Shown: positions 1 to 64,000 of the stretch, in pieces | Numbering within the stretch: position 1 is the first letter of the stretch | Layout: every line of letters starts with the position of its first letter | NCBI GenBank assembly: GCA_039930045.1 | Contig: JBDSQB010000002.1 | Span: forward strand, 388,286-452,285 | Length of the DNA: 64,000 nt | Direction of reading: 5' to 3' | Source: Chthoniobacterales bacterium | Lineage (GTDB): Bacteria; Verrucomicrobiota; Verrucomicrobiia; Chthoniobacterales; DASVRZ01 | Made by a program: the position numbers and the translations under genes | The notes under the pieces: model-generated | Seen by the model: only the letters and a program-made list of their open reading frames with translations | The model's database searches: none | Told to the model about the DNA's origin: nothing

Positions 1-476
1 GCACCGGCTCCGGCAGCCCGTTCATCACCGCTAATGACGTCATTCAGCGCCGATTCGGCGTCTGCCGTGATTTTGCCCATTGCGCTGTCGCCTTGTGCCG
101 TGCCATGAACCTCCCGGCCCGCTACGTCAGCGGCTACGTCAGCGATATTGCTTGGAAAGATGACGGTCGCCCCATGGATTTCCACGCTTACATGGAAGTC
201 TGGCTCGACCAGCGCTGGCAGACATTCGACGCGCGTTTCTTGAAACCACGAATCGGCCGGGTGAGAATTTCCTCTGGATACGATGCAGGAAGTTGCGCCT
301 TTGGGACGTTTTTTGGTCCGACGCTGCTCCAATATTTCGAGGTCTGGTCGTATCAAGTTGATCCCCGCGAAGTGCACATCGGCGATCCGGTGGATCTCAG
401 CAAACGCCTCTGTGGCCAGCCAGAATTGCGCTTCCCGACCAATGCGACTCAGACCGCTTTCGAGCAGTCAGCTTAA
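1..476 (+). CDS. Transglutaminase-like family protein, C-terminal part (5' end outside window)
   Basis: The reading frame is open from base 3 to the TAA at 474-476, so the start lies upstream of the window. The visible part carries the transglutaminase-like core: GVCRDFAH with the presumed nucleophile Cys, RAMNLPARYVSGY, then MDFHAYMEVW with the His and TFDAR with the Asp, giving a complete Cys-His-Asp triad in the usual order. The family (transglut_core) includes peptidases and crosslinkers, often encoded near glutamate-cysteine ligase-like or ATP-grasp proteins in bacteria. The N-terminal domain cannot be seen. The substrate is unknown. Confidence in the fold is high, in the biochemical role low. 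Confidence 0.85.
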   Translation, partial: TGSGSPFITANDVIQRRFGVCRDFAHCAVALCRAMNLPARYVSGYVSDIAWKDDGRPMDFHAYMEVWLDQRWQTFDARFLKPRIGRVRISSGYDAGSCAFGTFFGPTLLQYFEVWSYQVDPREVHIGDPVDLSKRLCGQPELRFPTNATQTAFEQSA

Positions 477-523
477 GATCATCGATACAGCCAGCAAGGC
501 TGCGGCTTTCGAATATTCTAGGT

Positions 524-1045
524 ATGAATAAGAATATTTGCTTATCCGCCCTGCTTACCTTTAGCCTTGTCGGAGCTGGCTGTGAAAAGAAAGTCGAAGT
601 CGTCATCCCGAGCCCGACTCCCATTGATATCACTCGAACTCCAGAGTCGGCCACGGCCACTTTGGAAACTAAAAAACTTGGAACCGCCATCGACCAATAC
701 GCTTCCACTCCCAGTGCCGAGAACGCCGCCGATGTAAAACGCGCATTTGCCGATCTGGACGGTGAGATCGCTGAGTTGCAAGCTCGTGTCGCTAAAACCT
801 CTGGCTCGGATCAGGCTGAAGCCCAGGCGAAACTCACGAATATGCAGACTTACCGTGCCAAGGAAACAGCCCGTTATGCCGCAGCCACAGCCACCGCTCC
901 ACAGTCAAACATGACACCCATAGAGCCGGTGGACACCCGCACGGGCGCGGAGAAAATTGAGCATACTCTAGACAAGGTCGGACGCTCGATCGAACACAGT
1001 GCGGAAAACGTCGGCGACAAAGTCAAAGATGCCACAGGACAATAA
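524..1045 (+). CDS. Putative small lipoprotein with charged helical region
   Basis: A 173-residue protein that I do not recognise as a named family. It begins with a lipoprotein signal: a short Lys-containing n-region, a hydrophobic stretch and the lipobox LVGAGC, so Cys20 is probably lipidated. After a Pro/Thr-rich linker, residues of about 70-125 are Ala/Glu/Lys/Gln-rich and probably form a helix or coiled coil. The C-terminus (EKIEHTLDKVGRSIEHSAEN onward) is amphipathic and resembles short stress or envelope proteins. No clear Shine-Dalgarno precedes the ATG. It converges on the next gene: its stop ends at 1045 and the opposing stop begins at 1048. Function unknown; envelope location inferred from the lipobox. 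Confidence 0.75.
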   Translation: MNKNICLSALLTFSLVGAGCEKKVEVVIPSPTPIDITRTPESATATLETKKLGTAIDQYASTPSAENAADVKRAFADLDGEIAELQARVAKTSGSDQAEAQAKLTNMQTYRAKETARYAAATATAPQSNMTPIEPVDTRTGAEKIEHTLDKVGRSIEHSAENVGDKVKDATGQ

Positions 1046-1047
1046 TA

Positions 1048-3861
1048 TCATCGAGTGAAGCCCGGCACGGCGGTGATAGCAGAGTAAAATCCAGCCGATT
1101 CGGTAATCAGCGGAAGAAGCCGCTCAATAGCGTGCAAAATCGTGCCATCCATTGGTACCGGCTCTTCAGGGAAATCCTCCCATTGGAGATCAAGATCGAG
1201 CAGTCTTTGCAAAGCCGCTGTTCTGGCCCAAAAGAAAGTCCCAGCCGGAAAATTAATCTCCTGATGCACCACGGGCGGCAACTTCATCCGAGTCAACAAA
1301 TCATTCGCGACTGGAAAATTTTTCCCCCATCCCAAGACATTGGGATCATCTGGAAAAACGATCCCAATCTTTGGATCTTCGACCATCGCTGACAAGATAG
1401 CGTCCATCATGGCCTCGCTGCCACCTACGTGATTCTCAAATAGAAATTCCTTCCAAAGAGCCACCTTGCTCAACTTGAAAGAATGCAACGATTTCTTCGT
1501 GTGCAGATGGCCGACGATGTCGTAATCACGGGCTACTTCTCTGGTAAACATTTTCAGAAACGCCCCAATGTCGCGTCCCCGATTGGGAACCACAGCGACT
1601 TTCATTCGATTCGCACACGCAGAAAATTTGCGCCTAGCCAGCTCCGCAGTCTCTTCATCCGGGACCGAAATGAAAAGATCGATCAAGGTCCGGTTGCGCA
1701 GCAGCCGACGGGAAATTTCCTCCGCCATGTCAGCATAAAAAAAATGGATGTGCAGGGCAATTTTGCAGTCCGCAATAGGCCGGGCATTTCCCACCAAGGG
1801 ATGAATTCGCCGTGCCAACCAAGGGCCTAAAGGCTGTCTAGTTCGAAGAAAATGCACCAGTGGATCACCTGCCAGGATCTGATTTCTTTCCGCATAAATG
1901 CCAGGATGAAAACCTGGGAATGGCTTTCGACGACTCATTCCCTTCGACCAAGAATGAACAAACCAACGACTGGGATCAGCCCAGATTTCTGGCTGGATGG
2001 GAGAGGATAAATAATCCAGATCGAGCACCTTGGAATTATCAATCTCGGCTGTTTGTCGGTTAAGCTCCCGGGTGAGTTCTACCTGTTCCAAGGCCACCTT
2101 TTCGACTTGGGTTGCATAGTTATCGAAGTCGAAAAGCGTCGCGGCAATTTGCTGGCATTTAAGTCCAATAGTTGTGCGGAGAGCCGGATCAGCGATGAGT
2201 TTTTGGAGTTCGCAGCAAGCTGCTTCAATATCGAGATATGGCAGAACGCATTCTCGGGTGACGGGTTCTGCCGAGAGGACTTCCGCTGTACCGGTCGCCT
2301 CGGCAAAACACATCACCGGCAAGGCATGGTGCATGGCCTCCTGAGCCACCAATGCAAATGGATCCTGCCGGGAACTGTCAAAAAACACATCCGCTTCGGA
2401 GTAAGCGAGTCCGACATTGGTGATATCTTCGAGAATGACAGCCGCACCATCTGTAGAGGCTTCTTTCAGTTGATCCTTCAGATAGACGCAAAAGTGGTTG
2501 TTCTGCTCAGCAACGAGTCCTGATCCAATCCATACAAACCGTATTTTCCTGTCGGGATTACGCTGTATCAACTGATTGGCACAAAGAAAGAAAAGATCGG
2601 CGCCTTTTCGATATTCCACGCTCCCCATGCCTAGAATGATGACAGCATCCTCCCAACCGGATGGCCGAATGGCCTTCGGGACTGTCTCTTTCTCGGAAGA
2701 GCTGAGGAATGCAGGAAGCGGACAGATTCCTTGCGGCAGAATCACGGCGTGCGAAGTTTTTAAATCCGGGCAAGCTCGCGTGGCACTATCGAGAACAAGC
2801 TGCGAGGGGAACGCCATTTTGCTTGCACGGAAAACAGCATCGCGAAAGGTTGAACGCCTACAAGACTCGGCAAATTCATGAACAAGGTGAACTGAGGGAA
2901 TGCTGTGCCTCGATAAAAGCGACAGAATTTTTGTGGAAGCCAGTGTGTTGACCAGCGCAAAATGAATCGGAATATGTGCGAGCAAAAGCTGCAGATGCAG
3001 CGTAAGCCCCGACATGCGCGGCTGGGTTTTGGTTCCAAATCCGGCATAGTAATCGCTCGCCTGTTGGAACTCGGGTTGCAACGCATCTTCACAAAAATCT
3101 AGCAGGATAATAAAATATTTTTCCCTCAATATTTTAGCTATATTGAGGAGCATTATCGGTGCGCCGGTACGGGTGCTCTCATGCGTGACGAGCAGGATTG
3201 CGGGCTTGTTTGGGCTCTTTGTTTTCAGTGCCGAAAAAAACCGCAGCCCCAAGATTACAGATATTTCGTCCCCGTTGATTAAAGCGTCGAGATTGGAGAA
3301 TTCACGTTGCCAGTGAAACCGTCCGTGAGCGCTCGTTTTGAAATCTCTCTTCCATCCAAATTGCAAATAATGTCCCAACGGTTCCTGATCTTTGGCTGCT
3401 ACATTTGGATAGGTCTGTAGATAATATTGAGGATCGAAAAACAAATGAGGTGAACACCCCATTTTCCAGCCATGCTCCAGATAATGCTGGAGCGGCTCCT
3501 GCCCGGATGCAGCCACTTCGGGATTCTGCCGCAGATACCAAGTCACATCGAAAAGCGGATGTGGCTGGCGGTTTTTCTTCCATCCGATGGTTCGATAATG
3601 TTCCAGTGGAGTTAGATCCGAATCGGCGGCAGCAGGATTTTTAGAGAGATAATAGGCAGCATGGAAAACGCTATTAAGTCGTTTTAAAACTGAATCGGAC
3701 TTGGATGAGGCAGGAGCCGCAGAGGTTGTTTTCTGCTTCACGGGCAACGCCGGTGATTTCCAATGATAAAAGACTCGAGCGAACCAAGACTTGTGCAACC
3801 CGACCTGCGCGGATTCAGTTTTGTTGAATTGAGCGGAGTTGGATTCCATTCTGAACTCCAC
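1048..3861 (-). CDS. Large glycosyltransferase: tandem repeats, GT4-like domain and RgpF (rhamnan synthesis F) domain
   Basis: A 937-residue three-part protein. Residues of about 69-175 hold three tandem repeats of the pattern YYL..NP.VA....PL.HY...GWK....PH.LFD. Residues of about 215-610 look like a GT-B glycosyltransferase of family 4, including GSVEYRKGADLF and a QEAMHHALPVMCF segment typical of the nucleotide-sugar side. Residues of about 680-937 match the RgpF/rhamnan synthesis F family, with PNRGRDIGAFL, HLHTKKS and FPAGTFFWAR. Such proteins assemble rhamnose-containing or other surface polysaccharides. It starts 8 bp after the purK stop, so the two are probably co-transcribed, though no functional link is obvious. 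There are no other glycan genes beside it. The sugar specificity cannot be read from the sequence. Confidence 0.85.
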   Translation of the reverse strand: MEFRMESNSAQFNKTESAQVGLHKSWFARVFYHWKSPALPVKQKTTSAAPASSKSDSVLKRLNSVFHAAYYLSKNPAAADSDLTPLEHYRTIGWKKNRQPHPLFDVTWYLRQNPEVAASGQEPLQHYLEHGWKMGCSPHLFFDPQYYLQTYPNVAAKDQEPLGHYLQFGWKRDFKTSAHGRFHWQREFSNLDALINGDEISVILGLRFFSALKTKSPNKPAILLVTHESTRTGAPIMLLNIAKILREKYFIILLDFCEDALQPEFQQASDYYAGFGTKTQPRMSGLTLHLQLLLAHIPIHFALVNTLASTKILSLLSRHSIPSVHLVHEFAESCRRSTFRDAVFRASKMAFPSQLVLDSATRACPDLKTSHAVILPQGICPLPAFLSSSEKETVPKAIRPSGWEDAVIILGMGSVEYRKGADLFFLCANQLIQRNPDRKIRFVWIGSGLVAEQNNHFCVYLKDQLKEASTDGAAVILEDITNVGLAYSEADVFFDSSRQDPFALVAQEAMHHALPVMCFAEATGTAEVLSAEPVTRECVLPYLDIEAACCELQKLIADPALRTTIGLKCQQIAATLFDFDNYATQVEKVALEQVELTRELNRQTAEIDNSKVLDLDYLSSPIQPEIWADPSRWFVHSWSKGMSRRKPFPGFHPGIYAERNQILAGDPLVHFLRTRQPLGPWLARRIHPLVGNARPIADCKIALHIHFFYADMAEEISRRLLRNRTLIDLFISVPDEETAELARRKFSACANRMKVAVVPNRGRDIGAFLKMFTREVARDYDIVGHLHTKKSLHSFKLSKVALWKEFLFENHVGGSEAMMDAILSAMVEDPKIGIVFPDDPNVLGWGKNFPVANDLLTRMKLPPVVHQEINFPAGTFFWARTAALQRLLDLDLQWEDFPEEPVPMDGTILHAIERLLPLITESAGFYSAITAVPGFTR

Positions 3862-3869
3862 AAAGGCTC

Positions 3870-5012
3870 TTAGCCTTTGAGTTCCGCCTGTATTCTGCGG
3901 GCGGTCTCCAGGGCCTCTTCCACGCTCGGCTTGAGCACGCAGAAGTGACCCATTTTGCGTCCGGGACGTCCCTCGACTTTGCCGTAGAGATGTAGCTTGG
4001 CATCCGGCTCGCGGAGGACCGGCAGGAAATCTGGGAGCTTTCCGTCCTTCCAGAGGTCCCCAAGCAGGTTCACCATGACCACAGGCGAGAGCAGTCTCGT
4101 GGAGCCAAACGGCCAGCCGCAGACGGCGCGGAGTTGTTGTTCAAACTGGCTGGTGACGCAGGCATCGCCGGTGTAATGACCCGAATTATGCGGCCGGGGC
4201 GCCAGCTCGTTGATGAGCAGTTCGCCATCCGCCGTCAGAAAAAACTCGACGGCCAGGAGTCCAATCAAACTCAAATCAGCGGCGATGTTTGTGGCCAGTT
4301 CGGCGGCCTTTTTTTGAATCCCGGCAGGAACCCGCGCAGGCACGATGGAGATGTCGAGAATGTGGCGGCTGTGCAGGTTTTCGGCGGCAGGAAAACAGGT
4401 ACTCTCGCCTGTGGCATTGCGCGCAACGACGACTGACAACTCACAAACGTGGCCGATCCATTTTTCCAGAACAGCTTTCGGCGTGGCAAACTGGCCCCAG
4501 ATAGCCTCGGCGGATTGCGGGCGGTCGACCTTGAACTGGCCCTTGCCATCGTAACCGAAGTCGGCTGTTTTTAGGACAACATCGCCCTTGATCTCCAGCA
4601 GGGCGGACTGCAAGTCGTCTGCGGAGGCGACGATCCGAAACGGAGCCACGGGGTAGCCTTTTTGCTGAAGGAAATTTTTCTCCCGCTCGCGATTTTGGCA
4701 AATGTGCAGCACCTCGGAACGTGGATGCACCGGCTTGTGACGGGCGATGCGATCGATGACGCCCGCTGGAATGTTCTCAAACTCGAATGTGACCACATCC
4801 ACCGATTCCGCAAAGGTGTCGAGCTGCTCCAGATCGTCGTAGGCGGCGGTGAATTCCCGGTCTGAAATCTGCCCTGCCGGACTCGCAGGTTGCGGCTCAA
4901 AAGTATGCACGCGATAGCCCATTTTACGTGCTGCCAAGGCAAACATACGGCCTAGTTGCCCGCCGCCAAGCAGCCCGATGGTGGCCTCTGGTTTGATCAT
5001 ATTCTTCGACAT
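3870..5012 (-). CDS. purK: N5-carboxyaminoimidazole ribonucleotide synthase
   Basis: PurK uses ATP and bicarbonate to convert AIR to N5-CAIR in purine biosynthesis, in the cytosol. The 380-residue length is normal for the family. Visible features are the N-terminal GGGQLGRM loop (Gly16 onward), FEFENIP, the ATP-grasp region with VLKTADFGYDGKGQ, and the family signature ELAPRPHNSGHYT. Usually purK pairs with purE; no purE is seen in this window, so it must be elsewhere if the pathway is complete. The gene is followed after 8 bp by the RgpF glycosyltransferase. It is divergent from the 5068 gene with a 55-bp spacer that must carry both promoters. An internal Met at residue 5 is an alternative start. 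Confidence 0.96.
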   Translation of the reverse strand: MSKNMIKPEATIGLLGGGQLGRMFALAARKMGYRVHTFEPQPASPAGQISDREFTAAYDDLEQLDTFAESVDVVTFEFENIPAGVIDRIARHKPVHPRSEVLHICQNREREKNFLQQKGYPVAPFRIVASADDLQSALLEIKGDVVLKTADFGYDGKGQFKVDRPQSAEAIWGQFATPKAVLEKWIGHVCELSVVVARNATGESTCFPAAENLHSRHILDISIVPARVPAGIQKKAAELATNIAADLSLIGLLAVEFFLTADGELLINELAPRPHNSGHYTGDACVTSQFEQQLRAVCGWPFGSTRLLSPVVMVNLLGDLWKDGKLPDFLPVLREPDAKLHLYGKVEGRPGRKMGHFCVLKPSVEEALETARRIQAELKG

Positions 5013-5067
5013 CTCTCGGCTATTAAGAACATTTGAAAACGGGCTGGCTAGTGATTATTGTCAGCGC

Positions 5068-5586
5068 ATGAAGATCCCCCATTTCTGTCTTCTGGCCCTG
5101 CTTTTGACGGCTCCTGCCGTTTATTCGCAGACCAGCACCTCGGCCACTTACTCTGAGGCGCAGCGAGCGTATCTGTCCGGAGACACAAAGACGGCGAAGG
5201 AGAAATTTGAAAAAGTTCTCGCCGCAGAGCCGGAACATCCAGGGGCGAAAAATTACATGAAGTCCATTCTCGCGGCGGAGAAAAAGGACAAAAAATCCAC
5301 GCTCTCGACGCAGCTCGCGACTTTGATTGTTCCCAAAGTCACTTTCAAGGAAGCGTCTTTCGGCTCGGTTCTGGATTATCTCAAAGTAAAGGCGGCGGAA
5401 CTCTCCGCGAATAAGATCACACCCAGTTTTGTCCTGCAACTGCCGCCGGATTTTGCCGAGAAAACACCGATTACACTCGATCTGAGTAACGTTCCTTTTA
5501 CCGAAGTGCTGCGTTATTTGGGTGAGCTGACCTCGACGAAATTCGAGATTCAGCAATACGCCATCGTGGTGTCGGTAAAGAGCTAG
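5068..5586 (+). CDS. Secreted protein with TPR-like N-terminus and STN-like C-terminal domain
   Basis: I start this at ATG 5068 because a cleavable signal peptide follows (MKIPHFCLLALLLTAPAVYS, then QTS); the in-frame ATG at 4978 would overlap purK. The mature part first shows a TPR-like helix pair (AQRAYLSGDTKTAKEKFEKV). From about residue 90 it shows a short domain ending TLDLSNVPFTEVLRYLGEL and YAIVVS. This resembles the secretin/TonB short N-terminal (STN) domain found at the periplasmic face of secretins. No secretin or pilus gene is adjacent. The protein is 172 residues, so it would be a free-standing STN protein. Its stop overlaps the opposing cyclophilin stop in the 4-bp sequence CTAG. 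Role unknown. Confidence 0.7.
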   Translation: MKIPHFCLLALLLTAPAVYSQTSTSATYSEAQRAYLSGDTKTAKEKFEKVLAAEPEHPGAKNYMKSILAAEKKDKKSTLSTQLATLIVPKVTFKEASFGSVLDYLKVKAAELSANKITPSFVLQLPPDFAEKTPITLDLSNVPFTEVLRYLGELTSTKFEIQQYAIVVSVKS

Positions 5587-6182
5587 TTGTTGCTCATTCC
5601 CTCGTTCCATTCCTTGATTTTCGTCGCCTCGGCCGCGAAGAGCGCCTTGGTGTCGTCCAGGATGTCAATGGATTTGATCTTGTCGCCTTTTTCAACCTTG
5701 TTGACCACGTCCTGACCCTTCGTGGTCTGGCCGAAAATGGTGTGTCGGTCATTCAAGTGCGGCGTCGGCACATGGGTGATGAAAAATTGCGAGCCATTGG
5801 TCGCCGGACCCGCATTAGCCATGGCCCAGACGCCCGATTTGTCGAAACGCAGAGTCGGATCAAACTCGTCCGCAAATTTGTAACCCGGACCGCCGGTTCC
5901 ATTGCCCTTGGGGTCGCCGCCTTGAATCATGAAATCGGGGATCACGCGGTGAAAGGTCAGACCGTCGTAATAGCGTTTCTCCGCAAGATTGAGAAAGTTC
6001 GCCACGGTGACGGGCACTTTGGAGGCGAAAAGCGTGGCCTCGATATCGCCCTTATCCGTGTGCAAAACGACCCGGATGTCCTTGAGCGGCGCGGCTTTTT
6101 CGGTGGATGGCGCGGTCTCCGCCTGAAGTGGGGAGAGGGTGAGTCCGAAGAGAATGGCGAGCGAGCCGAGGAGGAATTTCAT
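5583..6182 (-). CDS. Peptidyl-prolyl cis-trans isomerase, cyclophilin type, exported
   Basis: Cyclophilins catalyse cis-trans isomerisation of prolyl bonds and assist folding. The protein shows FHRVIPDFMIQGGDPKGNGTGG, NGSQFFIT and HTIFGQTTKGQDVV, which cover the catalytic Arg and the peptide-binding pocket. I place the start at 6182 rather than the longer 6296, because MKFLLGSLAILFGLTLSPLQA forms a signal peptide there and the longer version would overlap aguB. That predicts a periplasmic isomerase of 199 residues. The last residues (EATKIKEWNEGMSNN) extend past the standard fold as a charged helix. It converges with the upstream STN-like gene, with overlapping stop codons. Confidence 0.93.
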   Translation of the reverse strand: MKFLLGSLAILFGLTLSPLQAETAPSTEKAAPLKDIRVVLHTDKGDIEATLFASKVPVTVANFLNLAEKRYYDGLTFHRVIPDFMIQGGDPKGNGTGGPGYKFADEFDPTLRFDKSGVWAMANAGPATNGSQFFITHVPTPHLNDRHTIFGQTTKGQDVVNKVEKGDKIKSIDILDDTKALFAAEATKIKEWNEGMSNN

Positions 6183-6286
6183 GGGCGAGCTTACGACGCA
6201 CAGGGAACTTGTCCAATTCACAGCAGAGGAGAAAAATCGTGATTTTCCTGTTTGGGCGCACCGCTTTTCTTGTCTAAAGTCTTCCC

Positions 6287-7177
<891 letters not shown>

Positions 7178-7184
7178 CATTCCA

Positions 7185-8222
7185 ATGTCCTCCCCCACTC
7201 CAGCCAGTCTCGGTTATCGCATGCCCGCCGAATGGGAGCCGCACGCTGCCACATGGTTTTCCTGGCCGCGTCCCGAGGGAATCAGCTTCCCGGATTCCTA
7301 CGAGTCCGTCCTGCCCGCGCTCACGCAAATGGTGGACGCACTGCGCGAGTCGGAGGCCGTCAACATCAACGTCCCTAACATGGACGTCGAGCAAATGGTG
7401 AGGCGCCAGTTGAGTTCCATCGATATCAGCCATGTCACCTTTCGGCACATTCCAACGAACGAATGCTGGTGCCGTGATCACGGCCCGATCTTCGTCAAAC
7501 GCGACTCGGATCGATCCGTCGCCATCGTCGATTGGGACTACAACGCCTGGGGCTGGAAATATCCCCCAGTGGACTTCGATGAAGATGTGCCGACGCGGGT
7601 TGGAGAATTGTTAGGAATGGATGTTTTCTATCCGCGCATCGTGATGGAAGGCGGCTCGATTGAAGTGAATGGCTCCGGCACTTTGCTAACCACCAGCGCG
7701 TGTCTGCTGCATCCGAATCGCAATCCCAATCTAACCAAAACTCAAATCGAGGAGAAACTGCGCGACTACCTGGGCGTGCGTCATTTCCTCTGGCTCGGAG
7801 ACGGCATTATCGGCGACGACACGGACGGTCACATCGACGATATTAGTCGTTTCGCAGACCGCTCAACGGTCATCACGGTCGTCGAGGATGATCCGGCGGA
7901 TGCCAACTACGAGCCGCTCCAGCACAACCTGAATCTGCTGAAAGAAATGCAAGTCGAGGACGGCACGCCGCTGCATTTGCTAACCTTGCCCATGCCATCG
8001 GCAGTCATCAAACAGGAGCAGCGACTGCCTGCTAGCTACGCTAATTTTTACATTGCTAACAAAGTCGTCCTGCTCCCGATTTTTCACCAGCCGACCGACG
8101 CCTGGGCGACATCTGTTTTGCAGCAAGCATTTCCCACTCGGCGCATCGTCGGCATCGATTGCCGCGAACTCATCTGGGGCCTCGGCGCCTTCCACTGCCT
8201 TTCGCAGCAGCAGCCGGCGTAG
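7185..8222 (+). CDS. aguA: Agmatine deiminase
   Basis: AguA converts agmatine to N-carbamoylputrescine plus ammonia, feeding the amidase encoded just upstream. It belongs to the guanidino-modifying (peptidylarginine deiminase-like) superfamily. Visible active-site elements are WCRDHGPIF, EGGSIEVNG, DDTDGHIDD and the C-terminal catalytic Cys338 in GLGAFHCLS. Length 345 is close to the usual 340-370. No arginine decarboxylase is seen in the window, so agmatine must come from elsewhere or from outside the cell. Several rare Leu codons (CTA, TTA) occur here inside GTTAG/CTAAC pentamers; see the finding on that motif. The gene ends 4 bp from the convergent mgtE stop. Confidence 0.97.
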   Translation: MSSPTPASLGYRMPAEWEPHAATWFSWPRPEGISFPDSYESVLPALTQMVDALRESEAVNINVPNMDVEQMVRRQLSSIDISHVTFRHIPTNECWCRDHGPIFVKRDSDRSVAIVDWDYNAWGWKYPPVDFDEDVPTRVGELLGMDVFYPRIVMEGGSIEVNGSGTLLTTSACLLHPNRNPNLTKTQIEEKLRDYLGVRHFLWLGDGIIGDDTDGHIDDISRFADRSTVITVVEDDPADANYEPLQHNLNLLKEMQVEDGTPLHLLTLPMPSAVIKQEQRLPASYANFYIANKVVLLPIFHQPTDAWATSVLQQAFPTRRIVGIDCRELIWGLGAFHCLSQQQPA

Positions 8223-8226
8223 TTAG

Positions 8227-9606
8227 TTAAAGCAAGGTTCCGCGCAGCAAAAGAATCGCGGCCGAAAAATAAATTACCAGTCCCGTCACATCGACCAGCG
8301 TTGCCACGAGCGGAGCCGAGGACGTCGCCGGGTCGAGCCCACATCTACGAAGCAGAAAGGGCAGCATGGAACCCGCGAGCGATCCCCAGAGAACAACCCC
8401 GACCAGCGACAAGGAAACCGTGGCGGCAATCAACAGCCAGTGTTCTCCGTATTGATGGCTGAAAAGCGTCCAGACACAGATGCGCGTAAATCCGATCACG
8501 GCCAGGATGAGACCTAACATGAGGCCTGAGAGAAATTCTCGTCGCATGACACGCCACCAATCCACCAGCGTCACTTCCCCCAAGGCCATCGCGCGAATGA
8601 TTAGCGTTGTCGCCTGCGAACCGGAGTTGCCGCCGCTGGAAATAATCAACGGCATAAACAAAGCTAGTACGACTGCTTTGGCGATTACATTTTCAAAAAA
8701 ACCCAGCGCTGTGGCTGTTAGCATTTCTCCAATGAATAGAATCACCAGCCAGACCGCGCGCTTCTTCACCATGCCGAAAAGCGAGATGTCCAGATACGGC
8801 TCATCGAGCGCTTCCATACCACCCAACTTCTGAATGTCTTCCGTGGTTTCTTCCTCGGCGATGTCGAGAATGTCGTCCACTGTCACGATTCCGACTAACT
8901 TGGCTTCGGAATCGACTACCGGCAGCGCCGTACGGTCGTATTTTCGGAAAACCTGCACCGCGTCACCTTGGGAATCGGTCACTTTCAGCGGCTCGACAAA
9001 GCTGCCTTGTAGCGCGCTGACTAACATATCCGTGGGTTTGAGCAAAAACTCGCTGATGCGCACGTCGTTGACTAGCATTCCCGACGAATCGACCACATAG
9101 ATTACGTTCAAAGTCTCGCTCGCATGCCCATGTTTCCTAATAAAATCCAGCACGTCGGAGACCCGCCAGTCTTGTCTCACTGAAATGAAATCCGGAGTCA
9201 TCAAACGCCCGACGCTTTCCTCGGGGTAGTTGAGCAACGCCTGCGCCACGGCGCGTTCTTTTGGTGTTAGAAGTCGCAGCAGTTGCGAGACAACATTCGC
9301 CGGCAATTCCTCGAGCAAGGCCGTGCGATCATCGGGCGACATCTCGTTGAGAATCCCCACCACCTGCTCCTGGCCCATCGCATGGAGCAGCGCGGTTTGC
9401 GTGTCCACATCGAGATATTCAAAGGTGTCGGCTGCAATCGAATGCGGCAGAACGCGGAAGAAAATAACCTGCTCCTCCACCTCCAGATCGGAGAGCAACT
9501 CCGCCAGATCCGCCACTGGCCAGTCTGTGAAAACAGAGCGGAGAGAGGTGAAATCCCTCTGGGAAATCATCTCTCGAATCTCGGGAGCGAGAAGTTTGCC
9601 GACCAT
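8227..9606 (-). CDS. mgtE: Magnesium transporter MgtE
   Basis: MgtE is a dimeric, inner-membrane Mg2+ channel gated by its own cytosolic domains. The 459 residues show the normal order. First comes an N-terminal superhelical MgtE_N domain (residues of about 10-130, with MSPDDRTALLEELP). Next are two CBS domains (about 135-260; LMTPDFISVR and VGIVTVDDILDIAEEE), a connecting helix, and five membrane helices from about 285. The pore region has PLIISSGGNSGSQATTLIIRAM, where the family has its conserved Gly-Gly-Asn and Ala-Thr. Residues in the CBS dimer normally bind regulatory Mg2+. No Mg riboswitch was recognised in the 190 bp upstream, which also hold the terminator of the H1-like gene. Confidence 0.96.
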   Translation of the reverse strand: MVGKLLAPEIREMISQRDFTSLRSVFTDWPVADLAELLSDLEVEEQVIFFRVLPHSIAADTFEYLDVDTQTALLHAMGQEQVVGILNEMSPDDRTALLEELPANVVSQLLRLLTPKERAVAQALLNYPEESVGRLMTPDFISVRQDWRVSDVLDFIRKHGHASETLNVIYVVDSSGMLVNDVRISEFLLKPTDMLVSALQGSFVEPLKVTDSQGDAVQVFRKYDRTALPVVDSEAKLVGIVTVDDILDIAEEETTEDIQKLGGMEALDEPYLDISLFGMVKKRAVWLVILFIGEMLTATALGFFENVIAKAVVLALFMPLIISSGGNSGSQATTLIIRAMALGEVTLVDWWRVMRREFLSGLMLGLILAVIGFTRICVWTLFSHQYGEHWLLIAATVSLSLVGVVLWGSLAGSMLPFLLRRCGLDPATSSAPLVATLVDVTGLVIYFSAAILLLRGTLL

Positions 9607-9749
9607 TCCCCAGCTTTAAAGGGTCGGCATTTCCCCGCAAGCAAGAAATGGATAAACTTCTGGCACCCCAGAGTCGGGTTTCATTGTTATCACCGGGGAT
9701 GCAAGCCTCACATTGGACTTAAACTCGCATGTTAGTTTTTTCTACTAAC

Positions 9750-9779
9750 AAAAAAGGCGGCCCAGTTTCCCGGGCCGCC
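9750..9779 (-). terminator. Rho-independent terminator of the H1-like gene
   Basis: A perfect 8-bp GC stem (GGCGGCCC at 9756-9763 with GGGCCGCC at 9772-9779) with an 8-nt loop is followed on the minus strand by six T residues (complement of 9750-9755). It lies 18 bp beyond the stop of the minus-strand H1-like gene. Next to it, 9731-9749 forms a second small inverted repeat with arms GTTAGT and ACTAAC. Confidence 0.85.
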
Positions 9780-9796
9780 CTGTGAGTTAAGGATAG

Positions 9797-10234
9797 TTAG
9801 TTTTCTTCAGCGGCAGCAGTGAAACGGCCGGGGCCGGTCTGCTCCACACCCTTGAGCTTGTAGATGCGGATCGAGACGATGCGCTTTGGCTCCGGATGGG
9901 TGAATTGATAGTTCTTTTTGATGAGCGCTTCGGTGATTTCAGCGCAGCTCAACGGGCGCTTGGAACGCTTGAGAACGGAAACAACTGCGGCGGAAAGTGG
10001 ACCACTAGGAGAGGTCACGCGGCCACGTCCTTTTTTCGGGCCGGTCTTGCTAACCTTGGCTGGCGCCGGCTTCGTCGCTTTTGCAGGAGCGGTCTTGGCT
10101 GGAGCCGCTTTCACTGGCTTGGTGGCTTTGGCAGCCTTCACAGGTTTGGCTGGCGCTGCAGCTTTGACGATTTTCTTGGCAGCGGCTTTAGGGGCGGCTT
10201 TCTTGACGGGTTTAGGTGTAGCTTTTTTAGGCAT
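9797..10234 (-). CDS. Histone H1-like, Lys/Ala/Pro-rich DNA-binding protein with C-terminal winged-helix-like domain
   Basis: The first 75 residues are almost only Lys, Ala, Pro, Thr and Val in PAKPVKAAKA-like repeats, as in the tails of eukaryotic H1 and of bacterial HU/H1-like proteins. Such tails bind DNA nonspecifically and compact it. Residues of about 78-145 (SGPLSAAVVSVLKRSKRPLS, ITEALIKKNY and YKLKGVEQTG) look like a compact winged-helix or HARE-like domain, giving the same tail-plus-globule design in the reverse order from many H1 proteins. It is monocistronic, with its own terminator. A possible promoter has TAATAT only 6 bp before the ATG. Function as a nucleoid protein is inferred from composition; binding specificity is unknown. 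Confidence 0.8.
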   Translation of the reverse strand: MPKKATPKPVKKAAPKAAAKKIVKAAAPAKPVKAAKATKPVKAAPAKTAPAKATKPAPAKVSKTGPKKGRGRVTSPSGPLSAAVVSVLKRSKRPLSCAEITEALIKKNYQFTHPEPKRIVSIRIYKLKGVEQTGPGRFTAAAEEN

Positions 10235-10240
10235 GGCCGC

Positions 10241-10268
10241 ATATTAGTAATCTTTTCGGCTAATGCAA
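10241..10268 (-). promoter_or_regulatory. Possible promoter of the H1-like gene
   Basis: Reading the minus strand, TTGCAT (10263-10268) and TAATAT (10241-10246) are separated by 16 bp, and the ATG starts 6 bp after the second box. The -10 fits four of six consensus positions and the -35 only three, so this is a weak call. If right, the mRNA would be nearly leaderless. Confidence 0.3.
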
Positions 10269-10465
10269 ATACTATCTTATGCATTCCAGCTAGAAAGTTA
10301 GCTGTTAGCCCTTGGTTAGGAGATGCATGTTAGTTGCTAACACGACTAGCTATTTGAAAAACTATGCTAGCACCATTGTTAGCAAGCATCCGGCGCCGCG
10401 TCCGAGGTTAGCTGCCCATGCCTTGCATCCACTTTTTCGCTCCCGGAGCCGCGGCCAGACGACCC

Positions 10466-10493
10466 TTTACAAAGCACGATCTCTCGTTACACT
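10466..10493 (+). promoter_or_regulatory. Probable sigma-70-type promoter of secG
   Basis: TTTACA (10466-10471, five of six matches to the -35 consensus) and TACACT (10488-10493, four of six to the -10) are separated by 16 bp. The secG ATG is at 10508, so transcription starting about 7 bp after the -10 leaves a leader of about 8 nt with no Shine-Dalgarno. Confidence 0.55.
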
Positions 10494-10507
10494 AGACGGC
10501 TCCACCT

Positions 10508-11011
10508 ATGTTAAACGTCTCCATTTACCTGCTTCTCGGCATTTTGATCATCACTGCCGTGCTCATGGTCTTGATCGTCCTGATGCAACGTCCGAAAAAC
10601 GAGGGCCTCGGCGCTTCCTTCGGCGGCGGCATGACGCAGGACCTGTTCGGAGCCCAGACCACCAACGTCCTCCAGAAATTCACGGTTTACCTCGGTGCGA
10701 TCTTCTTTGGCTCCTGCCTGCTCCTCACCGTTCTTTACTCGAAATCCTCCACCCAGCAGTCGGCCATTCAAAAGCAACTCGCCGCCTCTGCTGCCGCGAA
10801 GAAATTGCTCCCCGCTTCCTCCCCGACTCCGCAGGCGGCCATCGTCGCCACGCCGACCGCTTCCCCGACTCCCTCAACGCCAGCGCCGAGTGCCACACCA
10901 ACGCCTGAGGCGACTCCAACTCCCCTGGCTGCGCCTATTGCGCCCGCTCCGGAAGCTGCGGCTCCCATTTCACCTGTGGAATCTGCCGCATCTCCTTCGG
11001 CCACTCCGTAA
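10508..11011 (+). CDS. secG: Preprotein translocase subunit SecG with long low-complexity tail
   Basis: SecG is the small accessory subunit of the SecYEG channel in the inner membrane. The first 80 residues match the family: a first membrane helix, then MQRPKNEGLGASFGGGM with the conserved cytosolic loop, DLFG...TNVLQKFT, and a second helix ending LLTVLYSKSS. Most SecG proteins end soon after this. Here about 85 further residues of Pro, Thr, Ala and Ser (TPTPSTPAPSATPTPEATPT-like) follow and should lie in the periplasm by the known SecG topology. The gene has a plausible promoter and is followed after 18 bp by an OppA-type gene. Confidence 0.93.
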   Translation: MLNVSIYLLLGILIITAVLMVLIVLMQRPKNEGLGASFGGGMTQDLFGAQTTNVLQKFTVYLGAIFFGSCLLLTVLYSKSSTQQSAIQKQLAASAAAKKLLPASSPTPQAAIVATPTASPTPSTPAPSATPTPEATPTPLAAPIAPAPEAAAPISPVESAASPSATP

Positions 11012-11029
11012 ATTTTCCTCCTCAATCGG

Positions 11030-12652
11030 GTGATTCGCCACTTCACCAGCAAAATTCCGCGCCCGACGATCCCTTTCCGAGGGTGGGTTTTGCTGGTTAT
11101 CGGCTTGGCCGCCCTCAGTTTCGGCTGCTCGCCCGTGGCGAAACGGGCTGACCTCGCCTTCCTCAATGGAGCCGAGCCCGAGTCAATCGACCCGGCGGTG
11201 ATCACCGGCCAGCTCGACGGGCGTGTCGCATATGCCTTGTTCGAGGGCTTGATGGCTTACGGGCCCGACGGCGTTCCCCAGCCCGGCACGACGGAGACTT
11301 ACGAGATGTCGCCAGACGGCCTCGTTTACACATTTCACTTAAGGTCGAATGCGAAGTGGTCGAATGGGAAACCGGTCACCGCCCAGGACTTCGTCGCCTC
11401 GTGGAAACGTGTCCTCGAGCCCGCCCAAGCCGCCGAATACGCTTACCAACTCCACTATTTGAAAAATGGTCGCGCCTACAACGAAGGCACGCTGAAGGAT
11501 TTTTCCCAAGTCGGAGTGCGCGCCGCCGATGAGCGGACTTTGATCGTTACCTTGGAAAATCCGACGCCATTTTTCCTCGGGCTCTGCTGCTTCTGCACGC
11601 TGCTCCCGGTGCCCATCGAAACAATCCAGAAATATGGCGAGGACTGGATCAAGCCCGGCAAAATCGTCGGCAACGGCGCGTTCACGCTGGAGGAATGGAA
11701 GCTGAACGACCACATCCGTCTGCGTAAAAGCCCGACCTATTGGAACGCTGCTAACATCCGTCTAAACACGATCGACGTCCTGCCCATCGAGAACTCGATG
11801 ACGGCCTACAATTTCTACAAATCCGGCGTCGCCGACCTGATGATGGACAAAGGTCTAACTCCGCCAGCGCTGATGTCGGAGTTGAAAAAGATGCCCGACT
11901 TCAACTCCGCCCCGTTCCTCGGCAACTACTTCATCCGCTACAACGTCTCGCATCCGCCCTTCAACGACGCCCGTGTGAGGCTCGCCTTTTCGCTCGTCAT
12001 CGACAAGGATCTCATTGTGAACAAAATCACCCGCGCGGGCGAGATTCCCGCGACTAGTTTCGTTCCGCCGAAGACCGCCGGCTATAATTCGCCGCCCGGC
12101 TATGCGCGCGATCCTGAGAAGGCCAGACAACTGTTAGCAGCGGCAGGTTATCCCGGTGGAAAAGGATTTCCGCTGATCGAATATCTCTACGATGACAAGA
12201 AGATTAATGAGAATATCGCGGTCGAGTTGCAGGCGATGTTTCAACGCGAACTCGGCGTGCGAGTCGGATTGAAACGTCAGGAATGGAAGGTCTATCTCAA
12301 CTCGCAAAACCGGCTCGACTACGATTTTTGCCGCAGCAGTTGGGTCGGCGACTACAATGATCCTAACACTTTCATGGACATGTTTGTGACCGACGGAGGC
12401 AACAACCGCACTGGCTGGTCTAACAAACAATACGACGCCTGGATCGCCGAGGCTGCGAAAGAACTCGATCCTAACAAACGCCAGAATATTTTCCGCCGCG
12501 CGGAGACGATGTTAGTCACCGAGGAGGCACCCATCTGCCCGCTCTATTACTATGTCGGCATCCAGCTTTACGACTCGAAGAAGTGGGGCGGCATCCAGTC
12601 CAATGTTCTCGACGAGCATCCGCTCCGAACCATTTACCGGAAGGTGCCCTGA
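11030..12652 (+). CDS. Peptide/oligopeptide ABC transporter substrate-binding lipoprotein (OppA-like, SBP family 5)
   Basis: A 540-residue extracytoplasmic binding protein for peptides or similar solutes. The start is the GTG at 11030, which gives a basic n-region, a hydrophobic helix and the lipobox LSFGC, predicting membrane anchoring. The family signature follows: LNGAEPESIDPAVITGQLD, YEMSPDGLVYTFHLR..AKWSNGKPVTAQDFV and VRLAFSLVIDKDLIV. The C-terminal part has GYNSPPGYARDPEKARQLLA and the Trp-rich segment WVGDYNDPNTFMDMF. No permease or ATPase gene for this system is adjacent; the downstream gene is an LPS enzyme. The binding protein is therefore orphaned here, and its transporter is probably encoded elsewhere. 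Confidence 0.93.
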   Translation: MIRHFTSKIPRPTIPFRGWVLLVIGLAALSFGCSPVAKRADLAFLNGAEPESIDPAVITGQLDGRVAYALFEGLMAYGPDGVPQPGTTETYEMSPDGLVYTFHLRSNAKWSNGKPVTAQDFVASWKRVLEPAQAAEYAYQLHYLKNGRAYNEGTLKDFSQVGVRAADERTLIVTLENPTPFFLGLCCFCTLLPVPIETIQKYGEDWIKPGKIVGNGAFTLEEWKLNDHIRLRKSPTYWNAANIRLNTIDVLPIENSMTAYNFYKSGVADLMMDKGLTPPALMSELKKMPDFNSAPFLGNYFIRYNVSHPPFNDARVRLAFSLVIDKDLIVNKITRAGEIPATSFVPPKTAGYNSPPGYARDPEKARQLLAAAGYPGGKGFPLIEYLYDDKKINENIAVELQAMFQRELGVRVGLKRQEWKVYLNSQNRLDYDFCRSSWVGDYNDPNTFMDMFVTDGGNNRTGWSNKQYDAWIAEAAKELDPNKRQNIFRRAETMLVTEEAPICPLYYYVGIQLYDSKKWGGIQSNVLDEHPLRTIYRKVP

Positions 12653-12656
12653 CATC

Positions 12657-14555
12657 ATGGATCGCCTAACCTTCGGCCTTTTTCGTATCGCCGTCTGGCT
12701 GCTGGAGCGGCTGCCCATTCGAGTTGCATTCCTATCTGGGCGATTGTTAGGACTCATCGGCTACTATCTAGCATTCTCCAGCCGGAAAACGGCACTGGCA
12801 AATCTAGCCATAGCGTTTGGTCGCGAGAAATCTCCCGCCGAACTCCACCAGCTCGCCCGCGCGCATTTCCAAAATCTCGTGGCTAACATCTTTGCCGTCC
12901 CCGCGCTTTCGCGGTTGAGCCGCGAGGAAATCAAGGATCGCATCGTCCTCGAAAGCGACGCCATAGTTAGAAGACTGCAAGCCCAAGGCACAGGCACAAT
13001 CTGGGCGCTCAACCACATGGCGAACTGGGAGCTCATCGCGCAGATCATGTTCCTCTTTGAGGGCACCGGCCTCTCTGCGATTTATCAGCGCCTCGGCAAT
13101 CCGCTGATGGACGAGTATGTTAGAAAAACGCGGGCCCGTTTCGGCATTCACATGGTCGAGCGCAAAGAGGGTTTCAATGAATCCATTGCCACCATCCGGC
13201 GCGGCGGCATCGCCGGAGTTTTGATCGATCAACACGCGGGCGACGGCGGAGTCTGGACGCCATTTTTCCAGAAGCTCGCCTCGACCTCGCCCCTGGCTGC
13301 GTTGCTCGCCGCCCGCTCCGGCGGCGTGCTCATTCCCGTGAGCGTGCAGACGACCGGCGTGGCGCGTTGGAAGATCATTTTCGAGGAGCCGCTGCCGCCC
13401 GTGCGCCGCGATGTGGACCAGACCACTGCTAAACTCAATCTCGTTCTCGAAAAACAAATCCGCCGCAGTCCGCACGAGTGGTTCTGGGTCCATGATCGCT
13501 GGAAGATCCCGTCGCCGGAATTTCTTCTCTCAAACACGAAACGCTACCGGCGCGGCATCGTTTTGCCCGAGGGAATAACTTTTGCCGACCTCCAGCCGTT
13601 TCGCCTCGTCGTCCGCTCAAGCAACTGGCTGGGCGACGCCATTATGACCGTTCCCGCCGTGCGCGCGATGAAACACGGCCGGCCCGACTTGCATCTGACT
13701 GTGCTCTGCCGCGAAAAACTCACCGACCTCTGGAAGCTCGTCCCCGAGGTGGACGACGTCATCGGCATCCGTCCGGGTCAGGGCGTTTTCTCCGTGGCAA
13801 AAATGTTGCGCGGAAAATTCGACGCCGGCGTCATACTGCCCAACTCCATGCGCAGTGCGTTGGAACTCCGGCTCGCCGGATTGCCGCGCCGCGCCGGTTA
13901 CGATCGCCAGGGACGAAAATTTCTCCTCGATCAAATCATCAAAGACCCGAAACGCGTCGGGCCGCCGGAGCATCAGAGCCTGCATTATTTGCGGTTGGCC
14001 GCAGCCATCGGCGGCAACCTCGACTTTGCCAGCTTCCCCACGCTCACCCGCAATAAACCCTATGCCCCCATTCGACTCGGACTCTGCCCCGGCGCCGAAT
14101 ACGGGCCCGCCAAACGCTGGCTCCCGGAACGATTCGCCGCCGTTGGACAAGCCGTGGCCCAGCGCCGCCATTGCGAATGGCTCATTCTTGGCACCGCCGC
14201 CGATAGCGAAATCGCTGAATCGATTGCAACTCAGATCGGGCCGAGCGCGAAAAATCTCGCGGGCAAAACCACTCTCACCGAGCTCATCGAACTGCTTGGC
14301 CAGTGCAGCGCCCTGCTCACCAACGATACCGGCACGATGCACCTCGCCGCCTTGCTTGGCGTGCCTACCATCTCCGTTTTTGGCAGCACCGAGCCGCTCC
14401 TTACTGGTCCCATGGGTCCGAATCACCGGGTCATTCGCCACCAAGTGGAATGCAGCCCGTGTTTTCTGCGCGAATGCCCCATCGACTTCCGCTGCATGAA
14501 CGCTGTGCAGGTGGACGAAGTCACCGAGGCCGTGCTCAAAGCCATCGGCGGCTGA
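12657..14555 (+). CDS. Fusion of lipid A acyltransferase (LpxL/HtrB family) and ADP-heptose:LPS heptosyltransferase (GT9, WaaF-like)
   Basis: One uninterrupted 632-residue frame joins two LPS enzymes. Residues of about 1-295 are an LpxL/HtrB-type acyltransferase, with an N-terminal membrane helix and the catalytic H-x4-E motif at His120/Glu125 (NHMANWE). This part also has RRGGIAGVLIDQHAG and a C-terminal WFWVHDRWKIP. Residues of about 310-632 are a GT9 heptosyltransferase: VRSSNWLGDAIMTVPAVRAM, LCPGAEYGPAKRWL, NDTGTMHLAALLGVPTISVFG and the Cys cluster CSPCFLRECPIDFRC. ATG 12657 is chosen because it begins the membrane helix; an upstream in-frame ATG lies inside the OppA gene. The fusion would couple lipid A acylation with core heptose addition at the inner membrane. 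The junction is near residue 300. Confidence 0.92.
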   Translation: MDRLTFGLFRIAVWLLERLPIRVAFLSGRLLGLIGYYLAFSSRKTALANLAIAFGREKSPAELHQLARAHFQNLVANIFAVPALSRLSREEIKDRIVLESDAIVRRLQAQGTGTIWALNHMANWELIAQIMFLFEGTGLSAIYQRLGNPLMDEYVRKTRARFGIHMVERKEGFNESIATIRRGGIAGVLIDQHAGDGGVWTPFFQKLASTSPLAALLAARSGGVLIPVSVQTTGVARWKIIFEEPLPPVRRDVDQTTAKLNLVLEKQIRRSPHEWFWVHDRWKIPSPEFLLSNTKRYRRGIVLPEGITFADLQPFRLVVRSSNWLGDAIMTVPAVRAMKHGRPDLHLTVLCREKLTDLWKLVPEVDDVIGIRPGQGVFSVAKMLRGKFDAGVILPNSMRSALELRLAGLPRRAGYDRQGRKFLLDQIIKDPKRVGPPEHQSLHYLRLAAAIGGNLDFASFPTLTRNKPYAPIRLGLCPGAEYGPAKRWLPERFAAVGQAVAQRRHCEWLILGTAADSEIAESIATQIGPSAKNLAGKTTLTELIELLGQCSALLTNDTGTMHLAALLGVPTISVFGSTEPLLTGPMGPNHRVIRHQVECSPCFLRECPIDFRCMNAVQVDEVTEAVLKAIGG

Positions 14556-14564
14556 GTGGCTCTC

Positions 14565-14666
14565 AGGGAGCGTAAGCGACTCTCCAGCGCACGTCTCGTC
14601 CCGGGGGTCTGTAAAGCTTTGAGGCGAGACACCTCAAAGAACACACGGGACGCGTGCGCTCCCGGA
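14565..14666. repeat. Imperfect inverted-repeat element (REP/MITE-like)
   Basis: Between the fusion gene and glycyl-tRNA synthetase lies a palindromic element. The inner hairpin pairs CTTTGAGG (14617-14624) with CCTCAAAG (14632-14639) over a 7-nt loop. The outer arms pair GCGCACG (14587-14593) with CGTGCGC (14653-14659), with TCCCG/CGGGA between. A GGGAGCG copy also occurs at 14566-14572. No open frame is inside. I saw no second full copy in this window. It may be a dispersed palindromic repeat or a structured terminator. Confidence 0.6.
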
Positions 14667-14697
14667 GATGAGAATCTGACGCTGTTTTACGGCTCGA

Positions 14698-16467
14698 TCA
14701 GACGATTTTCGGCAGCAAATACCCGAGCAGATCGGCGATGGCGATGCGTTCCTGGCGGCCGTCGTCGCGGTGGCGCAACGTCACAGTGCCCTGAAACTCC
14801 GGGCCTTTTTCTCCGAGCGTATCGAAGTCGATCGTGATGCCAAACGGCGTGCCCGCTTCGTCCTGCCGCGCGTAACGTTTCCCGATGGAGCCGCCCTCGT
14901 CGTAGAAGCAGGTCATGTGCTTTTTCAGGAGGTCGTAAACTTCGCGGGCTTTGGCAACGAGCTCCGGCTTGTTCTTGAGCAATGGGAAGATGCCCACTTT
15001 CACCGGAGCAAGTCGCGGGTGGAAACGCATGATGGTGAGTGTTTCAGTGTTTCCTTTGGCGTCGGTTTTTTCCACTTCGGTGAAAGCGTCGGCGAGAACA
15101 GCGAGGGCGAGACGGTCGAGTCCTGCGCTCGGCTCGATGACGTGCGGTACATAGAAGCCTTTCAGCAGGCGGTCGCAGAAGGCGGCGGCTTCCTCGGGCG
15201 ATTTGTTGCGGGCGGTCCATTCGGATGCAACTCCGCTCACAAATTCCGCTTTTTGTTCGTCTGTGAGTTTGGTGACTGCGGCACGAAGTTCCTCGTCGAA
15301 GACTTCGAGCGGTTTGCTGCTGGCTTTTTGGTGCGCCTGCAGATCGAAGTCGCTCCGGGCGGCGATGCCCTCAAGTTCCTCAGTGCCGAAGGGAAACTTA
15401 AAGAGAATATCGACACAAGCGCGGGCGTAATGGGCCAGTTCTTCCTTGGTCTGCCAGTGATAATCGAGCACGTCGGCACCAAGACCGATGCCAGCATAAT
15501 AAGCGGTGCGCTCCTTCACCCAATAGCGATGCCACAAGTCCCAGCCCCAGTCGGGTTGCGGCGTACTGAGGTCGGCCGAGTCGCTGTATTCCGCAACGTG
15601 GCCGTGAATGAGGCGAACGGCCTCGTCGGGCGGAATGAAGAATTCGAGTTCCATCTGCTCGAACTCGCGTGACCGAAAAGTGAAATTTTTCGGGGTGACT
15701 TCGTTGCGAAAGGCCTTTCCAATCTGGCAGATGCCGAAGGGGACTTTGACCCGAGTGGAATCGACCACGTTTTTGAATTGCGCGAAAATCGCCTGGGCTG
15801 TTTCCGGGCGCAGATACGTGACATCCGCCTCGGTCGCCGTCGGGCCGAGGTAGGTTTTCAGCATCAAATTGAAGGGACGCGCCTCATTGAGCGCACCGCC
15901 GGTTTCTGGATGAAAATTCACGGAATCCACCACGGTTTCAATGCGTTCCTCGCCCAGCAAAACGATGGCATCGGGTTCGCCTGCGGATTCACCCGCATTG
16001 AGGGCGATCAAGGCTCGAACCCGCTTGCGAAAGCTCTCGATGTGTTCGCCGTTTTTCAGGAGGACATCAAAGGGACGCGCCATTTTCCAACCGGTGGGCG
16101 ACTCCGCACCCGTGAAATGCATCGCAACGCCACTCTGCGGCTCGACATGATCCGCCCGCACCCGCTTGTTCGTAAGCACACATTCACGCATCAAATCGGC
16201 AAAAGTATCCACGTGGCCGGAGGCTTTCCAAATGGAGGGATTCATGAGGATGGAGGCGTCCAGACCGACGACATCCTCACGTTCGCGAACCATTCTACGC
16301 CACCACGAATCGCGCAGATTACGCTTTAACTCCGCTCCCAAGGGGCCGTAATCCCAGACGCCGCCGCAGCCGCCGTAGATCTCGCTGGATTGGAAAATGA
16401 AGCCGCGCCGCTTGCAGAGGCTGACGAGTTTTTCCATGCGTTCGTTTGCGGTGTTTTCTTTGGCCAT
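14698..16467 (-). CDS. glyQS: Glycyl-tRNA synthetase, single-chain dimeric (alpha2) type
   Basis: Charges tRNA-Gly with glycine. This is the eukaryote/archaea-like single-polypeptide class II enzyme, not the two-subunit GlyQ/GlyS type. Visible class II elements are YGPLGAELKRNL, LRPETAQAIFAQFKNV, FGICQIGKAFRNEVTPKNFTFRSREFEQMELEFF (motif 2 region) and the C-terminal anticodon-binding domain with APVKVGIFPLL and DDGRQERI. The 589-residue length from ATG 16467 is normal. The frame extends upstream, but MAKENTANERMEKLVSLCKR is the natural N-terminus. It is divergent from lutA, with about 95 bp between the starts. An inserted stretch around residues 125-230 (including AESPTGWKMARPFDVLLKNG) separates catalytic motifs, as in this subclass. 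Confidence 0.95.
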   Translation of the reverse strand: MAKENTANERMEKLVSLCKRRGFIFQSSEIYGGCGGVWDYGPLGAELKRNLRDSWWRRMVREREDVVGLDASILMNPSIWKASGHVDTFADLMRECVLTNKRVRADHVEPQSGVAMHFTGAESPTGWKMARPFDVLLKNGEHIESFRKRVRALIALNAGESAGEPDAIVLLGEERIETVVDSVNFHPETGGALNEARPFNLMLKTYLGPTATEADVTYLRPETAQAIFAQFKNVVDSTRVKVPFGICQIGKAFRNEVTPKNFTFRSREFEQMELEFFIPPDEAVRLIHGHVAEYSDSADLSTPQPDWGWDLWHRYWVKERTAYYAGIGLGADVLDYHWQTKEELAHYARACVDILFKFPFGTEELEGIAARSDFDLQAHQKASSKPLEVFDEELRAAVTKLTDEQKAEFVSGVASEWTARNKSPEEAAAFCDRLLKGFYVPHVIEPSAGLDRLALAVLADAFTEVEKTDAKGNTETLTIMRFHPRLAPVKVGIFPLLKNKPELVAKAREVYDLLKKHMTCFYDEGGSIGKRYARQDEAGTPFGITIDFDTLGEKGPEFQGTVTLRHRDDGRQERIAIADLLGYLLPKIV

Positions 16468-16561
16468 AGGGACGAAAAGGAGAGCCGCGCGCGGACACAA
16501 ACGCAACCAAAAAGGTTGCAGGTTGTTTTCCCGAGATATGTGAATAGGATGAAACTCGCCT

Positions 16562-17281
16562 GTGAAAATCACCCTGTTCGTCCCGTGCTTCGTCGATATG
16601 TGCTACCCCAACGTCGGGGTGAGCATCGTGGAAATCCTGGAGCGGCTCGGGCATGAGATCGAGGTGCCGGAGGAAATCGCGTGTTGCGGTCAGCCTGCTT
16701 TTAATTCGGGTTATTGGGAAGAGGCGAAAAAGGTGGCGATCCCCGTCTTGCAGCGGCTGAAAAACGCCGAGGTCATCGTGATCGCGTCCGGCTCCTGCGG
16801 GGCGATGCTGAAGGTGTTTTATCCGGAGCTGTTTGCAAAAACGGAATACGAGTTAGATGCGATTGCACTGGCGGAGAAGACGTATGAGTTCAGCGATTTT
16901 CTGGTGACGAAACTGGGAAATCCCGATCTCGGCGCACGCTTTCCGGCGAAGGTGACTTTCCACGACGGCTGCCACGGTTTGCGCGAACTCGGGAAGAAAA
17001 AGGAGCCGCGCGAATTGCTCTCCCAAGTGCGCGATCTGGAGCTTCTCGAAATGGGCGAGGCCGAGACCTGCTGTGGTTTTGGCGGGACGTTTTCGGCGAA
17101 GTTTCCGATGATTTCAACCGCGATGGGCGAGGTGAAATGCGCGTCGGCCATCGAAACGGGCGCGGACTTTATCATTTCCAACGACTCGAGCTGTCTGATG
17201 CACATTCAGGGCCTGCTCAATCGTCAGGGCGAGCCGATTAAGACGCTGCACATCGCCGAGGTCCTCAATTCACGCCGATGA
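16562..17281 (+). CDS. lutA: L-lactate oxidation protein LutA (Fe-S oxidoreductase, CCG domains)
   Basis: LutA is one of three proteins that oxidise L-lactate to pyruvate via iron-sulfur clusters. The 239-residue protein begins at a GTG and has two CCG-type cysteine domains: CFVDMCYPNVG with IACCGQPAFNSGYW, then FHDGCHGLRELG with ETCCGFGGTFSAKFP. These cysteines are the expected cluster or heterodisulfide-binding ligands. Its stop overlaps the lutB start by 4 bp (ATGA), and lutB overlaps lutC the same way, so the three are translationally coupled. It is soluble and cytosolic. No lactate permease or LutR-type regulator is seen next to the operon. Confidence 0.95.
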   Translation: MKITLFVPCFVDMCYPNVGVSIVEILERLGHEIEVPEEIACCGQPAFNSGYWEEAKKVAIPVLQRLKNAEVIVIASGSCGAMLKVFYPELFAKTEYELDAIALAEKTYEFSDFLVTKLGNPDLGARFPAKVTFHDGCHGLRELGKKKEPRELLSQVRDLELLEMGEAETCCGFGGTFSAKFPMISTAMGEVKCASAIETGADFIISNDSSCLMHIQGLLNRQGEPIKTLHIAEVLNSRR

Positions 17282-18675
17282 ATCTGAACGTCCTCCAGTT
17301 CAAATCCGACTCCGAGCGGCTGACGCACAACCTCGATCACCGTGAGCGGATTCAAAGTGCGCTGAAAAAATATTACGTCGCGCGGGACGACAAAAAGGCG
17401 CGTTTCCAAGACTGGCAGGCGGCGCGTCAGGCGGCGGCGGAGACAAAATGGGAAGCAGTGAATCACCTCGACAAATATCTCGTCGAGTTCGCCGACAAGA
17501 TCGAAGCGCGCGGGGCCAAGGTCCATTGGGCGAGCACTGCGGAGCAGGCGCGGGAGATTATTCTCGGCATTGTGAAGGAGAAAAACGCCCGGCGCATCAT
17601 CAAGTCGAAAGTGATGACAGGGGAGGAGATTCACCTGAACGCGGCTCTGGAGGCGGCCGGCTACGATGTGGTCGAGAGCGATCTCGGCGAATATATCGTC
17701 CAGCTTCGGCACGAGGCACCGTATCATTTTGTCTTCCCGGCTATGCATTTGAGTCGGGGTGAAATCAGCGATCTTTTTGAGAAGGAACTTGGTTCAGCCA
17801 AGACCGACAGCCCGGAGGAATTGACCATGATCGCCCGCCGCGTGATGCGCGACCAATACCTCGCCGCCGACATAGGGATCAGCGGCGCGAACTTTGCCGT
17901 GGCCGAGACGGGTATGATTTCGATCACGGAAAACGAGGGCAATGCGCGACTCACCTGCGCGCTGCCAAAGGTTCACATCGCGCTCATGGGCATTGAAAAA
18001 GTGTTGCCAAAGTTCGAGGATCTCGCGCTCTTCCTGCCGATGTTAGGCACCGCCGGCGCGGGTCAGGCCGTCACCTGTTACAACTCGATGTATGCCGGTC
18101 CACGCCAGCCGGGTGAGACCGATGGCCCCGAGGAAATGCACATCGTTCTTCTCGACAATAAACGCACGCATCTACTCGCCGACATTGAGCAGCGCGACGC
18201 CCTACATTGCATCCGCTGTGGCGCCTGTCTGAACGTCTGCCCCATTTACAAAAACGTCGGCGGGCACACCTACGGCACGACCTATCAGGGTCCCATCGGA
18301 TCGGTCATCACGCCGCATTTGCGCGGGATTCAGGAGTGGAAACACCTCTCCAGCGCCTCTACCCTTTGCGGCGCATGCACCGAGGCCTGTCCGGTAAAAA
18401 TCAACCTCCACCACCACCTCTTGCACAATCGGCGCAACGCCATCGCCCAGAAGCCCGTCTGGTGGGAGCAGACGCTTTTCCATTTGAGTTCCATTCTATT
18501 CAACCACCCCGCGCTATGGCGGCTCGCGGCTTGGGGCGGACGCATCGGGCAACTCTTCCATCCGCTCATCCAAGGCACGATTCTTGACCCCGCCCGCGCC
18601 TGGACGAAAACCCGCGACCTCCCACCCGTCGCGGATCAGACGTTTAAGGAATACTGGAGGTCCCGCCAGAAATGA
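17278..18675 (+). CDS. lutB: L-lactate oxidation iron-sulfur protein LutB
   Basis: The 465-residue LutB carries a LUD domain in the N-terminal two thirds. It includes VKSKVMTGEEIHLNAALEAA (read here as IIKSKVMTGEEI), LGEYIVQL and GISGANFAVAETGMISITEN. A pair of 4Fe-4S motifs follows: CIRCGACLNVCPIYKNVGG at about residue 312 and CGACTEACPVKINLHHHL at about residue 366. This order is diagnostic. The C-terminal about 70 residues form a helical tail with Trp-rich segments. It sits between lutA and lutC with 4-bp overlaps on both sides and should act as the electron-transfer partner in lactate oxidation. Confidence 0.96.
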   Translation: MNLNVLQFKSDSERLTHNLDHRERIQSALKKYYVARDDKKARFQDWQAARQAAAETKWEAVNHLDKYLVEFADKIEARGAKVHWASTAEQAREIILGIVKEKNARRIIKSKVMTGEEIHLNAALEAAGYDVVESDLGEYIVQLRHEAPYHFVFPAMHLSRGEISDLFEKELGSAKTDSPEELTMIARRVMRDQYLAADIGISGANFAVAETGMISITENEGNARLTCALPKVHIALMGIEKVLPKFEDLALFLPMLGTAGAGQAVTCYNSMYAGPRQPGETDGPEEMHIVLLDNKRTHLLADIEQRDALHCIRCGACLNVCPIYKNVGGHTYGTTYQGPIGSVITPHLRGIQEWKHLSSASTLCGACTEACPVKINLHHHLLHNRRNAIAQKPVWWEQTLFHLSSILFNHPALWRLAAWGGRIGQLFHPLIQGTILDPARAWTKTRDLPPVADQTFKEYWRSRQK

Positions 18676-19367
18676 GCGAACGCACCAACATCCTTGCCCG
18701 CATCCGCGAGGGGCTCTCAGTTCCCGCTCCGGTTCCTGGCACGCACGAGTTGCATGGGAATGAGCACGCGACGGCCCCGGCTCCGATCGTTCCGGGAATG
18801 GTCATGAAATGGCTGCCGCCTGTGGGCGCGACCTTCGGCGATCAGGTGGCGCTCTTCGCCAAGAATTCGTTTGAACTGAAAACTGACTTCCAGATTTTCG
18901 ACAGCTTGGGCGAGTTGCAAGGTGCTCTGAAGACCCTTGCACAAGTTGAAGGCTGGCAGCGCATCGGCACCCATCGCGGCACGCTCAACGACGCGATTTG
19001 TCCCGCACTCGGATTGCCGATGATGCTGACCGATGAGTCGTATGCCACTCCCGATCTGGAGAAATGCGACGCCGGAATTTCCGAATGCGAATCGCTCATC
19101 GCGCAGACGGGTTCCGTTCTCGTCACCACCCGCAGCTCCGGCGGTCGCGCTCTTTCCGTCCTCCCGCCGCATCATGTGGTGCTGGTCCGGCGCGAGCAAT
19201 TGCTGCCCGATCTGCCCTCTGGCTTCGCCGCGTTGAAGCAAAAATACACCGGCAATTTCCCGAGCTTCATGAGCCTCATCACTGGCCCGAGCCGCACCGG
19301 CGACATCGAGCGCATCCTCGTCTTGGGAGCGCACGGGCCAAAGAAGCTGACGATTTTTTGCGTCTAG
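18672..19367 (+). CDS. lutC: L-lactate oxidation protein LutC (LUD domain)
   Basis: LutC is the third component of the LutABC lactate-oxidation complex. The 231-residue protein begins NILARIREGLS, typical of the family. Its core has LTDESYATPDLEKCDAGISE, AQTGSVLVTTRSSGGRALSV and PPHHVVLVRREQLLPDLPSG, and it ends with the conserved FMSLITGPSRTGDIERILVLGAHGPK (in two parts, GPSRTGDIE and GAHGP). It overlaps lutB by 4 bp. A GGAGG lies 11 bp before the start. It converges on the xylose-isomerase-family gene 33 bp away. Confidence 0.95.
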   Translation: MSERTNILARIREGLSVPAPVPGTHELHGNEHATAPAPIVPGMVMKWLPPVGATFGDQVALFAKNSFELKTDFQIFDSLGELQGALKTLAQVEGWQRIGTHRGTLNDAICPALGLPMMLTDESYATPDLEKCDAGISECESLIAQTGSVLVTTRSSGGRALSVLPPHHVVLVRREQLLPDLPSGFAALKQKYTGNFPSFMSLITGPSRTGDIERILVLGAHGPKKLTIFCV

Positions 19368-19399
19368 CCCCGGAATTGATGAATCGAATCTAACTCCGC

Positions 19400-20434
19400 T
19401 CAGCGCCCGTAAAGGCACTGGCTGAGGTAGCCGGAAATGGCCGTCGCGCGGTTCTCGGCGCGGAGAGCGGCGATTTTCGAGCGGTCCACTTCGAGGGCGC
19501 GTTCCCAGAGCCAGGTGAGGTTGTTGCCGCTGACGGTGAGAACGTCCTGAATGTTTTTCGGGTCGTCGGTGCGCGGCGCTTTCACGTCGAAGCAGATGAT
19601 GCCGTCCCAAGCAGTGTCCTGGAGGACGACGCAGAGCGCGAGATCCTTGACGGGTTCGATGATGCCAAATGGCAGATCCTGATCGTAACGCTGGCCGTCC
19701 TGGGAATTAAGATGGATGTGGAAAAGCTTGTTGGCCTCCAGACACATTTCGATGTCCCAGAGGTAATCGAGGCCGGCGATGCGGCTGTGAGCGGTCTCGG
19801 GGTTCAACCCGAAAAGCGGCTGCACGCTCGGATCGAGGCGGCTGATCAAATACAGCGCCTCGCCCACATTGGCGAGATACATGTTGGCGCGGGGTTCGTT
19901 GGGCTTGGGTTCGAGTGCAAATCGAATGGAGTGTCCGTATTTTTCCAAGGCGTACTGCCCGACGGCGTTGAAGCCCTCGACGAGGCGCTGAAAGGAGTCA
20001 CGGCCGTTTTTGGCGAGGACGAAGTCGAAGCCTTCTCGACCATTCCAGAAGACCATGGTCTCAGCCCCCATGACGTGGGTGGTGTCCACTGCGAGCTTGG
20101 CGTTGGCGAGGCCCTTGGCGCGGATGGCGGAGTCGTTGGAGGTCATGGCGCCGTCCTTGAAGATGGAGTCGGCGAAGAACGAGGGGGTGTACATCGCGCA
20201 CTTGAGGCCGCATTTTTCCGCGACCGCGAGAGCCCTCTCGGCGTCGGTCGCAGGGATTTCCGAATCATGCGCCTCAAACCACGACATGCCGGCCTCGGCG
20301 AGCATCGGGATGCGGTCGATGAAAGGAATCGCCTCGCGCGTCGGGCCGCCAAAAGGATCGCCCCCGGGTCCGAGATTCCAGACGCCTGCTCCGACGCCTT
20401 GTTTGCCTGCCTTGTTTTTGAGTTGAAATGACAT
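19400..20434 (-). CDS. Xylose isomerase family protein (actinobacterial-type), altered metal-1 ligand
   Basis: A TIM-barrel sugar isomerase of 344 residues, similar along its length to the shorter class I xylose isomerases. Conserved parts are GGDPFGG, His56 (EAHDSEIP), FALEPKPNEPR (Glu175, Lys177), NPETAH (Glu213, His216), RYDQDLPFG (Asp251, Asp253) and CFDVKAPR. At the position of the metal-1 ligand Asp245 of the Streptomyces enzyme, this protein has His241 (LFHIHLNSQDG). That may retune metal or substrate preference, so xylose is not assured. ATG 20434 fits the family N-terminus better than the in-frame ATG at 20473. No xylulokinase is nearby. Confidence 0.85.
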   Translation of the reverse strand: MSFQLKNKAGKQGVGAGVWNLGPGGDPFGGPTREAIPFIDRIPMLAEAGMSWFEAHDSEIPATDAERALAVAEKCGLKCAMYTPSFFADSIFKDGAMTSNDSAIRAKGLANAKLAVDTTHVMGAETMVFWNGREGFDFVLAKNGRDSFQRLVEGFNAVGQYALEKYGHSIRFALEPKPNEPRANMYLANVGEALYLISRLDPSVQPLFGLNPETAHSRIAGLDYLWDIEMCLEANKLFHIHLNSQDGQRYDQDLPFGIIEPVKDLALCVVLQDTAWDGIICFDVKAPRTDDPKNIQDVLTVSGNNLTWLWERALEVDRSKIAALRAENRATAISGYLSQCLYGR

Positions 20435-20531
20435 GATGTGAGAGGGTGTAAGTTGCTGCGATGGGTGGGTCATCTAAGCACTTGGCCAAGCGGGTGACAA
20501 TCGGTAATTTTCCACCTCCGCAACGATTTAA

Positions 20532-21728
20532 CTAATGGGTAAACCCGACGCCGGACGCGATGCTCCAAGGCGTTTCCTTGGTGGAGAAGGGCGGGAGTTT
20601 GTCGTCGGGTTTGACGGTGGGGACCAGTTTGCTCACGCGGAAGAGGGGAAGAATGGGCAGTCCGGCTGGGTCTTTGTCGTAAACACCACCCATTTTTTCG
20701 AGGAGGAGATAGGCGTGCATCAGGCCGCCGGGACATTCTCCGATCAAGACCTCCATGTCGTAGCGGCCACCGGCGCTGACTTCGAACCATTTGCCCGCGA
20801 CTGGACCACGATCGCCCGAGATATTTTTTAAGTTCTCGTAGCTGTATCGGACGGGTGGACTGGCCAGAGTTTCCTTCACGCGACCTTGGGCGAAGACGAC
20901 GCTACCATTGAAGCGGATGATCAAAATATCGTCGCCCAAGCCGACGAAACGGAAGCGGCCGCTGGAGGGTGAAACGACTTTCGCTTTGTAATGCGCCACC
21001 CAGAGACGGGGTTTCACCTTGTCCTGCAAGGCAAACGCTTTCGGCCCTTCATCGGCGTTGATGATCGGCACAAAAAGATAGGGCGCGTAGAGTGGATTGG
21101 GACCCGCGAAGTATTTTCGCAGCTCACTTTCGTTCCAGGAACCCTTCACCCAGGCCTGCACGAAGGCGGCCCATTTGGCGTCGTCCATGTCGGTCGGCTT
21201 GCCGTCCTTGGTTTGTTTGAGGTCGTAGAAGGTTCCCTTTAGCGCGTCTTGAGTAGCATTGCGTAATCCAAACATTGTCAGGCCACCTCCTCCTACACTT
21301 CCCGGGGCGAGTCCGGCCCCACCCGAAATCTGCCCCATGCCAGTGCCGCCCATGCCGGCCATTTTCGAGGGAGTCGTGGGCCCGAGCGATGGCAGCGCGG
21401 GCATATCCGGAAGGCTGACCTTGGCCAAAGCATTCGTCGTGGTCACGCGTTTAGGCTGGCTGGGTGCGCTCATGGTTTGCTGTTTTTTGGCCATCTGCAC
21501 GCGGTGCTCGACAGAGCGCTGGCTGGGATTGGGCGATGGCGGGCCGCCTTTGAAGGTGAGCTTGCGTTTGGCGGTGATAGTTTGGACGACAAGGACGGTA
21601 GCGACGAGGCCGATCAGGAGATGCACGCCGACGCTGACGAGGAAAAACTTGCTGCCAGAAAATCGTTTCCAAAGCGTCGGCTTGGGCGGACCAGACGGCG
21701 CGGGCGAGTGCGGGTCGGATGGGCTCAT
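20532..21728 (-). CDS. Membrane-anchored protein in the TonB position of an ExbB/ExbD operon; possible PA14-like C-terminal domain
   Basis: A 398-residue protein with a cytosolic Pro-rich start, one membrane helix at about 28-50 (FFLVSVGVHLLIGLVATVLV), and a Pro/Ser/Lys linker. A Gly/Met-rich stretch (GMGGTGMGQISGGAGL) and a C-terminal domain of about 220 residues follow. That domain has WVAHYKAKVVSPSSGRFRFV then GLGDDILIIRFNG, which resembles PA14-type beta sandwiches, but this is a tentative match. The topology is that of TonB, yet no TonB C-terminal domain is seen. Its start overlaps the second exbD stop by ATGA. It is the last gene of the operon. It probably uses or senses ExbBD energy at the envelope; the partner is unknown. 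Confidence 0.75.
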   Translation of the reverse strand: MSPSDPHSPAPSGPPKPTLWKRFSGSKFFLVSVGVHLLIGLVATVLVVQTITAKRKLTFKGGPPSPNPSQRSVEHRVQMAKKQQTMSAPSQPKRVTTTNALAKVSLPDMPALPSLGPTTPSKMAGMGGTGMGQISGGAGLAPGSVGGGGLTMFGLRNATQDALKGTFYDLKQTKDGKPTDMDDAKWAAFVQAWVKGSWNESELRKYFAGPNPLYAPYLFVPIINADEGPKAFALQDKVKPRLWVAHYKAKVVSPSSGRFRFVGLGDDILIIRFNGSVVFAQGRVKETLASPPVRYSYENLKNISGDRGPVAGKWFEVSAGGRYDMEVLIGECPGGLMHAYLLLEKMGGVYDKDPAGLPILPLFRVSKLVPTVKPDDKLPPFSTKETPWSIASGVGFTH

Positions 21729-22171
21729 TCCTCGTCTCCCACGGTGAAAGTGACATTCGGGATTTGGGCCACGGCGAGCGCGTCGAGCACATCGACGGTG
21801 CGGCTGTATTTCGCCGTTGGATCGCTGATGATCGTCACGACTGCAGGTGTTTTCGAGGCGTCGGCATTTTGCTTGAGACGCATCAGGACGGCCTTGAGTT
21901 GGGGCAGGTCGCGGCTAACCGGCGTGTCATAGGGCTCATCGTTCAGGGCGATTTCACCGGTGTCGGAAATGGTGATGATCTGCTCGTCCACGAAGTCGGT
22001 GGAGGAGGCGGTCTCGGCGGTGCCGGGCAAAGTGGTATTCAACTCCTTTTCCACTTTCACCGCGCCAGCCATGACCATGAAAAAAAGCATAATCACGAAG
22101 ACGACATCGATCATCGGCGCGATCTGGAAGCCGAGGGAACCTTCGTTGGGATTGAGCTCAAGGCGGCGCAT
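21725..22171 (-). CDS. exbD: ExbD/TolR family protein (second copy)
   Basis: A 148-residue biopolymer-transport protein. A short cytosolic N-terminus leads into the single membrane helix IAPMIDVVFVIMLFFMVMAG, which contains the proton-translocating Asp in the normal MIDV context. The periplasmic part follows, ending with the TolR/ExbD-like VDVLDALAVAQIPNVTFTV. It works with ExbB as a proton-driven motor in the inner membrane. It starts 3 bp beyond the first exbD and overlaps the next gene by 4 bp. The two ExbDs are clearly different in sequence, so a mixed ExbD ring or dimer is possible. Confidence 0.93.
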   Translation of the reverse strand: MRRLELNPNEGSLGFQIAPMIDVVFVIMLFFMVMAGAVKVEKELNTTLPGTAETASSTDFVDEQIITISDTGEIALNDEPYDTPVSRDLPQLKAVLMRLKQNADASKTPAVVTIISDPTAKYSRTVDVLDALAVAQIPNVTFTVGDEE

Positions 22172-22174
22172 GGG

Positions 22175-22636
22175 CTATTGTTTGTTCACGGCAGAGAAAG
22201 AAATATCGGCGATGCCCGCCGCGCCCGCGCAGTTCATCGCCTGCGAAACGTAGAGCGCCGGCACATCCTGGTCGCCTCGAATGATGATGCGGAAACTCGG
22301 ATTTTGCCCGGCGGTGATTTTCTTCTCGCCCGCCTGCCGCGCCGATAGAAGGAGCGGCGTCAGTTCAGAGCTTTGGGTGTAAACCTTGTCATTGAAGACA
22401 AACTCCGCCTTCTTTTCCTCTGCTTTCCAGCGGACGTTCACGACGGCCTCGGAGCGGGTGTTGTCCTTTTTCTGAGCGTCGGGGGCAAGCGGGAGTTTGA
22501 TGGTTTTGTCCACCTTCAGCACCTGCGCAGAGGTGATCGTCATAAAGAAAATGAGCAGCACCAGAAGCACGTCGATCATCGGCGCGATCTGGAACTCCGG
22601 TTCGCCGGAATCGCTGCCTCCACCGCCACCGGCCAT
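22175..22636 (-). CDS. exbD: ExbD/TolR family protein (first copy)
   Basis: A 153-residue ExbD. The N-terminus is Gly-rich (MAGGGGGSDSGEPEFQ), then the membrane helix IAPMIDVLLVLLIFFMTITS has the conserved Asp. The periplasmic domain includes FRIIIRGDQDVPALYVSQAM, close to the ExbD/TolR consensus for the self-promoted fold. A good Shine-Dalgarno (AAGGAG, 8 bp before ATG) is present, unlike at most genes here. It lies 64 bp after exbB and 3 bp before the second exbD. Confidence 0.94.
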   Translation of the reverse strand: MAGGGGGSDSGEPEFQIAPMIDVLLVLLIFFMTITSAQVLKVDKTIKLPLAPDAQKKDNTRSEAVVNVRWKAEEKKAEFVFNDKVYTQSSELTPLLLSARQAGEKKITAGQNPSFRIIIRGDQDVPALYVSQAMNCAGAAGIADISFSAVNKQ

Positions 22637-22700
22637 GTTAGAAGCTCCTTTCGATTGGGATCAAAGTCATCATCGGAAAATGCATTTGCTGAGAGCGTGA

Positions 22701-23519
22701 TCAGACCTGCTCGACTTGCGCTGGCGCATGCCAGTTGGGCAGCGCTGCAAAGAGTTCCTCGTCTCCGATATGAACGCCAGTCAGTGCCTCGTAGGGCATT
22801 TTGCGGAAGAGCGTGGCCACGGAATCCTGGATGTGATGGATGACTCCAGCGGCGCGATTGCGGAGGAAATAGAAACTGCCAAACGCCGGAATCGCGATGA
22901 AAAGTCCGCTCGCCGTCGCCACCAGCACCTCGCCGATGGCGGCAGAAAGACTCGACGGATCGCCGATGCCGGAACTGCCCAAAGTGCCAAACGCCTTGAT
23001 CATGCCCGTGACCGTTCCGACCAAACCGATCATCGGCGTGCAAACGCCGATGACGGACAGATAGCTGATCCAAGTCTGCATCTGGGCATTTTCCTTGGCG
23101 ATCTCGCCCATGATGCCCTCCTCGGTGCTTTGTTTGCCGTCGCCGAGCAGGCTGATGCCGACGCGCAGGACGTTGGTCAGAGGCGACGGATTATCGCGGC
23201 AATAATTGTAGGCACCCACGTAATCTCCCTGGCGGAAAAGATCCTTCACCGCCTGCTCATGCTGCGGCGGGAGGACTCTCTTCGCACTCGTCCGGATGAC
23301 GCCGTCGCCGATCAGGTAAACAGTGAAAATGGAGCACGCGCCGATCGGGAACATCACCCATCCGCCTTCGCGAATCTGGTCCCAGAGCGTTTTGTGAACG
23401 ACGGCGGGCTTGGCTTCCGTGCCAGCGGCGGGCGCGGCCTCCTGGGCAAAAATAGGCGCGGCAGCGATCAGGAGCAGGACAGCGCCGAGGGCGAAAAGGG
23501 AGGAGCGTTTGGTGTTCAT
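22701..23519 (-). CDS. exbB: ExbB/TolQ/MotA family proton-channel protein with N-terminal signal peptide
   Basis: A 272-residue ExbB-family protein. An N-terminal signal-like helix (SSLFALGAVLLLIAAAPIFA) and a short Ala/Pro linker precede the standard three-helix core. The core shows GGWVMFPIGACSIFTVYLIG, then IGVCTPMIGLVGTVTGMIKAF and ALVATASGLFIAIPA-type helices (here LVATASGLFIAIPAFGSFYF), which line the proton path. With the two ExbDs it should form an inner-membrane motor driven by proton motive force. It follows a TPR gene by 11 bp. No TonB-dependent receptor is encoded nearby. Confidence 0.94.
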   Translation of the reverse strand: MNTKRSSLFALGAVLLLIAAAPIFAQEAAPAAGTEAKPAVVHKTLWDQIREGGWVMFPIGACSIFTVYLIGDGVIRTSAKRVLPPQHEQAVKDLFRQGDYVGAYNYCRDNPSPLTNVLRVGISLLGDGKQSTEEGIMGEIAKENAQMQTWISYLSVIGVCTPMIGLVGTVTGMIKAFGTLGSSGIGDPSSLSAAIGEVLVATASGLFIAIPAFGSFYFLRNRAAGVIHHIQDSVATLFRKMPYEALTGVHIGDEELFAALPNWHAPAQVEQV

Positions 23520-23530
23520 GGTGGAGTTTT

Positions 23531-24400
23531 TTAGAGTTGTTTGATTTCTTTTTCTGCGATGGATGCCTCGGGTGAGGTGGGATATTTTTCGATGAGAGAG
23601 CGCATGGAAGCCTCGGCGCTCGCGACGTCCGTCAGCCCCCGCCAGGCGCGGGCTGCTCCCAGCATCGCCGTGGGTTGGAGCGTGACTTGGTTGGCGTAAA
23701 AAACCGGCACATGGAGAAACGCGATGACCGCCGGATCGTACTCCTTCAGCGCGAGCAGGCTTTGACCTTTATTAAGCCAGGCGCTGGCGAGCGTGTCTGG
23801 GTCGGTGCTCTTTTCAATGATCTGGTCGTAGATCGTCAAAGCCTCCTTGTCCTTGCCTTGGCGGGTCAAAATCGCTGCCTTCTCCACCTGCACACGGTCG
23901 GCAATTAGTGGATCGACCCCCGCCGAGGCAGCGATCTGGTTGAGCAGAGTTTCGGCGTCCTTCGAGCGTTGCAATGCGAGTAGAGCCTTCATTTTCAGGA
24001 AAGCGGTCGCCTGCCAGAAATTGCCCGGGATGTCTCGGAACGGTGTGTAAAAAGCGAGGATCGGCTCCACTTTGATCATCGCCTCCTCCGCTTTTCCATC
24101 CGCCAGCAAACCCTCGGCCTCCACGATCTGAGTGGGAGCTGGAAAGGCGACTCGCGCGATTTTGCTAACTGCGTAACCCACCTCGCCTACACCCGCCGCG
24201 AGCGGCACCATGATCATCGAGCCGTCGCGCCGCAGGGAAGGCACATCGAGGCTGGTGCCGTCCTTCATGAGAATCTTCACCGTCGGCCCAGCGGGCGCGG
24301 GCGCTGGGACTGCGGCAGGAACAGGCGCTAATTTCAGTGTCTGCGCGATGACGCCCAGAGGCAGGAGCAACAGGACGATAAGAATGGAACTCGTCTTCAT
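23531..24400 (-). CDS. Exported TPR-like protein in the ExbB operon
   Basis: A 289-residue protein with a signal peptide (SSILIVLLLLPLGVIAQ). A short beta-rich section follows (VKILMKDGTSLDVPSLRRDG), and then TPR-like helix pairs from about residue 90 to the end (AEGLLADGKAEEAMIKVEPI, LTRQGKDKEALTIYDQIIEK, AWLNKGQSLLALKEYDPAVI). It is predicted to be periplasmic. It overlaps the 948-residue TPR gene upstream by 4 bp (ATGA) and precedes exbB by 11 bp, so it is part of the same transcript and probably the same complex. I do not recognise a named family beyond TPR. Confidence 0.85.
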   Translation of the reverse strand: MKTSSILIVLLLLPLGVIAQTLKLAPVPAAVPAPAPAGPTVKILMKDGTSLDVPSLRRDGSMIMVPLAAGVGEVGYAVSKIARVAFPAPTQIVEAEGLLADGKAEEAMIKVEPILAFYTPFRDIPGNFWQATAFLKMKALLALQRSKDAETLLNQIAASAGVDPLIADRVQVEKAAILTRQGKDKEALTIYDQIIEKSTDPDTLASAWLNKGQSLLALKEYDPAVIAFLHVPVFYANQVTLQPTAMLGAARAWRGLTDVASAEASMRSLIEKYPTSPEASIAEKEIKQL

Positions 24401-27243
24401 CCGGGTGTGAGTGCTTTCAGACGTTCGCGAGCCGTGGCAATTTCCGGAAAGGCAGCCAGTTTTTCCAGACGCAACATCTCCTGGTAAGTGCGGGTCGCCT
24501 CCTGGATTTTGCCGAGTTTTTCAAAGCACTCGGCGCTGCCCAAATATGATTTCGCGACCCACGGCAGGTAGCGCTGATAAGCAACATAGACGCGCTGATA
24601 AAACGCAATGGCTTCCGGCAAACGATTTTGTTGACGCTCGATTTCCCCCAGCGAATACACGGAAAAAGCCGTCGCCTCACCCCGCCAGTCGCGGATGGAG
24701 GCTACTTGCTCAAAAATTTTCCTGGCCTCATCCAAACGGTTGAGCGCGAGCAGGGTTTTGGCTTTTCCGAGCGTCACATCCTTCAGCTTGGTGGTCGCGC
24801 CCGCCTTGTCGATCGCGTCAGTAAAATAGGTCAGCGCCTTCGGATAATCCTTGCGCTGGAAAGCGATTTCACCCAGGCCGTTCCATGCGAAATCGACGTA
24901 ATCGCTTCTCGGAAAGTCGTTCATCAAACGCTGGAAAATCGGCTCCGCCTGATCGATGCGCCCCTTGCCTAAAAGACAATCTCCGACCTGCGCGAGCAGT
25001 ACCGAACTGAAATCCGCCGGCTGAAACCGGTCGGCAATGGCTTGCAGGGCGGTTTGTTCTTCCGCGCTTTTTTTCCGCAGCCGGGCCAGTTCGGCCGTCG
25101 CAAAAAGAATCCGGGCCTGTGCCGTGGGCGTGCTGCCGGTGCCGAGCAAACGATCCATCTCGGCCTGCGGATCGTAAGCGGGCGATGTGGCGCCGTCCGC
25201 AACAGATGCCGGCGAGGCGCTGGGAGAAGCGACAGGGACTGGGGTGCCTTTTTTTAAACAAAGCTGGGCGAGCTGGGTCAGAAGCTGCTCCACGGCATCG
25301 CGTTTCGGATCGTTGATAAACCGCTTGATCGTGTCGGCGGTGAACGTGCGGGCCTCGTCCACCTTGCCTTCACGGGCCTTCGCCTTGCCGACCCAGTAAA
25401 GGGCGGACGCCACCGTCGGATGCTCGGGATGAGTGGTGACAAACTCCTGGAAAAGCTGGCCAATGCCGGCCCAGTCGCCTTTCTTCTGCATCAGCTTTTG
25501 CGCGGCAAAGAGCGAGTAATTCAGCACTTCATCCGTGGTGGCTGCCTGATAGGAGCGGACATATTCGGCGATGGCTTCGTCATTTTTGTTCGTCGCGGCG
25601 AGCGAGTCGGCCTTCAACGCCAGCACCTCGCCGAGCATCGGATCGGCTTTGAATTGCCTCCCCCAAGCGACCGAATCCGCCACCACTTCATCGTAGAGCG
25701 AGGCCGAGTATTTGCAGACATTGATGCGGTAACGCACGTCGGCCACGAAGTTTCCCTGGGGATACTTGGCGAGGTAGCCCTGCAGCAACCCGAGCGCCTC
25801 CTCGTATTTGCCGGCGAACAATTTCGCCATGGCCGCGCGATAGATAATTTCCTCCGTGTGCGCACCGGTGGGAAATTCCTTTGTATAAAGCGCGTAACTT
25901 TCCGCCGCCTCGGGAAACTTGCCCAAGGCCATGCGGGTGTTGCCCATCAGATAGATCATTTCCTCGCGGTATCGGCTGGTCGGCTGATCCTGCAGCATTC
26001 GTCCGAAATAGGTTTCCGCCGCTTGCGCATCGCCCGATTGTAGTGCCGTCTGACCGAGCAGCAGACCGACCGTGGAGGCGTTTGGATTAGTCGGGTAGGT
26101 CTTCAGATATTCCTCGCAATATTTTCTGGAAGGCTGCACGCGCCCGACTTCCGCCGAGCAAACCGTGGCTCCGAAAAGCGCTGGCTCATGCTCCGCCGAA
26201 GTGGGATAACGCCGCAGGATTTCCTCGTAGGCGACGATGGATTCCCATTTTTTTCCCTGCAAATAAAAGGCGCGCGCCACCCGCAGATAGAGAGCCGGAG
26301 TGAAATCGGGCAGGTTCCGCGCCTCCTCCACCAGCTTGGCTGCATCGGCCAGTTTCGCCTTCAACGTATTGTTCGCCCCCACGAGCTGGACCGCCTTGGA
26401 AACCTCCGCCCGCATGGTGGCGACGTTGGCGTCGATCTTCGCCTGAAGGTCTTTCACCTGCTGTTCCTGAAACCGAACGACTTCCGGCTTCGGCAGTGCG
26501 AATCGGTAACAAGTCAGCGCCTCAGCCGGTTGCTCTTTTTCGAGAAAACCGTCGCCTAGCTCAACCGCGAGCGCGTTGAGACGCATCACATTGTCCATCA
26601 GACTCAGCTTGGAACGCACCAGCTCGAGCGTGGCGGTGGCTTTGGCTGGATCGTTCGCGGCGGCATAAAGACTGGCAAGTTGAATGGCCCCCACGGCCGC
26701 AGCCTGACTGGCAACGCCTTTGCCGATGAGTTTTTCCAAAGCCGCGATGGCTTCTGCTGTCTGCCCGGTTTCCTTGTAAGCCGCGGCCTCGGCAGACAGG
26801 GCGTCGTCGCGATACTGCGGGAGATTTTCCAGTTCCTTGTAACTCGCAATGGCCTCGGCGTATTGTTTGCCCTGCATGCATGCCTGCGCGATCGATTGCA
26901 GGACCTCGGCCCGACGCGTACTCTGGGGAAATTTGGTGAGATAAGTACGCAGGGTGGCAATCGCGCCGGGGAAGTTCCCAAGGTTGTAATAGGCCGCACC
27001 AAGCGTGAAATAAATCGGCTCGAGCTGCGGCGTGTCCTGCGCAGTTTTCAAGAGCGCCTGCAGCTTGTCCGCAGCGACTTGATAATTGCCCGCTTGGAAA
27101 GCGGTCGAACCCTCCTGAAAAAGAACGGCCACATCCGACGGTGGAGGCGCCTGGGCGGCCACGCGCGAGACATCCAAGATGCCGAGCAAAATGCCTGCGA
27201 CCAAAATTAGCCGCGCCTGACGTTGTAACCTGGGGAGTTGCAC
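24397..27243 (-). CDS. Large exported TPR protein (948 residues)
   Basis: Begins at a GTG, with a signal peptide (LILVAGILLGILDVSRVAAQ). The rest is a long array of TPR units from about residue 40 to the end, for example FQAGNYQVAADKLQALLKTA, YYNLGNFPGAIATLRTYLTK, LFAGKYEEALGLLQGYLAKY and AFQRKDYPKALTYFTDAIDK. A Pro/Ser/Ala spacer with PVASPSASPASV splits the array near residue 668. Such proteins act as periplasmic scaffolds; the arrangement recalls the TolA-YbgF and gliding/transport scaffolds, but homology is not claimed. It is the first gene of the tight ExbB block; a 67-bp AT-rich spacer upstream may carry a promoter. Confidence 0.88.
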   Translation of the reverse strand: MQLPRLQRQARLILVAGILLGILDVSRVAAQAPPPSDVAVLFQEGSTAFQAGNYQVAADKLQALLKTAQDTPQLEPIYFTLGAAYYNLGNFPGAIATLRTYLTKFPQSTRRAEVLQSIAQACMQGKQYAEAIASYKELENLPQYRDDALSAEAAAYKETGQTAEAIAALEKLIGKGVASQAAAVGAIQLASLYAAANDPAKATATLELVRSKLSLMDNVMRLNALAVELGDGFLEKEQPAEALTCYRFALPKPEVVRFQEQQVKDLQAKIDANVATMRAEVSKAVQLVGANNTLKAKLADAAKLVEEARNLPDFTPALYLRVARAFYLQGKKWESIVAYEEILRRYPTSAEHEPALFGATVCSAEVGRVQPSRKYCEEYLKTYPTNPNASTVGLLLGQTALQSGDAQAAETYFGRMLQDQPTSRYREEMIYLMGNTRMALGKFPEAAESYALYTKEFPTGAHTEEIIYRAAMAKLFAGKYEEALGLLQGYLAKYPQGNFVADVRYRINVCKYSASLYDEVVADSVAWGRQFKADPMLGEVLALKADSLAATNKNDEAIAEYVRSYQAATTDEVLNYSLFAAQKLMQKKGDWAGIGQLFQEFVTTHPEHPTVASALYWVGKAKAREGKVDEARTFTADTIKRFINDPKRDAVEQLLTQLAQLCLKKGTPVPVASPSASPASVADGATSPAYDPQAEMDRLLGTGSTPTAQARILFATAELARLRKKSAEEQTALQAIADRFQPADFSSVLLAQVGDCLLGKGRIDQAEPIFQRLMNDFPRSDYVDFAWNGLGEIAFQRKDYPKALTYFTDAIDKAGATTKLKDVTLGKAKTLLALNRLDEARKIFEQVASIRDWRGEATAFSVYSLGEIERQQNRLPEAIAFYQRVYVAYQRYLPWVAKSYLGSAECFEKLGKIQEATRTYQEMLRLEKLAAFPEIATARERLKALTPG

Positions 27244-27310
27244 GGGAGAATTAAAAAACTCTCAGCTCATATTTTCAATACAAATTCCAGAAAAATGTGA
27301 CAGCAAAAGC

Positions 27311-28732
27311 TTACCCGCCGTAGGAGCTTTCCACGCGGTGGGCGACGTCTTTGTAGCCATAATCGACCTCGTAAATCTGCTTAAAGCAGTCGAGCGACTC
27401 GTCCTTTTTGCTCATCTGCTCGAAGACCATGCCGAGGTTGTAAAGAATGTCTTTTTTCGTGGCATCCATCACGAGAATTTCCTTGGCCGCGTCCTCGAAG
27501 GTGCGGACGGAGAGGTCGAGCATGTTCAAATTTTGGTAGCAGCGGCCCAACAAATTCATGGCGCGCAGGCGGACGTTCGGGCTTTTGCGGGCGCTTTGCA
27601 GCTCAGGAATCGCGTCGCGATAGGCGCCGGTGTTGACCAGCACTTCGCCCAACTCGAAATGGAGCATGAGGTCAGTGGGATTCTTTTCCACGCGTTTACG
27701 GGCCTCGCCCAGGAGCGCCTCGGCGCGGAGTCGGCGATACTCGGTGAGATAGCCCTCATACTCCGGCACCGCAGGGTCATTTGGGTTGTTGGCGAGGAAA
27801 TCCTCGTAAGCCTTAATATTGTCGTCGTAGAGCTTCATTTGCAGGTCGGTGGCCTTGCGAACGAGCGTGGAATCGGTGTTTTGCGTGAGGGACGCGGCGT
27901 AGGTGAACCATTGCACTGCCGTGGGCAGATCACCCTTTTGCTCGAAGAGACCGGCCATTTTGCGGACGACATCGAGGTTGGAGGGGTTCTCGTTGTAGCG
28001 GACGGTCAGCTCGGCGAGCTGGTTTTCGATCATCTCCTCGGAACGCACGGAGCGGTTTTGCTGTTCCAGCGAGGTGGCGAGTTCCTTGTCCACGATGAGG
28101 TCGCGGTAGTCCTTTGTGCCACCCGACTCGGCGACGGCCTCCCAGCCCCCGCTTTTCATGGAGGAGGCGGCGGCGGCGTCCTTGCCAAACTTGACCGCGG
28201 CGATGTCGTTACGGTTAATCTCGACGAGTTCATTATAGACTTCGACCGCTTTCGCGGGCTCGCCGTGCTCGTAGTAAAGCTTGCCGAGTTCGTGCAGGAC
28301 CTTGACGTTTTTCGGGTTGCCGTCGCGCAGGGTTTCCATGGCGAACCGGGCGGTCTCATACAGATCGAGGGCGAGAGCGCCTTCTTTGATTACCTCGTTG
28401 GCCTGCGTGTTATACGGGTCGCCGTCGAGGATTTTTTCCGCAGCATCCATCGCGCCGGCGGGATCTTTTTTGAGGAGGCCCTGCGCCTTCATTGCGCCAA
28501 TTGGAGAACCGCCCTTAAGTCCGCCAAAAAAGCCTTTTTTCTCCTTCACCAAGCCGACCTCGACCTTGCGCAACACCTTGCGTCCGTCCACGAAACCGGG
28601 CTCCTCGCGCAGCACGTCCTGGAGCAGGGTGATGCCGTATTGATAGTTCTTCAGCTCGAGCGCCTGAATGGCTTTGAGATAATTGCTGCGAGCTTGGGTG
28701 GAGAGTTGTTTTTCGGTTTTGGGAGGAGGCAT
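27311..28732 (-). CDS. TPR protein, probably cytosolic (473 residues)
   Basis: There is no signal peptide. The N-terminus (YLKAIQALELKNYQYGITLL) opens a TPR array, and a Gly/Lys-rich insertion follows (KKGFFGGLKGGSPIGAMKA). Further TPR units extend to the C-terminus, including LGKLYYEHGEPAKAVEVYNE, MAGLFEQKGDLPTAVQWFTY and LGMVFEQMSKKDESLDCFKQ. It is followed by the ExbB-linked TPR genes after 67 bp and preceded by a small membrane-protein gene, all on the same strand. It may act on the cytosolic side of the same system. The gene has a long open antisense frame (27338-28924), which I regard as a compositional shadow. Confidence 0.87.
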   Translation of the reverse strand: MPPPKTEKQLSTQARSNYLKAIQALELKNYQYGITLLQDVLREEPGFVDGRKVLRKVEVGLVKEKKGFFGGLKGGSPIGAMKAQGLLKKDPAGAMDAAEKILDGDPYNTQANEVIKEGALALDLYETARFAMETLRDGNPKNVKVLHELGKLYYEHGEPAKAVEVYNELVEINRNDIAAVKFGKDAAAASSMKSGGWEAVAESGGTKDYRDLIVDKELATSLEQQNRSVRSEEMIENQLAELTVRYNENPSNLDVVRKMAGLFEQKGDLPTAVQWFTYAASLTQNTDSTLVRKATDLQMKLYDDNIKAYEDFLANNPNDPAVPEYEGYLTEYRRLRAEALLGEARKRVEKNPTDLMLHFELGEVLVNTGAYRDAIPELQSARKSPNVRLRAMNLLGRCYQNLNMLDLSVRTFEDAAKEILVMDATKKDILYNLGMVFEQMSKKDESLDCFKQIYEVDYGYKDVAHRVESSYGG

Positions 28733-28768
28733 GGGGGAAATGAGCGACCCGGAAAGGGTCAGGTTAAA

Positions 28769-28957
28769 TTATTTGGTGCCGTCTTGCGAACGGACTTTCG
28801 CGGGTGCGGTGTAGGCTTGAAAACGGGCATATTCGGACTTGGCATTTTTGGTGTAGTCCTTCACGAAATCCTTGGAGCCATACTCGAAAAAGATGATAAA
28901 CGACAAGGTAAACACGGCAAATAATGCCACCCAGAAAAGTTTGCGGAGTAAGCCCAT
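28769..28957 (-). CDS. Small single-pass membrane protein (62 residues)
   Basis: The frame begins MGLLRKLFWVALFAVFTLSF and has one membrane helix (about residues 6-24). A charged, soluble C-terminus of about 38 residues (EYGSKDFVKDYTKNAKSEYA) follows. Positive residues before the helix put the N-terminus in the cytosol, so the tail would be periplasmic. It lies 36 bp before the 473-residue TPR gene on the same strand, supporting a shared transcript. No family is recognised. A longer overlapping frame exists on the same strand, but it lacks any membrane-protein logic and I discount it. Confidence 0.65.
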   Translation of the reverse strand: MGLLRKLFWVALFAVFTLSFIIFFEYGSKDFVKDYTKNAKSEYARFQAYTAPAKVRSQDGTK

Positions 28958-29014
28958 GTGCTGATTGTAAATTGGCAGCCCGAGGCGTCAACGAGGATTT
29001 CGGTAGAAGTGCTG

Positions 29015-29674
29015 TCAGAATCGCGCCAGCCATTCCGCTCGCCCATAGCGCGTGGTAACGAGCTGCGCCGCCCGCGCCCGCTCTTCGCCTGTGAGTGGAA
29101 TGGAAGTCGCCTCAGCGGCCAATCTATCGGCGAAAGTTCGGGCAGAAACGAGTTCCATCGGAATGGACTGGAGACTCCCCTGATGCAGCAGCCCCCGGCG
29201 TGTGCGGCGTTGCGCAGCCCCAGCGATCTTTCGTCCATCGAGCAGCAGATCGCCCGGCACCGGACGCGCAAAACAACCCGCGCCCGCGATGGTGGCCGCC
29301 GTGGCGAGTTCCAATGCAATGCCCGTCGTCGCGACGATTTTCTGAATGGCCAGATGAATTTCCACGTAACTCTCCGAGCGCCCGTTCCGGGCCAGCGCGT
29401 GGTCCGCCGGGATGATAAGTGTGTAAGTCCAGTCCGCGCCGTGATCGACCAGCCCCCCGCCCGTCCAGCGGCGCATGAGCGGCAAGCCCGGACGCAGCGC
29501 GCGCGCCTCGGCGAGTTTTTCAAAATAACCCAGCGTCACCGTCGGCTCCGACCAGCGATAAACGCGCAAAGTGGGAGTCGCAATGGAAGCGAGGAGCATC
29601 TCATCAACGGCCATATTCCACGCGCCATTGCCGGGCGCCGGATCGTTGATCAGGCGCAATCGTTCGAAAATCAT
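29015..29674 (-). CDS. Lipoate-protein ligase A / octanoyltransferase (BPL/LplA/LipM) family protein
   Basis: Attaches lipoyl or octanoyl groups to carrier-domain lysines of 2-oxoacid dehydrogenases or GcvH. The 219-residue protein from ATG 29674 has NMAVDEMLL, YRWSEPTVTLGYF and the hallmark RRWTGGGLVDHGADWTYTL. It then has GRKIAGAAQRRTRRGLLHQGS with the catalytic Lys region. Its length matches the single-domain LipM/LipL-like or short LplA proteins, so ligase and transferase cannot be told apart. The frame runs on upstream through parB in antisense, but the family N-terminus fixes the start at 29674. It is divergent from parB, with about 60 bp between starts. Confidence 0.88.
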   Translation of the reverse strand: MIFERLRLINDPAPGNGAWNMAVDEMLLASIATPTLRVYRWSEPTVTLGYFEKLAEARALRPGLPLMRRWTGGGLVDHGADWTYTLIIPADHALARNGRSESYVEIHLAIQKIVATTGIALELATAATIAGAGCFARPVPGDLLLDGRKIAGAAQRRTRRGLLHQGSLQSIPMELVSARTFADRLAAEATSIPLTGEERARAAQLVTTRYGRAEWLARF

Positions 29675-29695
29675 CGCGCCATCATGCTTTGCCGG

Positions 29696-29724
29696 TTGGC
29701 AAGCGCAAGGACGAGGTGTAAAAT
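29696..29724 (+). promoter_or_regulatory. Promoter of parB, near-leaderless
   Basis: TTGGCA (29696-29701) and TAAAAT (29719-29724) each match five of six consensus bases, with an ideal 17-bp spacer. The parB ATG begins at 29735, so a start 6-8 bp after the -10 leaves a leader of only 2-5 nt. No Shine-Dalgarno is present. Confidence 0.7.
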
Positions 29725-29734
29725 CATTTCCCCT

Positions 29735-30625
29735 ATGGCAAAACTCGCACTTGGCAAAGGTCTCGGAGCCCTGATTACTCCCAAAGTCGCCACGCCGACG
29801 CCGATTGTGAGCGATGGCGAGCGCGTGGAAATGATTCCGCTGGGCAGTCTGGTGGCGAGCCCGTTTCAGCCGCGCCGTGAATTTAAGGAGGAGCCGCTTC
29901 AGGAGCTCGCGGACTCGATCAAGGAACGAGGTATCATCCAGCCGCTGATTGTTCGCAAAGTCGGGCCGAAGTTTGAGTTGATTGCCGGTGAACGCCGCTG
30001 GCGTGCCGCCCAACGCGCCGGTCTGGCCGAGGCTCCGGCGATCGTCCGGCAGGCGACGGATCGCGATGTTCTCGAACTGGCGCTGATCGAGAATTTGCAG
30101 CGGGCGGACTTGAACCCGATTGACGAGGCGCAGGCGTTTGCGCGGCTCGCGGAGGAGTTTGATCTTCGCCAGGAGGACATCGCCCAGCGGGTCGGACGCA
30201 GCCGCGCGGGCGTGGCCAATTCCATGCGCCTGCTCGAGCTCGATCAACAGATTCAAACCTGGCTCACGCAAAGCCTGCTCACCGTCGGCCACGGAAAAGT
30301 GCTCCTCGGCTTGAAGGATCCCGAGCAACAACTGGCCGCCGCGCAGATCGTTTTGCGGCAAGGCAGCACCGTCCGCGAAACGGAGGTAATCGTTCAAAAT
30401 TTCCTCCACAAACACGGCCTCACGCCATCTCCGCGCCGACATTCCACCGGACCGACGACGGATCTTTCTCCCGCTTTGCAAAACGTCCAGAACCGGCTGC
30501 AAACGCACTTCGCCACGCATGTTTCCGTGGCCCACGGCGAGAAAAAAGGCCGAATCGAGATTGAGTATTATGGAGCCGACGACCTTCAGCGCCTTTTGAA
30601 GGTTCTCGGTCTCTCGGAAGAATAA
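29735..30625 (+). CDS. parB: Chromosome partitioning protein ParB
   Basis: ParB binds parS sites, loads onto DNA as a CTP-gated clamp, and with ParA moves replicated origins. The 296-residue protein starts KLALGKGLGALI, a typical N-terminus. It has the GERRWRA box in the N-domain, LALIENLQRADLNPIDEA, and a helix-turn-helix with LRQEDIAQRVGRSRAGVANS and LRLLEL. The C-terminal dimer segment ends YYGADDLQRLLKVLG. No parA is adjacent, and I found no clear 16-bp parS palindrome (TGTTTCACGTGAAACA type) in the window. The gene has a strong leaderless-type promoter and is divergent from the lipoate-ligase-family gene. Confidence 0.96.
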   Translation: MAKLALGKGLGALITPKVATPTPIVSDGERVEMIPLGSLVASPFQPRREFKEEPLQELADSIKERGIIQPLIVRKVGPKFELIAGERRWRAAQRAGLAEAPAIVRQATDRDVLELALIENLQRADLNPIDEAQAFARLAEEFDLRQEDIAQRVGRSRAGVANSMRLLELDQQIQTWLTQSLLTVGHGKVLLGLKDPEQQLAAAQIVLRQGSTVRETEVIVQNFLHKHGLTPSPRRHSTGPTTDLSPALQNVQNRLQTHFATHVSVAHGEKKGRIEIEYYGADDLQRLLKVLGLSEE

Positions 30626-30664
30626 AAGTCCCGTCCAAGTGCTCCGCTGAACCCAATCCTGTTC

Positions 30665-31738
30665 GTGCCTGCCGCGTCCACTTTCAGCCGAATCTCTCTG
30701 CCCGGCTGCGTTCTCCTTGCCGCGCTGCTTCTCATCTCGGGCTGCAAAAAGAAACCGGTCGTTTCCCCTGTAACTTCACCGCCTGCCGTAGCGCCGGTTT
30801 CCTCAACTCCCGCAGCGACTCCAATCGCTCCTGAGACACCGCCGCCGGCTTCGCCTGAAAAACACACGCCGCTCACAGCAGTCACCTCCCGCATCGATGG
30901 CACCATTGCGCTGCAACGCGCCCGCACCATTTGCGGCCTCGGTTCGCGGGCCTACGGCACGCCCGGCTATCGGCAAACCCTCGCCTGGCTGCGCTCCGAG
31001 TTGACCCGCCTCGGCTGGCACACGGTGTATCAAGCTTTTGACACGCAGACGCCAGCCGGTCCACGCACTTACACCAACCTCATCGCCACCTGGCCCGCCG
31101 ACAAAGACAAGCCCCGTGCGTCCAGCAATCGCCTCATCCTCACGGCGCATTACGATTCTCGGGGCTCCGAGTTCACCAATTTTCCCGCAGCCAGTTCCGG
31201 TGCTGCCGGTTGCGGCATTATCTTGGAACTCGCCGATCGGCTCGCCACCGCTCCCGACCTCGCGGCGCGGCTGCAATTTGTCCTATTCGACGGCGAGGAA
31301 CCTGTCCGGCAAATCTCCACCACCGACGGACTTTCCGGCTCCCGTTTCTTTCTCCACAGCCTTCAAGAAAATAGGCAGTCGGCTAACATTCGAGCCCTCC
31401 TCGCCTTCGGAGCTGTCGGCCACAACGGGGCAAAATGGACGATACCCACGCTGACCAATTCCATTCTCAATCAGACCCTGCAGACCTTCATCTATCTGCA
31501 AAAATGGGAGGGTCAGATCACCCCGTTGGAACGCCCCAGCTGGGGGCCGCATCTCCCGGCTCTGCAAGCGGGCATTCCCGCCACTTACCTGAACGACGCG
31601 CTCTACCCGGCGCTCGCCACGGCGGACGACACCCCGGAGTGGCTCAATGCCGAGTCGCTGCGCCGCGCCGCCCTCGCCAGCCTGCAACTTCTCCAGCTTC
31701 CGCCGCAGCCCGCTGCCCCGGCGACAAAATCAAACTAG
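30665..31738 (+). CDS. M28 / glutaminyl-cyclase-like lipoprotein with missing metal ligands (possible pseudoenzyme)
   Basis: A 357-residue protein beginning at a GTG, with a lipobox (LLISGC, Cys27) and a Pro/Ala/Thr-rich linker of about 40 residues. The rest aligns with the M28 aminopeptidase/glutaminyl cyclase fold: LTAHYDSRG with the first His, ELADRLA and LFDGEEPV with the catalytic/metal Glu. The bridging Asp normally found in the GA.D..AG segment is Ser here (AASSGAAGCG). The C-terminal metal His, expected in WHT..D, is replaced in YPALATADDT. With only part of the zinc site left, activity is doubtful; it may bind substrate or a partner instead. It is 39 bp after parB. Confidence 0.8.
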   Translation: MPAASTFSRISLPGCVLLAALLLISGCKKKPVVSPVTSPPAVAPVSSTPAATPIAPETPPPASPEKHTPLTAVTSRIDGTIALQRARTICGLGSRAYGTPGYRQTLAWLRSELTRLGWHTVYQAFDTQTPAGPRTYTNLIATWPADKDKPRASSNRLILTAHYDSRGSEFTNFPAASSGAAGCGIILELADRLATAPDLAARLQFVLFDGEEPVRQISTTDGLSGSRFFLHSLQENRQSANIRALLAFGAVGHNGAKWTIPTLTNSILNQTLQTFIYLQKWEGQITPLERPSWGPHLPALQAGIPATYLNDALYPALATADDTPEWLNAESLRRAALASLQLLQLPPQPAAPATKSN

Positions 31739-31742
31739 CGCA

Positions 31743-31770
31743 TTGACGCGCCCCCTCATTTCGGTATTCT
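31743..31770 (+). promoter_or_regulatory. Promoter of tRNA-Arg
   Basis: TTGACG (31743-31748, five of six) and TATTCT (31765-31770, four of six) are separated by 16 bp. The mature tRNA 5' end is at 31785, which places transcription start about 8 nt upstream of it. The -35 box lies 4 bp after the M28-like gene's stop codon. Confidence 0.6.
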
Positions 31771-31784
31771 TCCTCTCCCGAAAC

Positions 31785-31858
31785 GCACCCATAGCTCAAT
31801 TGGATAGAGCATCTGACTACGGATCAGAAGGTTTGAAGTTCGAGTCTTCATGGGTGCA
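31785..31858 (+). tRNA. tRNA-Arg(ACG)
   Basis: A 74-nt cloverleaf. The acceptor stem pairs GCACCCA (31785-31791) with TGGGTGC (31851-31857), with discriminator A at 31858. The D-arm is TAGCTCAATTGGATAGAGC. The anticodon stem TCTGA/TCAGA encloses the loop CTACGGA with anticodon ACG at 31819-31821. The T-arm has GTTCGAGTC. CCA is not encoded (ACATC follows), so it must be added after transcription. The anticodon A34 is expected to be edited to inosine to read CGU, CGC and CGA. Confidence 0.96.
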
Positions 31859-31964
31859 CATCTAACCTCAAGGAACGGGTTGGATTTCATTCTGACTGCC
31901 ATGCGTGCGGTCGGGATCATTCAAAAACGCTCCATTTTTCTGCGACAACACCACTCGATTGAGT

Positions 31965-32040
31965 TGGTGACCCTAACGGGATTCGAACCCGTGTTACTCC
32001 CGTGAAAGGGGAGTGTCCTAGACCTCTGGACGATAGGGTC
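31965..32040 (-). tRNA. tRNA-Glu(TTC)
   Basis: On the minus strand the acceptor pairs GACCCTA with TAGGGTC. The D-arm is TCGTCCAGAGGTCTAGGACA. The anticodon stem CTCCC/GGGAG encloses CTTTCAC with anticodon TTC (complement of 32004-32006). The T-arm is ACGGGTTCGAATCCCGT. CCA is encoded (complement of 31965-31967), unlike in the neighbouring tRNA-Arg. The two tRNA genes point at each other, 106 bp apart. Confidence 0.97.
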
Positions 32041-32143
32041 ATTTTCCTTGCGGGAAATGAGGGCTGGATATTCCAATCGTTTCCCACCTTTGGCAAGTGG
32101 AATTTCATCGCCTTTCCGGAGCCGTGCCGCATACCATTTTGCC

Positions 32144-34615
32144 ATGGCAACCTCCCCGCTGCTCCCCTCACAAGCGCGTTTTTATCACCCAGAACAGAAA
32201 CGCTGGCTCGAAGCCGTCGTGCCCGGCTGCATTCACACCGATTTGTTGCGACATGGCCTGATCAAAGATCCTTTCTGGGGCTCGAACGAACGCGAGTTGC
32301 AGTGGATTGAGGAAAAGGACTGGAAATACGCGATCACATTCCAAGTCACCTCGGATTTCCTAGCGCACGACGAACTGGATCTGGTCGCCGAAGGACTCGA
32401 CACGCTGGCGACGGTTTACCTGAATGGCCAGGAAGTCGCGCGCACGGAAAATATGTTCATCGGTTATCGCTGGCCGGTGAAGCCGCTCCTGAAAGAAGGC
32501 ACGAATGAAGTGCGGGTCGAGTTTGCGAGCACTCGGAGTTACATCCAGTCGCGGCGAACGAAAAATCATCTGCCCGAATGGAATGATGCTGTCGGCGGCG
32601 GCTCGCTCGTGCGCAAGTCGCCCTGCAATTTTGGCTGGGATTGGGGTCCACGATTGGTGACGGCTGGCATTTACAAAAGCATCCGACTCGAAGGCTGGTC
32701 TGGGAACCGAATCGAGTCGTTGAAAATTCACCAAACGCACGCTCGCAATCGCGTCACGCTGGAACTCACACCCGAGCTGGCGAAGCGCACGCGACTGCCC
32801 GTTTACCGGTCGGTCCTCAAGCGAAATGGCGAAGTCGTTGCCGAGGCACGCGGACTCGTTTTGAAGATCAGCCGCCCGGAATTTTGGTGGCCAAACAACA
32901 TGGGCGCACAGCCACTTTACCAGCTCACAGTCGAGTTGCTGGCGAATGACACGGTCGTGTATTCCATCACGCGCACGATCGGGTTGCGCACAATCGAACT
33001 CGACCGGCACAAGGACGAATGGGGCGAATCGTTCCAGTTTAAGTGCAATGGCGTGGCGCTCTTTGCGAAGGGCGCCAATTGGGTTCCGGCGCATGTGTTT
33101 GCCTCCGAGGTGAGTCGCGAAACTTTGGAGCCGCTCCTGACCTCAGCGGTCGAAGCCAATATGAACATGATCCGCGCGTGGGGCGGCGGCGTTTATGAGA
33201 CCGATGCGTTTTACGATCTCTGCGATGAAAAAGGGTTGCTTGTCTGGCAGGATTTCATGTTCGCCTGCGCTCTGTATCCGGGAACCAAAGAGTTTCTAAC
33301 CACTGTCGAGCAAGAGGCGGAATGGCAGGTGAAACGTCTGGCGCATCACGCTTCGCTCGCTCTCTGGTGCGGCAATAATGAGATCGAGCAAATGCCGGCT
33401 GAGATCGCTAAAACTGCCGAGCGCAAAAAGGCCTACGACGCGCTTTTCCATCAATTGCTTCCAACTGCGGTGAAGAAATGGGATGGCGTCACCAGCTACT
33501 GGCCCAGCTCTCCGCATAATCCGGCTGGCTTGCACAAAGGCCACAACAGCGAACGCGGCGGCGATGCGCACGACTGGGATGTGTGGCATGCCCGCAAGCC
33601 GGTGAAGAGTTACGAGGAAAAATTTTACCGCTTCTGCTCGGAGTTTGGAATGCAGTCCTACTCGTCGCCGGAAGTGGCGGCCACTTTTTGTCCCCGAACG
33701 GAGATGAATATTTTCAGTCCAGCGATGGAGAATCATCAGAAAAATCCTGCCGGGAATCAGATCATATTCGACTACGTTTCGCGGCGTTATCGGTTTCCGA
33801 AGGATTACTCGTCGCTCTCGTATTTGTCGCAGCTCAATCAGGCGTATTGCATGAAGGTTGCAGTGGAGCATTTTCGCCGTCAGATGCCGCGCACAATGGG
33901 CGCGCTCTACTGGCAACTGAACGACACGTGGCCCGGATTCTCCTGGAGTTCGCTGGAATTTGGAGGCCAATGGAAGGCGCTGCATTTCGAGGCGAGACGT
34001 TTCTTTGCGCCATTGTTAGTCAGTGCCTATTTGCCTGGAGACGAGAGCGCCGGAATTGGCAACCAGTTCCAGACCACGATCAGCGAGGTGCAATTTTACA
34101 CGGTCTATGATGGCCGCCCCGCGCTGGAAAGCACGTTGCATTGGACACTCTATCATCTCACCATTGGAGTGGTGCGTGAGTCGCACAAAGCCATTGAGCT
34201 GGCGCCCGGAAAATCCGTCATGCAACTCAAAGTCGATTTTAAAAAGGAGTTGCATCACTATGGACACGCCAATCTCGTGCTGCGCGTTTGGGTGGAAGGC
34301 CACGCCGGTGTGCTGGCGGAGAACACGGTCTTCTTCACCGCTCCACGCTTCATGGAACTGCCGCGAACGAGCATCAACTCAACCTTGCGCAAAGTGGCGA
34401 AAGGCAAATACGAGATCGAGTTCGTCTCGAAGAATTTCCACCACAGCGTGAAGCTGCAAATCCCCGGCTTGCAGGCCACGTTCAGTGATAACTACTTCGA
34501 TCTTTTCCCTGGCGTCGCCCATCGGGTGCAGGTCGCCTTGGCGCAGGACATTGATTATGCGCAATTCAACCGCCTGAGAATGCAGCCCGTCTCGTTGGTG
34601 AACAGCTATTCCTGA
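32144..34615 (+). CDS. Beta-mannosidase, glycoside hydrolase family 2
   Basis: Hydrolyses terminal beta-mannose from mannosides such as plant mannan oligosaccharides or N-glycans. The 823-residue protein from ATG 32144 has no signal peptide, so it is probably cytosolic. The N-terminal jelly roll shows FNWGWD-type SPCNFGWDWGPRLVTAGIYK, and the sandwich domain ends in RTIGLRTIELD. The TIM barrel then has FAKGANWVPAH, MIRAWGGGVYE and WQDFMFACALYP. The acid/base Glu is in WCGNNEIEQ and the nucleophile Glu in FCSEFGMQSY. QLNDTWPGFSWSS is also typical of this branch. The start is set by the natural N-terminus; upstream codons overlap the tRNA-Glu gene. Confidence 0.93.
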   Translation: MATSPLLPSQARFYHPEQKRWLEAVVPGCIHTDLLRHGLIKDPFWGSNERELQWIEEKDWKYAITFQVTSDFLAHDELDLVAEGLDTLATVYLNGQEVARTENMFIGYRWPVKPLLKEGTNEVRVEFASTRSYIQSRRTKNHLPEWNDAVGGGSLVRKSPCNFGWDWGPRLVTAGIYKSIRLEGWSGNRIESLKIHQTHARNRVTLELTPELAKRTRLPVYRSVLKRNGEVVAEARGLVLKISRPEFWWPNNMGAQPLYQLTVELLANDTVVYSITRTIGLRTIELDRHKDEWGESFQFKCNGVALFAKGANWVPAHVFASEVSRETLEPLLTSAVEANMNMIRAWGGGVYETDAFYDLCDEKGLLVWQDFMFACALYPGTKEFLTTVEQEAEWQVKRLAHHASLALWCGNNEIEQMPAEIAKTAERKKAYDALFHQLLPTAVKKWDGVTSYWPSSPHNPAGLHKGHNSERGGDAHDWDVWHARKPVKSYEEKFYRFCSEFGMQSYSSPEVAATFCPRTEMNIFSPAMENHQKNPAGNQIIFDYVSRRYRFPKDYSSLSYLSQLNQAYCMKVAVEHFRRQMPRTMGALYWQLNDTWPGFSWSSLEFGGQWKALHFEARRFFAPLLVSAYLPGDESAGIGNQFQTTISEVQFYTVYDGRPALESTLHWTLYHLTIGVVRESHKAIELAPGKSVMQLKVDFKKELHHYGHANLVLRVWVEGHAGVLAENTVFFTAPRFMELPRTSINSTLRKVAKGKYEIEFVSKNFHHSVKLQIPGLQATFSDNYFDLFPGVAHRVQVALAQDIDYAQFNRLRMQPVSLVNSYS

Positions 34616-34662
34616 CCATCGAGTTGGATTCTTTTCTGCTCACTCGCAGCCCTTCGACAAAC

Positions 34663-34696
34663 AAAAAAGCGCGCCCAGATTTCTCCGGGCGCGCTT
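34663..34696 (-). terminator. Terminator of the first amt gene
   Basis: A perfect 10-bp stem pairs AAGCGCGCCC (34667-34676) with GGGCGCGCTT (34687-34696) over a 10-nt loop. It is followed on the minus strand by T residues (complement of 34663-34668). It lies 24 bp beyond the amt stop. It may also stop transcription of the convergent beta-mannosidase gene, though the plus-strand T-run is poor. Confidence 0.85.
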
Positions 34697-34719
34697 GATG
34701 TAGTGAGACTTTTCTAAGC

Positions 34720-36162
34720 TTAGGCGATGTAACCTTCTTCGCCGTGATCGGTGATGTCCAGACCGGCGCTTTCGCCTTCTGGGCTGAGTCGCAGACCGAT
34801 GACAGCCTTGATCACGTAAGCGATGATGATCGTCGAAACGATGGACAGCACCAAGGTGAATGCCACTGCTTTAAGTTGCTCAAACACGAGGGTTTTGCCG
34901 ATGAGGTCCTTCAGGTTCGTGTTCAGGTTGGAGTTCACATCCGCCGTGGCGAGCACGCCGGTGAGGATGGCTCCGAGAGTTCCGCCGACCGCGTGCACCC
35001 CGAAGGTGTCGAGGGCGTCATCATAACCAATGGCGTTCTTGACGAAGACCACGAAGATGTAAGGAACGATGGCGGCCAGCAGACCAATGATCATCGCGCC
35101 ATTGGCATCCACGAAGCCGCAAGCAGGAGTGATAACGACCAGACCCGCAACGATGCCGGAGCAGAAGCCGAGGATCGAAGGATGGCCCTTGTGGAACCAC
35201 TCGATCACGGCCCAGACGAAGCCCGCAGTGGCTGCAGCCAGCGTCGTCGTCATGAAGGCGTTTGCCGAGACGCCGTCTGCGGCAACTGCGGAACCGGCGT
35301 TAAAGCCATACCATCCGACCCAGAGCATGCCGGTGCCGACCATACAAAGCACCATCGAGTGCGGAGCCATCTTGTCTTTGCCGAAGCCGAGGCGTTTGCC
35401 CAGAATGATGCATAGAATCAGCGCAGACCAACCGGAGGTCATGTGCACCACGGTGCCACCTGCGAAGTCGATAGCCTTGATGCTGGCAGTAGCATTCCAG
35501 ACGCCGTTCATCATGCCGGTGACGCCCCAGACCATGTGGGCCATTGGGAAGTAAACCACGAACATCCAGACAAGAATGAAAGCCATGATTGCGCTGTATT
35601 TCATGCGCTCGGCGATGGCACCGACGATCAAAGCCGGGGTGATGATGGCGAACATCAGTTGATACATGGAGAACACATTCTGGGAAACCCAGTAGCTGTA
35701 ATCGCCGTTCGGCGCGCTTGTGACTCCCTTGAGGAAGAAAAATTCCGTGCCGCCGAGGAACTTGCCGATGCCGTCTGGGCCGAAGCTCTTGCCGAAGACC
35801 AGGCTGTAGCCGAAGGCCCACCAGAGGATGGTCACCAGGCCAGCGCAACCGAGACATTGGGCGAGCACGCTGAGGACGTTCTTCTGGCGAACCAAGCCGC
35901 CGTAGAACAGAGCCAGGCCGGGCAGGGTCATGAAAAGGACCAGAGCCGCGCAGGTCATCATCCAGCCGTTGTGGCCAGGGCCGGGAACAGTGGACAAGGC
36001 ACCCTTTGCCGCAGTGTTATTCATGTAAGCCTCCAAGTCGGCCACGCGTTCCTCCACTGTCGGAGTGGGCGCTGGGGTTTGGGCATGAAGTGAGTTTGGC
36101 ACGAGGAAGAGCGCGGCGAAAAGCGCGCCCAGGATGGCTAGATAGTAGTGGGTTTTGGTCAT
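34720..36162 (-). CDS. amt: Ammonium transporter, Amt family (first copy)
   Basis: A 480-residue Amt channel for ammonium uptake. It has a signal peptide (ILGALFAALFLVPNSLHA), a short periplasmic stretch with a coiled segment (EERVADLEAYMNN), and 11 membrane helices. Both pore histidines are present, in DFAGGTVVHMTSG and DTFGVHAVGG, and so is the gate region YGGLVRQKN. The cytosolic tail (LRLSPEGESAGLDITDHGEE) is the type that contacts PII/GlnK. No glnK/glnB gene is adjacent, which is unusual for amt. It has its own terminator. Upstream, 106 bp (36163-36268) with an A/C-rich leader separate it from the antiporter-like gene. Confidence 0.96.
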   Translation of the reverse strand: MTKTHYYLAILGALFAALFLVPNSLHAQTPAPTPTVEERVADLEAYMNNTAAKGALSTVPGPGHNGWMMTCAALVLFMTLPGLALFYGGLVRQKNVLSVLAQCLGCAGLVTILWWAFGYSLVFGKSFGPDGIGKFLGGTEFFFLKGVTSAPNGDYSYWVSQNVFSMYQLMFAIITPALIVGAIAERMKYSAIMAFILVWMFVVYFPMAHMVWGVTGMMNGVWNATASIKAIDFAGGTVVHMTSGWSALILCIILGKRLGFGKDKMAPHSMVLCMVGTGMLWVGWYGFNAGSAVAADGVSANAFMTTTLAAATAGFVWAVIEWFHKGHPSILGFCSGIVAGLVVITPACGFVDANGAMIIGLLAAIVPYIFVVFVKNAIGYDDALDTFGVHAVGGTLGAILTGVLATADVNSNLNTNLKDLIGKTLVFEQLKAVAFTLVLSIVSTIIIAYVIKAVIGLRLSPEGESAGLDITDHGEEGYIA

Positions 36163-36268
36163 GGTTTTTTGTTTTTGTTGGTTTGGTTAGGTTTGCAGTT
36201 GAAAAAGTTGGCGTGCTTTTTAGGGAAGCCGCCATGGGTTTGACGAGGATGTAAAGTTGAAGTGAGTT

Positions 36269-37558
36269 TTAAAGTCGGCCTGTTTTCAATAAAAAAGCGA
36301 CTGCGGCAAGGACAGGCAGAAGCACTGGCAGCGAGAATCTAAAGATGTAGGCAAAGAAATGAGGGGTATGGACCTTGGCGTGATCGGCGATAGATTTCAC
36401 CATGAGATTCGGGCCGTTGCCGATGTAAGTCATGGCCCCGAAAAAAACCGAGCCGAGTGACACGGCTATCACATAAAGGCCATCAGTTTTGAGAAACTGG
36501 GCAACGTGGGCAGTGTTGTTTAAGTCGAGATGCTTCAATCCGAAAGCGGCGGAGAGAAACGCGAGATAAGTCGGGGCGTTATCGAGTACGCCGCTCAACG
36601 CGCCGCTCAACCAGTAGAACTGCTCCGGAGTGTTTAAGCCGAGTGCGGCGGCATGAAGCTGGAGGTAATCCAAAGCCGGGATCATGGTCATAAATATTCC
36701 CGCGAAGAGCCACGCGACTTCCTTAATTGGCCCAAAAGTAAAATGATTCGCATCGTGGATGGGACGCGGCGTGCTGCGGTATGCTATGACGGCGGATGCG
36801 ATCATAATAATCTCCCGCAAGATGGGAGGCGCAAAAATCACAGCAACCAGAATGGCTGCCAATGGTAGAAAGCTGCGGCGACCCTCGATTTTAAAGGTTT
36901 CATGGGCTGTTTCCATTTCGCGAATGGCTCGTGGCGCACGAACAAAGTTGGTCCGGTCGAAGAGATAGAAGATGGCGACCAGGGAGACGACGGCAAACGC
37001 CCAAGCCTTCCAGCAATGCTGCGTCACCCACCAGAAAGGAACTCCCTTTAAGTAACCTAAGAAAAGGGGTGGATCGCCGATCGGCGTGAGGCAGCCGCCA
37101 ACATTGCTGATGGTAAAAATAAAGAACGCCGTATGGAAATTTGTGTATCGATATTTGTTCGACCGCACCCAGGGACGAATGAGAAGCATGGAGGCTCCTG
37201 TGGTTCCAATGAGGTTGGCCAGCACTGCGCCGATGAGGAGAAAAAGGCAGTTGCTCAATGGTCGAGCCTCTCCTTGGATGCGGATATGAATGCCACCCGC
37301 AACGACAAACAAGGAGCCGATGAAGACAATGAAGCTGACGTATTCCTCCAACACTCCCGCGATGCGTGTGCCGCCATGCATCCATAGGTAATACACCACA
37401 CAGATCGATCCGAGTCCCAAGGCAATCTTCGGATAATGCCGCTCCCAGATGTGGGAAAACAGTAGTGGCATCACCGCTATGCAGAGGAGCATGCCCACGA
37501 AAGGCAGCACCATCAGCGGGTGCGGATCCAGTCCTTCAGTTGCGAGTGCCAGTAGCAT
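36269..37558 (-). CDS. Ion-transporter-superfamily permease (CitMHS_2 / NhaD-like)
   Basis: A 429-residue polytopic membrane protein with about 11-12 hydrophobic helices. The segments LIGAVLANLIGTTGASMLLIRPW, NVGGCLTPIGDPPLFLGYLKG and SGVLDNAPTYLAFL are typical of the ion transporter superfamily. The group includes NhaD-type Na+/H+ antiporters and citrate-Mg-type carriers, and NIGG/TPIGDPP is the re-entrant hairpin. Substrate cannot be read from the sequence; a Na+/H+ role is most often annotated for this subgroup. It lies 27 bp after a small membrane-protein gene on the same strand, and between two amt genes. Confidence 0.85.
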   Translation of the reverse strand: MLLALATEGLDPHPLMVLPFVGMLLCIAVMPLLFSHIWERHYPKIALGLGSICVVYYLWMHGGTRIAGVLEEYVSFIVFIGSLFVVAGGIHIRIQGEARPLSNCLFLLIGAVLANLIGTTGASMLLIRPWVRSNKYRYTNFHTAFFIFTISNVGGCLTPIGDPPLFLGYLKGVPFWWVTQHCWKAWAFAVVSLVAIFYLFDRTNFVRAPRAIREMETAHETFKIEGRRSFLPLAAILVAVIFAPPILREIIMIASAVIAYRSTPRPIHDANHFTFGPIKEVAWLFAGIFMTMIPALDYLQLHAAALGLNTPEQFYWLSGALSGVLDNAPTYLAFLSAAFGLKHLDLNNTAHVAQFLKTDGLYVIAVSLGSVFFGAMTYIGNGPNLMVKSIADHAKVHTPHFFAYIFRFSLPVLLPVLAAVAFLLKTGRL

Positions 37559-37585
37559 GTGAGCGGGTTTTTTCCACGTCCACTA

Positions 37586-37921
37586 TCAGCGGCCTTTGTA
37601 GGCCAGGATGGTGGAAATAATGGTCACTAAACTAATTCCCGACATGTAATATGCTGGCATGGTGAGCTCTGGTTCTTTTTTGCTGCGCCAGAGAAAGGCA
37701 CCGGCGCGTCCGGTGCAAAGCATGGCGGCGAAGAAGGCGAGTGCGAAGCCAAAGTCTTTCTGGTGAACGTCTGTCATGGAGTAGCTGGAGAGGAGAAGGA
37801 AGGCGCTGGAAATTAAAATGTTAAGCAAGGTGGGCTTGCTGGTGGTCAGCCGCCAGACGTATAAGCCGGCTACGAGGACGATCAGGGAGGCAACGGCAAG
37901 GACGATGGTAATGGAATTCAT
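37586..37921 (-). CDS. Small hydrophobic membrane protein (111 residues)
   Basis: A four-helix membrane protein: hydrophobic segments at about residues 2-24 (ITIVLAVASLIVLVAGLYVW), 32-50, 58-76 and 90-108. Between helices 2 and 3 is MTDVHQKDFGF. I recognise no family. It is probably co-transcribed with the ion-transporter-superfamily gene 27 bp downstream and could be an accessory subunit. The 5' region has a TATAAC box 4 bp before the ATG and a 15-bp perfect palindrome just upstream, which suggests a regulated, leaderless start. Confidence 0.7.
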   Translation of the reverse strand: MNSITIVLAVASLIVLVAGLYVWRLTTSKPTLLNILISSAFLLLSSYSMTDVHQKDFGFALAFFAAMLCTGRAGAFLWRSKKEPELTMPAYYMSGISLVTIISTILAYKGR

Positions 37922-37925
37922 AAAC

Positions 37926-37958
37926 GTTATAGAGGGCGTGGATTCTGGTCAGACCAGA
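37926..37958 (-). promoter_or_regulatory. Candidate promoter and palindromic operator of the small membrane gene
   Basis: TCTGGTCAGACCAGA (37944-37958) is a perfect inverted repeat with 7-bp arms around one base. On the minus strand it lies about where a -35 box would be. The TATAAC box (complement of 37926-37931, five of six matches) sits 4 bp before the ATG at 37921. This geometry suits an operator for a dimeric repressor or activator; no regulator gene is adjacent. Confidence 0.45.
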
Positions 37959-38018
37959 GTGGAGTTCAAGTGGAATGCGAACAGCTTGGTCGTGTCAGAT
38001 GGTGCTGAAAAATGGAAA

Positions 38019-38046
38019 CTCCCGCCCGTGCTCACACGGGCGGGAG
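38019..38046 (-). terminator. Terminator of the second amt gene
   Basis: A perfect 12-bp stem pairs CTCCCGCCCGTG (38019-38030) with CACGGGCGGGAG (38035-38046) over the loop CTCA. On the minus strand it is followed by TTTCCATTTTT. It lies 22 bp past the amt stop. Confidence 0.85.
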
Positions 38047-38068
38047 AAACACATTGATTTGGATTTTA

Positions 38069-39835
38069 CTATGCGCCTGGTGAGGACTTATCCGTCAACT
38101 GGAAGTCAGGGTAAGCTTCCACACCCATTTCTGGAACATCCAATCCAGCCATCTCATCTTCCGGAGTGGAGCGGATCTTCACGAAGAGATTCGAGATCTT
38201 CATGAATGCATATGAGAACAAGAAGACAAAGATAATACAGGCCAGTGTGTCGATAACCTGCGCGCCCAATTGTGAGGCATCATTTGCGGCTGCTCCGAAG
38301 AACTTGCCGAAGATACCCGTGACGCCTTGATCGGCCCATCCGCTGGCAGTCAGATCAGCATATTTCTTCAAGGTGGCGGGAGTCGCATCGTTATTGATAA
38401 TCGTCCATGCACCATCTTTGAAGAGCTTGTGAACGCCACCCCAGCCAGCTCCATAAGAGCCGTTTGCGAAGAGTCCCACACTGAGAACCCCGAAGGCTCC
38501 GCAGACGCCGTGCACCGAAAGGGCTCCGACGCAGTCATCGACTTTTGCCACACGCTCCCAGAAGAACACGGAGAAGACTACGATTACACCGGCTATGAAA
38601 CCGATGATCACCGCACCTAGCGAGTTTACGAAGGCACAAGGAGCGGTGATTGCGACCAGACCCGCCAGCAGGCCGTTGCAAAGCATAGTCGGATCAGGTT
38701 TGCCTGTAACCAAATACATGGTAATGAGGGTTCCCAGCGATGCGGCAGCGCCTGCCAGCATGGTATTCACTGCCACAATGGCGATACGGCCGTCTGTGCC
38801 TGCCAAGGTTGAGCCGGGGTTAAATCCGAACCAGCCGAGAGCTAAAATAAATGTGCCGAGCATAACCATCGGAACGTCATGTCCGGGAATGGCATTAGGC
38901 TTTCCGTCTTTGCGGTATTTACCGATACGAGGCCCAATAGCCAAACCCCCAGCGAGGGCAATTACACCACCGCATAAGTGAACCACACCAGAGCCTGCAA
39001 AATCGACGGCCCCGTGGCCGAGGGCAAAGTTCTGACCGAGCTGCGCCAGCCAGCCGCCGCCCCAGACCCAGTTGCCATAGATGGCGTAAGGGAACATGCC
39101 AACCCAGAATCCATAGACGATAAAGTGTTTAAAGTTCCAGCGTTCCGCCATCGTTCCGGTTGGGATGGTGGCCGTGGTGTCCATGAACACCATTTCAAAC
39201 AAGAACAAAGTGAACACAGCCGTATCAAACACAGATGGGCTGAGGAAGAAGCCCTTTAGACCTAGCAGGCCAAAAGGATGCCCCATAATCTGGACTGTCC
39301 AGCCGTGGTTGAGGAGAGCTAGTCCCTGACCCAGAGGAGGTTGCCAGCCGATCGGGACTGGACCATTCCAGTAGTTTCCAAACATAAAGGCGAAGCCGCA
39401 GATCCAGAAGCCAAGCATGCCCAGACCGTAGATCATGAAATTTGTAGCCATCACGTGAGCTGCATTTTTTGCACGGCAAAGACCAGTTTCCACGAGTGCA
39501 AAACCCGCTTGCATGAACATCACGAGGAAGCCTGTGATCAGGGTCCACATGAGATTGATGGAGTTTTTGTTGTGAGCCACATTGAGGATCAACTCGTCGT
39601 TTGTCACCTTGCCCGTGCCTGCTGGATTAACGCTGGCGGCATCAGCGGGAATGGGCCAAGTCAAATCCGTCGCCGTCCCTGCATTGGCACCTGGTGGGTA
39701 TGCCACAGAGTCAGGGACTTGTGGAGTAGGCACCGGCGCAGCGGGCGCGGCATCTTGGGCATTGGCACCAAATGTCGTCCACGCCACCATACCCATGATG
39801 GCTAGATGACATAATTTTTTGGATAAGTTATACAT
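38069..39835 (-). CDS. amt: Ammonium transporter, Amt family (second, longer copy)
   Basis: A 588-residue Amt protein. It has a signal peptide (LAIMGMVAWTTFGANA) and a Pro/Ala-rich periplasmic extension of about 60 residues. The channel follows, with LVETGLCRAKNAAHVM, the pore histidines in DFAGSGVVHLCGG and LSVHGVCGAFG, and a long insertion before the last helix (KLFKDGAWTIINNDATPATL). The C-terminal tail (TPEDEMAGLDVPEMGVEAYPDF) again resembles the PII-binding type. It is clearly a different subfamily from the first copy, so the two may differ in affinity or regulation. It is monocistronic, with a strong terminator, and no glnK is adjacent. Confidence 0.95.
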   Translation of the reverse strand: MYNLSKKLCHLAIMGMVAWTTFGANAQDAAPAAPVPTPQVPDSVAYPPGANAGTATDLTWPIPADAASVNPAGTGKVTNDELILNVAHNKNSINLMWTLITGFLVMFMQAGFALVETGLCRAKNAAHVMATNFMIYGLGMLGFWICGFAFMFGNYWNGPVPIGWQPPLGQGLALLNHGWTVQIMGHPFGLLGLKGFFLSPSVFDTAVFTLFLFEMVFMDTTATIPTGTMAERWNFKHFIVYGFWVGMFPYAIYGNWVWGGGWLAQLGQNFALGHGAVDFAGSGVVHLCGGVIALAGGLAIGPRIGKYRKDGKPNAIPGHDVPMVMLGTFILALGWFGFNPGSTLAGTDGRIAIVAVNTMLAGAAASLGTLITMYLVTGKPDPTMLCNGLLAGLVAITAPCAFVNSLGAVIIGFIAGVIVVFSVFFWERVAKVDDCVGALSVHGVCGAFGVLSVGLFANGSYGAGWGGVHKLFKDGAWTIINNDATPATLKKYADLTASGWADQGVTGIFGKFFGAAANDASQLGAQVIDTLACIIFVFLFSYAFMKISNLFVKIRSTPEDEMAGLDVPEMGVEAYPDFQLTDKSSPGA

Positions 39836-40201
39836 ATACGTTGGTAGTTAAAGGTTGCGTTGTTGCCGCTAGTCACTTGGTGAGAAAATAGCGCGTGTTC
39901 AGATCAACAAGTTTTGCGCAAGGGACGGTGAGGCCACATGCAGCTGGCAGATTGAAGTTTGAACGAGCGGCTCGTTAGCAATGGCCATGCCAACGTCTGA
40001 TAATTTTCGGCCCAGAGTGTTAAATGGCCGATTTGCTACTGAGTCGCTGCCGTTGTTTTCCGGTTACCTTTGGAATAAAGTATGCGTTCAGCGGCTTTCG
40101 TTATCCATGATGATCAAAATCGAACACGCTCTCTACAGTTCTTGTTTGATTCACACTTGTTCCGCCCGACGATTGCGATTATCAAAACCACTCTCTAAAT
40201 C
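39836..40201. other. 366-bp divergent intergenic region upstream of amt and the DUF4380-like gene
   Basis: No coding frame is convincing here. The stretch must hold the promoters of both flanking genes. One notable element is AACGAGCGGCTCGTT (39962-39976), an inverted repeat with 6-bp arms and a 3-bp centre, 127 bp from the amt start. I looked for a sigma-54 GG-N10-GC box on the amt side and did not find a good one. Confidence 0.5.
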
Positions 40202-41113
40202 ATGGCCTTACAAGAAATCCCCTACGGCGGCTGGGGCCGCAATCTCCGCCTCGCCAACGACTCTGTCGAACTCGTCATCTCACTGGAAGTCGGCCCGCGC
40301 ATTCTCAGCTACCGCCCGCTCACTGGGACCAACATCCTGCACAATTACGCCGAGCAGATGGGCGGCACGGGCGAAGCCGCGTGGATGAACCGTGGCGGCC
40401 ACCGTCTCTGGATCGCGCCGGAGGACATCGACCTCACGTATGCACTTGATAACCAGCCATTTCCTTACGCCATCACTGGTGATAATTCCGTCACACTCAC
40501 CACTCCGGGCACGGACGCTTGGAAGATTCGCAAGGACTTTTCTGTCGAACTCGCCGTCTCCGGCAGTGGCGTGCAACTCACCCACACCCTCACCAACGAC
40601 ACCTCCTCCCCCCAATCCGTGGCTCCGTGGGCTTTGTCTGTAATGGCTCCCGGCGGCATCGCCCTTCTTCCCCAGCCGCCGCTTGGTGAACATCCCCGCG
40701 ATCTGCTACCGAATCGCGCGCTCATTCTTTGGGCTTTCAGCGACACGACCGACTCGCGGTTTCATCTGGGAAAACATTTCATCAGCCTGCGACAGGAGCC
40801 GGATCGTCTGCCCTTCAAGTTTGGCCTCGCTCATCAAGGCAAATGGGCCGCTTACCTGTTGGGCGATCAGCTTTTCACGAAGACGGTCTCCTTTATCGAA
40901 GGTGCGACTTACGCCGACATGGGTTGCAATTATGAGAGCTTTACCAATGAAGACATGCTCGAAATTGAGACCCTCGGGCCGCTCGTCACCCTGGTACCCG
41001 GAGAATCCATCACGCACCTCGAAACATGGAATCTGCACGGTGGCATCCAGCCGCCGCCTTATTCCGACACGGCGGAATTTGCAGAATGGCTTCGTCCGTA
41101 TCTTCCTGAATAG
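40202..41113 (+). CDS. DUF4380-like / galactose-mutarotase-fold protein
   Basis: A 303-residue protein without signal peptide. The opening IPYGGWGRNLRLANDSVELVI with VGPRILSY, and then GGHRLWIAPEDIDLTYALDN, match the DUF4380 group, whose fold is that of aldose-1-epimerase/galactose mutarotase beta sandwiches. Later it has LTNDTSSPQSVAPWALSVMA and GCNYESFTNEDMLEIETLGP. These proteins are thought to bind carbohydrates; an enzymatic reaction is not established. It is followed after 12 bp by a lipoprotein gene. The final TAG is at 41111-41113. Confidence 0.75.
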   Translation: MALQEIPYGGWGRNLRLANDSVELVISLEVGPRILSYRPLTGTNILHNYAEQMGGTGEAAWMNRGGHRLWIAPEDIDLTYALDNQPFPYAITGDNSVTLTTPGTDAWKIRKDFSVELAVSGSGVQLTHTLTNDTSSPQSVAPWALSVMAPGGIALLPQPPLGEHPRDLLPNRALILWAFSDTTDSRFHLGKHFISLRQEPDRLPFKFGLAHQGKWAAYLLGDQLFTKTVSFIEGATYADMGCNYESFTNEDMLEIETLGPLVTLVPGESITHLETWNLHGGIQPPPYSDTAEFAEWLRPYLPE

Positions 41114-41125
41114 ACTGTAACACCC

Positions 41126-41608
41126 ATGAAAAACTTTCCCATTTACACACTCTGCCTCACGTTCTGCCTGCTCTTTCTGAATGGCTGCGAAACGACCGGC
41201 GGGCGCACCAACACGATTGATCGCGCCGCACTCTACGCCAGCGTGCAGCAGGAGGAACCGGGCGATTACTGGGTTGCGCGCCGCTATTACAAGCAGGACT
41301 ACCATTTTTGGGGTTACATCCGACGTCCGCAACAGCCTTGGAGCACAGCTAAAATGGTGATGCTGAACGAACAGAAAAAACTCGCTCCCGACCGCGCCAT
41401 GGGCCTCATCGGCAGCGATAGCAATTACGAATACAAGTTTAAGGGCTACTTCTCCGGCGACACGGTTTACGAGCCGGCTTCCAATGGATTCTATCCTGAG
41501 TTTGTCCTCACGGATTACACACTGAAGACAATCACCCCGCTCCAGATTTACTCCAATCCTGCGGCAACGGACCCTTCACGCCGTGTGATTGAAGCGCCTG
41601 TTCGATAA
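41126..41608 (+). CDS. Putative lipoprotein
   Basis: A 160-residue protein with a lipoprotein signal: PIYTLCLTFCLLFLNGC, lipobox LFLNGC with Cys21. The mature part is rich in Tyr and Trp (YWVARRYYKQDYHFWGYIRR) and contains KFKGYFSGDTVYEPASNGFY, suggesting a small beta-rich envelope domain. No family is recognised. It lies 12 bp after the DUF4380-like gene and 21 bp before the next, so a three-gene unit is likely. Confidence 0.7.
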   Translation: MKNFPIYTLCLTFCLLFLNGCETTGGRTNTIDRAALYASVQQEEPGDYWVARRYYKQDYHFWGYIRRPQQPWSTAKMVMLNEQKKLAPDRAMGLIGSDSNYEYKFKGYFSGDTVYEPASNGFYPEFVLTDYTLKTITPLQIYSNPAATDPSRRVIEAPVR

Positions 41609-41629
41609 CATCCCAGCCGGAAGTTAAAA

Positions 41630-42151
41630 ATGGCTTACACAGACTTTCTGGAACGGCTTCTTTTTCATCTGGAAAGTCTGGATTCGCTGAAGCCCAGCGG
41701 CACGCTATCGGTGGAGCAAGTGAGTCTGATCCGCAACGCCACCACACTGGAACTGACCGGCGCGGATGAGCTTCACGACCGGGCCAGGCTGATTCGCGCC
41801 TTGCTGCTTTGCGCCAATGACGCGCTCGACGAGGCACATCGTCTGGTGCAGGAGGCACCGGGCGATCTCGCGGCGTATCTGCATGGCATCGTTCATCGCC
41901 GCGAGGGGGATTTCGAGAATGCGCGCTACTGGTTTCGCCGTGCGGGAGAACTGTCTTTTTTCCAGGAACTCCAGCGTCGCGCCGCTGCTTTGTCCGAGGA
42001 CATGGCGAAACAGCTCAACTGGGATCCGTATCTCTTCACCACGCTCTGCGAGCGCTCCAAATACGGCTCTCGCACACCAGTGAAGACATTGGCCGCCATC
42101 CAGCGAGTCGAGTTTGAGACGATTTTGGATTATCTCTTCCGCGCCGGATAA
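41630..42151 (+). CDS. Conserved hypothetical protein, helical (173 residues)
   Basis: A soluble protein with no signal or membrane helix. Sequence runs such as LTGADELHDRARLIRALLLC, AHRLVQEAPGDLAAYLHGIV and REGDFENARYWFRRAG suggest TPR-like helical pairs. HRREGDFENARYWF recurs in small proteins of this type, which are usually unannotated. Function unknown. It ends 3 bp from the convergent ABC exporter gene. Confidence 0.7.
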   Translation: MAYTDFLERLLFHLESLDSLKPSGTLSVEQVSLIRNATTLELTGADELHDRARLIRALLLCANDALDEAHRLVQEAPGDLAAYLHGIVHRREGDFENARYWFRRAGELSFFQELQRRAAALSEDMAKQLNWDPYLFTTLCERSKYGSRTPVKTLAAIQRVEFETILDYLFRAG

Positions 42152-42154
42152 AAC

Positions 42155-43921
42155 TCAGGCCCGGATCAGACTCGTGGCGCTGAGACGCGCGTAAACACCG
42201 CCGAGTTCGACCAGTTCCTCGTGCGTTCCGCGTTCAACGATGCGGCCTTTGTCCAAGACTAGAATCTGACTCGCATGTCGCACGGTGCTGAGGCGATGCG
42301 CGATGACGAAGCTGGTGCGTCGGACTAGCAACCGCTCCAACGCCTCCTGGATTTGCCGCTCCGTCTCTGTGTCCACACTGGCGGTGGCTTCGTCGAGGAT
42401 GAGAATGGGCGGATCTTTCAGCAAGGCGCGGGCAATCGAGATGCGCTGTTTTTCTCCCACGCTGAGTTTGATTCCGCGCTCGCCCACCTTGGTGGAGAGA
42501 CCTTCGGGAAGCCGCGCAATGAAATCCCAGGCGTTGGCGGCGCGGGTGGCGGACTCCAGTTCCTCGTCGGTGGCCGACGGTCTGCCGAGGAGCAGATTGT
42601 CGCGAATGCTGCCATTGAAGAGAAAGCTTTCCTGCGTGACGACGCCGACGTTCACGCGCAACGCAGACTTCGAGTAATCGCAGAGATTTTTCCCGTCGAT
42701 TTCGATTTCACCGCTGTCGTATTCGTAGAAACGCGTAAGCAGATTTACGAGCGTGGATTTTCCCGCTCCAGTCGCGCCGACGAGGGCAATCGTTTCGCCG
42801 GGGCGGGCGTGGAGTGAGATATGTTTCAAGGTCGGCAGATCCTCGGAGTAGGAAAAACTGACGTCTTTATAATGGACCTCACCTTGGAAACGCTCGCCGT
42901 TGTCCGTGTCGCTCGCGCCAATCTCCGTGGGTGTGTCGAGGATTTCAAAAACGCGTTCGCCTGCCGCACGACCCGCCTGGATGAGTTGATTCAAGCTATG
43001 GAGGCGCCCAATGGGTTCGTAGAGGAAGCGCGCCAGAATGATGAATGCCGTCAGTTCGCCGAGTTGCATCGTGCCCCCGAGAACGGCGCGTCCGCCGAAT
43101 CCCAGCATGAGAATCAGCCCGCACGAGGTGAAGAAATTCATCGACGGCGAGTAGATCGCCCACGAGCGCATAACGATCAAAGTCGCTTGTCGCAGTTGTT
43201 CGCTGATCTGGTTGAAATGAACGTGTTCCTCGTTTTCCCGGACGTAGGTTTTGATCTGGCGGATACCGGCGAGATTGTCGTGCAAGAGGGAATTCATCGC
43301 GGACGACGCCTTGCGCTGGAGCCGGTAACGCTTGTGCGCGGTAAGCGTGTAGGAAAGCGCGCCTGCCAGCAAAAACGGGATCGGCACGAGTGCGAGCCAG
43401 GTCAGGCGCGGTTGCTGCCAGAACATCAATCCGCCCACGATCAGGATCTGCATGATGGAGACAGTGCCTTGCTCGATGCCATCAATCAGCACGCGTTCGA
43501 CGGAGTTCACGTCCTCGAGAATCCGCGTCATGATGTCGCCCGTGGAGCGGTTGTCGAACCAGTTGAGCGGCAGCCGCTGAATGTGAGAATAGAGGTCGCT
43601 CCGCAGGTCGAAGATCACTTTTTGCTCAAAGGTGTTGTTTAGGAGGATGCGGAGTGCGTTAAAGAAATCTTGCAGGAAAAATGCCCCAAGCCCCGTGAGG
43701 ACGAGCGGCAGCAGCAGCGCGGGCTGCTTTCCAATGATGACTTTGTCGATGATCTGCTGAGTTACCGTCGGAAAAACCACCACGAGTAGAGTGGTGAGCA
43801 TCGCACTGAAAATCGTCCCGGTCGCCATCCACGGATAGCGCCGGACATAGGCAAACACCCGCAAGACCGTGCCCAGACTCGGTTTTTTCGCAAGGGGATC
43901 ATCACTGCCGGCGTAACGCAT
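42155..43921 (-). CDS. ABC exporter half-transporter, MsbA-like (ABC transmembrane plus ATPase)
   Basis: A 588-residue half-transporter. The six-helix exporter domain occupies residues of about 20-310 (RSTGDIMTRILEDVNSVE and a FEQKVIFDLRSDLYSHIQRL coupling region). The nucleotide-binding domain has Walker A GATGAGKST, Q-loop VTQESFLF, signature LSVGEKQR, Walker B ILILDEATAS and the switch His in VIAHRLSTV. It probably exports lipids or LPS precursors, or a drug-like substrate; specificity is not visible. I choose ATG 43921; an in-frame ATG at 44086 would overlap lemA and adds no recognised sequence. It is divergent from lemA. Confidence 0.93.
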   Translation of the reverse strand: MRYAGSDDPLAKKPSLGTVLRVFAYVRRYPWMATGTIFSAMLTTLLVVVFPTVTQQIIDKVIIGKQPALLLPLVLTGLGAFFLQDFFNALRILLNNTFEQKVIFDLRSDLYSHIQRLPLNWFDNRSTGDIMTRILEDVNSVERVLIDGIEQGTVSIMQILIVGGLMFWQQPRLTWLALVPIPFLLAGALSYTLTAHKRYRLQRKASSAMNSLLHDNLAGIRQIKTYVRENEEHVHFNQISEQLRQATLIVMRSWAIYSPSMNFFTSCGLILMLGFGGRAVLGGTMQLGELTAFIILARFLYEPIGRLHSLNQLIQAGRAAGERVFEILDTPTEIGASDTDNGERFQGEVHYKDVSFSYSEDLPTLKHISLHARPGETIALVGATGAGKSTLVNLLTRFYEYDSGEIEIDGKNLCDYSKSALRVNVGVVTQESFLFNGSIRDNLLLGRPSATDEELESATRAANAWDFIARLPEGLSTKVGERGIKLSVGEKQRISIARALLKDPPILILDEATASVDTETERQIQEALERLLVRRTSFVIAHRLSTVRHASQILVLDKGRIVERGTHEELVELGGVYARLSATSLIRA

Positions 43922-44015
43922 AAGGAGGCGGAATCTCCGCGTGGCGTTGACACGGCGCAAGTGATAGCTAACGCAAAGCACTTGCCGCCAAGACATTTCG
44001 GCTGATACTTCCCGC

Positions 44016-44606
44016 ATGAAGAAAGTCGCACTCGGGTGTCTGGTTATATTGGTGGTCGTAGTGGGGATTCTGGTGCTGTCTGCCATCGGGAGTTACAATC
44101 ATCTCGTCGGGCTCAAGCAAGGGGTGAATGCCAAATGGTCAGACGTGGAAAACCAATATCAACGCCGGGCCGACTTGATCCCCAATTTGGTCCAAACCGT
44201 GTCTGGCGCGGCCAATTTCGAGAAATCCACCCTGGAAGCTGTCGTGCAGGCGCGGGCGAGTGTGGGACAAATGAAAATCACTCCTGGCGAAGCTCCGGCC
44301 ACAGCCGAGCAACTCAAGCAATTTGAACAGGCTCAAGGTCAGCTCGGAACCGCCCTGTCGCGTTTGCTCGTGGTCTCGGAAAATTATCCGGAGTTGCGGG
44401 CCAATGCGAATTTTCAAGGCTTGCAGGCGCAATTGGAGGGAACTGAAAATCGCATCACCACGGCACGCGGCGATTTCACCGCCGCAGCGCAAACTTACAA
44501 CACGGCTATCAGTAAATTTCCCGCCGTGCTTTTCGCGGCGATGGCTGGGTTCACAACGCGTCCGTATTTTGAGGCCCGTGCTGGCAGCGATGTGGCACCG
44601 CGGTGA
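44016..44606 (+). CDS. LemA family protein
   Basis: A 196-residue protein with one N-terminal membrane helix (LGCLVILVVVVGILVLSAIG). The LemA core follows: YNHLVGLKQGVNAKWSDVENQYQRR (read in parts as KQGVNAKWSDVENQ), RADLIPNLVQTV, LSRLLVVSENYPELRAN and LEGTENRITTARGDFTAAAQ. LemA-like proteins are mostly helical and face the periplasm or outside; their role is poorly known. In many bacteria lemA is next to TPM-domain genes, as here, where two follow. The last residues (AGFTTRPYFEARAGSDVAPR) are close to the common AYFEA ending. Confidence 0.93.
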   Translation: MKKVALGCLVILVVVVGILVLSAIGSYNHLVGLKQGVNAKWSDVENQYQRRADLIPNLVQTVSGAANFEKSTLEAVVQARASVGQMKITPGEAPATAEQLKQFEQAQGQLGTALSRLLVVSENYPELRANANFQGLQAQLEGTENRITTARGDFTAAAQTYNTAISKFPAVLFAAMAGFTTRPYFEARAGSDVAPR

Positions 44607-44635
44607 AGTTCGACTTCGGCAACAAGCCCTGATCC

Positions 44636-45400
44636 ATGCGCTGGCTCTGGCTGGTGATTCTTTGTCTGGCGGGCTTGAATGCGGGCGCCCAGTCTTCGGT
44701 TACCCTGCCTGCGAAACCAACTCGTTACGTTTCGGATCGGGCCTTCGTATTGGATGAAGCGCAGATCGGGCAACTGAACGCGCGGCTGGAGACGTTTGAG
44801 CGCGAGACATCGAATCAACTGGTGGTCGCCATATTTTCACGCCTGCCGGCAAATGCTGAGATCGCCCAATATTCGACGCAAGTTTTCCGATCCTGGCAGG
44901 TTGGTCAGGCGGGAAAGGACAATGGTATCGTTCTCTTCATTTTCAAGGACGACCGGAAGCTGTTTATCGCCACCGGCCGCGGCTTGGAGGGCGCGCTTCC
45001 AGATGTGACTTGCAAGCAAATCATCGATAGCGAAATTGTGCCACGTTTCCGTTCAGGTGATTTCCCAGGCGGAATCGAGGCCGGCGCAAATGCGATCATG
45101 GCGGCAACGCGGGGTGAGTACCATGGCACTGGCAAGACCGTGGGCGAGAGCCAGAAAAATGAAGGCGGTGCTTCAGGCGGATGGATGGTGATTGCGTTCT
45201 TTATTTTGTTCATGCTCTTCGCCCTGCGGCGCAATGGACGCGATGTGCTGGTGAATCGCCGAGGCTACAGTTCCTTTGGAGGCGGTTGGATCAGCGGCGG
45301 CGGCAGCTCCGGTGGTAGCTGGGGGGGCGGTGGTGGTGGAGGCGGATTTTCCGGCGGTGGTGGCACCAGCGGCGGCGGTGGAGCGGGAGGGAGCTGGTAA
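44636..45400 (+). CDS. TPM-domain protein with C-terminal membrane helix and Gly-rich tail (YgcG-like)
   Basis: A 254-residue protein. A signal peptide (LWLVILCLAGLNAGAQ) is followed by the TPM domain with VSDRAFVLDEAQIGQLNARL, TSNQLVVAIFS, IVLFIFKDDRKLFIATGRGL and IIDSEIVPRF. A second membrane helix at about 185-202 and a Gly/Ser-rich tail (FSGGGGTSGGGGAGGSW) end it. This layout is the YgcG type. The protein should sit in the inner membrane with its TPM domain in the periplasm. It is 29 bp after lemA and its stop is immediately followed by the next start. Confidence 0.92.
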   Translation: MRWLWLVILCLAGLNAGAQSSVTLPAKPTRYVSDRAFVLDEAQIGQLNARLETFERETSNQLVVAIFSRLPANAEIAQYSTQVFRSWQVGQAGKDNGIVLFIFKDDRKLFIATGRGLEGALPDVTCKQIIDSEIVPRFRSGDFPGGIEAGANAIMAATRGEYHGTGKTVGESQKNEGGASGGWMVIAFFILFMLFALRRNGRDVLVNRRGYSSFGGGWISGGGSSGGSWGGGGGGGGFSGGGGTSGGGGAGGSW

Positions 45401-45838
45401 ATGAAAACGAAAGAGTTCATTCACCAACTGGAAAAAGACCGCCTGGTGGACGCCATCAAGGAGGCGGAGCGTGGAAATTCCGGCGACGTGGTCTTATTCA
45501 TCAGCCACAAAAAAGTGGAGAACGCGATGCACGAAGCGCACGCTATTTTCCATCGATTGAAGCTGGAAAAGACCACGCCGCAGAACTCGGTGCTAATATT
45601 TGTCGCGCCGAAAAGCCAGAAACTCGCCGTCATCGGCGGCACGGACCTTCATCAAAAACTGCCGCAGGAATGGTGGACCAATCTGGTCTCCTGCGTGACT
45701 GAACGCTTCGCCGGCGGCCATCTTACTGAAGGTTTGTTAACGGCTTTGCAGACAATCGGTGACGTTCAGCGGCAGTATTTTCCGATGGTAACGACGCCAG
45801 ATCGCACCGGCCAAAAGGATTTGCTGGAGGATTGCTGA
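45401..45838 (+). CDS. TPM-domain protein, soluble
   Basis: A 145-residue protein made mostly of a TPM domain without signal peptide: IKEAERGNSGDVVLFISHKK, NSVLIFVAPKSQKLAVIGGT and TERFAGGHLTEGLLTALQTI. It starts directly after the previous gene's stop (TAA then ATG), so the two are translationally coupled. The lemA-TPM-TPM arrangement occurs widely; the second protein here lacks any membrane segment and is probably cytosolic. Function unknown, possibly in envelope stress or photosystem-like protein turnover as proposed for plant TLP18.3 relatives. Confidence 0.87.
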   Translation: MKTKEFIHQLEKDRLVDAIKEAERGNSGDVVLFISHKKVENAMHEAHAIFHRLKLEKTTPQNSVLIFVAPKSQKLAVIGGTDLHQKLPQEWWTNLVSCVTERFAGGHLTEGLLTALQTIGDVQRQYFPMVTTPDRTGQKDLLEDC

Positions 45839-45930
45839 ATCTTCAGACAGCATCGGGAAAACCCCGGCCAGAGCGGAGTTTGAGACGTATCGTAGCCGCA
45901 ATGTGCTACACTGTGACGTTTTTGTAATCC

Positions 45931-46722
45931 ATGATTAGTAAAATAGGCAATCAGACCAAATCGTTTTTGCAAACCGTCGGGAGTGTTGTCTGGCTTCTGC
46001 TGAACACGGTTTCCGAAATGATGGAAAATATCACCCGCGGGCGGGCTCCCTTCCGCGCCGCCTCGCTTTTTGAGCAAACGGACCGCGCGGGCGTGGGTTC
46101 GATCCCGCTGACAGCGATGGTGGCGTTTTTTCTCGGGCTGACCATGGCCATTCTCACGGGTTACCAGTTGCAACGCTTTGGGAGCGAACGCTATGTCCCG
46201 GGTTTGGTGGCGGTGGCGTTTACACGCGAGTTAGGTCCGCTTCTAACCGGAATTGTCATTGCGGCCCGGATTGGCGCCGCCTACACCGCAGAGCTGGGAA
46301 CCATGACCGTCTCCGAAGAAGTGGAGGCGTTGGAAACCATGGGCATCGGACCGATGCGTTTTCTGGTGGCACCACGCGTGGTGGCGATCACGTGTCTGAT
46401 GCCCTGCCTATCGGTGGTGGCCACAGTCGCGGCTTTGATCAGCACCGCGCTCGTCTCTTGGTATAACCTAAATATTTCCTTCTCCTATTGCCGCGATTTG
46501 ATGCTGGAAAGCATCATGCTGAAAGACATCTATACCGGCGTGGTGAAAAGCCTTCTTTTCGGCCTCATCATCGGCCTCGTCTCCTGCTACAAAGGACTCG
46601 CCGTGCAAGGCGGTGCAGCTGGTGTCGGCTCTTCGACGACCTCCAGCGTGGTCATCGCCATCACGACGGTCATCGGCATGGATACGGTGGCAAACATTAT
46701 CCTCACCAACGTCCTGCCATGA
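45931..46722 (+). CDS. mlaE: MlaE-family ABC permease (lipid asymmetry/MCE transport)
   Basis: A 263-residue permease of the MlaFEDB-type phospholipid transporter. It shows MVAFFLGLTMAILTGYQLQR, GAAYTAELGTMTVSEEVEAL and VEALETMGIGPMRFLVAPRV, all standard for MlaE/YrbE, with about five or six membrane helices. It is first of three adjacent genes (permease, ATPase, MCE protein), and its stop overlaps the ATPase start by ATGA. The ABC complex moves lipids between the inner and outer membranes. No MlaB (STAS) or MlaC is encoded next to it. Confidence 0.95.
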   Translation: MISKIGNQTKSFLQTVGSVVWLLLNTVSEMMENITRGRAPFRAASLFEQTDRAGVGSIPLTAMVAFFLGLTMAILTGYQLQRFGSERYVPGLVAVAFTRELGPLLTGIVIAARIGAAYTAELGTMTVSEEVEALETMGIGPMRFLVAPRVVAITCLMPCLSVVATVAALISTALVSWYNLNISFSYCRDLMLESIMLKDIYTGVVKSLLFGLIIGLVSCYKGLAVQGGAAGVGSSTTSSVVIAITTVIGMDTVANIILTNVLP

Positions 46723-47537
46723 GTGATCATCCTCTCATTCGTTTGGAAAATGTGCGGCTCGCCTTCGGAGAAAAAGTCATCTTGGACGGATTCAATCTGG
46801 CTGTTGAAAAGAAGGAGCGCCTTGTTGTGATGGGTCAGTCTGGCAGCGGCAAAAGCACGTTGCTACGATTGATCTGCGGTATTCTTAAACCGAATTCCGG
46901 TTCGGTGAAATTTGGCTACTTGGAAGTGCCCAAACTCAAGCGCAGCATGCTCAACCAACTCCGGCGCAAGATTGGAATGGTTTATCAATATTCCGCGCTC
47001 ATCAGCTCCATTAACGTGCGAGACAACCTAGCCTTGCCGTTAGAAGAACTGACACAAAAAACTCCGGCTGAGATTGAAAAGTTGATCGATGAGAAACTCG
47101 ATATGGTGAACATGGCCGAGTCCAAGTTTGCCATGCCCGCCGAACTCAGTGGTGGCATGAAGAAACGCATCGGACTCGCCCGCGCCCTGATGATGGAGCC
47201 CGAGTTGATCCTTTACGACGAGCCCAGTGCTGGCCTCGATCCGGTCATCAGCTCGGTCATTGATGAACTCATGATACAAGTCAGCGAACAAACTGGCGCG
47301 ACTTCCATTATTGTCACACACGAAATGGAGAGCGCCTTTCGCGTCGCTTCGCGCTTGGCGATGGTCTATAAAGGACAGGTGATCGAAGTCGGGACTCCCG
47401 ACGAAATGCGCGCTTCCAAAAATCCTGTGGTTACCCAGTTTCTTTCGGGTGACACCCATGGGCCAATATTGGAAAATACGGGGCAGACACCACCCGAAGC
47501 GGTGGAAAACAATTCCAGAACTCGAAAGAAACGTTAA
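46719..47537 (+). CDS. mlaF: MlaF-family ABC ATPase
   Basis: The ATPase of the MCE/Mla lipid transporter, 272 residues from ATG 46719. It has Walker A GQSGSGKST, signature LSGGMKKR (the Met-Lys variant typical of MlaF), Walker B LILYDEPSAGLD and the switch His in VTHEMES. The C-terminal tail of about 30 residues (GDTHGPILENTGQTPPEAVE) extends beyond the common fold. The start overlaps the mlaE stop by 4 bp and an mlaD gene follows after 12 bp, so the three form an operon. Confidence 0.95.
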   Translation: MSDHPLIRLENVRLAFGEKVILDGFNLAVEKKERLVVMGQSGSGKSTLLRLICGILKPNSGSVKFGYLEVPKLKRSMLNQLRRKIGMVYQYSALISSINVRDNLALPLEELTQKTPAEIEKLIDEKLDMVNMAESKFAMPAELSGGMKKRIGLARALMMEPELILYDEPSAGLDPVISSVIDELMIQVSEQTGATSIIVTHEMESAFRVASRLAMVYKGQVIEVGTPDEMRASKNPVVTQFLSGDTHGPILENTGQTPPEAVENNSRTRKKR

Positions 47538-47549
47538 TCCACTTACACC

Positions 47550-48512
47550 ATGCAAGTCATCCGCAGTGAAATCCGCACCGGCCTTCTCGTCCTTATAACC
47601 ATCGGAGCGCTCGTCGCGCTCGTCCTCTATATTGGCGCTCCCGGTGTTTTCAAAAAATTAAACACCTACTACGTTCGCATCGACAACGCATCAGGCATCA
47701 AAGCGGGCGCTCCCGTAAACTTGGCAGGACGCAAAGTTGGGCAAATTATCGACCTGAAAACCCCCGTCCCACTGAAAGAGCGCCCGGCGGACAAACCCGA
47801 TTACGAAGCTATCATCACAGTCAGAGTGGAAGCCGATGCGCCACTCTACAAAGTCTGTAAAACCCGGATGGTTGCGTACGGATTATTGTCTGAACTTGTG
47901 ATCGATTTCACCAACGGCGATGAAACCAGCGGGCTCGCCGAGAACGGTCACATCTTCATCGGAGAACGCGAGGCTGCGCTTTCCGAACTGGCTCCAAAAG
48001 TTCTCGACAAATTGGAGCCTCTCATCATCACAGGCAAAGAAACCTTGGCCGAACTCAAAACGGCAGCGGCCAACATCGGCAGCATCACCGCCGATGGTTC
48101 TGAGTTCAATCTTGCTCTTAGTCGCTTTCACGCCTTGGGAGATAACCTTGCGAAACTGACCGATCCACAGGGAAATCTTACAACCTCACTAAATGACTCC
48201 ATGGCGTCGCTGAGACGCTCGCTCGCCAATGTGGAGAAAATCACAAGTGATCTGGAAGGCGATGATCTCAAAGTCACCCTCGCGAATTTTCGATCCGCAT
48301 CCGTCGATCTCAAGGGAACGGTCGTTTCTCTCAGAAACACCGTCGGCCAGGTCGGCCCGGAACTCGTCGCTACCGGCAGAAACGCCAGCCAGTTTACCGA
48401 TACCATCAAGCGGCAGCCGTGGCGCATCATCTGGCCTTCGACGAAAAACTATGCCAACGAGCAGCCGGGCGACGTGCAAGTCCGCCGCGCGCTTCCGGTC
48501 AGTCGCCGCTAA
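47550..48512 (+). CDS. mlaD: MCE-domain lipid-transport protein MlaD-like
   Basis: A 320-residue protein with an N-terminal membrane helix (GLLVLITIGALVALVLYIGA). One MCE domain follows at residues of about 40-130 (YYVRIDNASGIKAGAPVNLA, GRKVGQIIDLK). A long helical C-terminal region (TADGSEFNLALSRFHALGDN, LTDPQGNLTTSLNDSMASLR) comes next, longer than in E. coli MlaD. This extension resembles the longer MCE proteins that form tunnels. It forms the periplasmic ring of the transporter encoded by the two preceding genes. The protein ends RRALPVSRR at the TAA of 48510-48512. Confidence 0.93.
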   Translation: MQVIRSEIRTGLLVLITIGALVALVLYIGAPGVFKKLNTYYVRIDNASGIKAGAPVNLAGRKVGQIIDLKTPVPLKERPADKPDYEAIITVRVEADAPLYKVCKTRMVAYGLLSELVIDFTNGDETSGLAENGHIFIGEREAALSELAPKVLDKLEPLIITGKETLAELKTAAANIGSITADGSEFNLALSRFHALGDNLAKLTDPQGNLTTSLNDSMASLRRSLANVEKITSDLEGDDLKVTLANFRSASVDLKGTVVSLRNTVGQVGPELVATGRNASQFTDTIKRQPWRIIWPSTKNYANEQPGDVQVRRALPVSRR

Positions 48513-48568
48513 GTCCGGGAATTTTCCGCTGTGCCTGCGAGCCAGCTCTGGCTAAATAGCGGAGCGCG

Positions 48569-51217
48569 ATGACACTTCCCACTGGCAACGTCACATTTTT
48601 CTTCACAGATATCGAAGGCAGCACGCGTCTTTGGGAGGCGAACCTGGCCGCGATGGGACCGGCACTCGCCTTGCATGATCGCATCCTGCGGGAAGCCGTT
48701 ACCACGCACCACGGCATCGTCTTCAAAACGATTGGCGACGCCTTTTGCGTAGTCTTTAACGAGGCTCCCGACGCCGTCGCCGCAGCCGCTGCTGCGCAGC
48801 ATCGTCTCGCCGAAACGGATTGGGGAAATAACGCTCCGCTCAAAGTGCGCATCGCCATCCACACCGGCGTGGCAGAGCTCCGCGAGTCAGATTATTTCGG
48901 CCCAGTGCTCAACCGGGTTGCGCGTTTGCTGGCTGCGGGACACGGTGGACAAACGCTCCTCTCGCTTGCCACCGAGGAGCTGGTACACGACCGCCTGCCA
49001 TCGCTCGTCACCCTGCGCGATTTAGGCGAAAATCGGCTGAAAGATCTTGCCCGGCCGGAGCGGATTTACGAGCTCATCATTGAGGGCCTTGAGACCCAGT
49101 TTCCGCCGCTGCGTTCACTGGAGCGCTTTCCGAACAATCTTCCTGTCCAGCTCACCTCCTTTATTGGCCGTGAAAACGAACTCGCCGAGGTTCGAGTTCA
49201 ACTCCAATCCACCCATTTGCTCACGCTCACAGGACCCGGCGGCACTGGCAAAACCCGCCTCTCTCTCCAAGTCGCTGCCGAGCTTTCAGACCAATTCCCG
49301 GACGGAATCTGGCTGGTGGAATTTGCCACGGAGACTGACCCGGAAAATGTTCCCACCAACATCGCCACAGTGCTTGGTTTATTCGACGGCGAGAAATCTG
49401 TGGAAATGGCGCTCGCCTCCTTTCTCCGCCGCAAAAACCTCCTGCTCATCCTCGATAATTGCGAGCACCTCATCACGCCCATTGCACGGCTGACCGAGAC
49501 TCTTCTCCGCCAAGCCCCGCAGCTTCGCATTCTCGCCTCCAGCCGCACACCGCTCGGAATTCCCGGAGAAACCACCTGGCCGGTGCCTCCGTTGAGTGTT
49601 CCAGAAATGTCGCGCTGGGGTGGGCTCATCCGCTATAATCTGGAAGAATTGGGGCGGCTGGAATCGATCCGGCTCTTTGTGGATCGCGCTGCGGCAGCGC
49701 TTCCGTTCTTCCGGCTGACCGCCGAAAACAGCCAGGCCATCGCCCGCATTTGTTACCGGCTCGACGGCATTGCACTCGCACTCGAATTGGCTGCGGCGCG
49801 AGTCAAGGTTTTATCACCGGAACAAATCGCCGAGCGCCTGCAAAATCGTTTTTCGCTCCTCACCGGCGGCAGCCGCACCGCGCTTCCGCGACAGCAAACT
49901 TTGCGTGCGCTGATCGATTGGAGTTACGATTTGCTCTCTGAGAAAGAACACATTCTCTTTCGCCGACTGGCGGTTTTCGCCGGGGGGCGAACCCTCGCTG
50001 CCATTGAGGCGGTCTGCGCGGATGACGAACTGGAAACTTGGGAAATGCTCGACCTGCTCAGCCAGTTACTGGACAAGTCGCTGGTGAGCGTTGAGAGCGG
50101 ACCAGCGGGTGAGCCGCGTTACGTTTTCACCGAATCCATCTTTCAATACGCCCGCCAAAAACTGTCGGAGTCGAGCGAATCCACGATCATCAATGACCGG
50201 CATTTAGCCTATTTTCGGTATATTGCGGAAACAGCCCAGCCTTATTTGATGGGACCAGAACAAGCCCGCTGGCTCGAAAAGCTCGCGGCGGATCGCATCA
50301 ATTTTCGCATGGCCATTGACTGGGCCACCAAGGACTCGGCTCATGCCGAGGAAGGCCTGCGCATGGCAACTGCGCTGACCCGCTTTTGGGAAGTGCGCAG
50401 CGATTTGCGCGAGGGCCGGGAATATTTTTCAAATCTGCTGGCTGTGGCCGATCCCATGCCCCGCCTCCTGCTGGCAATCAGCCTCGGCAGTGCCGCCCGC
50501 CTCGCTTGGTGTCAGGACGACAACACTTTCGCCTATGAGGCGGTGACGCAATGCATCGCGATGCTCACTGCGCTGGGTGAGGAGAAGCAATCCGCCGAAT
50601 TTATCGCCATGCGAGGGTTTGTAGAGCGCCTGGAGAATAAAGCGGAACTAGCAGAAACAAGCTTTCGCGACTGTCTCGCCATTGCAGAGAAATATCATGA
50701 CGAGCGACTCCGCGCTATCGCTAACACTGGCTTGGGCAGCATCGCCTCTGATCATGGTAAGTATACGCTCGCGGATCAACTCAAGCGCCAAAGCTTGGAG
50801 ACATTTCGAAAGCTGGGAGACCGCTATTTTATTGGGTTGAATAGCTGGAGTCTGGCAAGCAATGCGCTGCAAAGCGGCCTGATTGACGAAGCCGCCGCTC
50901 TCTATCGCGAGTGCAGCGAAATCGCCATCCAACTCGCCAACCGCTGGATTATTCCCAATCTCATCGAGGGTGCGGGCAACATCGCGCGCATTCGAGGCGA
51001 TCACGAAAAAGGCCTCACGCTGTTTGCCGCAGCCTCAGTCTTGCGCGACCGGCTGGGATTGTCTTTTGCGCCTCTCGACGTTCTGGCCTATCAAGAAATA
51101 TTGAGCGACTTCCAACGCGCTCTGGGTGAGCCAAGTTATGCAACAATTTGGGCGCAAGGCCGCCGGCTGACCCCGTTGGAAGCGGCCCAACTCGCTTTTC
51201 CTGGAATTAAAATATGA
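48569..51217 (+). CDS. Class III adenylate/guanylate cyclase fused to a STAND-type ATPase and C-terminal TPR region
   Basis: An 882-residue signalling protein. Residues of about 7-170 form a class III nucleotide cyclase. Metal ligands Asp14 (FTDIEGST) and Asp57 (TIGDAFCVVF), the substrate-specifying Lys53 and Asp108, and Asn115/Arg119 (NRVARL) are all present, which predicts an active adenylate cyclase. Residues of about 195-500 are a predicted STAND/AAA-like ATPase with Walker A GPGGTGKTR and Walker B LLLILDNCEHL. Helical TPR-like repeats then run to the end. A GGAG lies before ATG 48569. Its activator is unknown; it is 56 bp after mlaD with its own start. Confidence 0.9.
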   Translation: MTLPTGNVTFFFTDIEGSTRLWEANLAAMGPALALHDRILREAVTTHHGIVFKTIGDAFCVVFNEAPDAVAAAAAAQHRLAETDWGNNAPLKVRIAIHTGVAELRESDYFGPVLNRVARLLAAGHGGQTLLSLATEELVHDRLPSLVTLRDLGENRLKDLARPERIYELIIEGLETQFPPLRSLERFPNNLPVQLTSFIGRENELAEVRVQLQSTHLLTLTGPGGTGKTRLSLQVAAELSDQFPDGIWLVEFATETDPENVPTNIATVLGLFDGEKSVEMALASFLRRKNLLLILDNCEHLITPIARLTETLLRQAPQLRILASSRTPLGIPGETTWPVPPLSVPEMSRWGGLIRYNLEELGRLESIRLFVDRAAAALPFFRLTAENSQAIARICYRLDGIALALELAAARVKVLSPEQIAERLQNRFSLLTGGSRTALPRQQTLRALIDWSYDLLSEKEHILFRRLAVFAGGRTLAAIEAVCADDELETWEMLDLLSQLLDKSLVSVESGPAGEPRYVFTESIFQYARQKLSESSESTIINDRHLAYFRYIAETAQPYLMGPEQARWLEKLAADRINFRMAIDWATKDSAHAEEGLRMATALTRFWEVRSDLREGREYFSNLLAVADPMPRLLLAISLGSAARLAWCQDDNTFAYEAVTQCIAMLTALGEEKQSAEFIAMRGFVERLENKAELAETSFRDCLAIAEKYHDERLRAIANTGLGSIASDHGKYTLADQLKRQSLETFRKLGDRYFIGLNSWSLASNALQSGLIDEAAALYRECSEIAIQLANRWIIPNLIEGAGNIARIRGDHEKGLTLFAAASVLRDRLGLSFAPLDVLAYQEILSDFQRALGEPSYATIWAQGRRLTPLEAAQLAFPGIKI

Positions 51218-51280
51218 CCCGCGCCATTGTATAGCTTGGCACATCCCGTGAAGCCTTCAGGCAGACATGAGTATTCCTTT

Positions 51281-51302
51281 CCTTGGCTTATTTCTGCCAA
51301 GG
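51281..51302 (+). terminator. Weak hairpin, possible terminator of the cyclase gene
   Basis: CCTTGGC (51281-51287) pairs with GCCAAGG (51296-51302) over an 8-nt loop and is followed after a few bases by a CT-rich tract with four T's. It lies in the 142-bp convergent spacer between the cyclase and GH35 stops. The T-run is poor, so the call is tentative. Confidence 0.3.
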
Positions 51303-51359
51303 CCCAGCTTCCTTTTAAGTATTGCACAAGGACGACGCCGCAACCTAACCTTTGCAAGT

Positions 51360-53687
51360 TTACTGTGCAGGGAGCAACCCAAACGGCTTGTCGCTCACAT
51401 AGATTCGATAATCCTTGATCCGGCCCGGCGAGCCGTTACCGGCACGAGGGAGATAACGAATGCCACTTACAGGAATATTCTCACCCAAGTCGATAACGAC
51501 TCGATGAGGAAAGTCGGCGCTTATACGAGTGTATTCCGAATGCCAATGCGTGGACGGCTGCCCATCGAGCATATTTTCTGCATCGCACGAGGCACCTGTA
51601 ACTTCCTCACTGCTCACCCAAAAGATGCTCCAGAGATTCTTGGAAAGAACTTCCCCTTTTGCATCCAGCGCGTCGAGCTCAGCCACGGCGGCATTGTTTC
51701 CTTTCTCCGCATTCAGTGCCTCCAGGCATAGATAACGACCTTTTTGAAGACGCGCGAAATGCACTTCCTGCCACTCAGGCTCGGGCCTGAAGCTGCCTTG
51801 TGCGGCGGGCATAATCTGGGATGCTGAAAACGTGCCGCCGGCGCGAACCTTTCGAGCGAAATCCAGCTCCGGCCGCTGCTCATCCAAGATTGGCTGGACT
51901 AGACCTGAAAGCATCGGCTCCTGCGGCCCGATGAGATCGAGAACCACCACTTCGTTCCGGCCCGGCTTCAGCCATGGTGCCGGGCAATACATCGTCTGTG
52001 TGGGACCGATGTTCCAGAAGCGTCCCAGACAGTGACCATTGATCCAGAGCACACCCTTACTCCACTTGCGTACATCCAGAAACGTGTCGCCTATTTTCGT
52101 GAGCTCGAAGGTGCCATGCCAAAAAGCTGCACCCTTTGCCATTGCTTTTTGGTAGCGCAGTCCAGCGAGCTCCGTCTCATCCAGCGGCAGAGAAAAAATC
52201 TCCCAGCCTTTTAGTTCAGCGTCTGCCAATTTCACAGGGGCATGCAGGCCTTTGCGGTCAAAGACTTCACTACCAAAATTCACACGCCCCATTGCTTCAA
52301 CAAGTAAATCCAGCCGCGATTCTTTCGTGCGTGCCGGGAGTTTGACTTGAAAACGCTTTCCGCGTCGGTCTATGACACCCACTTGTTTGCCGTCCAAAAA
52401 AATCCAGGCGAAGTCGTGAATTTCTTTCACGCTAAGAATCCCGGCAGGACCTGCTGGCAGCTTGGTGCGGTAAACGACGCAGCCACGGCTCTGCCCATAA
52501 AACTCCATCGTGCGAGGAGTTTCATCATTCTGTGGCTGGGGCAGGTTATCAAAAACCGGTGCTGTTTCCGACAGACTAAAAGCGGGAATTTCGATTACTG
52601 GAAGCGGCGCAGGGGGCGCGGGAATTTTCTCTCCAGGCAATAGATATTTCGAAAATAAATCCCGGACGCGGATGAATTTATCCGTTATCTGACCCGCCTC
52701 ACTAATCGGAGCATCGTAATCGTAGCTGCTCGTGTCGGGGGAAAATGGACGGTCGGCTCCCGCCCACAAACCAAACGAAGTGCCGCCATGCGCCATGTAG
52801 ATGCTAAAGGAATGGTCGTTCTGGAGCATGTATTTCAGATCTCCGATGAAGCTGTTCACGTCGCTTTTGCGATGATGGCCGCCCCAAACGTCAAACCAAG
52901 CGGGATAAAATTCCCCATTCATCAACGGCCCCGTTTTCTGAAATTTGCGCAGCGTCTCGAACGCTCCCTTGGCGGCACCGGGTTTGAAATTCACTACCTG
53001 AAAAAGATCGTCGCGATATCCGCTGGCGATGGCTCCCGCTGGATTGCACGCGAAAAGAGGCACGTCGATTCCGCCGTCTATCATAGCTTGCCGGAGCCTA
53101 CCCATATATTCAGTGTCCTTGCCAAACGAACCGTATTCGTTCTCCACCTGCACCATAAGAATAGGACCGTCTTTGGTGATTTGCAGCGGAGCCAGAACAC
53201 GGGCGACTTCTTTCAGGTAGCGGGCGGCGGGCTCCAGAAATTGGGGATCTTGCGAACGAAGCTTGATCCCGTCGCGCTTAACCAGCCACCACGGGAGGCC
53301 ACCCATCTCCCATTCCGCGCAGGCATAAGGTCCAGGACGAACTATCACCCAGAGGCCTTCCTGCTGAGCAATGCGACAAAATTCCGCCGCGTCACGCCAG
53401 CCAGTCCAATCAAATTTCCCTTCCTCCCACTCGTGAAAATTCCAGAAGAGGTAAGCGCAAACAGTGTTCAGTCCCATGGCCTTGGCCATTCGCAGGCGTT
53501 GACGCCAATATTCCGGAGGGATCCGTGCAAAATGCATTTCGCCGCAGCGAATGACAAATTTTTGGTTATCCAATTCGAAGTTCTCAGCACCAATGGAAAA
53601 AGTGTGTGTGGGTTTTGCCCCAACTGATTGGGCTACACACGGAACGGTGAGAATCGTGAGGGCGAGGGCTAATAAACGGGATTTCAT
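51360..53687 (-). CDS. Beta-galactosidase, glycoside hydrolase family 35, with C-terminal F5/8-type domain
   Basis: A 775-residue exported hydrolase. It has a signal peptide (LLALALTILTVPCVAQSVGA). The GH35 barrel shows GEMHFARIPPEYWRQRLRMA, WEMGGLPWWLV and the acid/base Glu in MVQVENEYGSFG. The nucleophile Glu is in MNGEFYPAWFDVWGGHH. Two jelly-roll-like domains come after about residue 440, including WINGHCLGRFWNIGPTQTMY. A discoidin-like end (NMLDGQPSTHWHSEYTRISA) follows. It should release terminal beta-galactose from glycans outside the cytosol. No transporter or other glycan gene is beside it; the stop faces the cyclase gene. Confidence 0.93.
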   Translation of the reverse strand: MKSRLLALALTILTVPCVAQSVGAKPTHTFSIGAENFELDNQKFVIRCGEMHFARIPPEYWRQRLRMAKAMGLNTVCAYLFWNFHEWEEGKFDWTGWRDAAEFCRIAQQEGLWVIVRPGPYACAEWEMGGLPWWLVKRDGIKLRSQDPQFLEPAARYLKEVARVLAPLQITKDGPILMVQVENEYGSFGKDTEYMGRLRQAMIDGGIDVPLFACNPAGAIASGYRDDLFQVVNFKPGAAKGAFETLRKFQKTGPLMNGEFYPAWFDVWGGHHRKSDVNSFIGDLKYMLQNDHSFSIYMAHGGTSFGLWAGADRPFSPDTSSYDYDAPISEAGQITDKFIRVRDLFSKYLLPGEKIPAPPAPLPVIEIPAFSLSETAPVFDNLPQPQNDETPRTMEFYGQSRGCVVYRTKLPAGPAGILSVKEIHDFAWIFLDGKQVGVIDRRGKRFQVKLPARTKESRLDLLVEAMGRVNFGSEVFDRKGLHAPVKLADAELKGWEIFSLPLDETELAGLRYQKAMAKGAAFWHGTFELTKIGDTFLDVRKWSKGVLWINGHCLGRFWNIGPTQTMYCPAPWLKPGRNEVVVLDLIGPQEPMLSGLVQPILDEQRPELDFARKVRAGGTFSASQIMPAAQGSFRPEPEWQEVHFARLQKGRYLCLEALNAEKGNNAAVAELDALDAKGEVLSKNLWSIFWVSSEEVTGASCDAENMLDGQPSTHWHSEYTRISADFPHRVVIDLGENIPVSGIRYLPRAGNGSPGRIKDYRIYVSDKPFGLLPAQ

Positions 53688-54045
53688 AGGGAGGAATTCA
53701 GGCTAGGTAGTTTTGGTAGCCGATAAAATCTTATTTGAGTTATTAGATCACCTTCGGCCTTGTCCAAGGCACGTGCGGATTGGACAGGATCACGAGTGAT
53801 GAGATAAGATTAACGGAATGCGGCATGGCTGTGGAGTATTGGAAGACAATACCTGATTGCCAATCTTCCTTCGTTTCAACTAAGAAGTCATTGGCTGGTT
53901 GGTTATTGGCAATGATTGGACTAAGACATATGAATGCAGACCGGCGCTGGATAGAGCAAAGCGAAGACACGCCCGTGGTATCCGCAGATGAAATTATAGT
54001 CAGGAGATCGACAGCGATTGGACTAACGTCGCCATGCGAGTCGCC
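53688..54045. other. 358-bp intergenic region without recognised gene
   Basis: This stretch is AT-richer than its surroundings. Short frames of 70-90 codons exist on both strands (for example plus 53780-54055 and minus 53743-53970), but they match nothing I know and overlap each other. A perfect small hairpin GCCTTGTCCAAGGC occurs near 53758. It might be a decayed gene fragment or regulatory DNA for the GH35 gene on its left. Confidence 0.4.
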
Positions 54046-56826
54046 TCATGCCTGACTCAAGTTTAAGCAGTTGCGCGTTAGCACCGCAACTGGAAAAGTC
54101 CCCAGCAAATCTTCTAACATCACTGAGGAAACCGCTTCTCCAGTGAGAATATTTTTCCATCCAATGACATCCAAATCTTCTATTTTTGTGCCAGCCCAAA
54201 CAGTGTTCGTCTCCGGCGCAGATTTATGGAGATTCAGTCTTGGTGCGATCACGAGTAACGTTTGCTCCTCTTTCTGCCGTAGAAAAGCTACTATCTGCTT
54301 CGCAGATTTTCCGGTGACTTTCACCGGCTTATAATCTCCGCTGTCGAAGATCTCTGGCTGCGTTTTTCTCAACTTCAGCAACTGATGAATCACATGCAAC
54401 TTGATACGGCCATCACGCCAGTTCTTCAGCAGGTCCCCCGCTGAAACTCCGGACTCTAGCGAGGTTAGCATTTGCTTCCGCAAAGCATAATCGACCGGGC
54501 GGCGATTATCTGGATCCACCAAACTCCAATCCCATATTTCTGTGCCTTGATAGAAATCAGGAACTCCGGGTGAGGTGAGTTTGAGCACTGTCTGGGAAAG
54601 GGAATTCACCATTCCTGCGAAAGCAATGGTCTCCGCCATTTTTTGAAGCTCTCCCAGAAAGCGATTCCGGGCATTGGGTTCCAAGATGACGCCGATAAAT
54701 TTCTGAACCGCTGTGTCCCAAGGTTCATTCGGGTCCACCCAGCCGCTATTCACCTTCGCTTCGTGCAAGGCCTTCACCATGTATTCCTGAATGCGTGCGA
54801 TATAGCAGGCACGGGCTTTTTCATCCATCGGCTCCAGTGGCCAGCATCCCAGCAGGACCTGGTAGAGCAGATATTCCTCATTGGAATCGGGGGCCAGTTC
54901 TCCATCCACATTTGCGCGGTGACGGCGGTTTAACATCTGCCAGTGCCGGACCGTGCGAATCCATTCGCGAGGCATTTCCGAGAGAACCGCGAGGCGCGCG
55001 CGCACATCCTCACTGCGTTTAGTGTCGTGGGTGGAAGTCGCCAGCAAACATCTCGGCAGCTTCTCCAACCGCTGCTGATTGCCAGCGTGAAACTCTTCCA
55101 CGCTCAAGCCAAATTTCTCCGGGTCCGAGCCAACTTCATTGAGAGCAATGAAGCGGTTGTAAACATAGAACGCAGTGTCTTCCACGCCCTTGGCCATCAC
55201 CGGCCCGGTGCATTGCTGGAACTTCAATACAAAGTTGGTCCGCAGTTGCTCGTCCACAGGATGCGGATTTTCGGGTGGTGGCAGGAGCACATCTCTGATG
55301 AATTCAAAAACCGTACGCTCCAGTCCGGGATTATGGCCTCGCGCCAGCACGATGGCTTTCAAGACGAGCCGACGATCCATTTCGGAAATAGATTCACCTG
55401 GTTCCAAGTACGAACGGTAAACTGGGAAGAAGGCAATCACCTCCCGCACGGCCATCGTGAGGGCATTGAGTGTGAAATCACGATACCAGCGATTGCACTC
55501 CGAAATGCGATTGAGCAAATATCCCAGCGCGTTCACCTCTCCAGCCATGGAGACTTGCATGACCAGTCGTTTGCCGAGATAGACCTCCTCGCGGAAATGT
55601 CTGCGCCGACCAGTGAGCGCTGCATAGCCGACCGTTATAATTTTTTCTGCCGCTGAATCGACTTGAAGTCCGGTCAGCTCGCTGGCGAATTCATAGCCTG
55701 TCGTTCCATGCACTGGCCAGGTTGCTGGCAGTTCCTCGGATACTCCCAGTATTTTTTCCACGAGGAGCCAGGCGGCCATTGGATTATCGGGACTTCCACT
55801 TGCCTCGCCAAATGCGCGCTGCAATTTCTCCAGATAAACGCGCGGCACTGCCAGCCCATCGATGTGGTCGATGCGCACTCCGCAAATGTTTCCCTGGCTG
55901 ACCAGTTGCAACAGGAGCCGGTGCGCATCGTGAAAAACTTCGGGCTCCTCCATGCGCAAAGCAGCGAGTGAATTCACATCAAAAAAGCGCCGGTAGTTAA
56001 TCTCCTCTGTCGCCACTTTCCAATAACTTAGGCGGTAGTTTTGTTGTGATAGAAGAGCGTCAAGCCGGTCCAAGTCAGCTTGAAGTTTATCAATTCCTGT
56101 CGCAATGGATTCATGGAGTGGCTGATCTTCCGAAGACAGTTCTGCGAGTCGCCGCCTAAAGTTTTTCCGTTCCTCGACACTCGCAGTTCCAGTGACACGA
56201 AACACCTTGTCCAATGCGTCTAACAAATTACCTATTTCCTCCATCGTCAGATCGGAAGTCCCGATTGCTTCTTCCAGCATTGGCGTCACGGATACAGGTG
56301 AAAGTGGCAGGCGAGTTCCATAATAATCCACTTGGTAGGAACCCTCATTCCAAATAATTTTCAGTTCTCCTTTTTCCAAAACTCGTCCGTATTGATCGCC
56401 TAAAATCGGCAGCAGGACTTGATTCTCCAATTCGCGTTTCAGGGGTTTCCAATCAATGTCGAAATAGTTGGCGTAAGGCGAACTGGAGCCATTCTCCAAC
56501 ACGTCCGCCCACCAACGATTTTGCAGGCCGGTAATGCCCATGTGATTTGGCACGAAGTCCACCAAGATGGATATCCCCCGCTTCTTCAGTTCATCGCTGA
56601 GCATGGCAAAATCTTCAGCCGTTCCGATCTCTGGATCGAACTGATTATGATCGCAAACGTCGTAGCCATGCACGCTTCCTGGGGCGGACAAGAAGAATGG
56701 CGACGCGTAGAGATGGCTGATGCCCAGCGCATCAAGATACGGCACCAGATCGAGCGCATCCCGGAAGGTAAATTTTTCGTGGAATTGCAGACGGTAAGTC
56801 GCTCGTGGAATGAGGGCGTGTGACAT
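54046..56826 (-). CDS. treY: Maltooligosyl trehalose synthase
   Basis: TreY rearranges the reducing-end alpha-1,4 bond of maltodextrins to alpha-1,1, making maltooligosyl trehalose. The 926-residue protein is a GH13 enzyme: TYRLQFHEKFTFRDALDLVPY at the start, GISHLYASPFF, DFVPNHMGI, GVRIDHIDGLAVP with the nucleophile Asp, TSTHDTKRSEDVRARL and PGVPDFYQGTEIWDWSLVDP. All are TreY hallmarks. The usual partner TreZ, which frees trehalose, and TreX are not in the window. The gene stands alone on the minus strand. It is probably cytosolic and linked to osmotic protection or glycogen use. Confidence 0.96.
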   Translation of the reverse strand: MSHALIPRATYRLQFHEKFTFRDALDLVPYLDALGISHLYASPFFLSAPGSVHGYDVCDHNQFDPEIGTAEDFAMLSDELKKRGISILVDFVPNHMGITGLQNRWWADVLENGSSSPYANYFDIDWKPLKRELENQVLLPILGDQYGRVLEKGELKIIWNEGSYQVDYYGTRLPLSPVSVTPMLEEAIGTSDLTMEEIGNLLDALDKVFRVTGTASVEERKNFRRRLAELSSEDQPLHESIATGIDKLQADLDRLDALLSQQNYRLSYWKVATEEINYRRFFDVNSLAALRMEEPEVFHDAHRLLLQLVSQGNICGVRIDHIDGLAVPRVYLEKLQRAFGEASGSPDNPMAAWLLVEKILGVSEELPATWPVHGTTGYEFASELTGLQVDSAAEKIITVGYAALTGRRRHFREEVYLGKRLVMQVSMAGEVNALGYLLNRISECNRWYRDFTLNALTMAVREVIAFFPVYRSYLEPGESISEMDRRLVLKAIVLARGHNPGLERTVFEFIRDVLLPPPENPHPVDEQLRTNFVLKFQQCTGPVMAKGVEDTAFYVYNRFIALNEVGSDPEKFGLSVEEFHAGNQQRLEKLPRCLLATSTHDTKRSEDVRARLAVLSEMPREWIRTVRHWQMLNRRHRANVDGELAPDSNEEYLLYQVLLGCWPLEPMDEKARACYIARIQEYMVKALHEAKVNSGWVDPNEPWDTAVQKFIGVILEPNARNRFLGELQKMAETIAFAGMVNSLSQTVLKLTSPGVPDFYQGTEIWDWSLVDPDNRRPVDYALRKQMLTSLESGVSAGDLLKNWRDGRIKLHVIHQLLKLRKTQPEIFDSGDYKPVKVTGKSAKQIVAFLRQKEEQTLLVIAPRLNLHKSAPETNTVWAGTKIEDLDVIGWKNILTGEAVSSVMLEDLLGTFPVAVLTRNCLNLSQA

Positions 56827-56941
56827 AGGAATGGCTGATCACTTTAGCAACGGAATTGAGACTTTTTCCGGTTCCAAAAATGAGCGGAGTTCCAATCAAA
56901 TCATGACGTCCGACTGGGATGCTATTTGCGATATAGCCTAG

Positions 56942-57862
56942 ATGTATGATGTCGCGATTATTGGCGCCGGCCCGGCTGGGTTAAGCGCGGCTCTGATTCT
57001 TGGACGATGCCGACGCAATGTAATCGTGATTGACGCTGGTCATCCACGCAACGCCGCCTCCGGGCATATGCATGGTTTCCTATCGCGCGACGGAGTATCG
57101 CCCAAAGAATTTCTTAAAATTTGCCGAGATCAACTGTCGATCTATCCTGGTGTGGAGTTGCAACACGGAACAGTCACCGAGTGCCAGCGCCTGGAGAATT
57201 CATTTGACCTCCGCGCCGAAAATGGGGCGACATTTTCATCCAAGTTGCTGCTACTCGCCACTGGCTTGATCGATCCTCTACCGCCTTTGCGCGGCATTGA
57301 GAAATTCTACGGGAGCACGGTGCATCATTGTCCATATTGCGATGGCTGGGAACATCGCGATCAGGCTATCGCGGTTTATGCAACCGGGGCGGGTGCGATC
57401 GAGTTTGCTTTGGAGCTGACCTGCTGGAGTCGGGATGTGGTCCTTTGCACTAACGGCGGGAAAGTCTCCCGAGAGGATCGTGAGAGGTTGAGAACCAATG
57501 GAGTAGAGTGCCTCACTGAGAGCATCGTGTGTCTTGAAGGTGATGGGGATCAACTCACAGCGATCCGGTTTGGAAATGGGAAAGTTCTCCCGCGTCAGGC
57601 TTTGTTTTTTGAGACTCGCCCGAAGACTGCCGCTCGATTTGCGCGTGACATGAAATGCGATTTTACAGATGATATTAGCATCCGAACCGGAGACTCTGAG
57701 GAGACAAATATTCCCGGCGTCTTTGTGGTTGGAAATGCCAGCGATGGGCTGCAGATGGTGGTCATGGCTGCGGCGGAAGGCGCATCTGCGGCTTATGCGA
57801 TTAACGAGCTACTTTTGAATCAGTCTCTAGTGAATCAAGGCGCGAAAAATAGGATTGGATGA
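56942..57862 (+). CDS. NAD(P)/FAD-dependent oxidoreductase, thioredoxin-reductase-like
   Basis: A 306-residue flavoprotein. The FAD-binding GAGPAGLSAALILGRC motif is at residue 8, with VIDAGHPRN. The redox-active pair is CPYC in HHCPYCDGWEHRDQA. A NAD(P)H-binding region follows, and the C-terminal FAD motif is GVFVVGNASDGLQMVVMAAA. This layout is the low-molecular-weight thioredoxin reductase fold, but HHCPYCDGWE belongs to a branch whose partner is often not thioredoxin. No thioredoxin is adjacent. Substrate unknown. It stands alone; no clear Shine-Dalgarno is present before ATG 56942. Confidence 0.9.
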   Translation: MYDVAIIGAGPAGLSAALILGRCRRNVIVIDAGHPRNAASGHMHGFLSRDGVSPKEFLKICRDQLSIYPGVELQHGTVTECQRLENSFDLRAENGATFSSKLLLLATGLIDPLPPLRGIEKFYGSTVHHCPYCDGWEHRDQAIAVYATGAGAIEFALELTCWSRDVVLCTNGGKVSREDRERLRTNGVECLTESIVCLEGDGDQLTAIRFGNGKVLPRQALFFETRPKTAARFARDMKCDFTDDISIRTGDSEETNIPGVFVVGNASDGLQMVVMAAAEGASAAYAINELLLNQSLVNQGAKNRIG

Positions 57863-57991
57863 TTCATGCGCAATACAGTCGGGCAGCCTAATGATCGACG
57901 GCTGACTTCCAGACGGTTGGACGCATTGCAATGAAAGTCGTTTTTCAGGCATCCGCCTACGCCGACATCGGGGCGGCCTCCGATGCGTGTG

Positions 57992-59182
57992 TTACTTGAA
58001 AAATTCGCCGATTATTTCCACCACGTACTCCTGCTGCTCGGATTGGAGTTCGGGAAAAATGGGGAGCGCCAATGATTCCAATGCAGCTCGCTCGGACTCG
58101 GGAAAATCCCCTTTTTTATAACCGAGATAGCCAAAGCATTCCTGCTGATGCAACGACAGCGGATAGTAGATTTCGCAGCCAATTTTACTGACTTGGAGAT
58201 GCGCCTTCAGAGCATCCCGGCGGGTCGTACGAATCACGTATTGGTTGTAGATGTGATGATGCTTCAAGTCGCGTCCGGCATGTGGCTCCACGGGCAGCGT
58301 GACGTGCTCCAGTAATCCAGCTCGGGTGAATAGTTCGCTGTAGCGCACGGCATTTTCACCACGTGCGGCGGACCAATCGTCAAGGTGCGGCAGCTTCGCC
58401 TGTAGCACCGTGGCTTGGATGGCGTCCATGCGAAAATTTCCGCCGATCAACGAATGATAGTAGCGCGGAGCCATGCCGTGATTCCGCAGCGCATCGATAC
58501 GGGCGGCGAGATCCGCGTCACGGCAAGTCGCCATGCCAGCATCGCCGAAAGCGCCCAGATTTTTCGTCGGATAGAAGCTGAAATAACTGCTCTCCGACAT
58601 GGACCCGGAACGTCCGGCCGTGCCGTCCGAAAGCAGATACTCTGCCCCGATCGACTGAGCCGAGTCCTCCATGATGTGCAGGCCGTATTCCTCACCAATG
58701 GCACGAAAGGCATTCATCTCCGCACAGCAGCCGAAAAGATGGACGGGAATGATCGCGCGCATGATGAGCCCCGCTTCATTGACCACGTTGCCGTCGGAAG
58801 AATGGTGGCATTTTTCCTCCAGATATTCCCGGACCTTTACCGGGTCCAAGTTATAGGTGGCTGGATCGATGTCGGCAAAAATGGGGGTCGCACCGAGACG
58901 CGCGATGCAGCCCGCCGTGGCGAAAAACGTGTAGGGCGTCGTGATGACCGCGTCGCCCGGACCAATCCCGAGTGCCATTAGAATCACGAGTTGCGCATCT
59001 GTGCCGGAGGAAACGCCGAAGGCAAAATTCGCGCCACAATAGTCGGCCAGCTCCTGCTCGAGTTCGACCACTTTCGGGCCCAGACAAAAACCCTGGGCCT
59101 CGCAGACGGCGGCAATGCGTTTTTGAATTTCGCCGCGCAACGGGGCGTATTGGAGTTTGAGATCGAGCAAAGGGACTTCCAT
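57992..59182 (-). CDS. DegT/DnrJ/EryC1/StrS aminotransferase
   Basis: A 396-residue PLP enzyme of the sugar aminotransferase family, which makes amino sugars for LPS, capsule or glycan decoration. It begins VPLLDLKLQYAPLRGEIQKR. It contains GTDAQLVILMALGIGPGDAV, TPYTFFATAGCIARLGATPI and PVHLFGCCAEMN. The PLP-lysine segment is FYPTKNLGAFGDAGM, and the C-terminal motif is HHIYNQYVIR. ATG 59182 gives the natural N-terminus; an in-frame ATG 21 bp upstream is possible. It is divergent from, and close to, the HAD phosphatase gene. No other sugar-nucleotide gene is nearby, so the substrate is not evident. Confidence 0.93.
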   Translation of the reverse strand: MEVPLLDLKLQYAPLRGEIQKRIAAVCEAQGFCLGPKVVELEQELADYCGANFAFGVSSGTDAQLVILMALGIGPGDAVITTPYTFFATAGCIARLGATPIFADIDPATYNLDPVKVREYLEEKCHHSSDGNVVNEAGLIMRAIIPVHLFGCCAEMNAFRAIGEEYGLHIMEDSAQSIGAEYLLSDGTAGRSGSMSESSYFSFYPTKNLGAFGDAGMATCRDADLAARIDALRNHGMAPRYYHSLIGGNFRMDAIQATVLQAKLPHLDDWSAARGENAVRYSELFTRAGLLEHVTLPVEPHAGRDLKHHHIYNQYVIRTTRRDALKAHLQVSKIGCEIYYPLSLHQQECFGYLGYKKGDFPESERAALESLALPIFPELQSEQQEYVVEIIGEFFK

Positions 59183-59258
59183 GGTAAATGGCAGTCTAAT
59201 CATAAACGCGGCGGCAATTCAACTTTACCGTGTGCCCAGGTCTCGACTAAAAACGGCG

Positions 59259-59915
59259 ATGAATTCTTGGGGTGCTATTTTCGATTGGGACGGTGTGATT
59301 ATTGATTCCTCGCGACATCACGAGGAGAGCTGGGAACGGCTCGCTCAGGAGGTGGGCAAGCCACTGCCGGAGGGACATTTCAAGCGCGGCTTCGGTATGA
59401 AAAACGAGTGGATTATTCCCAATCTATTGAAATGGTCCGAGGAAGTGGAGGAGGTCGGCGCACTGTCTTTGCGGAAGGAGGCGCTCTATCGGGAAGTGGT
59501 GGCCGATTGGGGCATTGAGGCATTGCCGGGCGTCGTCGATTGGCTGGCGTCGCTGAAATCCGCTGGCATCCCATGCGTAATTGGATCTTCGACGCATCGG
59601 TTGAACATTGAGACGACTTTGGATCGACTGGGCCTGCGCGATGCATTTAACGATGTGGTGAGCGCCGAGGATGTGACGGCTGGAAAGCCTGACCCGCAGG
59701 TGTTTCTGAAAGCTTCTGGAAAAATCAACGTGGCCCCAGAACTCTGTGTGGTTTTTGAGGATGCTCATGTTGGCATCGACGCTGCGCGAAGGGCGGGCAT
59801 GAAGGTCATCGCAGTGGCCACGACGAATCCGATCGAAGAACTCGGCAAGGCGGATCTGGCGGTGCACTCACTGGCTGAATTGAGCTTGGAAAGAATGGCG
59901 CGCCTGTTCGATTAG
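59259..59915 (+). CDS. HAD-superfamily hydrolase, beta-phosphoglucomutase-like
   Basis: A 218-residue HAD phosphatase or mutase. Motif I is FDWDGVIIDSS with the Asp nucleophile and general acid. Motif II is GSSTHR, motif III is in AGKPDPQVF and motif IV is FEDAHVGIDAA. A helical cap lies between motifs I and II (GFGMKNEWIIPNL), as in the phosphoglucomutase/phosphonatase branch. I start at ATG 59259, which puts motif I at residue 8; longer frames upstream overlap the aminotransferase 5' region. The natural substrate, a sugar phosphate or similar, cannot be read from the sequence. Confidence 0.9.
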   Translation: MNSWGAIFDWDGVIIDSSRHHEESWERLAQEVGKPLPEGHFKRGFGMKNEWIIPNLLKWSEEVEEVGALSLRKEALYREVVADWGIEALPGVVDWLASLKSAGIPCVIGSSTHRLNIETTLDRLGLRDAFNDVVSAEDVTAGKPDPQVFLKASGKINVAPELCVVFEDAHVGIDAARRAGMKVIAVATTNPIEELGKADLAVHSLAELSLERMARLFD

Positions 59916-60056
59916 GCTGGTTTTCAACGTGTTGCAGATACTCAGTGAGAGGCCTCTTCTAAAAAAAGGAACCGCTCTTTTGGTCCATTGCGATTTCTTT
60001 CTTGTAACGGTTGCTCTTCGGCGCAGCCAGATTTTTAACCAACAAACCAGATTCTT

Positions 60057-60503
60057 ATGAAAACTGCAGCGACTGTAGATATCCTGAACGACCTGATCGA
60101 GATTTGCAAAGATGGACAGGACGGATTTCGCGATGCCTCTGAAAACGTGAACAATCCAGAGCTGAAGGCTTTGTTTGCAAAGTATTCCCTCCAGCGGTCA
60201 AAATTTGCTGGTGACCTGCAACAGCACGTCACCAGCCTCGGCGAGCAAGCGGAGAAAACCAGCGGCTTCGTGAGCGCGGTGCATCGCGGCTGGATCGACT
60301 TAAAAGCCGCCTTCACAAAAGGCAGCGATCACGCCATTCTGGCCGAGTGCGAACGCGGCGAGGACCACGCAGTGGAAGCTTACCTAAATGCACTTGATCA
60401 AGAACTGCCCAGCAACATTCGCAACGATGTTTACGAGCAATATTCAGCTGTGCAAATGGCGCACGACGATATTCGCGACCGCCGCGATTCGACTCCAGAA
60501 TAA
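60057..60503 (+). CDS. PA2169/DUF2383-family four-helix protein
   Basis: A 148-residue soluble helical protein. ATVDILNDLIEICKDGQDGF, FAKYSLQRSKFAGDLQQHV and ILAECERGEDHAVEAYLNAL match the ferritin-like DUF2383/PA2169 family. Glu/His residues sit in the helices (ECERGEDHAV, with a motif seen in metal-binding bundles). Members often occur as stress-induced proteins of unknown function. It has a 141-bp upstream spacer with a 10-bp palindrome (AGAGGCCTCT, 59948-59957) and ends at a strong terminator. Confidence 0.88.
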   Translation: MKTAATVDILNDLIEICKDGQDGFRDASENVNNPELKALFAKYSLQRSKFAGDLQQHVTSLGEQAEKTSGFVSAVHRGWIDLKAAFTKGSDHAILAECERGEDHAVEAYLNALDQELPSNIRNDVYEQYSAVQMAHDDIRDRRDSTPE

Positions 60504-60519
60504 TTGCTATTACATGATT

Positions 60520-60562
60520 CAAATGCCCGCACTGGCTCCAAGTCGTGCGGGCATTTTGCTTT
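60520..60562. terminator. Bidirectional terminator between the DUF2383 gene and maeB
   Basis: A perfect 12-bp stem pairs AAATGCCCGCAC (60520-60531) with GTGCGGGCATTT (60544-60555) over a 12-nt loop. A TTTGCTTTT tract follows on the plus strand. Both flanking genes end toward it, so it can serve both; the minus-strand T-run is shorter. Confidence 0.85.
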
Positions 60563-60569
60563 TCGATAT

Positions 60570-62864
60570 TTAGTTAGACACAGCCTGGGCCTCGGCCACG
60601 GCAATGGCTGTCATGTTCACAATTCCTCGAGCCGTCACGGATGGCGTGAGGATGTGCGCCGGTTTTGCGGCCCCCATTAAAATCGGTCCCACGGGCAGCG
60701 CATCGGAAAGAATTTTGACGAGTTGGAACGCAATGTTGGCGGCGTCAAGATTCGGCATGATCAGGACGTTTGCCTCGCCTTTTAAACTGGAGTCCTGCAT
60801 CACACGATCCCGGATGGTTTGCGAAAGTGCACTGTCGGCCTGCATCTCTCCATCGATTTCCAGAGAAGGTTTGAGTTGGCGAATGAGCGCGAGCGCCTCA
60901 CGCATTTTTACTGCGGACGGAGAATCGAATTCGCCGAAATCACTATCCGACAGCAACGCAACTTTGGGTGTAATGCCCATGCGCCGCACGTGGTCCCCAA
61001 TCTGAATCGCCATGTCAGCAATCTCCGACGCGGAAGGGTCGAGGCGCACATGGGTATCCGCCAGAAAAAAATTACCGCGTTGCGTGATGAGCAGCGATAG
61101 CGCGGAGAGTTCGCTCACACCCGGAGCGAGTCCGATGATGTCGCGGATAAAGCGCAGCCGGCTATGGAAACGTCCTTCCAATCCGCAGAGCATGGCGTCG
61201 GCATCGCCGCGTTGCAACGCGACCGCTCCGATGACCGTGGTGTTAGTACGAACGAGCGTGCGCGCGGCATCCGGCGTCACTCCCTTGCGTCCGGCGACGG
61301 CAATCAGAGTGGCCACGTATTCGCGATAGCGTGGGTCATCCTCCGGATTGATCAGCTCGAAATCGTGACCTGCGCGGATGGAAAGTCCAAAGCGTTTGAT
61401 GCGACTTTCAACCACTTCCGGGCGGCCGATCAAGATTGGAATTGCAAGCTTTTCCTCCAGCACCACCTGTGCGGTGCGCAAGACACGTTCGTCTTCGCCA
61501 TCTGCGTAAATCACCCGACGCGGAGAACTTTTCGCTTGTGTGAAAATTGGCTTCATTATGAAGCCGGAACGCGACACGAGCCGATCCAGTTGATCGGCGT
61601 AAGCGTCGAAATCCGTGATGTGGCGCGTGGCCACACCGGTATCCATCGCAGCTCTTGCAACAGCGGGAGCGATCCGCAAGATCAGCCGCGGATCGAATGG
61701 CGACGGGATGAGCGAGTTCGGACCGAAAGGAGGGGCGGCACCGCCATAAGCCAGCGCCACCACATCGGACGGCGCCTCTCGGGCGAGCTGCGATATGGCT
61801 TCGACAGCTGCAATTTTCATTGCCTCATTGATTGTCCGCGCTCCTACATCCAGGGCTCCGCGAAAAATGTAGGGGAAGCAGAGAACGTTGTTCACCTGGT
61901 TTGGATAATCGGAGCGACCGGTGCAAATCATCGCGTCTGGACGGATCGCAAAAGCCTCCGCTGGGAGGATCTCCGGCGTGGGATTAGCCAGGGCTAGAAT
62001 AAGCGGACGCGGCGCCATCTGACTCACCATTTCCGGCTTCAATACGCCACCCGCGGAAAGGCCGAGAAAGACATCCGCTCCGGAGATGATTTCACTCAAA
62101 GTCCGGGCGCTGGTTTCCTGTGCGTAAATGGATTTCCAGCGGTCCATGAGCACTTCGCGACCGGCATAAACGACGCCTTCCAAATCGCTCACCCAAATAT
62201 TTTTACGACTGGCTCCGAGCGACACGAGCAGGTTGAGGCAGGCGAGCGCGGCGGCACCGGCACCGGAGCAAACGATCTTGACCTCGCCGATATTTTTAGA
62301 GGCGAGTTCCAATCCATTCCGCACGGCGGCACTCACGATGATGGCAGTCCCATGCTGATCATCATGAAAGACCGGGATCGACATGCGCTCGCGCAGCCGT
62401 TCCTCGATTTCAAAACATTCCGGACCCTTGATGTCTTCGAGATTGATTCCACCGAAAGTCGGCTCTAGAGCGGCCACGACATCGACAAATTTCTCAACGT
62501 TCTTTTCATTCACCTCGATGTCGAAAACGTCGATTCCGGCAAATTTTTTGAAGAGCACCGCCTTGCCTTCCATGACGGGTTTCGCAGCGAGCGGGCCGAT
62601 GTCGCCTAGACCGAGAACGGCGGTGCCGTTGGTGATGACCCCGACCAGATTTTGCCGAGCGGTGAGTTCACTGACTTGGGTCGCATCCTCCACGATGGCT
62701 TCGCACGCGGCGGCGACTCCGGGAGAATAAGCCAGGGCTAGATCGCGCTGGTTGCCCAGCGGTTTGGTGGGCTGGATTTCGAGTTTACCCGGCTTTGGAA
62801 AACGATGATAAACCAGCGCTCCCGTGCGCAAGTCGTCGGACATTATGGTGGGCGTGCGGCTCAT
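60570..62864 (-). CDS. maeB: NADP-dependent malic enzyme with C-terminal phosphotransacetylase-like domain
   Basis: MaeB converts malate to pyruvate, CO2 and NADPH. The 764-residue length fits the large bacterial form. Residues of about 15-425 are the malic enzyme part, with [60 protein letters not shown] and [11 protein letters not shown]. Residues of about 430-764 form a phosphotransacetylase-like domain ([39 protein letters not shown]) that normally regulates the enzyme with acetyl-CoA rather than catalysing. An AGGA lies 7 bp before ATG 62864, which favours that start over the Met at 62843. It is monocistronic, with a terminator on its 3' side. Confidence 0.95.
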
Positions 62865-62929
62865 GATGTTCCTGCCAGGATAACGATCTAACTCGGCTCT
62901 GACGAGTCTTTCCTCTGACGACTGCGACC

Positions 62930-64000
62930 TTATTCCTTGAGTCGGCTGGTCAGCGGGATTCCGTATTGCTTGCTCAATGCTGTCGTGTCGGCCTCCACGG
63001 TATGGGCATCGACATAGAGCACTTTCGGATCGTCGCTTACTTCGATTTTGTGGAAGCCGTCAATTGGAGTTTTCAGCGCCTCATCAAGATCGGCAATGCT
63101 CTTGATGACATGGTCGTTCACCTTCTCGACAATGAGGTAGCTGAGCTGGTCATAACCAATCGTGCTCGGCGCGGAAAGAATGTGGCTGATGAAAACAATT
63201 CGACCGCGATCCGACGGAAAGATCTCTGATTGATACCGGTCGAAATAGACGAACTTGATTGGCGCGTCCTTCTGCCAGTTGGTGCCCCATTCGCGCAAAT
63301 ACTGGCGGCTGAGTTCCTGAAAAAGAAATCCACCGAGGAGCAGAAACTTCGGCGCGCGATCATAGACATAAGGTTCGATAACGTAGCTCTGCGGAGGCCG
63401 GTCGCTGGCGGTCGCAGTCGTCTCCTTAATTTCGCCGTTGCGAGAGTATTTGATTTTGATGGCATCGCCAACGTAGTGCTCGGTGCTGATGAGGTGGTTG
63501 ATGGAAATTTTGCCGAAAACCGGGTGCGTATAATTTCCGTCGGGATCGATTTCCTGGTCATCCACGCTGAGGACCACATCGCCTTTTTGCAGTCCGGCTT
63601 GGGCGGCGGCGGTGTTTGCGTCGATGTTGCTCAGATAAATGCCGCCGGCGTCGGGTGGGAGTTTTAGAAAACGTCGCAACTGCGGATCGCGTGTCGGTTC
63701 AAATTGAATCCCTGCCCGTGGAAAACCGCGATACGGCGTGTCTGCGGCGGCTTTGAGAAAATGCTGGATGACCGGCAGCGAAATGGACTCAACGGTTTGC
63801 GAGCGAGGATCAAAACGCAGAAGGAGTCCGGCTAGTTTTCCATCATGCACGATGGGAACGGTGTAGCTGTTTTCGCGGTATTGCAGGGCGGCGGTGATTT
63901 TGAAAAGGAGATAGCCGTAATCCTCCAATGCATAACGCCCCACTTCACAGGAGGTGACGAGTCCGCTGGTGGCGACGAGAGTGCCGCTGTTTTCGAGTTG
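62930..64000 (-). CDS. Deg9-like PDZ protein, C-terminal part; protease core looks degenerate (5' end outside window)
   Basis: The frame stays open to base 64000 on the minus strand, so the N-terminus lies beyond the window. The visible 356 residues match the C-terminal half of plant DEG9/HtrA-like proteins. The end of a trypsin-like domain (LPVIQHFL) is followed by a PDZ domain (GGIYLSNIDANTAAAQAGLQ then KGDVVLSVDDQEI). A second PDZ-like region (APKFLLLGGFLFQELSRQYL, LIVEKVNDHVIKSIADLDEA) ends the protein. Where active Deg proteases have the Gly-Asn-Ser-Gly-Gly-Pro catalytic box, this one has ENSYTVP. The oxyanion glycines are missing, so it is probably not a working protease. An internal GTG at 63943 is not needed as a start. 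Confidence 0.78.
   Translation of the reverse strand, partial: QLENSGTLVATSGLVTSCEVGRYALEDYGYLLFKITAALQYRENSYTVPIVHDGKLAGLLLRFDPRSQTVESISLPVIQHFLKAAADTPYRGFPRAGIQFEPTRDPQLRRFLKLPPDAGGIYLSNIDANTAAAQAGLQKGDVVLSVDDQEIDPDGNYTHPVFGKISINHLISTEHYVGDAIKIKYSRNGEIKETTATASDRPPQSYVIEPYVYDRAPKFLLLGGFLFQELSRQYLREWGTNWQKDAPIKFVYFDRYQSEIFPSDRGRIVFISHILSAPSTIGYDQLSYLIVEKVNDHVIKSIADLDEALKTPIDGFHKIEVSDDPKVLYVDAHTVEADTTALSKQYGIPLTSRLKE

Follow-up and report, generated by a model that had tools for sequence, protein, structure and literature searches.

The seven GTTAG motifs crowded into the spacer that separates an H1-like gene from secG belong to a GTTAG-rich tract, of which they form the non-coding part, and the contig that carries it (C2, 644,206 bp) is a mosaic of two states, a GTTAG-poor sea and tracts of about 3.7 kb on average that make up about 15% of its length. 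The explanation preferred here, tentatively and at somewhat less than an even chance, is that the cluster is a non-coding piece of a recombination tract imported from a close, GTTAG-rich sister lineage. Positions refer to the window, that is, the whole 64,000-nucleotide stretch of DNA that was analysed, unless C2 is named. The features concerned are the following.

7174 to 13119, both strands: GTTAG-rich tract with 36 motifs, equal to positions 395459-401404 of C2
7185 to 8222, plus strand: gene of the PF04371 (PAD_porph) deiminase family, with 6 tract motifs inside
8227 to 9606, minus strand: mgtE (PF01769/PF03448/CBS), with 5 tract motifs inside
9731 to 9749, no strand assigned: GTTAGT...ACTAAC pair between the terminator of the H1-like gene and mgtE
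9750 to 9779, minus strand: intrinsic-terminator-like hairpin and T-run 3' of the H1-like gene, read by eye
9797 to 10234, minus strand: H1-like protein of 145 aa, with a Lys/Ala/Pro-rich tail and a predicted C-terminal winged helix (residues ~79-141)
10297 to 10411, no strand assigned: the reported cluster, 7 motifs (6 plus, 1 minus), the tract's non-coding part
10329 to 10341, no strand assigned: inverted pair GTTAGTTGCTAAC, a single copy in the genome
10508 to 11011, plus strand: secG (profile match to PF03840, 67.7 bits)
11030 to 12652, plus strand: family 5 solute-binding protein (PF00496), with tract motifs inside
12552 to 14555, plus strand: 667-aa ORF with 5 motifs up to 13119 and zero beyond, the tract ending inside it
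C2 262297 to 267816 (L021:4012-9531): double-length uvrA, 1839 aa, 22 motifs, with a tract inside the gene

As reported in the preliminary description, seven GTTAG/CTAAC motifs lie within 115 bp of non-coding DNA (positions 10297, 10304, 10315, 10329, 10337 on the minus strand, 10378 and 10407), housed in the 273-bp spacer from which the H1-like gene and secG diverge. That no cluster is denser was also borne out, since these are the top 115 bp of the contig (runner-up 4 motifs), and the best 115 bp of 20 further genome stretches, picked around motif clusters and used solely for gene naming and spacer ranking, contained six. Shuffling the window gave 42.4 GTTAG expected per 64 kb, or 0.07 per 115 bp, and seven motifs are far beyond plain chance. 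Among the sampled spacers of this genome of up to 400 bp (521 spacers of at least 30 bp) the spacer has the top motif count, the next having 3; some spacers of 34-76 bp equal or exceed it in motifs per kb, and longer non-coding stretches of the sampled DNA hold up to 21 motifs. A fairer background is the surrounding tract, and non-coding tract DNA carries about 10 motifs/kb (62 in 5,795 bp), a rough figure because the simple gene caller dropped real genes, for example the solute-binding-protein gene at 11030-12652. At that density, seven or more motifs have P 0.02 in the 273-bp spacer and P 0.0002 in the 115 bp picked post hoc, both uncorrected for the number of spacers tested. The two inverted arrangements described earlier were likewise recovered: GTTAGTTGCTAAC at 10329-10341, and the GTTAGT...ACTAAC pair, which adjoins a GC-rich hairpin with a minus-strand T-run. 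The inverted repeat was rejected as a functional unit, as only three convergent pairs with that spacing occur in the contig and the exact 13-mer is found once genome-wide. An RNA element was also rejected: two matches on the minus strand over the end of the H1-like gene scored below gathering level, and L116 gave none at that level.

The surrounding tract holds 36 of the window's 65 GTTAG (either strand), with 29 in the other 58 kb, and TGTTAG occurs 23 times in the 6.1-kb tract versus 8 times in the remaining 58 kb. A two-state model that used coding sites placed it at C2 395605-401404. About two thirds of the tract motifs lie inside genes (deiminase, mgtE, H1-like, solute-binding and the next gene), which the preliminary description overlooked. 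The MgtE protein is nearest to proteins from Ignavibacteria/Chlorobi MAGs, with up to 66% identity among the best 80 of 531 matches, which suggests a horizontal origin; those 80 are mainly from Ignavibacteria, Bacteroidetes, Spirochaetes and Lachnospiraceae, with no close relative among them, and the best match titled Verrucomicrobia among the 80 listed reaches 45%. The gene carries tract motifs despite this suggested origin.

The contig contains 718 GTTAG motifs, the most unevenly spread of its 512 pentamers (variance/mean 3.95 in 2-kb bins; next 2.90), and TGTTAG is present 321 times versus 78 expected. Segment scoring delimited 17 tracts (best score 72.7), in which 437 of the 718 motifs sit in 14.5% of the contig, whereas 20 random placements gave 0 to 5 such segments and a best score of 20.1. 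A hidden Markov model of the coding opportunities alone resolved 28 segments, some of them tiny, within which 45-52% of the silent chances are realised (18% for the TTA class) versus 1-8% outside. Because the tracts are defined by the motif itself, part of the contrast between tract and sea is built in. The 22 tracts with enough sites share one rate (chi2 15.3, p 0.81), sites within tracts are uncorrelated at 8-2000 bp, and the motif density is 4.7/kb. The edges are steps: with the edge-defining sites left out, the realised fraction is 0.51 (69 sites) up to 300 bp inside and 0.032 (31 sites) up to 300 bp outside. Segment lengths look exponential (mean 3.7 kb, CV 0.98; 27 segments longer than 200 bp). 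One tract starts 1.1 kb into the double-length UvrA gene, and pheT has 14 motifs where the adjacent pheS has at most one; tract edges can thus cut genes and gene pairs. Sharp edges, inner homogeneity and exponential-like lengths are what is expected of recombination tracts, and all three are found here, together with gene cutting in these examples. Helical phasing or a fixed spacing of the motifs was looked for among pairs at 5-65 bp (75, 39 and 32 pairs) and not seen; same-strand pairs within 120 bp are in mild excess (155 versus 113, p 0.012). Repair and recombination genes account for 7 of 29 high-motif genes and 1 of 30 low-motif controls (p 0.026, with unequal thresholds): the former were the genes with the most motifs, a choice biased towards long genes, and their matches were accepted at E<=1e-8; the controls, a random draw from 243 low-motif genes, had to reach E<=1e-90, and many gave no match. 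NCBIfam's own cut-offs are not reached by the AddA-, AddB-, Lhr- and PcrA-type matches among the seven. The enrichment is suggestive only, and it would mean that tract position may not be random.

Inside genes, the GTTAG of the tracts is made by silent codon choice. Leucine before threonine is written CTA in 109 of 232 cases in tracts (47%) versus 59 of 1026 outside (5.8%); NCT precedes AAC in 83 of 160 (52%) versus 37 of 718 (5.2%), GTT precedes AGN in 48 of 91 (53%) versus 33 of 318 (10%), and TTA stands between G and G in 88 of 461 (19%) versus 40 of 2218 (1.8%). In control contexts that are unable to form the motif, the same codons have similar shares in tracts and outside (CTA 4.8 versus 2.8%, NCT 13.8 versus 13.6%, GTT 15.8 versus 17.6%, TTA 2.6 versus 2.8%). 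The frequencies of the tested dipeptides differ little between tracts and outside, with the exception of Leu-Thr (1.34-fold in tracts). Furthermore, the tract copies share a flank signature, WDGTTAGNH, with A or T at -2 (74%), T at -1 in 57% and C in 3%, and A at +6 in 46% and G in 7%. The signature is much alike in the 83 tract copies called non-coding and absent from 244 background copies. It is reproducible, and WDGTTAGNH looks like the site of a DNA-binding protein. CTAG-type words are also raised in tracts (GCTAG 2.7-fold, ACTAG 3.2-fold), and GTACTAGC occurs 16 times in C2 versus 0.3 expected, 13 of them in tracts; the reader of GTTAG may have this word as another site.

The idea that the tracts are foreign DNA with a different composition was rejected, given their native codon usage and a second motif that they retain. 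The G+C content is 0.569 in tracts versus 0.573 in the sea, and the codon usage of the tracts is as extreme in 67 of 300 sets of rolled labels; a weak residual difference in composition between tract and sea (AUC 0.70) was reached by 0 of 60. The second motif, even and bipartite, reads roughly A..nCGAGTTNSATT..AATC, with 1242 hits in 644 kb (~1.9/kb) and 23-66 hits in five column-shuffled versions. It is found on both strands, mostly in coding DNA (for example at loci L018-L049 of C2). Its density is 2.07/kb in tracts versus 1.90/kb in the sea, with 2 of 26 columns differing at p<0.05, uncorrected, and 11 sampled relatives have 0.06-0.17/kb, equal to or slightly over their shuffled controls. 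It looks like an uptake signal sequence, and in appearance it fits that role better than GTTAG does. Since the tracts share its density and the native codon usage, any donor would be close kin.

GTTAG-cored signals are also found elsewhere in the order, in which the relatives were sampled at 20-310 kb each. The 9-mer TCGTTAGGC occurs 349 times in 310 kb of the order-mate G152 versus 6.5 expected; both the over-representation and the even spread expected of DUS/USS are found there, GTTAG itself having a variance/mean of 1.23. Counts of 37, 21, 37 and 13 were obtained in 29-65 kb of G149, G151, G153 and G148, and of 2, 0 and 1 in 72-118 kb of G085, G035 and G013. The 9-mer (TCGTTAGGC/GCCTAACGA) is spread genome-wide in the genera g43 and g42 (L072-L091 in G152; L092-L107 in G151, G153, G149 and G148), and by sequence it may be called uptake-sequence-like in them. 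The occurrence of TCGTTAGGC and WDGTTAGNH in one order points to GTTAG-cored genome-wide signals with differing flanks, similar to the dialects of uptake sequences. In a count of close GTTAG pairs across 213 genomes of the order, this one included, G152 had 521, G021 294, G085 283, G084 231 and the present genome 204. A GTTAG-rich donor was not found among the sampled order-mates, all of other families, which are without enrichment or have a differently flanked motif, and among the open-licence PMC papers listed no title reported GTTAG islands or the TCGTTAGGC signal in this order. Other words stand out in single relatives: 118 kb of G013 (L054-L059) have the over-represented 9-mers TAACGGGTA, ACTCCGAAC and AATGCCACA, which are repeats or further iterated motifs, and several contigs of G040 carry the identical 33-mer GTTAGCTTACACCCATTTCAGACCTTTTGTTAG at at least six places, perhaps the end of a mobile element.

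The H1-like protein is predicted to form a winged helix (pLDDT ~90) with a low-confidence basic tail (mean pLDDT of the protein 69). Foldseek placed the DNA-binding domain of Rok first among the matches (E 3.8e-3). Pfam gave sub-threshold matches only (HARE-HTH, WH_Rok, DUF4777), WH_Rok having E 0.03 and 14.9 bits, below the cut-off of 27.6. With VIA-align the best match of the model was a linker-histone globular domain (1ust, Z 9.1), followed by 9j8o at 8.7; non-histones such as 7viv (8.6) and Zur (8.4) lie within 1 of the histone matches, and the tool's stated noise level is 7-8. The H1-like alignment had no meaningful match among PDB sequences, and a search of genome contigs with the H1-like query gave no match in the named relatives. 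Homologues were found in 11 of 37 other sampled order-mates, and none in G148-G153 (0 of 6 searched in g42/g43). Around the homologous gene, in seven ~3.3-kb loci of 6 genomes (G013 with two, G035, G017, G002, G021 and G085; two loci come from one genus), GTTAG occurs 35 times versus 11.7 expected from samples of the same genomes, rank 1 of 512 pentamers (P 3e-8, uncorrected), with an excess at P<0.05, uncorrected, in 4 of the 7 single loci. AACTA ranks third, and a composition model on 17 loci placed GTTAG at rank 9 (70 versus 42). Enrichment of both words around the gene can be seen at L003-L017, L070 and L071. GTTAG lies at most 150 bp upstream in 7 of 15 homologues, in total 8 versus 2.9 expected, at rank 37 of 512 and outranked by A+T-rich words; in family f12 it is found upstream in 0 of 3.

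The preliminary description had read the cluster as a binding-site array, for example for the H1-like protein itself, and this interpretation is partly supported. Its idea of a protein-bound site agrees with the reproducible flanks, and the choice of protein agrees with the predicted fold and with the first rank of GTTAG around the homologous gene in order-mates. An array local to this gene does not, however, accord with the presence of the motif in most tract genes and in 27 other segments of the contig, or with the modest upstream excess in homologues. Nor does the protein accompany the motif throughout, since it is absent from the g42/g43 genomes with the GTTAG-cored 9-mer, and samples of relatives that have it show no genome-scale unevenness of GTTAG. 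Local operators serving the H1-like gene or secG only would suit seven sites and an inverted pair in a divergent promoter region, and the P of 0.0002 that the 115 bp retain when judged against non-coding tract DNA; yet with the motif throughout the tract and other segments, and a P of only 0.02, uncorrected, for the whole spacer, this is the least probable of the explanations considered, and very unlikely.

The two homogeneous states, the steps between them, the independence of sites, the silent spelling, the native codons and the retained second motif fit import best; import itself is inferred, as are the donor lineage, the uptake function and the reader protein. A close sister lineage would carry GTTAG genome-wide, read there by a DNA-binding protein; the signal would most simply be of the DNA-uptake-sequence kind. 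Fragments of that lineage would have replaced homologous stretches here, probably via natural transformation, and a spacer covered by such a tract, free of coding constraint, would hold the motif at its densest, which would account for the seven copies in the H1-like/secG spacer. The genome has a PilT-family ATPase; ComEC matches were found in 12 of 12 genomes tested and are weak evidence, as the same search matched 10 of 14 control genomes, including E. coli. Known uptake sequences occur at about 1/kb, and a roughly even genomic spread is a feature of the DUS/USS family. Against import stand a tract density several times higher than that 1/kb, the lack of a donor among the sampled order-mates, the second motif as the better fit to an uptake role, the absence of a foreign signature in tract codon usage, the possibly non-random position of tracts at repair genes, and the abundance of GTTAG near the homologous genes of relatives; within this genome GTTAG is strongly over-represented, as DUS/USS are, but not evenly spread. 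The ComEC and PilT-family genes, the excess of repair genes and the core shared with the even, uptake-like 9-mer of order-mates would also suit an uptake or recombination signal of this lineage itself, copy-rich fragments being taken up best so that copies pile up where they are already present and tracts arise in place. Such accumulation predicts graded, uneven tracts and correlated sites, whereas the rates are homogeneous and the sites independent, and it is improbable. Step edges and two homogeneous states would also arise if contigs switched between two co-assembled strains, one of them GTTAG-rich. With 23 contigs for 3.5 Mb, 99.88% completeness, 0.77% contamination and 28 segments within a single 644-kb contig, such an artefact is more improbable still, and the GTTAG-rich strain would still need explaining.

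A serious rival to import is a code for chromosome domains, which the high GTTAG count around the homologous genes of relatives favours. A nucleoid protein, possibly the H1-like one, would bind W-D-GTTAG-N-H, the tracts would be domains under weak selection at each site, and the H1-like/secG spacer would be autoregulatory. A defined 9-bp footprint, the use of about half of the silent chances with tested dipeptides little altered apart from Leu-Thr, the top motif count of this spacer among those sampled of up to 400 bp and the GTTAG upstream of nearly half of the homologues agree with such a code, as do the predicted winged helix, near to both H1 globular domains and Rok, and the third rank of the Rok pentamer AACTA; according to PMC6212790, the words that Rok recognises are about 5 bp long and contain CTA as their core, and they are depleted from the core genome but enriched where Rok binds. 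Against it, the sites have neither a spacing preference nor mutual correlation, genes are cut by tract edges, tracts are not A+T-rich, no genome-scale islands were seen in samples of relatives that have the protein, the protein is missing from the six genomes searched in the genera that carry the GTTAG-cored 9-mer, and the upstream excess in homologues is only at rank 37, with none in f12. A domain code is possible, although we give it somewhat less credence than import; its full form, in which a linker-histone-like winged helix reads the silently spelled W-D-GTTAG-N-H of sequence-coded two-state domains and also controls its own gene, is rather doubtful. Import and a domain code could both be true at once. 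Should the tracts be imports, the motif would let recombination tracts be read off a single genome, with edges placed within ~300 bp and no second genome needed, and it would point to uptake-like signals with a common core in an order distant from Neisseriaceae and Pasteurellaceae. If they are domains, which is the more interesting of these two main readings, synonymous codons would conceal a chromosome code whose candidate reader, a histone-like protein, is encoded beside the densest site.

Among known systems, the globular domain of linker histone H1 comes close to the protein in fold: a winged helix is predicted, with Z 9.1 to yeast Hho1p, and a Lys/Ala/Pro-rich tail precedes it. The Z is little over the noise level of 7-8, and the similarity is one of fold only. 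Rok, the xenogeneic silencer of Bacillus, has a winged helix like the one predicted here, and the tract motif is similarly enriched in regions and depleted elsewhere; PMC6212790 gives AACTA and TACTA as examples of the CTA-cored words of Rok, of which AACTA is the one that also stands out near the homologous genes of order-mates. Unlike Rok, the main pentamer here is another one and no sequence match was found, and the tracts differ from Rok regions, A+T-rich according to PMC2978689, in not being so. As a very frequent short genomic motif GTTAG is comparable to cyanobacterial HIP1, described in PMC4390886 as a palindrome tied to methyltransferases, although GTTAG with its flank signature is non-palindromic. 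For Neisseria, a section heading of PMC2397512 relates the distribution of uptake motifs to conversion tract length, and here too an iterated motif would be linked with conversion tracts, with the difference that the motif itself marks the tracts. The DUS dialects of Neisseriaceae, as presented in PMC3630211, have a short shared core, CTG, with variable flanks, and two dialects in one genome are reported there. In contrast to these, the GTTAG of this genome is confined to sharp tracts, is far denser and less specific, and has a putative uptake function; in common with them, it is a short motif that lies also in coding DNA, and its core GTTAG is shared by W-D-GTTAG-N-H and TCGTTAGGC.

Follow-up and report, generated by a model that had tools for sequence, protein, structure and literature searches.

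The window analyzed is a 64,000-nt stretch of DNA from a 3.5-Mb genome that carries ten ExbD genes. The nearest named relatives are MAGs of Chthoniobacterales/Spartobacteria, and the DNA probably comes from that order of Verrucomicrobiota. The cluster has eight open reading frames on the minus strand (Table 1), and the gaps measured along the gene order were 36, 67, -4, 11, 64, 3 and -4 bp. The eight genes, their single strand and their positions agreed with the preliminary description of this DNA, and the measured gaps bore out its spacers of 3-67 bp and its two ATGA overlaps. Pfam searches of the eight genes recovered one ExbB, two different ExbDs and TPR repeats in the 473-, 948- and 289-aa proteins, also as described earlier. 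A promoter scan at the cluster found 2 sites, with 2.5 expected. A sugar-isomerase-like gene lay 58 bp downstream of the cluster, a position that was not conserved in relatives.

Table 1. Genes of the cluster and predicted parts of TD398, in window coordinates
Feature	Coordinates	Strand	Basis or remark
62-aa membrane protein	28769..28957	-	Neighbor outside the module; Pfam/NCBIfam family match absent
TPR473, cytosolic TPR protein	27311..28732	-	Neighbor outside the module; near-universal in the class (77/93 genomes)
TPR948, large exported TPR protein	24397..27243	-	Sec signal, no lipobox; Pfam TPR; full-length homologues across the phylum, with ExbB following
TPR289, exported; small N-terminal beta domain (residues 41-85) and TPR helices	23531..24400	-	AlphaFold2 pLDDT 87
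ExbB/TolQ-like predicted proton channel subunit, with N-terminal signal-like segment	22701..23519	-	MotA_ExbB (PF01618), 81.6 bits; tree; pore Thr
ExbD1, TolR-like subunit	22175..22636	-	ExbD (PF02472), 63.7 bits; own lineage; transmembrane Asp 29/29
ExbD2, second TolR-like subunit	21725..22171	-	ExbD (PF02472), 65.9 bits; separate lineage (99/97); transmembrane Asp 28/28
TD398 (398 aa), putative TonB-like force transducer with PA14 head	20532..21728	-	AlphaFold2 model; fold matches
TD398 transmembrane helix, residues 20-53, with Ser32 and His36	21570..21671	-	AlphaFold2; alignment
TD398 disordered periplasmic linker, residues 54-150	21279..21569	-	Mostly pLDDT 40-60
TD398 predicted PA14 lectin-like domain, residues 151-392	20553..21278	-	AlphaFold2; fold matches; Pfam PA14 in homologues

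Homologues of TPR948 were searched for in 195 genomes of the phylum, and the neighborhoods of the best matches were compared; a scan of genome contigs with TPR948 as the single query gave no match. An ExbB of the window family followed the TPR948 homologue in 17/17 loci picked for TPR948 (L062-L078). Both ExbDs were recognized in 14 of the 17, and in 13 of these 14 the next gene encoded a transducer with a Ser...His helix, the exception being L076, which has no His. The order TPR948-TPR289-ExbB-ExbD1-ExbD2-TD was also present at L125-L129 and L144 of a named genome collection, a set that partly overlaps the first analysis (L127 is L062, and L129 is L080). The synteny of the six-gene order reached across the phylum, and the module was missing from many genomes. 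Three loci (L092, L130 and L131) had TPR948, TPR289 and a transducer with no motor genes locally, so that the motor either acts in trans or was lost there.

The two genes at the upstream end did not share this conservation. TPR473 was found in 77/93 genomes of the class, with nearly all matches full-length, and in motor-bearing genomes it was located on other contigs or at a distance from the motor (C5 versus C14 in G018; C51 versus C90 in G008). The 62-aa protein had no consistent counterpart upstream of TPR473 homologues and traveled with neither TPR473 nor the motor module. Because relatives carry TPR473 at other places and show no constant partner for the 62-aa protein, the eight-gene unit proposed earlier is unsupported; the predicted conservation of the gene neighborhood was borne out for the six genes from TPR948 to TD398. 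Judged by conserved gene order, the module is composed of TPR948, TPR289, ExbB, ExbD1, ExbD2 and TD398, six genes rather than eight.

The residues of the proton pathway were kept in the motor proteins, with the transmembrane Asp present in 29/29 ExbD1 and 28/28 ExbD2 sequences and both pore Thr retained in 32/32 ExbB. ExbD1 and ExbD2 formed two separate lineages occurring side by side throughout the phylum, which suggests a heterodimeric ExbD core. With NCBIfam profiles, both ExbDs scored as TolR-like and TPR948 as a YbgF/CpoB-like TPR protein. One ExbB clade (support 97/98) united the window family with the ExbBs of a presumed Akkermansia MUL1 locus, described below, and the canonical ExbBs of Ton/Tol type from the genome that holds the window fell outside it. 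The ExbD1 of the presumed MUL1 locus was nested inside the ExbD1 lineage (99/99), and its ExbD2 was placed without resolved support. The sequence data support a TolQR/ExbBD-type proton-motive-force motor with a genetic link to two exported TPR proteins, one large and one small.

TonB and TolA dock on their motors through an N-terminal helix with a Ser...His motif. The hydrophobic helix of TD398 bears Ser32 and His36, a motif of this motor-docking type. In a 42-row alignment, the 36 rows that do not belong to the Akkermansiaceae-type group all had His36, and the six that do all lacked it; nine aligned TD rows were too divergent to yield patterns, and a four-row alignment was usable. The AlphaFold2 model of TD398 (pLDDT 78 over the whole chain, 93 for the helix and about 95 for the head) displayed a helix, a linker of about 97 residues that is mostly disordered, and a globular C-terminal domain modeled with confidence at residues 151-390. 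The TD398 gene overlaps the ExbD2 gene by 4 bp and is translationally coupled to it. Neither TD398 nor the rest of the cluster contained a TonB/TolA C-terminal domain in Pfam and NCBIfam searches, and its absence had been reported correctly for TonB in the preliminary description. By its helix, TD398 is very probably a force transducer of the TonB/TolA type, and we hold the reading of motor plus transducer with high confidence.

Foldseek matched the TD398 head best to an RTX adhesin, at its sugar-binding PA14 domain (E 7.2e-08), and carbohydrate-binding domains of the PA14, Flo and Epa types filled most of the top ranks. Alignment of the head with 6m8m by VIA-align 2 gave Z 12.7 and rmsd 3.2 over 162 aligned residues, indicating that the modeled head has the PA14 beta-sandwich fold and not a vWA fold. 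Pfam and NCBIfam searches with TD398 itself yielded no PA14 match; the assignment is made because Pfam PA14 scored over the cut-off in the homologues at L069 (34.7 bits) and L063 (24.7 bits) and because of the AlphaFold2 model. Asp266 was kept in 40/42 rows and Asp267 in 39/42, and the pair aligned with the Asp-Asp of Epa/Flo adhesins. A PDB profile search of the head, which returned weak matches only (best Epa, E 0.033), was used solely to place this pair. The conserved pair may form a working calcium-dependent lectin site, and the modeled head would then bind glycan, but not all PA14 domains are lectins.

The helix and the lectin-like head had escaped the preliminary description, which saw in this gene a membrane protein in the position of TonB. 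It had further proposed a proton-driven motor acting on a periplasmic TPR scaffold. A proton-motive-force motor tied to an exported TPR pair is upheld; given the transducer helix and the PA14 head, however, the motor most likely drives TD398 and not the TPR scaffold directly.

Other heads were carried by the same motor in relatives. Heads with a vWA domain were over the Pfam cut-off at L093 and L095 and below it at L100 and in the first copy at L063; five further vWA calls (L064, L065, L068, L071 and L073) were made by eye, with nil Pfam matches. Heads with a squalene-cyclase-like alpha-alpha toroid were detected over the cut-off at L066, L067, L070 and L072. Different heads also occurred together: L063 had vWA and PA14 transducers within one operon, L072 had a toroid transducer plus a PA14 one recognized by homology, and genome G099 had two full copies of the module whose heads differ, being PA14 in one copy and unclassified in the other. 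Additional PA14 transducers occurred solo or in tandem, and the His of these extra copies was kept in Opitutae and Kiritimatiellae and mostly lost in the Akkermansiaceae-type proteins. The vWA and toroid heads on the same motor indicate that the head is a swappable module.

For the PVC group, a 2025 paper in Mol Biol Evol (PMC12204202) reported clusters of TPR-tolQ-tolR-tolR-vWA genes with SHLS transducers. The window module resembles them in gene order and in motor make-up (TPR, TolQ-like, two different TolR-like proteins and a transducer). The transducers are alike in their plan of transmembrane helix, linker and globular domain and in the Ser/His helix motif, and close relatives of the window motor carry vWA heads. 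The differences are the PA14 head here, the alpha-alpha toroid in some relatives and a conserved second, small TPR protein. PMC12204202 contains no mention of PA14, toroid or Akkermansia, and no description of PA14-headed or toroid-headed transducers was found in the papers searched (PA14 with ExbD). The kind of motor is already known; the additions made here are transducers with PA14 or toroid heads, the conservation of the TPR pair and the presumed link to MUL1.

That link involves TPR289 as well as the motor. TPR289 scored 30-31 bits against the Mul1B family NF052542, below the cut-off of 75 bits, and was the sole match in its genome; a fold search with the whole TPR289 model as query returned generic TPR proteins only. 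Matches to NF052542 over the cut-off were confined to 17 genomes from a single genus within the class, which we infer to be Akkermansia, with its locus being MUL1. The Akkermansia mucin utilization locus MUL1 was reportedly described by Davey et al. in 2023. The presumed MUL1 locus has the order ExbB-ExbD-ExbD-TPR (~1100 aa)-Mul1B. Its ExbB, two ExbDs, large exported TPR protein and Mul1B-type protein correspond to those of the window and the motor proteins cluster together, supporting at the sequence level that the two motors are akin. It differs in gene order, in the score of TPR289 relative to the Mul1B cut-off and in having no adjoining transducer gene. According to PMC12418764, Akkermansia requires MUL genes if mucin products are to accumulate in its internal compartments; PMC13174399 likens MUL1 to Sus systems and likewise reports that mucin accumulation depends on MUL genes. 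The earlier statement that the function of such clusters is not established is therefore partly outdated, as the presumed MUL1 locus, for mucin uptake, uses the same motor families and transducer clusters have since been described (PMC12204202).

We give an even chance to the explanation that the six genes encode a proton-driven motor with a lectin-headed transducer for the capture and transport of polysaccharide. ExbB, probably as a pentamer, would form the inner-membrane motor with one ExbD1 and one ExbD2. The TD398 helix would dock on the edge of ExbB through Ser32 and His36 in the fashion of TonB and TolA, and proton flow through ExbB, ExbD1 and ExbD2 would drive TD398. The linker, long enough to cross the periplasm, would relay the strokes to the PA14 head, which would grip a glycan. 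The exported TPR948 and TPR289 may serve as a periplasmic scaffold that holds, receives or passes on the load, and the output would be energized capture of polysaccharide and its transport through the envelope, the direction and the substrate being part of this proposal.

In this reading, the module would be a broader counterpart of mucin uptake by Akkermansia MUL1. Several observations count against the polysaccharide function: the cluster encodes neither an outer-membrane barrel nor a glycosidase nor a sugar transporter, no transducer gene adjoins the presumed MUL1 locus, and the Akkermansiaceae-type PA14 proteins have lost the His. Non-lectin heads on the same motor further indicate that glycan binding is not inherent to the motor. 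A wider version, in which a motor with interchangeable PA14, vWA or toroid heads in Verrucomicrobiota and their allies grips its load by the head and pulls polysaccharide without a TonB-dependent receptor, is offered tentatively and is rather doubtful.

The main rival, which we consider unlikely, is a surface motor like Agl-Glt/Nfs that moves a surface polysaccharide or adhesin in gliding or in the handling of a sheath or coat and does not import polymer. In the Agl-Glt system of Myxococcus xanthus, AglR is the TolQ-type subunit and AglQ and AglS are the TolR-type ones; GltD and GltE are TPR proteins that are exported, and GltG has a TonB domain (PMC3169522). The window module follows the same gene recipe as Agl-Glt and Agl-Nfs, with one TolQ-like protein, two TolR-like proteins, exported TPR proteins and a TonB-like membrane protein. 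Agl also powers Nfs on the surface of the spore, acting there on the spore-coat polymer (PMC3858216), and gliding is likewise proposed for the vWA transducers (PMC12204202). On the other hand, the window motor is kin to that of the presumed MUL1 locus, Akkermansia is described as non-motile (PMC12418764), and the cluster has neither an FHA/TonB-domain protein nor a GltA/B/H-like outer-membrane barrel.

Envelope maintenance in the manner of Tol-Pal, with the transducer pulling outer-membrane or cell-wall glycan and so keeping the outer membrane tethered, appears improbable. It would fit the TolR-like scores of the ExbDs, the YbgF/CpoB-like scores of TPR948 and the TolA-like helix motif, and the motor families and helix motif are shared with both ExbB-ExbD-TonB and TolQ-TolR-TolA. 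The cluster differs from these systems, however, in having two ExbDs instead of one and no TonB/TolA C-terminal domain, receptor, Pal or TolB, with Pal, TolB and the TolA domain all absent in Pfam and NCBIfam searches. Swappable heads and tandem extra head proteins are more in keeping with a load that varies than with a housekeeping load, and a module lacking in many genomes also argues against such a role.

Quite improbable, too, is the alternative that a TonB from another locus of the genome couples ExbB and the ExbDs to ordinary TonB-dependent receptors, TD398 being an unrelated membrane lectin. The genome has two Plug (TonB-dependent receptor) matches and one TonB_C match over the cut-off, all outside the cluster. 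This alternative is at odds with the motor-docking helix of TD398 and its translational coupling to ExbD2, with a transducer adjoining the motor across the phylum, and with the position of the canonical Ton-type ExbBs of the genome outside this ExbB clade. The eight-gene motor that would act directly on the TPR scaffold and count the 62-aa protein and TPR473 among its subunits draws on the single strand and the short spacers throughout but is very improbable, as TPR473 lies on other contigs or far away where the motor occurs and no partner of the 62-aa protein is conserved.

The module joins three threads: the presumed motor of Akkermansia MUL1, the vWA force transducers known from PVC bacteria and a transducer head of lectin-like type. 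It bears on the route by which large polysaccharides (mucin, laminarin and fucoidan, for example) enter the periplasm of Verrucomicrobiota. A probable motor in a soil-type Verrucomicrobiota bacterium that is akin to the presumed one for mucin uptake in Akkermansia leads to the testable idea that polysaccharide is hauled through the envelope, and His36, the ExbD Asp and the PA14 Asp-Asp offer residue-level handles on this reading. If heads are swapped on one motor, a single chassis may serve different loads.

The ExbB and both ExbDs of a reduced second cluster in the window genome belonged to lineages shared with the window module. They were encoded with an exported 255-aa TPR289-like protein, and neither TPR948 nor a transducer was found adjoining this cluster. 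About 2.4 kb from a third group, on the opposite strand, a TonB-like protein of 431 aa was encoded, with the helix SLLFHLLLVIFF. A second PA14 transducer, an orphan, carried an in-frame stop directly ahead of its membrane helix, and the start of the gene was ambiguous; this gene is possibly broken.

Features in the window and elsewhere in its genome (G000; C, contig; L, fetched locus)
Feature	Position	Remark
TPR473, cytosolic TPR protein	27311-28732	
Xylose-isomerase-like TIM-barrel gene	19400-20473	same strand as TD398
Reduced second cluster	L082:7501-10154	G000:C2, about 307500-310150
Third group, ExbB-ExbD-TPR (907 aa)	L088:6511-14150	G000:C3
Orphan PA14 transducer	L083:7745-8953	G000:C18

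TPR473, upstream of the module, was near-universal in the class (77 of 93 genomes; full-length identity about 27-57%), and no named function was found for it in this analysis. The xylose-isomerase-like gene is located 58 bp downstream of the transducer gene TD398 and was not recognised adjoining the operon in those relatives that were annotated. Two tRNA genes, Arg(acg) on the plus strand and Glu(ttc) on the minus strand, were located at 31785-32040.

The docking His (His36 of TD398) was missing from the Akkermansiaceae-type membrane-anchored PA14 proteins (L141, L142, L147, L154, L168, L186), which occurred in tandem runs of up to six (L141, A. glycaniphila), some adjoined by very large proteins (2946 aa in L168, 2598 aa in L185, 1771 aa in L183). 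In relative locus L063 (15228-18240), both transducers carried a Pfam SAM domain N-terminal to the membrane helix, and L144:9596-11155 was similar to them as judged by eye. This suggests that the L063 transducers cluster on the cytosolic side.
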